From an uncultured Clostridium sp. (GTDB lineage Bacteria > Bacillota > Clostridia > TANB77 > CAG-508), in contig CANEMG010000009.1 in NCBI GenBank assembly GCA_947428535.1, positions 1 to 12,358 of the forward strand: a DNA stretch of 12,358 nucleotides, read 5' to 3'. Positions 1 through 12,358 of this stretch are shown one piece after another. The notes under the pieces are model-generated. The model was not told the DNA's origin, did not search any database, and was given only the letters and a program-made list of their open reading frames with translations. The translations under genes and the position numbers were made by a program. Position 1 is the stretch's first letter, and every line of letters begins with the position of its first letter.

Positions 1-53
1 ATTTTGTAATTATCATATTGTCCACTTTTGTTATATTAAAAGTTAATAAAATT

Positions 54-81
54 GAAAAATCCTTTGGTGTGCCAAAGGATT
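54..81 (-). terminator. Rho-independent terminator of the minus-strand 133-aa gene
   Basis: A perfect 10-bp stem (AATCCTTTGG at 58-67 and CCAAAGGATT at 72-81) closes a 4-nt loop. Read on the minus strand it is followed by a run of T (complement of 54-59). It lies about 55 bp beyond the stop codon of the 133-aa gene, which is the only minus-strand gene that could use it. On the plus strand the hairpin is followed by A rather than T, so it should work only for minus-strand transcripts. Confidence 0.7.
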
Positions 82-104
82 AAAAAAACTAGCAGATGAG
101 CTAG

Positions 105-128
105 AAAGAACAAATGAGTTCTTTTTTT
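105..128 (+). terminator. Possible plus-strand terminator for a gene left of the window
   Basis: The sequence AAAGAAC (105-111), a 6-nt loop and GTTCTTT (118-124) form a 7-bp stem that runs into TTTT, giving eight T in a row at 121-128 apart from the stem closure. The orientation suits transcripts entering from the left edge. No plus-strand gene is visible in 1-104, so the gene it would serve lies outside the window. The stem is short and A/T-rich. Confidence 0.45.
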
Positions 129-135
129 GAAGGTC

Positions 136-537
136 TTATTCGACTCCAATTCCATCGGGTTGATCATAAGATTGATCATTTTGTATGGAAGTATTTAAAG
201 TCTCAATATAATTATAAGTTTGTAGCCCACAAAAAGGACTTTCAAATACCAGTTTTGCCCAAGAAGGCAGGGTAAATTGCTTATCGAGGTTTTCAAGACA
301 AGTCACATCTTTAAGATATGTACTTGTGTTATGAACATAATATTCATCTTTTCTGTCAGGTACTGGTACTATTTCCAAGTTGATTGAAACCTTATCCGGA
401 TCATTTTTTAAACACCGTTCCTGCTGTGCTTTAAAACATTCAGCTTGTCTGTATGTAAAAGCAGGAAGTCCTTGTAAATACTGAGCAGGATAGATTTCAT
501 CTTTTTGTATAATTCTTGTAAAACTACTTTTTAACAT
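136..537 (-). CDS. Unrecognised 133-aa protein (orphan gene)
   Basis: I do not recognise this protein. It is 133 residues long, with no signal peptide, membrane segment or repeat. It contains four cysteines spread through the chain, a Tyr-Tyr-Val-His stretch near residue 67, and an acidic, polar tail rich in Asp, Gln and Asn, suggesting a soluble cytoplasmic protein. The start is supported by a GGAAGG Shine-Dalgarno site at 545-550 and by a strong promoter just upstream (574-602). It is followed by a hairpin terminator at 54-81, so it looks like a self-contained single-gene unit rather than part of an operon with the pyrophosphatase-like gene upstream. My base count gives about 33% G+C, higher than the roughly 25% of the adjacent genes, which hints at a different origin. 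Protein-coding status is inferred from the promoter, ribosome-binding site and terminator arrangement. Confidence 0.7.
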   Translation of the reverse strand: MLKSSFTRIIQKDEIYPAQYLQGLPAFTYRQAECFKAQQERCLKNDPDKVSINLEIVPVPDRKDEYYVHNTSTYLKDVTCLENLDKQFTLPSWAKLVFESPFCGLQTYNYIETLNTSIQNDQSYDQPDGIGVE

Positions 538-573
538 ATAAAAACCTTCCTTTTAAATTTTTTTTACTAGAAT

Positions 574-602
574 ATTATATCATAAATAGATAAAAAAATC
601 AA
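574..602 (-). promoter_or_regulatory. Sigma-A-type promoter of the 133-aa gene
   Basis: On the minus strand, TTGATT (complement of 597-602) and TATAAT (complement of 574-579) are separated by exactly 17 bp. A TG dinucleotide one base ahead of the -10 box makes it an extended -10. Transcription should start near 566, giving a leader of about 30 nt that carries the GGAAGG site. Confidence 0.65.
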
Positions 603-618
603 AGGATAGCTATTTTGA
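592..618 (-). terminator. Weak terminator-like hairpin after the pyrophosphatase-like gene
   Basis: On the minus strand, TCAAA, a 10-nt loop (itself containing the palindrome ATAGCTAT) and TTTGA are followed by seven T. It begins about 17 nt past the stop at 635. The stem is only 5 bp, so termination may be partial. The T-run overlaps the spacer edge of the next promoter. Confidence 0.25.
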
Positions 619-634
619 GTTATATTTCAAATAA

Positions 635-979
635 TTATCTTATAATTATACTGTCAAAAAATTTTTCTATAAAATCTGTTAAATTACGTATTTCTATATC
701 AGTAAACTTTTTACTTTCTGGTGCTATAATTAATTTATCATCATTATCATTAATCCTGTGAATAATTGCTATACATTTCCCTGTAAAAAAATTTAAAGGT
801 TCATCTATTCCTAGGATATAACAATCTAATTCTTTTCCATCTCCACTTATAGTATTTGGAACATATCCATAGTTTATTGGATATATTGTATCCGGATATT
901 TATCAGAATGCTTGCTTCCAATAGGTCTATCGATTTTTACAGTTACAATTTTATTAAGGAACTGTTTTGAATCTGTCAT
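635..979 (-). CDS. Short, divergent family I inorganic pyrophosphatase-like protein
   Basis: This 114-aa protein matches the core of family I (soluble) inorganic pyrophosphatases, which hydrolyse PPi to two phosphates in the cytoplasm. Visible signatures are YPINYGY at residues 33-39, the metal-site segment DGKELDCYILG at 47-57, and a second acidic segment (N77-D-N-D-D-K82) followed by LIIAP. By my alignment to the E. coli enzyme, the first and third metal Asp are kept (D47, D52) but the middle one is Lys49, and the chain stops before the C-terminal Tyr-Lys pair of the active site. Typical bacterial enzymes are about 175 aa. From memory, Firmicutes have a group of proteins of about 110-120 aa with this layout, so it is probably intact rather than broken. 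Whether it cleaves PPi or another phosphate compound is open. The start is set by AGGAGA at 987-992. It is transcribed divergently from ccdA. Confidence 0.8.
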   Translation of the reverse strand: MTDSKQFLNKIVTVKIDRPIGSKHSDKYPDTIYPINYGYVPNTISGDGKELDCYILGIDEPLNFFTGKCIAIIHRINDNDDKLIIAPESKKFTDIEIRNLTDFIEKFFDSIIIR

Positions 980-1084
980 ATTAAAGTCTCCTATTTTATT
1001 TATAATTTTTGTAGACCTATTTTATAACAAGGTAGAGTAAAAAAAAAGATATAAATTAAAAATTAATATGTATTTTTTAATAAA

Positions 1085-1090
1085 TATAAT
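1085..1090 (+). promoter_or_regulatory. Possible -10 box for the ccdA operon
   Basis: A perfect TATAAT lies 41 bp ahead of the ccdA start in the 152-bp divergent gap. No good -35 box is seen at 16-18 bp spacing, and the region is so AT-rich that chance matches are likely. The position is nevertheless right for a leader carrying the AAAGGA ribosome-binding site. Confidence 0.3.
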
Positions 1091-1131
1091 GTAAAATATA
1101 TGTGAAATAAATTTAAAGAAAAGGATAAGCA

Positions 1132-1761
1132 ATGGATTATATATTTACTTTTTTAGAAGGAATAGCAAGTTTTATTTCCCCATGTTTATTGCCAATGGTT
1201 CCAATATATATATCATATTTTATTGGAGAAGATAATAAGAAAAGCAGAAAAGTAATCAATTCTATAGGATTTGTATTAGGTTTTACAATTATTTTTCTAA
1301 TATTATCTATATTAGCAAGTAAATTTGGAAGTTTAATATTAGAAGAGATAAAATACATTAAAATATTATTTGGAATCTTAATTATTGTATTAGGCTTTAA
1401 CTATATGGGAATTTTAAAATTTGACTTTTTAAATAAAACAAAAGGAATTAAATTAAATACAGATAATTTTAATTTTTTTAGAGCAATTTTATTTGGAATT
1501 TTGTTTTCAATTAGTTGGACCCCATGTATAGGAACATTCCTAAGTTCTGCACTTATGTTAATTGCAACTAATCAGAATACAATAAAAGGAATTATTTTAA
1601 TGTTAATATATTCTTTAGGAATAGGTATACCTTTTATAATCTCTGTTATTTTAATAGAAAGATTAAAAACGATGTTTAATTTTATTAAGAAGAATTACAA
1701 TATTATAAAAATAATTTCAGGAATAATATTAATTTTAATGGGAATTTATATAATTTTTTAG
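1132..1761 (+). CDS. ccdA: CcdA-type thiol-disulfide electron transporter (DsbD transmembrane family)
   Basis: A 209-aa polytopic membrane protein of the CcdA/DsbD transmembrane family. These proteins take electrons from cytoplasmic thioredoxin and pass them across the membrane to extracytoplasmic thiol-redox proteins, for example in cytochrome c maturation, spore cortex formation or protein repair. About six hydrophobic segments are visible (roughly residues 3-27, 43-63, 74-95, 113-142, 153-176 and 190-209). The two family-defining cysteines are present: C18 in SPCLLPMVP and C132 in SWTPCIGT, in the first and fourth segments. The length is normal for stand-alone CcdA. Translation starts behind AAAAGGAT. 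The stop at 1761 is only 9 bp before the thioredoxin gene, whose ribosome-binding site overlaps the stop, so the two are almost certainly co-transcribed and translationally close. No cytochrome c assembly genes are present, so the client here is more likely the neighbouring thioredoxin. Confidence 0.92.
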   Translation: MDYIFTFLEGIASFISPCLLPMVPIYISYFIGEDNKKSRKVINSIGFVLGFTIIFLILSILASKFGSLILEEIKYIKILFGILIIVLGFNYMGILKFDFLNKTKGIKLNTDNFNFFRAILFGILFSISWTPCIGTFLSSALMLIATNQNTIKGIILMLIYSLGIGIPFIISVILIERLKTMFNFIKKNYNIIKIISGIILILMGIYIIF

Positions 1762-1770
1762 AGGTAAGAT

Positions 1771-2235
1771 ATGAAAGAGAAAGTAAAACTTATAGTTCTT
1801 ATAGCTGTATTTATTATAATGTTAATAGTAATAAATAATTTATTAAATAATAAGAATAGAAATTTAAATAATGTTAGTAGTCAAATAGCAAATAAAAATA
1901 TTGAGGAGGTAGAAGAAATGAATATTTTAGAAGTAAATAGTGAAAACTTCGAAAAAGAAGTTTTAGAAAGTGATAAACCAGTATTAATAGATTTTTATGC
2001 TGATTGGTGTGGACCTTGTAAAATGTTATCACCAATAGTTGAAGAAGTTGCAACAGAAAATAATGATGTAAAAGTTGTAAAGGTAAATATAGATAATGAG
2101 CAAGATTTGGCAATAAAATATAGTGTAATGTCAATACCAACACTAATTGTTATAAGAAACGGAGAAGTAGCCAATATGTCTGTTGGACTTATTTCGAAAG
2201 AGCAAATTCTAAGTTTAATAACAAATGCTGAATAA
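1771..2235 (+). CDS. N-terminally membrane-anchored thioredoxin, possible CcdA partner
   Basis: A 154-aa protein with a hydrophobic segment at residues 6-25 (signal anchor, no lipobox Cys), a polar Asn-rich linker to about residue 49, and a full thioredoxin fold from 50 to 154. The active site is WCGPCK with C80 and C83, and the cis-proline is P123 in SIPT. This is the reducing-type active site of ordinary thioredoxin rather than a DsbA- or ResA-type one. It directly follows ccdA (9 bp), so the anchored form is a good candidate to receive electrons from CcdA outside the membrane. Anchor topology is inferred: the N-terminal MKEKVK suggests N-in, although the linker also carries K28 and R30. 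The first start has GAGGT overlapping the ccdA stop. A second, stronger start exists at Met50, which would give a normal 105-aa cytosolic thioredoxin (see separate entry). Confidence 0.92.
   Translation: MKEKVKLIVLIAVFIIMLIVINNLLNNKNRNLNNVSSQIANKNIEEVEEMNILEVNSENFEKEVLESDKPVLIDFYADWCGPCKMLSPIVEEVATENNDVKVVKVNIDNEQDLAIKYSVMSIPTLIVIRNGEVANMSVGLISKEQILSLITNAE
1903..1920 (+). promoter_or_regulatory. Internal Shine-Dalgarno and ATG for a soluble thioredoxin form
   Basis: Inside the thioredoxin gene, GAGGAGGT (1903-1910) precedes an in-frame ATG (1918-1920) at ideal spacing. Met50 sits exactly where ordinary TrxA proteins begin (followed by ILEV...NFEKEVLES). The codons used are GAG GAG GTA, although this genome mostly uses GAA for Glu, so the Shine-Dalgarno match looks kept rather than accidental. 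The site is a better match than the one for the full-length start. Confidence 0.6.
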
Positions 2236-2247
2236 TATTCAAAAAAG

Positions 2248-2290
2248 AATAATTTATAAAAATATGATAAAAATATAATTATAAATTATT
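2248..2290. repeat. AT-rich inverted repeat ahead of the FAD/Rieske gene
   Basis: AATAATTTATA (2248-2258) and TATAAATTATT (2280-2290) are perfect 11-bp inverted arms separated by 21 bp. The right arm ends just before the ribosome-binding site GAAGGTGA (2293-2300). A TATAAT (2274-2279) lies in the spacer, so this could be an operator or a leader hairpin. In such AT-rich DNA chance is a real alternative. Confidence 0.3.
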
Positions 2291-2304
2291 GTGAAGGTGA
2301 ATAT

Positions 2305-3696
2305 ATGGAAAGTTTTTGGAATTTAGAAAGAGAAAATTATAAAAAGTTTGATAGTCTATCAGAAGATATAAAAGCAGATATATGTGTAATAGGAGCAGGT
2401 TTTACAGGACTATTAACAGCATATTATTTAAGCAAACAAGGAAAAAATGTTGTTGTTTTAGAAAAGGATAGAATATGTTCTCATACAAGTGTAGGAACAA
2501 CAGGAAAAGTTACAAGTCAACATGGGCTTATTTATAAATATTTAAAAGAATCACAAGGAAAAGAATTTGCTAAAAAATACTTTAGAGCAAATCAAAAAGC
2601 AATAGAAAATACAAAAGAAATAATAGAAAATGAAAATATAGAATGTGATTTTGAAGAAAAAAGTGCTTATGTTTATACACAATCTGAAAAAGATTTACAA
2701 AAAATAAAGGATGAAGTAAAGGTATGTAAAGCATTGGGAATTGATTCAGAATTTGTTCAAAGTATAGATTTACCATTTAATGTTTTGGGAGCAATTGAAT
2801 TTAAAAATCAAGCACAATTTCATCCCTTAAAATATGCTTATGGATTATCAAATGCAATTATAAAAAATAATGGAGAGATATTTGAAAATTCAAAAGTTAT
2901 AGATATTGTAAAAGAAGATGAAAATTATATTGTAGAAACAGAAAATGCAAAAGTTAAAGCTAGCTATATAGTAGTAGCCACAAGATATCCAATAATAACA
3001 TTTCCAGGATATTATTTTATTAAGATGTATCAATCAACATCTTATGCTATGATTTTTGATACTAATACTGATTTTAATACAAATGGAATGTTTATAAATT
3101 CAGAAAATCCACAAAATTCATTTAGAAGTGTAAAGTTTAAGGATAAAAACTTATTATTAGCTGTAGGATATGATCAAAGAACTGGAAGTGAAATAATTGG
3201 AAACCCATATGAATATTTGAATTCAAGAGTTAAAAATATTTTTCCAGATGCTAAAGAAATAATAAGATGGAGTGCAGAGGACTGTATAAGTTTAGATAAA
3301 ATTCCATATATAGGAGATTTTTCTAAGGTAATGGATAATGTTTATGTTGCAACAGGTTTTAATAAATGGGGAATAACAAGTTCAAATATTTCAGCTAATA
3401 TAATAAAAGATAAAATTTTAGATACTGAAAATGAATATGAAGATATTTTTAGAAGTTCAAGATTAGAAATTATAAAAAATAAAGATGAAGTAATGAATAT
3501 GCTGAAAGAAAGTGCTGAAGGAATTGTTGTAAAAAGACTAAAAACAAAGCAGACACCAACTTGTACTCATTTAGGTTGTAAATTATCTTGGAATGAAATT
3601 GAACAGACTTGGGACTGTTCATGTCACGGTTCAAGATTTACAAAAGATGGAGAAGTAATAGAAAGTCCAGCATTAAAAGATTTGGAAGAGAGTTAG
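2305..3696 (+). CDS. FAD-dependent oxidoreductase (DAO fold) with C-terminal Rieske [2Fe-2S] domain
   Basis: This 463-aa protein has an N-terminal FAD-binding fold with the dinucleotide motif GAGFTG (residues 30-35) and the acidic end of strand 2 at E53. A glycine-oxidase-like DAO body runs to about residue 380, with a conserved late segment around VYVATGFNKWG. At the C-terminus is a Rieske cluster site, C420-T-H422 and C438-x-x-H441 with 15 residues between, plus the second cysteine pair C425 and C440 that normally forms the stabilising disulfide. All four cluster ligands are present. This architecture is that of Bacillus YhfW-like proteins, whose substrate is not known to me. It probably oxidises an amine or amino acid and passes electrons from FAD to the iron-sulfur centre. 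No signal peptide is seen, so it should be cytoplasmic. It lies 69 bp after the thioredoxin gene on the same strand, with a GAAGGTGA ribosome-binding site, so a shared redox role is plausible but inferred. Confidence 0.88.
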   Translation: MESFWNLERENYKKFDSLSEDIKADICVIGAGFTGLLTAYYLSKQGKNVVVLEKDRICSHTSVGTTGKVTSQHGLIYKYLKESQGKEFAKKYFRANQKAIENTKEIIENENIECDFEEKSAYVYTQSEKDLQKIKDEVKVCKALGIDSEFVQSIDLPFNVLGAIEFKNQAQFHPLKYAYGLSNAIIKNNGEIFENSKVIDIVKEDENYIVETENAKVKASYIVVATRYPIITFPGYYFIKMYQSTSYAMIFDTNTDFNTNGMFINSENPQNSFRSVKFKDKNLLLAVGYDQRTGSEIIGNPYEYLNSRVKNIFPDAKEIIRWSAEDCISLDKIPYIGDFSKVMDNVYVATGFNKWGITSSNISANIIKDKILDTENEYEDIFRSSRLEIIKNKDEVMNMLKESAEGIVVKRLKTKQTPTCTHLGCKLSWNEIEQTWDCSCHGSRFTKDGEVIESPALKDLEES

Positions 3697-3816
3697 AAGT
3701 AAATAAGAAATATAATTTATTGTCTATTTTTAAAACTATTAGTTATATTTATTAATATAACTAATAGTTAATTTTGTAATTATGAAGAAAAAATAAATAT
3801 ATTTCTTATTTGCTTT
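3696..3816. repeat. Nested inverted repeat after the FAD/Rieske gene
   Basis: An outer pair of arms, about 21 and 20 nt (3701-3721 and 3792-3811), is complementary except for one unpaired base, and can be extended a few bases by G-T pairs to 3696 and 3816. It encloses the perfect 15-bp hairpin at 3734-3769. The whole 121-bp stretch could fold into one long cruciform starting at the stop codon of the upstream gene. It contains no gene. It may be a complex terminator, an mRNA 3'-end stabiliser, or a small MITE-like remnant; no target-site duplication was evident. Confidence 0.5.
3734..3775 (+). terminator. Hairpin terminator of the ccdA-thioredoxin-oxidoreductase operon
   Basis: A perfect 15-bp stem (AACTATTAGTTATAT, loop TTATTA, ATATAACTAATAGTT) is followed by AATTTTG. 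The stem is AT-rich and the T-run short, so it may be a weak terminator. It separates the redox operon from pheA, which has its own promoter-like site. Confidence 0.5.
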
Positions 3817-3848
3817 TAATTTACATAGTAGAAAAAAAGTAAAATTTA

Positions 3849-3857
3849 TGTTATAGT
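3849..3857 (+). promoter_or_regulatory. Extended -10 promoter candidate for pheA
   Basis: TGTTATAGT is an extended -10 element (TG, one base, TATAGT) 28 bp ahead of the pheA start codon. No convincing -35 box is present. It would give a short leader holding the AGAGGT ribosome-binding site. No T-box or Phe attenuator structure is seen upstream. Confidence 0.4.
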
Positions 3858-3885
3858 AATTTAAAACTTATTAAAAGAGGTAGAA

Positions 3886-4689
3886 ATGAAAGTAGGATAT
3901 TTAGGACCAAAAGGTACATTTTCATATGAAGCATGTGAAGATTATTGTAAAAAAGCAGAAGAAAAAATAGAGTATAGAACAATAGTAGAAACAATTTTAG
4001 CATTAGAAAAAAATGAAGTTGATGAAGTAGTGATTCCAATAGAAAATTCTTTGCATGGATGCGTAACAGATGCAATAGATACTCTAATACAGAACAATGA
4101 TATAAAAGTAAAAGATGAAATTTTACTAGATATAAATCAAAATTTAATGTCAAATAGAAAATATAATATAGATGAAATAGAAAAAGTTTATTCACATGAA
4201 CAAGCTTTGGCACAATGTAGAAATTATTTAGAAAAGAACTTGCCTAATGCAAAAATTATACCAGTAGAAAGTACATCTTATGCTGCACAAAAAGTAAGCA
4301 AAAGTGATGAAAAATGTGCTTGTATAGGAAATATTGCTTGTTTAGAAGTTTATAATTTAGAATTAATAGAAAAAGAAATCCAAGATAACATATTTAATAA
4401 AACCAAATTTTGGATACTTAGTAAAAAAGAAAATGAGAAAATAGAAAAAAATAAAATGTCTATAATTTTTTCTGTAAAAGATAAACCAGGTGCATTATAT
4501 AATGTTTTGGAAATTTTTAAAAAGTACAATTTAAATCTTACAAAAATAGAATCAAGACCTGCTAAAACTGTACTTGGAGAGTATTTCTTTTGGATAGATG
4601 TTACTATTACTGAAGATAGTAATGAATTAGATGCTGTTTGTGAAATAAAAGAAAATGGAATATATATAAGAATTTTAGGAAGATATTAA
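3886..4689 (+). CDS. pheA: Prephenate dehydratase with C-terminal ACT domain
   Basis: This enzyme converts prephenate to phenylpyruvate, the committed step of phenylalanine synthesis, in the cytoplasm. The 267-aa protein has a catalytic domain (about 1-180) with the motifs GPKGTFS (7-13), IPIENSLHG (50-58) and SHEQALAQC (103-111). An ACT regulatory domain (about 190-267) carries PGALYNVL (201-208) and ESRP (222-225), the two motifs linked to phenylalanine feedback binding. The conserved Thr-Arg-Phe catalytic motif appears as T173-K-F175, a conservative Arg-to-Lys change. There is no chorismate mutase domain, so prephenate must come from a separate enzyme. The length is at the short end of monofunctional enzymes, but both domains are complete. 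The start follows AGAGGTAGAA. The aminotransferase gene begins 27 bp later on the same strand. Confidence 0.95.
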   Translation: MKVGYLGPKGTFSYEACEDYCKKAEEKIEYRTIVETILALEKNEVDEVVIPIENSLHGCVTDAIDTLIQNNDIKVKDEILLDINQNLMSNRKYNIDEIEKVYSHEQALAQCRNYLEKNLPNAKIIPVESTSYAAQKVSKSDEKCACIGNIACLEVYNLELIEKEIQDNIFNKTKFWILSKKENEKIEKNKMSIIFSVKDKPGALYNVLEIFKKYNLNLTKIESRPAKTVLGEYFFWIDVTITEDSNELDAVCEIKENGIYIRILGRY

Positions 4690-4716
4690 TATCCAAAAGA
4701 AAGAAGGAATGTATTT

Positions 4717-5904
4717 ATGATATCAGAAAAAATGAAAAAACTAGTAAAAAATAATTCAGTAATTAGAGAAATGTTTGAAGAAGGAAAAAAATTAGAAAAA
4801 ATATATGGGAAAGAAAATGTATTTGATTTCAGCTTAGGAAATCCTAGTGTTCCAGCGCCCAAAGAAGTAAAAGATGCAATTTTAGAAGTAATAGAAAAAG
4901 AAGATAGTACTTTTGTGCATGGCTATATGAGTAATAGCGGATATGAAGATGTAAGAGAAACTATAGCAAACTCTATAAATAAAAAATATTTAACAAAATT
5001 TAATTATAAAAATATAATTATGACAGTAGGTGCTGCAAGCGGATTAAATATAGTATTAAAATCTATTTTAAATCCACATAATGAGGTAATAGTATTTGCA
5101 CCATATTTTTCTGAATATAATAATTACATACAAAATTATGATGGAGAGGTACAAACAGTATCTCCAAATTTAGAAACGTTTGAGCCCAATTTAAAAGAAT
5201 TTGAAGAAAAGATAAATGAAAATACAAAGGCAGTAATAATAAATACGCCTAATAATCCGACAGGAGTAGTTTATTCAGAAGATACAATTATAAAATTAAC
5301 AGATATAATGAAGAAAAAGGAAAAACAGTACAATACTCAAATATATTTAATATCTGATGAACCATATAGAGAGATAGTATATGATGGAATAGAAGTTCCA
5401 TATGTTACTAAATATTATGATAATACATTTGTAGTATATTCATATAGTAAATCATTATCATTACCAGGAGAGAGAATAGGGTATGTAGTTATTCCAGATG
5501 AATTAAAAGATTCAGAAGAGATGATAGAGGCTGTAACAATTGCAAACAGAATTATAGGATGTGTTAATGCTCCATCTTTAATTCAAAGAGTAATACCATA
5601 TTGTTTAAATTCAACTGTGGATATAGAAGCTTATAACAAAAATAGAAATTTATTGTATAAAATAATCACAGAAAATAAATTTAAATGCATAAAGCCACAA
5701 GGTGCATTTTATTTATTTGTAAAATCTCCAATTAAAGATGAAAAAGAGTTTTGCAATATTGCTAAAAAATATAATTTATTATTTGTTCCAGCAACTTCTT
5801 TTGGATGTTCAGGGTATGTTAGAATAGCCTATTGTGTTTCATATGAAATGATAGAAAAGTCAGAAGAAGCTTTTAAAAAGTTATCTGAGGAAATATATGA
5901 ATAA
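4717..5904 (+). CDS. PLP-dependent class I aminotransferase, possibly aromatic
   Basis: A 395-aa fold-type I aminotransferase of the aspartate/aromatic group. Visible landmarks are LGNPSVPAP near the N-terminus (39-48), NNPTG (179-183; N180 contacts the PLP ring oxygen), SDEPY (213-217; D214 pairs with the PLP nitrogen), SYSKSLSLPGERIG with the Schiff-base lysine K245, and the substrate-carboxylate arginine R369 in GYVRIAY. The full normal length is present with no missing catalytic residue. It follows pheA by 27 bp behind a GAAGGA site, so converting phenylpyruvate to phenylalanine is the natural proposal. That specificity is inferred from the neighbourhood, because sequences of this group also include aspartate and alanine transaminases. 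Confidence 0.92.
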   Translation: MISEKMKKLVKNNSVIREMFEEGKKLEKIYGKENVFDFSLGNPSVPAPKEVKDAILEVIEKEDSTFVHGYMSNSGYEDVRETIANSINKKYLTKFNYKNIIMTVGAASGLNIVLKSILNPHNEVIVFAPYFSEYNNYIQNYDGEVQTVSPNLETFEPNLKEFEEKINENTKAVIINTPNNPTGVVYSEDTIIKLTDIMKKKEKQYNTQIYLISDEPYREIVYDGIEVPYVTKYYDNTFVVYSYSKSLSLPGERIGYVVIPDELKDSEEMIEAVTIANRIIGCVNAPSLIQRVIPYCLNSTVDIEAYNKNRNLLYKIITENKFKCIKPQGAFYLFVKSPIKDEKEFCNIAKKYNLLFVPATSFGCSGYVRIAYCVSYEMIEKSEEAFKKLSEEIYE

Positions 5905-6003
5905 TTAGATGGAGTTATATTTTAGAAAAAGTAATATTTTCAAAAGGATTTGCAACTAAAGAAATAATTGATAAATATAATTTAAGAGATTAGGGAGAAA
6001 AAA

Positions 6004-6903
6004 ATGAAATTTGAAATGCCAGCTTTTTTAGTAGAGATATTGAATAGTCAGTATGGAGAAGAAAGAGTAAAGGAAATAATTCAGGGATTTTCTGTAGATA
6101 GAAAGGTAACATTTAGAGTAAACACTTTAAAAACATCTTCATATGAAGTAGAAGAAATATTAAAAAAATCAAAAATAGAATATGAAAAAGTTGGATGGAG
6201 TGAAGAGGCATTTATATTAAATAATGTAAAAGAAAAGGATATAGAAGAACTAGATATTTATAAAAATGGAGAAATATATCTTCAAAGTTTATCTTCAATG
6301 CTTCCACCTATAATATTAAATCCAAAAGAAAATGCAGATATTTTGGATATGGCATCAGCACCAGGAGGAAAAACAACGCAAATGGCTGCTATTTCAAATA
6401 ATAAAGCACATATAACTGCTTGTGAAATTAATAGTATTAGAGCAGAACGATTAAAATATAATATAGAAAAGCAAGGTGCATCGTGTGTTTATGTAATGCA
6501 AAAAGATTCAAGAACAATAGATGACTTTTTTTCGTTTGATCAAATTTTACTTGATAGTCCTTGTACAGGAAGCGGAACGATAAATATAAAAAAAGAAATT
6601 AATATAAATAAAAATTTTATAGATAAAATTTCAAAAACTCAGTTTAATTTATTAAAAAAAGCAATTAAGATTTTAAAACCAGGTGCAGAAATGGTTTATT
6701 CAACTTGTTCAATATTGTATGAGGAGAATGAAAAAAATATAGAGAAAATATTAAAAGATTACAATGTTCAAATTGTTCCAATTGAATTTCAAGGAATAGA
6801 AGAACTACCAATCTTACCAACAAAAATAAAAGGTACTTTGCTTTTAGCACCAAATGAATTATATGAAGGATTTTTCGTAGCTAAGATTAAGAAGGTAAAA
6901 TAG
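6004..6903 (+). CDS. NOL1/NOP2/Sun-family RNA cytosine-C5 methyltransferase
   Basis: A 299-aa SAM-dependent RNA m5C methyltransferase (RsmB/RsmF/Trm4 class). The N-terminal part contains the family motif FRVNTLK (37-43). The Rossmann domain has the SAM-binding loop DMASAPGGKTTQ (115-126), the motif IV Pro-Cys in DSPCTGSG with C187, and the motif VI Thr-Cys in YSTCS with the catalytic nucleophile C235. Both cysteines needed for covalent catalysis and enzyme release are present. It lacks the NusB-like domain of RsmB and the C-terminal extension of RsmF, so it is a compact form resembling archaeal-size enzymes. rRNA or tRNA is the likely substrate and I cannot tell which. The start is set by AGGGAG six bases upstream. 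It lies 99 bp after the aminotransferase gene with no terminator between, so they may be co-transcribed. It ends at a strong hairpin shared with the convergent gene. Confidence 0.9.
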   Translation: MKFEMPAFLVEILNSQYGEERVKEIIQGFSVDRKVTFRVNTLKTSSYEVEEILKKSKIEYEKVGWSEEAFILNNVKEKDIEELDIYKNGEIYLQSLSSMLPPIILNPKENADILDMASAPGGKTTQMAAISNNKAHITACEINSIRAERLKYNIEKQGASCVYVMQKDSRTIDDFFSFDQILLDSPCTGSGTINIKKEININKNFIDKISKTQFNLLKKAIKILKPGAEMVYSTCSILYEENEKNIEKILKDYNVQIVPIEFQGIEELPILPTKIKGTLLLAPNELYEGFFVAKIKKVK

Positions 6904-6920
6904 TGCATATTTACAAAGAT

Positions 6921-6963
6921 AACCCAAATTGTTATATAGAGTTTTAACAATTTGGGTTTGTTT
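6921..6963. terminator. Bidirectional terminator shared by two convergent genes
   Basis: A perfect 14-bp stem (AACCCAAATTGTTA at 6921-6934, TAACAATTTGGGTT at 6945-6958) with a 10-nt loop is followed on the plus strand by TGTTT. It ends the methyltransferase transcript 17 bp past its stop. On the minus strand it is followed by ATCTTTG. The right half of the stem is also the last codons and stop of the minus-strand radical SAM gene. Confidence 0.7.
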
Positions 6964-7891
6964 CGTAATATTTACCTTGATATAAATCATTTTCCTTTAA
7001 ATATTTATCAAGTCCATTCATGATCCATTTTTTATGTTTATTCCATTCGGGTGCTAGAAGTAAATTTTTTGGAGCATCTCCAGAAATTTTATGAATGACT
7101 ATATTAGGATTTATATGTGTTAAAATATAACTTGCAGTTTCTAAATAATATTCAAGAGTAATAGGAGTGTAAGTTCCTTCTTTATACATATCTGCTAGCT
7201 TAGTATTTTCAATTACATAAGTCGAATGAATTTTCAAACCTTGAATATTATGTTTGTTTATAAAAGAAACTGTATTTTTTATATCTTCAAAAGTTTCATT
7301 TGGAAGTCCAACCATTATATGAGTAACAACATCAATATTATATTTGTTCAAAAGAGCTAATGCTTTTGTGAATTTATTACTTTTATAGCCTCTGTTAATA
7401 ATTTTGGCAGTAGAATCATTAGAAGATTGCAAACCTAGCTCAACCAAAACATGGACCTTTTCTTTATAAGATGCTATTAATTCACATATATCCTCATTTA
7501 TACAGTCTGGGCGAGTGGCAATTGCTAAAGCTACAATTCTATTATCTGTTAAAGCACTATCATATTTTTCCTTTAGATTTTCAGTAGAATCATATGTATT
7601 TGTAAAGTTTTGAAAATATGCTATAAATTTATTAGCCCTATCTGCTTTATAGCTTTCAAAATAGTTTTTTATTTGTAGCTCTATATTTTCGGTTATAGAT
7701 AAATTTTTTGAATGAGATTTTATATGTTCCCCAGAACCGCTTTCACTACAAAAAATGCAACCACCTGTAGATATTTTCCCATCACGATTTGGACAAGTAA
7801 ATCCACCATCAATACATATTTTTAAAGTTCTTTCTCCAAATCTATTTTTCAAATATTTATTTAAACGATTATATCTATCTTTATTTTCCAT
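6944..7891 (-). CDS. TIGR01212-family radical SAM protein (YhcC/YtqA-like)
   Basis: A 315-aa radical SAM enzyme of the Elp3-related YhcC/YtqA group. The iron-sulfur site is C33-x11-C45-x2-C48, in the context FTCPNRDG and GGCIFC, which is characteristic of this family. The remaining chain has typical barrel segments such as LVELGLQS (about 152-159), where a conserved Gly-Leu-Gln-Ser follows strand 4, and HIMVGLPNET (about 201-210). From memory, the Bacillus homologue YtqA sits beside a tRNA wobble-uridine methyltransferase gene and has been linked to tRNA U34 modification, but I cannot confirm the reaction from this sequence. The length is normal. The annotated start fits the family's N-terminus (RYN..N.Y....FG), yet there is no Shine-Dalgarno site, and a promoter -10 box ends only 9 bp ahead of the ATG, so the mRNA may be leaderless. 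The 3' end is embedded in the terminator shared with the methyltransferase gene. Confidence 0.92.
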   Translation of the reverse strand: MENKDRYNRLNKYLKNRFGERTLKICIDGGFTCPNRDGKISTGGCIFCSESGSGEHIKSHSKNLSITENIELQIKNYFESYKADRANKFIAYFQNFTNTYDSTENLKEKYDSALTDNRIVALAIATRPDCINEDICELIASYKEKVHVLVELGLQSSNDSTAKIINRGYKSNKFTKALALLNKYNIDVVTHIMVGLPNETFEDIKNTVSFINKHNIQGLKIHSTYVIENTKLADMYKEGTYTPITLEYYLETASYILTHINPNIVIHKISGDAPKNLLLAPEWNKHKKWIMNGLDKYLKENDLYQGKYYETNPNC

Positions 7892-7900
7892 AATAAATTT

Positions 7901-7929
7901 AGTATAGCAAAGTTTTTATATAAATACAA
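7901..7929 (-). promoter_or_regulatory. Promoter placed directly against the radical SAM start codon
   Basis: On the minus strand, TTGTAT (complement of 7924-7929) and TATACT (complement of 7901-7906) are separated by exactly 17 bp. Only nine bases (AAATTTATT) separate the -10 box from the ATG, so transcription would begin within about three bases of the start codon. This explains the absence of a ribosome-binding site. Confidence 0.55.
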
Positions 7930-7933
7930 ATAT

Positions 7934-7985
7934 AAAGCAGAAAAAGCATATGAGAAACTGTCCTTTCACATGCTTTTTCTGTTTT
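7934..7985 (-). terminator. Terminator of the 83-aa gene
   Basis: Arms of 20 bp (7934-7953 and 7966-7985) pair with one mismatch and one G-T pair around a 12-nt loop. Each arm contains a run of five T on one strand (GCTTTTTCT), so the hairpin is nearly symmetric and could act in both directions. It begins 3 bp beyond the stop codon of the 83-aa gene and sits directly upstream of the radical SAM promoter, insulating the two. Confidence 0.65.
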
Positions 7986-7988
7986 TCA

Positions 7989-8240
7989 TTAACGTTTCAG
8001 TTCAGGCGGGTCTAATTTAGAGCAGACTATCTGACCATCCTCCATAATTTCGACAAGGATTATGAAGCCATCTGTAAGTATGGCGTAAAGCTCCCTCTCG
8101 TAGGGCTTTAATTGATGCACAATCTGTTTGTCAAGCAGTTCATCTGCAGAAAAAAGGAACTTTAGTTGTTCCCAAAGTGCATCACTAATGAGATTTGCCT
8201 TTTCCTCATTCATAGTTTTGTTTTTGGGTGGCCGTACCAT
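7989..8240 (-). CDS. Unrecognised 83-aa protein, higher-GC orphan gene
   Basis: I do not recognise this small protein. It has a basic N-terminus (MVRPPKNK), a predicted helical middle with Trp24 and several Leu, and a probable beta-hairpin (ILTDGFIILVEIMEDGQIV) before a Pro-rich, charged end. There is no signal peptide or membrane span. The gene is well formed: AAGGAGGG ribosome-binding site seven bases before the ATG, strong extended -10 promoter upstream, and a hairpin terminator starting three bases after the stop. My count gives about 41% G+C against roughly 25% for its neighbours, with codons such as GCG, CTC and GGC that are rare elsewhere here. This points to recent acquisition. The compact single-gene cassette layout matches that of the 133-aa gene near the left end. 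Confidence 0.75.
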   Translation of the reverse strand: MVRPPKNKTMNEEKANLISDALWEQLKFLFSADELLDKQIVHQLKPYERELYAILTDGFIILVEIMEDGQIVCSKLDPPELKR

Positions 8241-8291
8241 ATGATACCCTCCTTTTTCATATTTAAATATTTTAAAAACTTATACAACTTG

Positions 8292-8320
8292 ATTATAACA
8301 TACCTTATAGTTTATGTAAA
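8292..8320 (-). promoter_or_regulatory. Strong promoter of the 83-aa gene
   Basis: On the minus strand, TTTACA (complement of 8315-8320), a 17-bp spacer and a perfect TATAAT (complement of 8292-8297) are found, with TG one base ahead of the -10 box. This is the closest match to the sigma-A consensus in the window. It predicts a leader of about 45 nt carrying the AAGGAGGG site. Confidence 0.7.
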
Positions 8321-8336
8321 GTATAGGTGTGTTGAA

Positions 8337-8361
8337 AATATAGATTAAAGCAATCTATATT
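8337..8361. repeat. Perfect 10-bp inverted repeat between divergent promoters
   Basis: AATATAGATT (8337-8346) and AATCTATATT (8352-8361) flank a 5-nt centre (AAAGC). It lies between the -35 box of the 83-aa gene promoter and the ABC-F promoter and is not followed by T, so an operator is likelier than a terminator. No regulator for it is identified. Confidence 0.45.
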
Positions 8362-8414
8362 AATTTACATAATAGGTTTAGCTTGCAAAAAAACTTCCAA
8401 AATTTTCCAAAATA

Positions 8415-8423
8415 TGATATAAT
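8415..8423 (+). promoter_or_regulatory. Extended -10 promoter of the ABC-F operon
   Basis: TGATATAAT holds a perfect TATAAT (8418-8423) with a TG one base ahead. A poor -35 (TTCCAA, 8395-8400) is 17 bp upstream. It predicts a leader of about 26 nt ending in the TAAGGA ribosome-binding site of the ABC-F gene. Confidence 0.55.
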
Positions 8424-8455
8424 AATGAAAAGTCTGTGTTTAAGGAAAAAAGGGT

Positions 8456-10369
8456 ATGAATTATAGAATAACTAACGGGGCAGTCTCTTATGGAGCTGAA
8501 ACAATATTAGAAGAAATAAATTTTGAAGTAAAAGGGAAGCAAAAAGTAGCAATAGTAGGAAGAAATGGGAGTGGGAAGTCTACACTTTTAAAAGCAATTG
8601 TCGATAATGAGCTTCTATCAGAGGGAATTGGAACTGAAAAATTTAATGTATATAAAGAAGGAAAACCAATTATAGGATATTTAAAACAAATTGATTTTGA
8701 AGATGAAAATATTACTATGTTAGATGAAATTTTAAAAGAATATAAGGAAATAATTGATTTAGAAAAAAAGCTAGAAAATATAGTAATACAAATGCAAACA
8801 GATAAATCAGAAGAACTTGCAAAAGAATATTCTAGATTGCATGATAGATATGAATTTTTAGATGGATATACATATAAAAAAGAATATGAAACAGCCATAA
8901 ACAAATTTGGATTTTCTAAGGAAGATAAAAATAAAAAAATAAGCGAATTTTCAGGAGGACAAAGAACTAAGATAGCATTTATAAAATTATTACTTAGTAA
9001 ACCAGACATATTATTACTAGATGAACCAACAAATCATTTAGATATTACTACTATTGAATGGCTTGAAAGTTATTTAAAAAACTATACAAAAGCAGTAGTT
9101 ATAGTTTCACATGATAGAATGTTTTTAAATAAGATAGTTGATAAAATATATGAAATTGAATATGGAACAATTACAGAATATTCTGGAAATTATGAATTTT
9201 TTGAAAAGCAGAAAAGAATAAATTATGAAAGAACATTAAAAGATTTTGAATTTCAACAAAAAGAAATAAAAAGACTTACAGCAATAGCTGATAGATTTAG
9301 ATATAAACCAACAAAAGCGAAGATGGCACTATCAAAATTAAAACAAGTTGAAAGAATGGTTAAAATAGAAGAACCAAATAAATATGATTTAAAGACATTT
9401 AAAACTAACTTTAGCATTGAAAAAGAAAGTGGAAATAATGTTTTAAATGTAGATAATTTACAAATAGGATATGATAAATTACTATCTACAGTATCATTTA
9501 AATTATATAAATCACAAAGACTTGGAATAATTGGAAGTAATGGAACAGGGAAATCTACATTATTAAAAACAATTGTAGGTAAAGAAAAAGCTTTAGGTGG
9601 AAAGTTTGAATTAGGACATAATGTAGAAATTGGATATTTTGATCAACAAATAGCACAACTAAATTCTAATAAAACAATATTTGATGATTTTTATGAAGAA
9701 TTTCCAAATTTAACAGTAACAGAAATAAGAAATTCATTAGCAGCATTTATGTTTTATGGAGAAGATGTTTTTAAAGAAATAAGTATGTTATCTGGTGGAG
9801 AAAAAGTAAGGCTTGCACTTTGTAAAATATTAAAAAGAAAACCAAATTTACTTATATTAGATGAGACAACTAATCATATGGATATAGTTGGTAAAGAAAG
9901 TTTAGAAAATATGTTATCTGAATATAAAGGAACTCTTATTTTTGTATCACATGATAGATTTTTTGCTAATAAAATAGCAAATTGTATATTAAGTTTTGAA
10001 AATAGGCAAACGAAATTTTATGATTATGGTTATGAATATTATTTAGAAAAAAGAGAAGATGGAGTACTAAAAGATGAAAGAAATCAGAAATGTGAGAAAA
10101 GCAAGAAAACAATTTATAATAATCCATTAAAAGATAAAGATAAACTAGAAAGAAAAATAAAAAAAATTGAAGAAGAAATTTCTAAAAAAGAGGAGGAAGT
10201 TTCTAACTTGCAAAAAGAATTATTAAATGAAGATGTATATTCTGATTATGTGAAAGTTGCTGAATTACAAGAAAAAATTGATAATTTAAATAAAGAGATT
10301 GAAGAAAATATGAATTTATGGGAATTTACTGAGGAAGAAATAGAAAAGATAAACCAAATATTGCATTAA
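8456..10369 (+). CDS. ABC-F family ATPase (ribosome-acting, YdiF-like)
   Basis: A 637-aa soluble protein with two ATP-binding cassettes and no membrane segment, which defines the ABC-F group. These proteins bind near the ribosomal E site and act in translation or antibiotic protection. Cassette 1 has Walker A GRNGSGKS (35-42), signature FSGGQ (165-169), Walker B ILLLDEP (185-191) and switch His219. Cassette 2 has GSNGTGKS (360-367), LSGGEK (445-450), ILDETTNHMD (467-476) and His499. The charged helical linker (about 245-315) is the part that reaches toward P-site tRNA. A C-terminal coiled coil (about 560-620) is rich in Lys and Glu. Both catalytic glutamates (E190, E470) are present. Cassette 2 has Thr in place of the usual Pro after the glutamate. 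The C-terminal arm and size recall Bacillus YdiF, so a housekeeping translation factor is likelier than a resistance determinant, but I cannot exclude the latter. The next gene starts 24 bp downstream. Confidence 0.92.
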   Translation: MNYRITNGAVSYGAETILEEINFEVKGKQKVAIVGRNGSGKSTLLKAIVDNELLSEGIGTEKFNVYKEGKPIIGYLKQIDFEDENITMLDEILKEYKEIIDLEKKLENIVIQMQTDKSEELAKEYSRLHDRYEFLDGYTYKKEYETAINKFGFSKEDKNKKISEFSGGQRTKIAFIKLLLSKPDILLLDEPTNHLDITTIEWLESYLKNYTKAVVIVSHDRMFLNKIVDKIYEIEYGTITEYSGNYEFFEKQKRINYERTLKDFEFQQKEIKRLTAIADRFRYKPTKAKMALSKLKQVERMVKIEEPNKYDLKTFKTNFSIEKESGNNVLNVDNLQIGYDKLLSTVSFKLYKSQRLGIIGSNGTGKSTLLKTIVGKEKALGGKFELGHNVEIGYFDQQIAQLNSNKTIFDDFYEEFPNLTVTEIRNSLAAFMFYGEDVFKEISMLSGGEKVRLALCKILKRKPNLLILDETTNHMDIVGKESLENMLSEYKGTLIFVSHDRFFANKIANCILSFENRQTKFYDYGYEYYLEKREDGVLKDERNQKCEKSKKTIYNNPLKDKDKLERKIKKIEEEISKKEEEVSNLQKELLNEDVYSDYVKVAELQEKIDNLNKEIEENMNLWEFTEEEIEKINQILH

Positions 10370-10393
10370 ATTATATAAAAAGGAGGTGGCAAA

Positions 10394-12340
10394 ATGAAAT
10401 TTTCAGTAGAAAAAGAAACATCTGTAAAAAAGAGAAGCAAAAAAAAGTTAAGAGATTATATGATAGAAAAAGAAAATCTTCATATAGAAGATTTAATAGA
10501 TTATGAGGGATTTTTAAGATTATATAATAATTACGGAAAAGAATTTACAAAAAAGCAATTTGCTGAAATTTTTTTAGATATTAAAGATACAGATTTTAGT
10601 GGATTTAAAGAAGGTACAAATCGTTCAATATTAAAAAAAGAAGAAATAGATCCTATTCAAATAGAATTAATGAAGTTACAGCTTATAAGAAGATTGAAAC
10701 TAAAAAAAGCAGAAGGAAAATTTTATAATGAAATAGAAGAAATATATAATTCTATTTATACTAAATTAAATATAATAACTTTTTCAGAAAAAGTATTAGA
10801 GGTTTTAAGAGATAATCTTTCAAGAATAAAATATGATGGCACTGATAGACAAAAGATTTTTACTAAAACAGATGATATATATTTTTCGGAAAGAAATGAA
10901 GCTGAAATTGAAGAATATATAAAGAAAAATGTAACTGAAAAAGTTGATGCACTTTCTAATTTAAAAGATACTATAGCTATGGATATGAATTTACATATGG
11001 GAGACAAGCTAAAAAGAGATAAGTTTTTAGAATTGTATCAGATTTATGGAGAAGATAATTTTTCACAATTTGATTTTGCAAGAGATGTTTTAGGAATGAC
11101 AGAATCTAGAGCTAAAAAATTAATTGATGGTAAGATATCAGAAGCAAAGGTATGGGGAAATGAGATTTTAAGTTTAGATTATTTATTGAAAATAAGAGAA
11201 GAAACCATATTTGAAGAAAATTTACATATTCAGGATCAAATTAGTTATGAAAAATTTAAAGAACTTTATAAAAGACATTCAGGAATTTTATCTGAAGTTG
11301 ATTTTGCTTCAGAAATATTAGATATAGCAAAAGCTAATATGTATGGATTTAAAAAAGGAAAGAGCGAACGAGTTATACTTACAGATATTAAAATTCCAGA
11401 AGACTTTTTTGAAAAAACTAAACAAATGATTCAAGAAACAGAAGATGTTTATATAGATAAACCTATAACTTATGATGAATTTAAGGATTTTTATAAAAGA
11501 TATGGATTTATAACAAATGAAGTAGAATTTGCTGAACAAGTATTTGAATTAGCCAAAAAGGGCTTTTCAAATTTTCAAGATGGAACAATAAAAACAAAGA
11601 GAATATTTTTGAAAACTAAGAGATTAAATCAAGGGCAAGATACTGAAAATTATAATGCAAAACAGATAGAGAAATTAAGGGAGATTGTAATAAAAGAAAA
11701 CAAGTTGCATATAGAAGATTTTATAACAGGTGAGCAATTTGTAAAAATGTATAATAAGTATGGAAGCGGAATGTCACAGAAAACTTTTGCAAATAAGATT
11801 TTGGATATTTCTGAAGAAAGAATGAAAGATATTGTTAATGATTATGAAAAAAGAAAAGGAAAATCTTCTATTGAGGGTGATGAACTAAGGACTGGTATAT
11901 TGAGAAATGAAAAAGTGACAGATCAGGAAATAGATAGGATAAGGAAAACAGTTTTTGAGAGTGGAGAGCATTATAAAGGAGAGTTAATTGATTATAAAGA
12001 ATTTCAAAGATTGCATAATACATATGGGGAAAAATTATCAGAAAGACAGTTTTCAGAAGATATATTATTTATGGCTGGAAAAAATTTATCTTTTATGAAG
12101 AATAATACTGATATTGGTGGGAAAAGAGCAATATTTAGTGGCTTTGAATTTTCAGATGCATATATAGCTAATTTAAAAGCTAGAGTAATAAAAGAAAATT
12201 TATTATATTTTGAACAAAGAATAAATACTAATTTTTTTGAAAAACTTTACAGACATATTCCAACAATTATGTCAAGACCGCAGTTTGCACAAGATATTTT
12301 AGAAATGAAGGTTAGTCAAACATATGTCACACTCTTTTGA
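10394..12340 (+). CDS. Protein of about eight divergent helix-turn-helix-like repeats, unknown function
   Basis: I cannot match this 648-aa protein to a named family. After a Lys-rich start (residues 1-19) it is built almost wholly of repeats of 74-98 residues. Each has an upstream helix pair (pattern I-x-E-N-x-L-H-I-x-D-x-I-x-Y-x-x-F-x-x-L-Y-x-x-Y-G) and a core F-[AS]-x-x-[IV]-L-x-[IVM] followed by a variable helix that in several units ends in Lys/Asp-x-Gly. The core resembles XRE/Cro helix-turn-helix motifs, most clearly at the last unit (ILEMKVSQTYV). This suggests a nucleic-acid-binding array, which is inference. No catalytic motif, signal peptide or membrane span is seen. Translation has the strongest Shine-Dalgarno in the window (AGGAGGTGG, 10381-10389), 24 bp after the ABC-F stop, so the two are probably co-transcribed. 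The chain stops inside the eighth repeat, right after its predicted recognition helix, with TGA following CTCTTT, so the C-terminus may be shortened. Confidence 0.8.
   Translation: MKFSVEKETSVKKRSKKKLRDYMIEKENLHIEDLIDYEGFLRLYNNYGKEFTKKQFAEIFLDIKDTDFSGFKEGTNRSILKKEEIDPIQIELMKLQLIRRLKLKKAEGKFYNEIEEIYNSIYTKLNIITFSEKVLEVLRDNLSRIKYDGTDRQKIFTKTDDIYFSERNEAEIEEYIKKNVTEKVDALSNLKDTIAMDMNLHMGDKLKRDKFLELYQIYGEDNFSQFDFARDVLGMTESRAKKLIDGKISEAKVWGNEILSLDYLLKIREETIFEENLHIQDQISYEKFKELYKRHSGILSEVDFASEILDIAKANMYGFKKGKSERVILTDIKIPEDFFEKTKQMIQETEDVYIDKPITYDEFKDFYKRYGFITNEVEFAEQVFELAKKGFSNFQDGTIKTKRIFLKTKRLNQGQDTENYNAKQIEKLREIVIKENKLHIEDFITGEQFVKMYNKYGSGMSQKTFANKILDISEERMKDIVNDYEKRKGKSSIEGDELRTGILRNEKVTDQEIDRIRKTVFESGEHYKGELIDYKEFQRLHNTYGEKLSERQFSEDILFMAGKNLSFMKNNTDIGGKRAIFSGFEFSDAYIANLKARVIKENLLYFEQRINTNFFEKLYRHIPTIMSRPQFAQDILEMKVSQTYVTLF
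10448..12337 (+). repeat. Eight protein-level tandem repeats in the 648-aa protein
   Basis: The Phe-Ala/Ser core recurs at residues 56, 130, 228, 304, 379, 465, 553 and 631, i.e. at spacings of 74, 98, 76, 75, 86, 88 and 78. Approximate units are 19-93, 94-160, 190-260, 263-334, 335-410, 420-506, 507-584 and 585-648. Units 1, 4 and 6 are the most alike (LHI-D and ILDI motifs). Unit 2 has lost the first-half motif. Extra residues lie between units 2 and 3 and within units 6 and 7. The DNA copies are not near-identical, so the duplication is old. Confidence 0.75.
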
Positions 12341-12358
12341 AATTAATATACTTTGAGT

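Follow-up and report, generated by a model that had tools for sequence, protein, structure and literature searches.

Few DNA-binding folds are as common in bacteria as the HTH domain, which is mostly known as a single copy or as part of a dimer, and proteins of the XRE/Cro type (HTH_3, HTH_26, HTH_17) carry one such domain per chain. Tandem DNA-binding modules are familiar from the C2H2 zinc-finger arrays (KRAB-ZFPs), which occur as clade-restricted tandem genes with selection on their contact residues. In TALE and TALE-like proteins (Xanthomonas TALEs, BurrH, MOrTL) the repeats are 30-43 aa long and differ in a variable residue pair. The screen in PMC5472282 covered repeats of 30-43 residues, so that units of ~75 aa lie outside it.

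The window analysed here, an AT-rich stretch of 12,358 bases, is one entire contig from a genome in draft state (74% complete, in 273 contigs) and ends in a gene for a tandem array of ~75-aa units. Like XRE/Cro-type proteins, the arrays have a predicted helix 2-turn-helix 3 that aligns with theirs in register at the profile level, whereas they hold 3-13 units per chain, with predicted flanking strands and a linker helix. With TALEs they have in common the principle of a fixed scaffold with localised variable positions, and yet their unit is about 75 aa long, matches an HTH profile and varies in helix 3. The likeness to zinc-finger arrays extends to tandem modules, clade restriction, tandem genes and selection at contact columns; however, the two cysteine and two histidine ligands of C2H2 fingers are absent from the consensus of 321 array units, and the array family is bacterial and of predicted HTH fold. 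RNPP regulators such as ComR combine an HTH with TPRs but have one HTH as against eight, and their structure match has a Z within the range common for helical bundles. Region 2 of ECF-type sigma factors bears a faint likeness to the C-terminal domain of another subfamily of arrays, to which the window's does not belong.

The array gene, its repeats and its relatives

The features of the window to which we refer are as follows.

4717-5904: aminotransferase-like ORF, named by eye and left out of the Pfam scan of neighbours
8456-12340: ABC-F ORF and array ORF
10380..10389, plus strand: ribosome-binding-like sequence AAGGAGGTGG, read directly, before the ATG of the array ORF
10394..12340, plus strand: array ORF, 648 aa and stop, ATG start, cut short relative to relatives of ~880 aa
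10463..10675, plus strand: unit 1 (unit HMM)
10685..10906, plus strand: unit 2, the most diverged (23.4 bits when held out; unit HMM)
10976..11197, plus strand: unit 3 (unit HMM)
11207..11422, plus strand: unit 4, structure predicted singly with 67 unit rows (unit HMM)
11432..11650, plus strand: unit 5 (unit HMM)
11690..11944, plus strand: unit 6 (unit HMM)
11954..12178, plus strand: unit 7 (unit HMM)
12188..12337, plus strand: unit 8, which stops inside helix 3 (unit HMM)

A sequence-only reading of this DNA had proposed eight diverged repeats in the 648-aa ORF, and this is borne out: each unit, held out and scored with a profile built from the remaining seven, reached 23.4-60.6 bits (n = 8), far above the best of 1000 shuffles per unit (8.2-11.4 bits). 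The motif given for the repeats, F-[AS]-x-x-[IV]-L-x-[IVM], occurs only six times in its exact form, whereas the relaxed form F-[AS]-x-x-[IVF]-[LF]-x-[IVLM] is found at residues 56, 130, 228, 304, 379, 465, 553 and 631, positions that confirm the spacing of 74-98 residues; in 2000 shuffles of the protein the relaxed form appeared 0.021 times on average and once at most. The unit is larger than that core, adding the preceding helix and a closing strand. The Lys/Asp-x-Gly said to close the units holds loosely, being exact in three units, immediately behind helix 3 in two of them (1 and 4) and slightly farther on in unit 7, with D-G or K-G directly in its place in units 2, 3, 5 and 6. The last unit is cut short, a feature that the reading had missed, together with the C-terminal domain and the family of relatives: the stop codon falls within helix 3 of unit 8, with 18 bases remaining to the contig end. 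Relatives continue for ~240 residues beyond this point, and the open frames of close relatives (884-887 codons) encode eight units and a C-terminal region of ~240 aa; the window's ORF may end at a genuine stop codon, through a change of frame or because the assembly breaks off.

The window protein found matches in 16 of 96 relatives' genomes, its own included. A full-length profile matched 35 of 287 genomes of the order and 3 of 391 of the class, all in the window's taxonomic family, and in a phylum sample of 398 genomes its own genome was the sole match; the unit profile matched one of 245 genomes in a class sample, again its own, and 44 of 292 genomes in 19 of 39 genera of the taxonomic family (the genome samples of all these scans overlap). 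In the genome samples scanned, the array family was found only within the window's own taxonomic family, and as these sets are samples, rare members may exist outside it. The four relatives with named records are uncultured Clostridium or Clostridia MAGs. The sequence stretches examined are part of the profile-matching loci, 20 in one round and 11 in a later one, and 50 loci, the window among them, hold 69 array ORFs and 403 units. Relatives mostly have 5-9 units and at most 13; where a locus holds just one array ORF and this lies clear of both ends of its stretch (29 loci), there were 3 units (2 loci), 4 (2), 5 (2), 6 (7), 7 (7), 8 (6), 9 (1), 12 (1) and 13 (1).

The sequence-only reading knew of no described family with this architecture, and we found none in Pfam, NCBIfam or PHROGs, nor a tandem HTH array of this kind in the part of the open-access literature covered. 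Against the window protein Pfam gave nothing over cut-off (Annexin_2 at E 0.0099 and PMBR at E 0.14, both under it), NCBIfam no match and PHROGs nothing convincing (one PHROG at E 0.68), while NCBIfam searches with eight relatives returned under-cut-off matches only, several of them to sigma factors or HTH antitoxins. Anti-phage models did not match the window protein and gave weak matches (E 0.002-0.006) in two of seven other arrays scanned. A phage origin was considered and set aside, no relative being present in the viral contigs scanned.

Two arrays lie head to tail in several genomes, and at one locus, L161, three tandem arrays occupy positions 102-5585 of a 6.1-kb contig. Judged by eye, unit 4 of its first array and unit 1 of its second are near-identical with the same helix 3, and so are unit 1 of the third array and its counterpart, unit 6, in the second; since arrays at this locus share near-identical units, it seems that they evolve by moving whole modules. 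At seven loci (L031, L035, L040, L041, L042, L046 and L057) an in-frame stop or shifts of frame interrupt the arrays. Long A-runs as a source of phase variation found no support: four of eight broken-array junctions hold A-runs of 6-7 in the stretch examined, but such runs occur within arrays generally at ~5 per kb. L064 and L065, arrays with closely similar units, both reach contig ends of the same genome (G308), so that the two may be parts of one gene broken by the assembly.

Relation of the units and C-terminal domains to known folds

A profile of the units aligned with 30 HTH_3 domains from relatives' genomes (hhalign, 79.1%, P 1.6e-5) in a register that places unit columns 26-53 on HTH_3 positions 8-34, that is, on helix 2, the turn and helix 3. 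None of 200 column-shuffled unit profiles did as well (best 10.7%), and control alignments of the unit profile with sigma region 2 gave 0.2% and 0.6%. One unit alignment took in 67 of 70 unit references, and the 63 units of another were picked by hand (from 110 references listed of 152 less-redundant units, and one L065 unit). The register was retained in subsets of the family's units: 95.1% with the 13 units of L067, 60.6% with those of the window and close relatives (80 units), 54.4% with 13 units of L065/L064 and 30.1% with the window's eight units alone. The window protein reached no gathering score of the Pfam HTH families and none of 63 single units matched them. L067, L161 and L162 exceed Pfam HTH cut-offs on scores summed across units only, and as such summing also lifts unrelated families over their cut-offs (DUF2624, MCM4_WHD, VHP, EF-hand_1), we relied on hhalign with shuffles. 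The hydrophobic core is kept at columns 33 (400 of 400 units), 38 (394/394), 45 (384/400) and 48 (379/399). The suggestion that the units are HTH-like is thus supported at the level of the family profile, which matches XRE/HTH_3 in register, and not at that of single units, while the window's own units stand at 30%; both the homology and the fold are predictions from sequence profiles and models.

The AlphaFold model of a full-length relative (L051, 877 aa, 10-row alignment; mean pLDDT 82) places in all eight units, in this order, a predicted linker helix, short strand, H1, H2, H3 and short strand; with a pTM of 0.44 the units are clear and their mutual positions are not. Unit 4 of the window, modelled alone with 67 unit rows, shows the same predicted H1-H2-H3 topology (pLDDT 84, pTM 0.74), with helix 3 at unit columns 42-49. 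The sequence-only reading had suggested such a prediction and had set against itself the prospect of alpha-solenoid units and that of a protein-binding repeat family; in the models three helices in the HTH arrangement form the core of the units, alpha-solenoid units lacking such a core are absent, and no confident match to a protein-binding repeat family was obtained. With neither the 877-aa model nor the unit did any Foldseek match reach E 0.001, and the matches to the unit are weak, DNA-binding HTH and homeodomain proteins being mixed with EF-hands and others; we give little weight to the top Foldseek row, a putative DNA-binding protein of Nitrosomonas (E 1.3), or to the top Z of 3.8, for a dystrophin-complex chain.

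In the window's subfamily the C-terminal region may, judged from the model, be TPR-like. A second type of C-terminal domain, with an LWIGK-like motif, was seen at L048, L056, L057, L058, L061, L062, L064, L066, L068, L072, L161, L162, L165, L166 and L171. It shows a faint similarity to ECF-like sigma region 2 (hhalign 44.8%; best of 100 shuffles 1.2%) and hardly with primary sigmas (0.3%), and no sigma match to it was found in Pfam or solved structures.

Diversification of helix 3

In regular arrays the scaffold is near-identical among units, and much of the change falls within helix 3 and beyond it. For four array groups taken together, the non-synonymous difference per column is 0.53 at column 43, 0.56 at 46 and 0.48 at 47, followed by 0.47 at column 54, 0.43 at 31 and up to 0.38 in the linker, and is 0.00-0.21 in helix 1 (columns 14-26). 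Based on the XRE register and the contacts of 434 repressor, columns 42, 43, 46 and 47 were set as contact columns; in this register they correspond to its residues 28, 29, 32 and 33, on the side of helix 3 that faces DNA.

As these columns were chosen after the first five arrays, picked by eye as regular, had been seen, only the six later arrays test columns fixed beforehand. In the first five, the ratio of contact-column pN to unit pS was 1.99, 1.86, 0.78, 0.95 and 1.26 as compared to 0.44-0.64 for other columns (permutation p 0.0047, 0/20000, 0.13, 0.043 and 0.0043; for the Fisher combination of this set the second was counted as 1/20000). In the six new arrays, which were those of eleven judged regular with at least four units (L164, L168, L169, L170 and L171 being left out), it was 1.66, 1.28, 1.61, 2.53, 1.20 and 1.10, against 0.59, 0.47, 0.65, 0.58, 0.21 and 0.62 for the remaining columns; the permutation p was 0.016, 0.0037, 0.017, 0.0070, 0.0016 and 0.085, five of six below 0.05, with a Fisher-combined p of 1.5e-7. 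These ratios are pooled over non-independent unit pairs, uncorrected and not tree-based, and columns 3-60 are treated as exchangeable. Change at the contact columns outruns the synonymous rate in most young arrays (nine of eleven), and the buried columns 45 and 48 lie below the contact columns in all eleven. The expectation that recognition-helix positions would be the most variable held, in relatives' recent arrays, for contact columns as compared to the rest.

Among 11 related proteins with eight equivalent units, contact columns are 36.0% identical at the same unit position and 7.1% identical between different positions, where composition alone predicts 7.6%, whereas helix 1 is 62% and 34% identical, respectively. 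The claim that helix-3 residues differ wholly from unit to unit on a kept scaffold therefore stands, the contact columns being alike at chance level. The mean charge per unit is +2.8 for helix 3 with the following strand and -1.5 for helix 2.

Proposed function, alternatives and gene neighbourhood

Based on our data we propose that the protein probably belongs to an undescribed family of modular proteins that bind DNA sequence-specifically, are diversified by selection and end in a C-terminal domain for a partner. Each ~75-aa unit would be a small HTH domain flanked by short strands, with a helix connecting it to the following unit; helix 3 of every unit would lie in the major groove as recognition helix, and from there the linker helix would lead the chain to the next groove. 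As the units would thereby sit in successive grooves, an array might span tens of base pairs, its units reading one long DNA site stretch by stretch, while its C-terminal domain would hand binding on to a partner and carry the output. New specificity would arise by unit duplication, unit exchange and selection acting on those helix-3 residues that face DNA. That the ligand is DNA, bound at one long site, with a regulatory or silencing output perhaps directed against mobile elements, is what we infer from these features. The restriction to one clade, the tandem copies, the broken arrays and the selection at contact columns resemble the history of zinc-finger arrays that chase mobile elements, which suggests silencing of mobile DNA; we would nevertheless rate a plain regulator about as likely as a silencer. 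Conceivable, and put forward with some reserve, is the fuller proposal that HTH modules have here given rise to a bacterial counterpart of the TALE and KRAB-zinc-finger arrays. Each unit would read its own short word, the array as a whole a site some tens of base pairs long, and conflict with mobile DNA would keep rewriting the recognition helices through contact selection and unit exchange.

The diversification of surface residues would also be expected if the array were a protein-binding scaffold whose helix 3 follows varied protein partners, and the all-helical repeats, the TPR-like C-terminal region and the weak fold matches of the unit to DNA-binding proteins agree with such a role. We consider it unlikely, as the HTH_3 profile matches in register, the variation falls on the XRE DNA-facing positions and not on the whole surface (helix 1 staying at 0.00-0.21 per column), and helix 3 with its strand is positively charged. 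Binding of RNA, single-stranded or structured, which other modular repeat proteins are able to read, would suit the positive helix-3 face and modular variation as any nucleic acid would, and the computed evidence here fits DNA and RNA alike; however, the nearest profile relatives are DNA-binding HTH families, and we hold an RNA ligand to be a little less likely still than protein partners.

Decay is a further reading, in which loosely constrained repeats drift apart once duplicated, helix 3 simply being the stretch with the greatest freedom. The broken arrays of several relatives, the occurrence in no more than 44 of the 292 genomes scanned in the taxonomic family and the fast evolution of contact columns among related proteins too would all fit it. 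As drift alone gives a pN/pS of ~1 at most, the excess of contact-column pN over pS in nine of eleven arrays, with the rest at 0.21-0.65 of pS, counts against drift, as does the lower change at buried columns 45 and 48 in every array, making decay quite improbable. EF-hand-like calcium-binding repeats, a type met among the weak structure matches, are hardly credible, as the acidic ligand set of the 12-residue loop was found in none of 367 scorable units.

Should the arrays be DNA readers as proposed, they would form a further natural class of modular ones beside zinc fingers and TALEs; on the fuller proposal they would also contain a natural code of HTH recognition and offer a new programmable scaffold for DNA binding. 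With up to 13 HTHs per chain and helix 3 diversified by selection, they would record the evolution of HTH specificity, and the near-identical scaffolds with different helix 3s of L161, L162, L065 and L067 would allow an HTH recognition code to be put to a direct test.

The other genes of the window are of ordinary look: a pyrophosphatase, a CcdA-like protein, thioredoxin, a DAO-Rieske flavoprotein, prephenate dehydratase, an RsmF-like methyltransferase, a radical SAM protein and a two-domain ABC ATPase of the ABC-F type (a name that we assigned). Beyond local synteny no partner gene conserved with the arrays was found. The array ORF, last in the window, begins 24 bases after the ABC-F ORF, and at L031-L035 an array likewise directly follows an ABC ATPase gene, the neighbours differing at other loci; since the two genes directly adjoin, they may share a transcript at the window and L031-L035. 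Two small ORFs, at 7989-8240 and, on the minus strand, at 136-537, have no Pfam match. The pyrophosphatase-like ORF at 635-979 (minus strand), whose Pfam match stops at position 114 of 153, is possibly a shortened gene.
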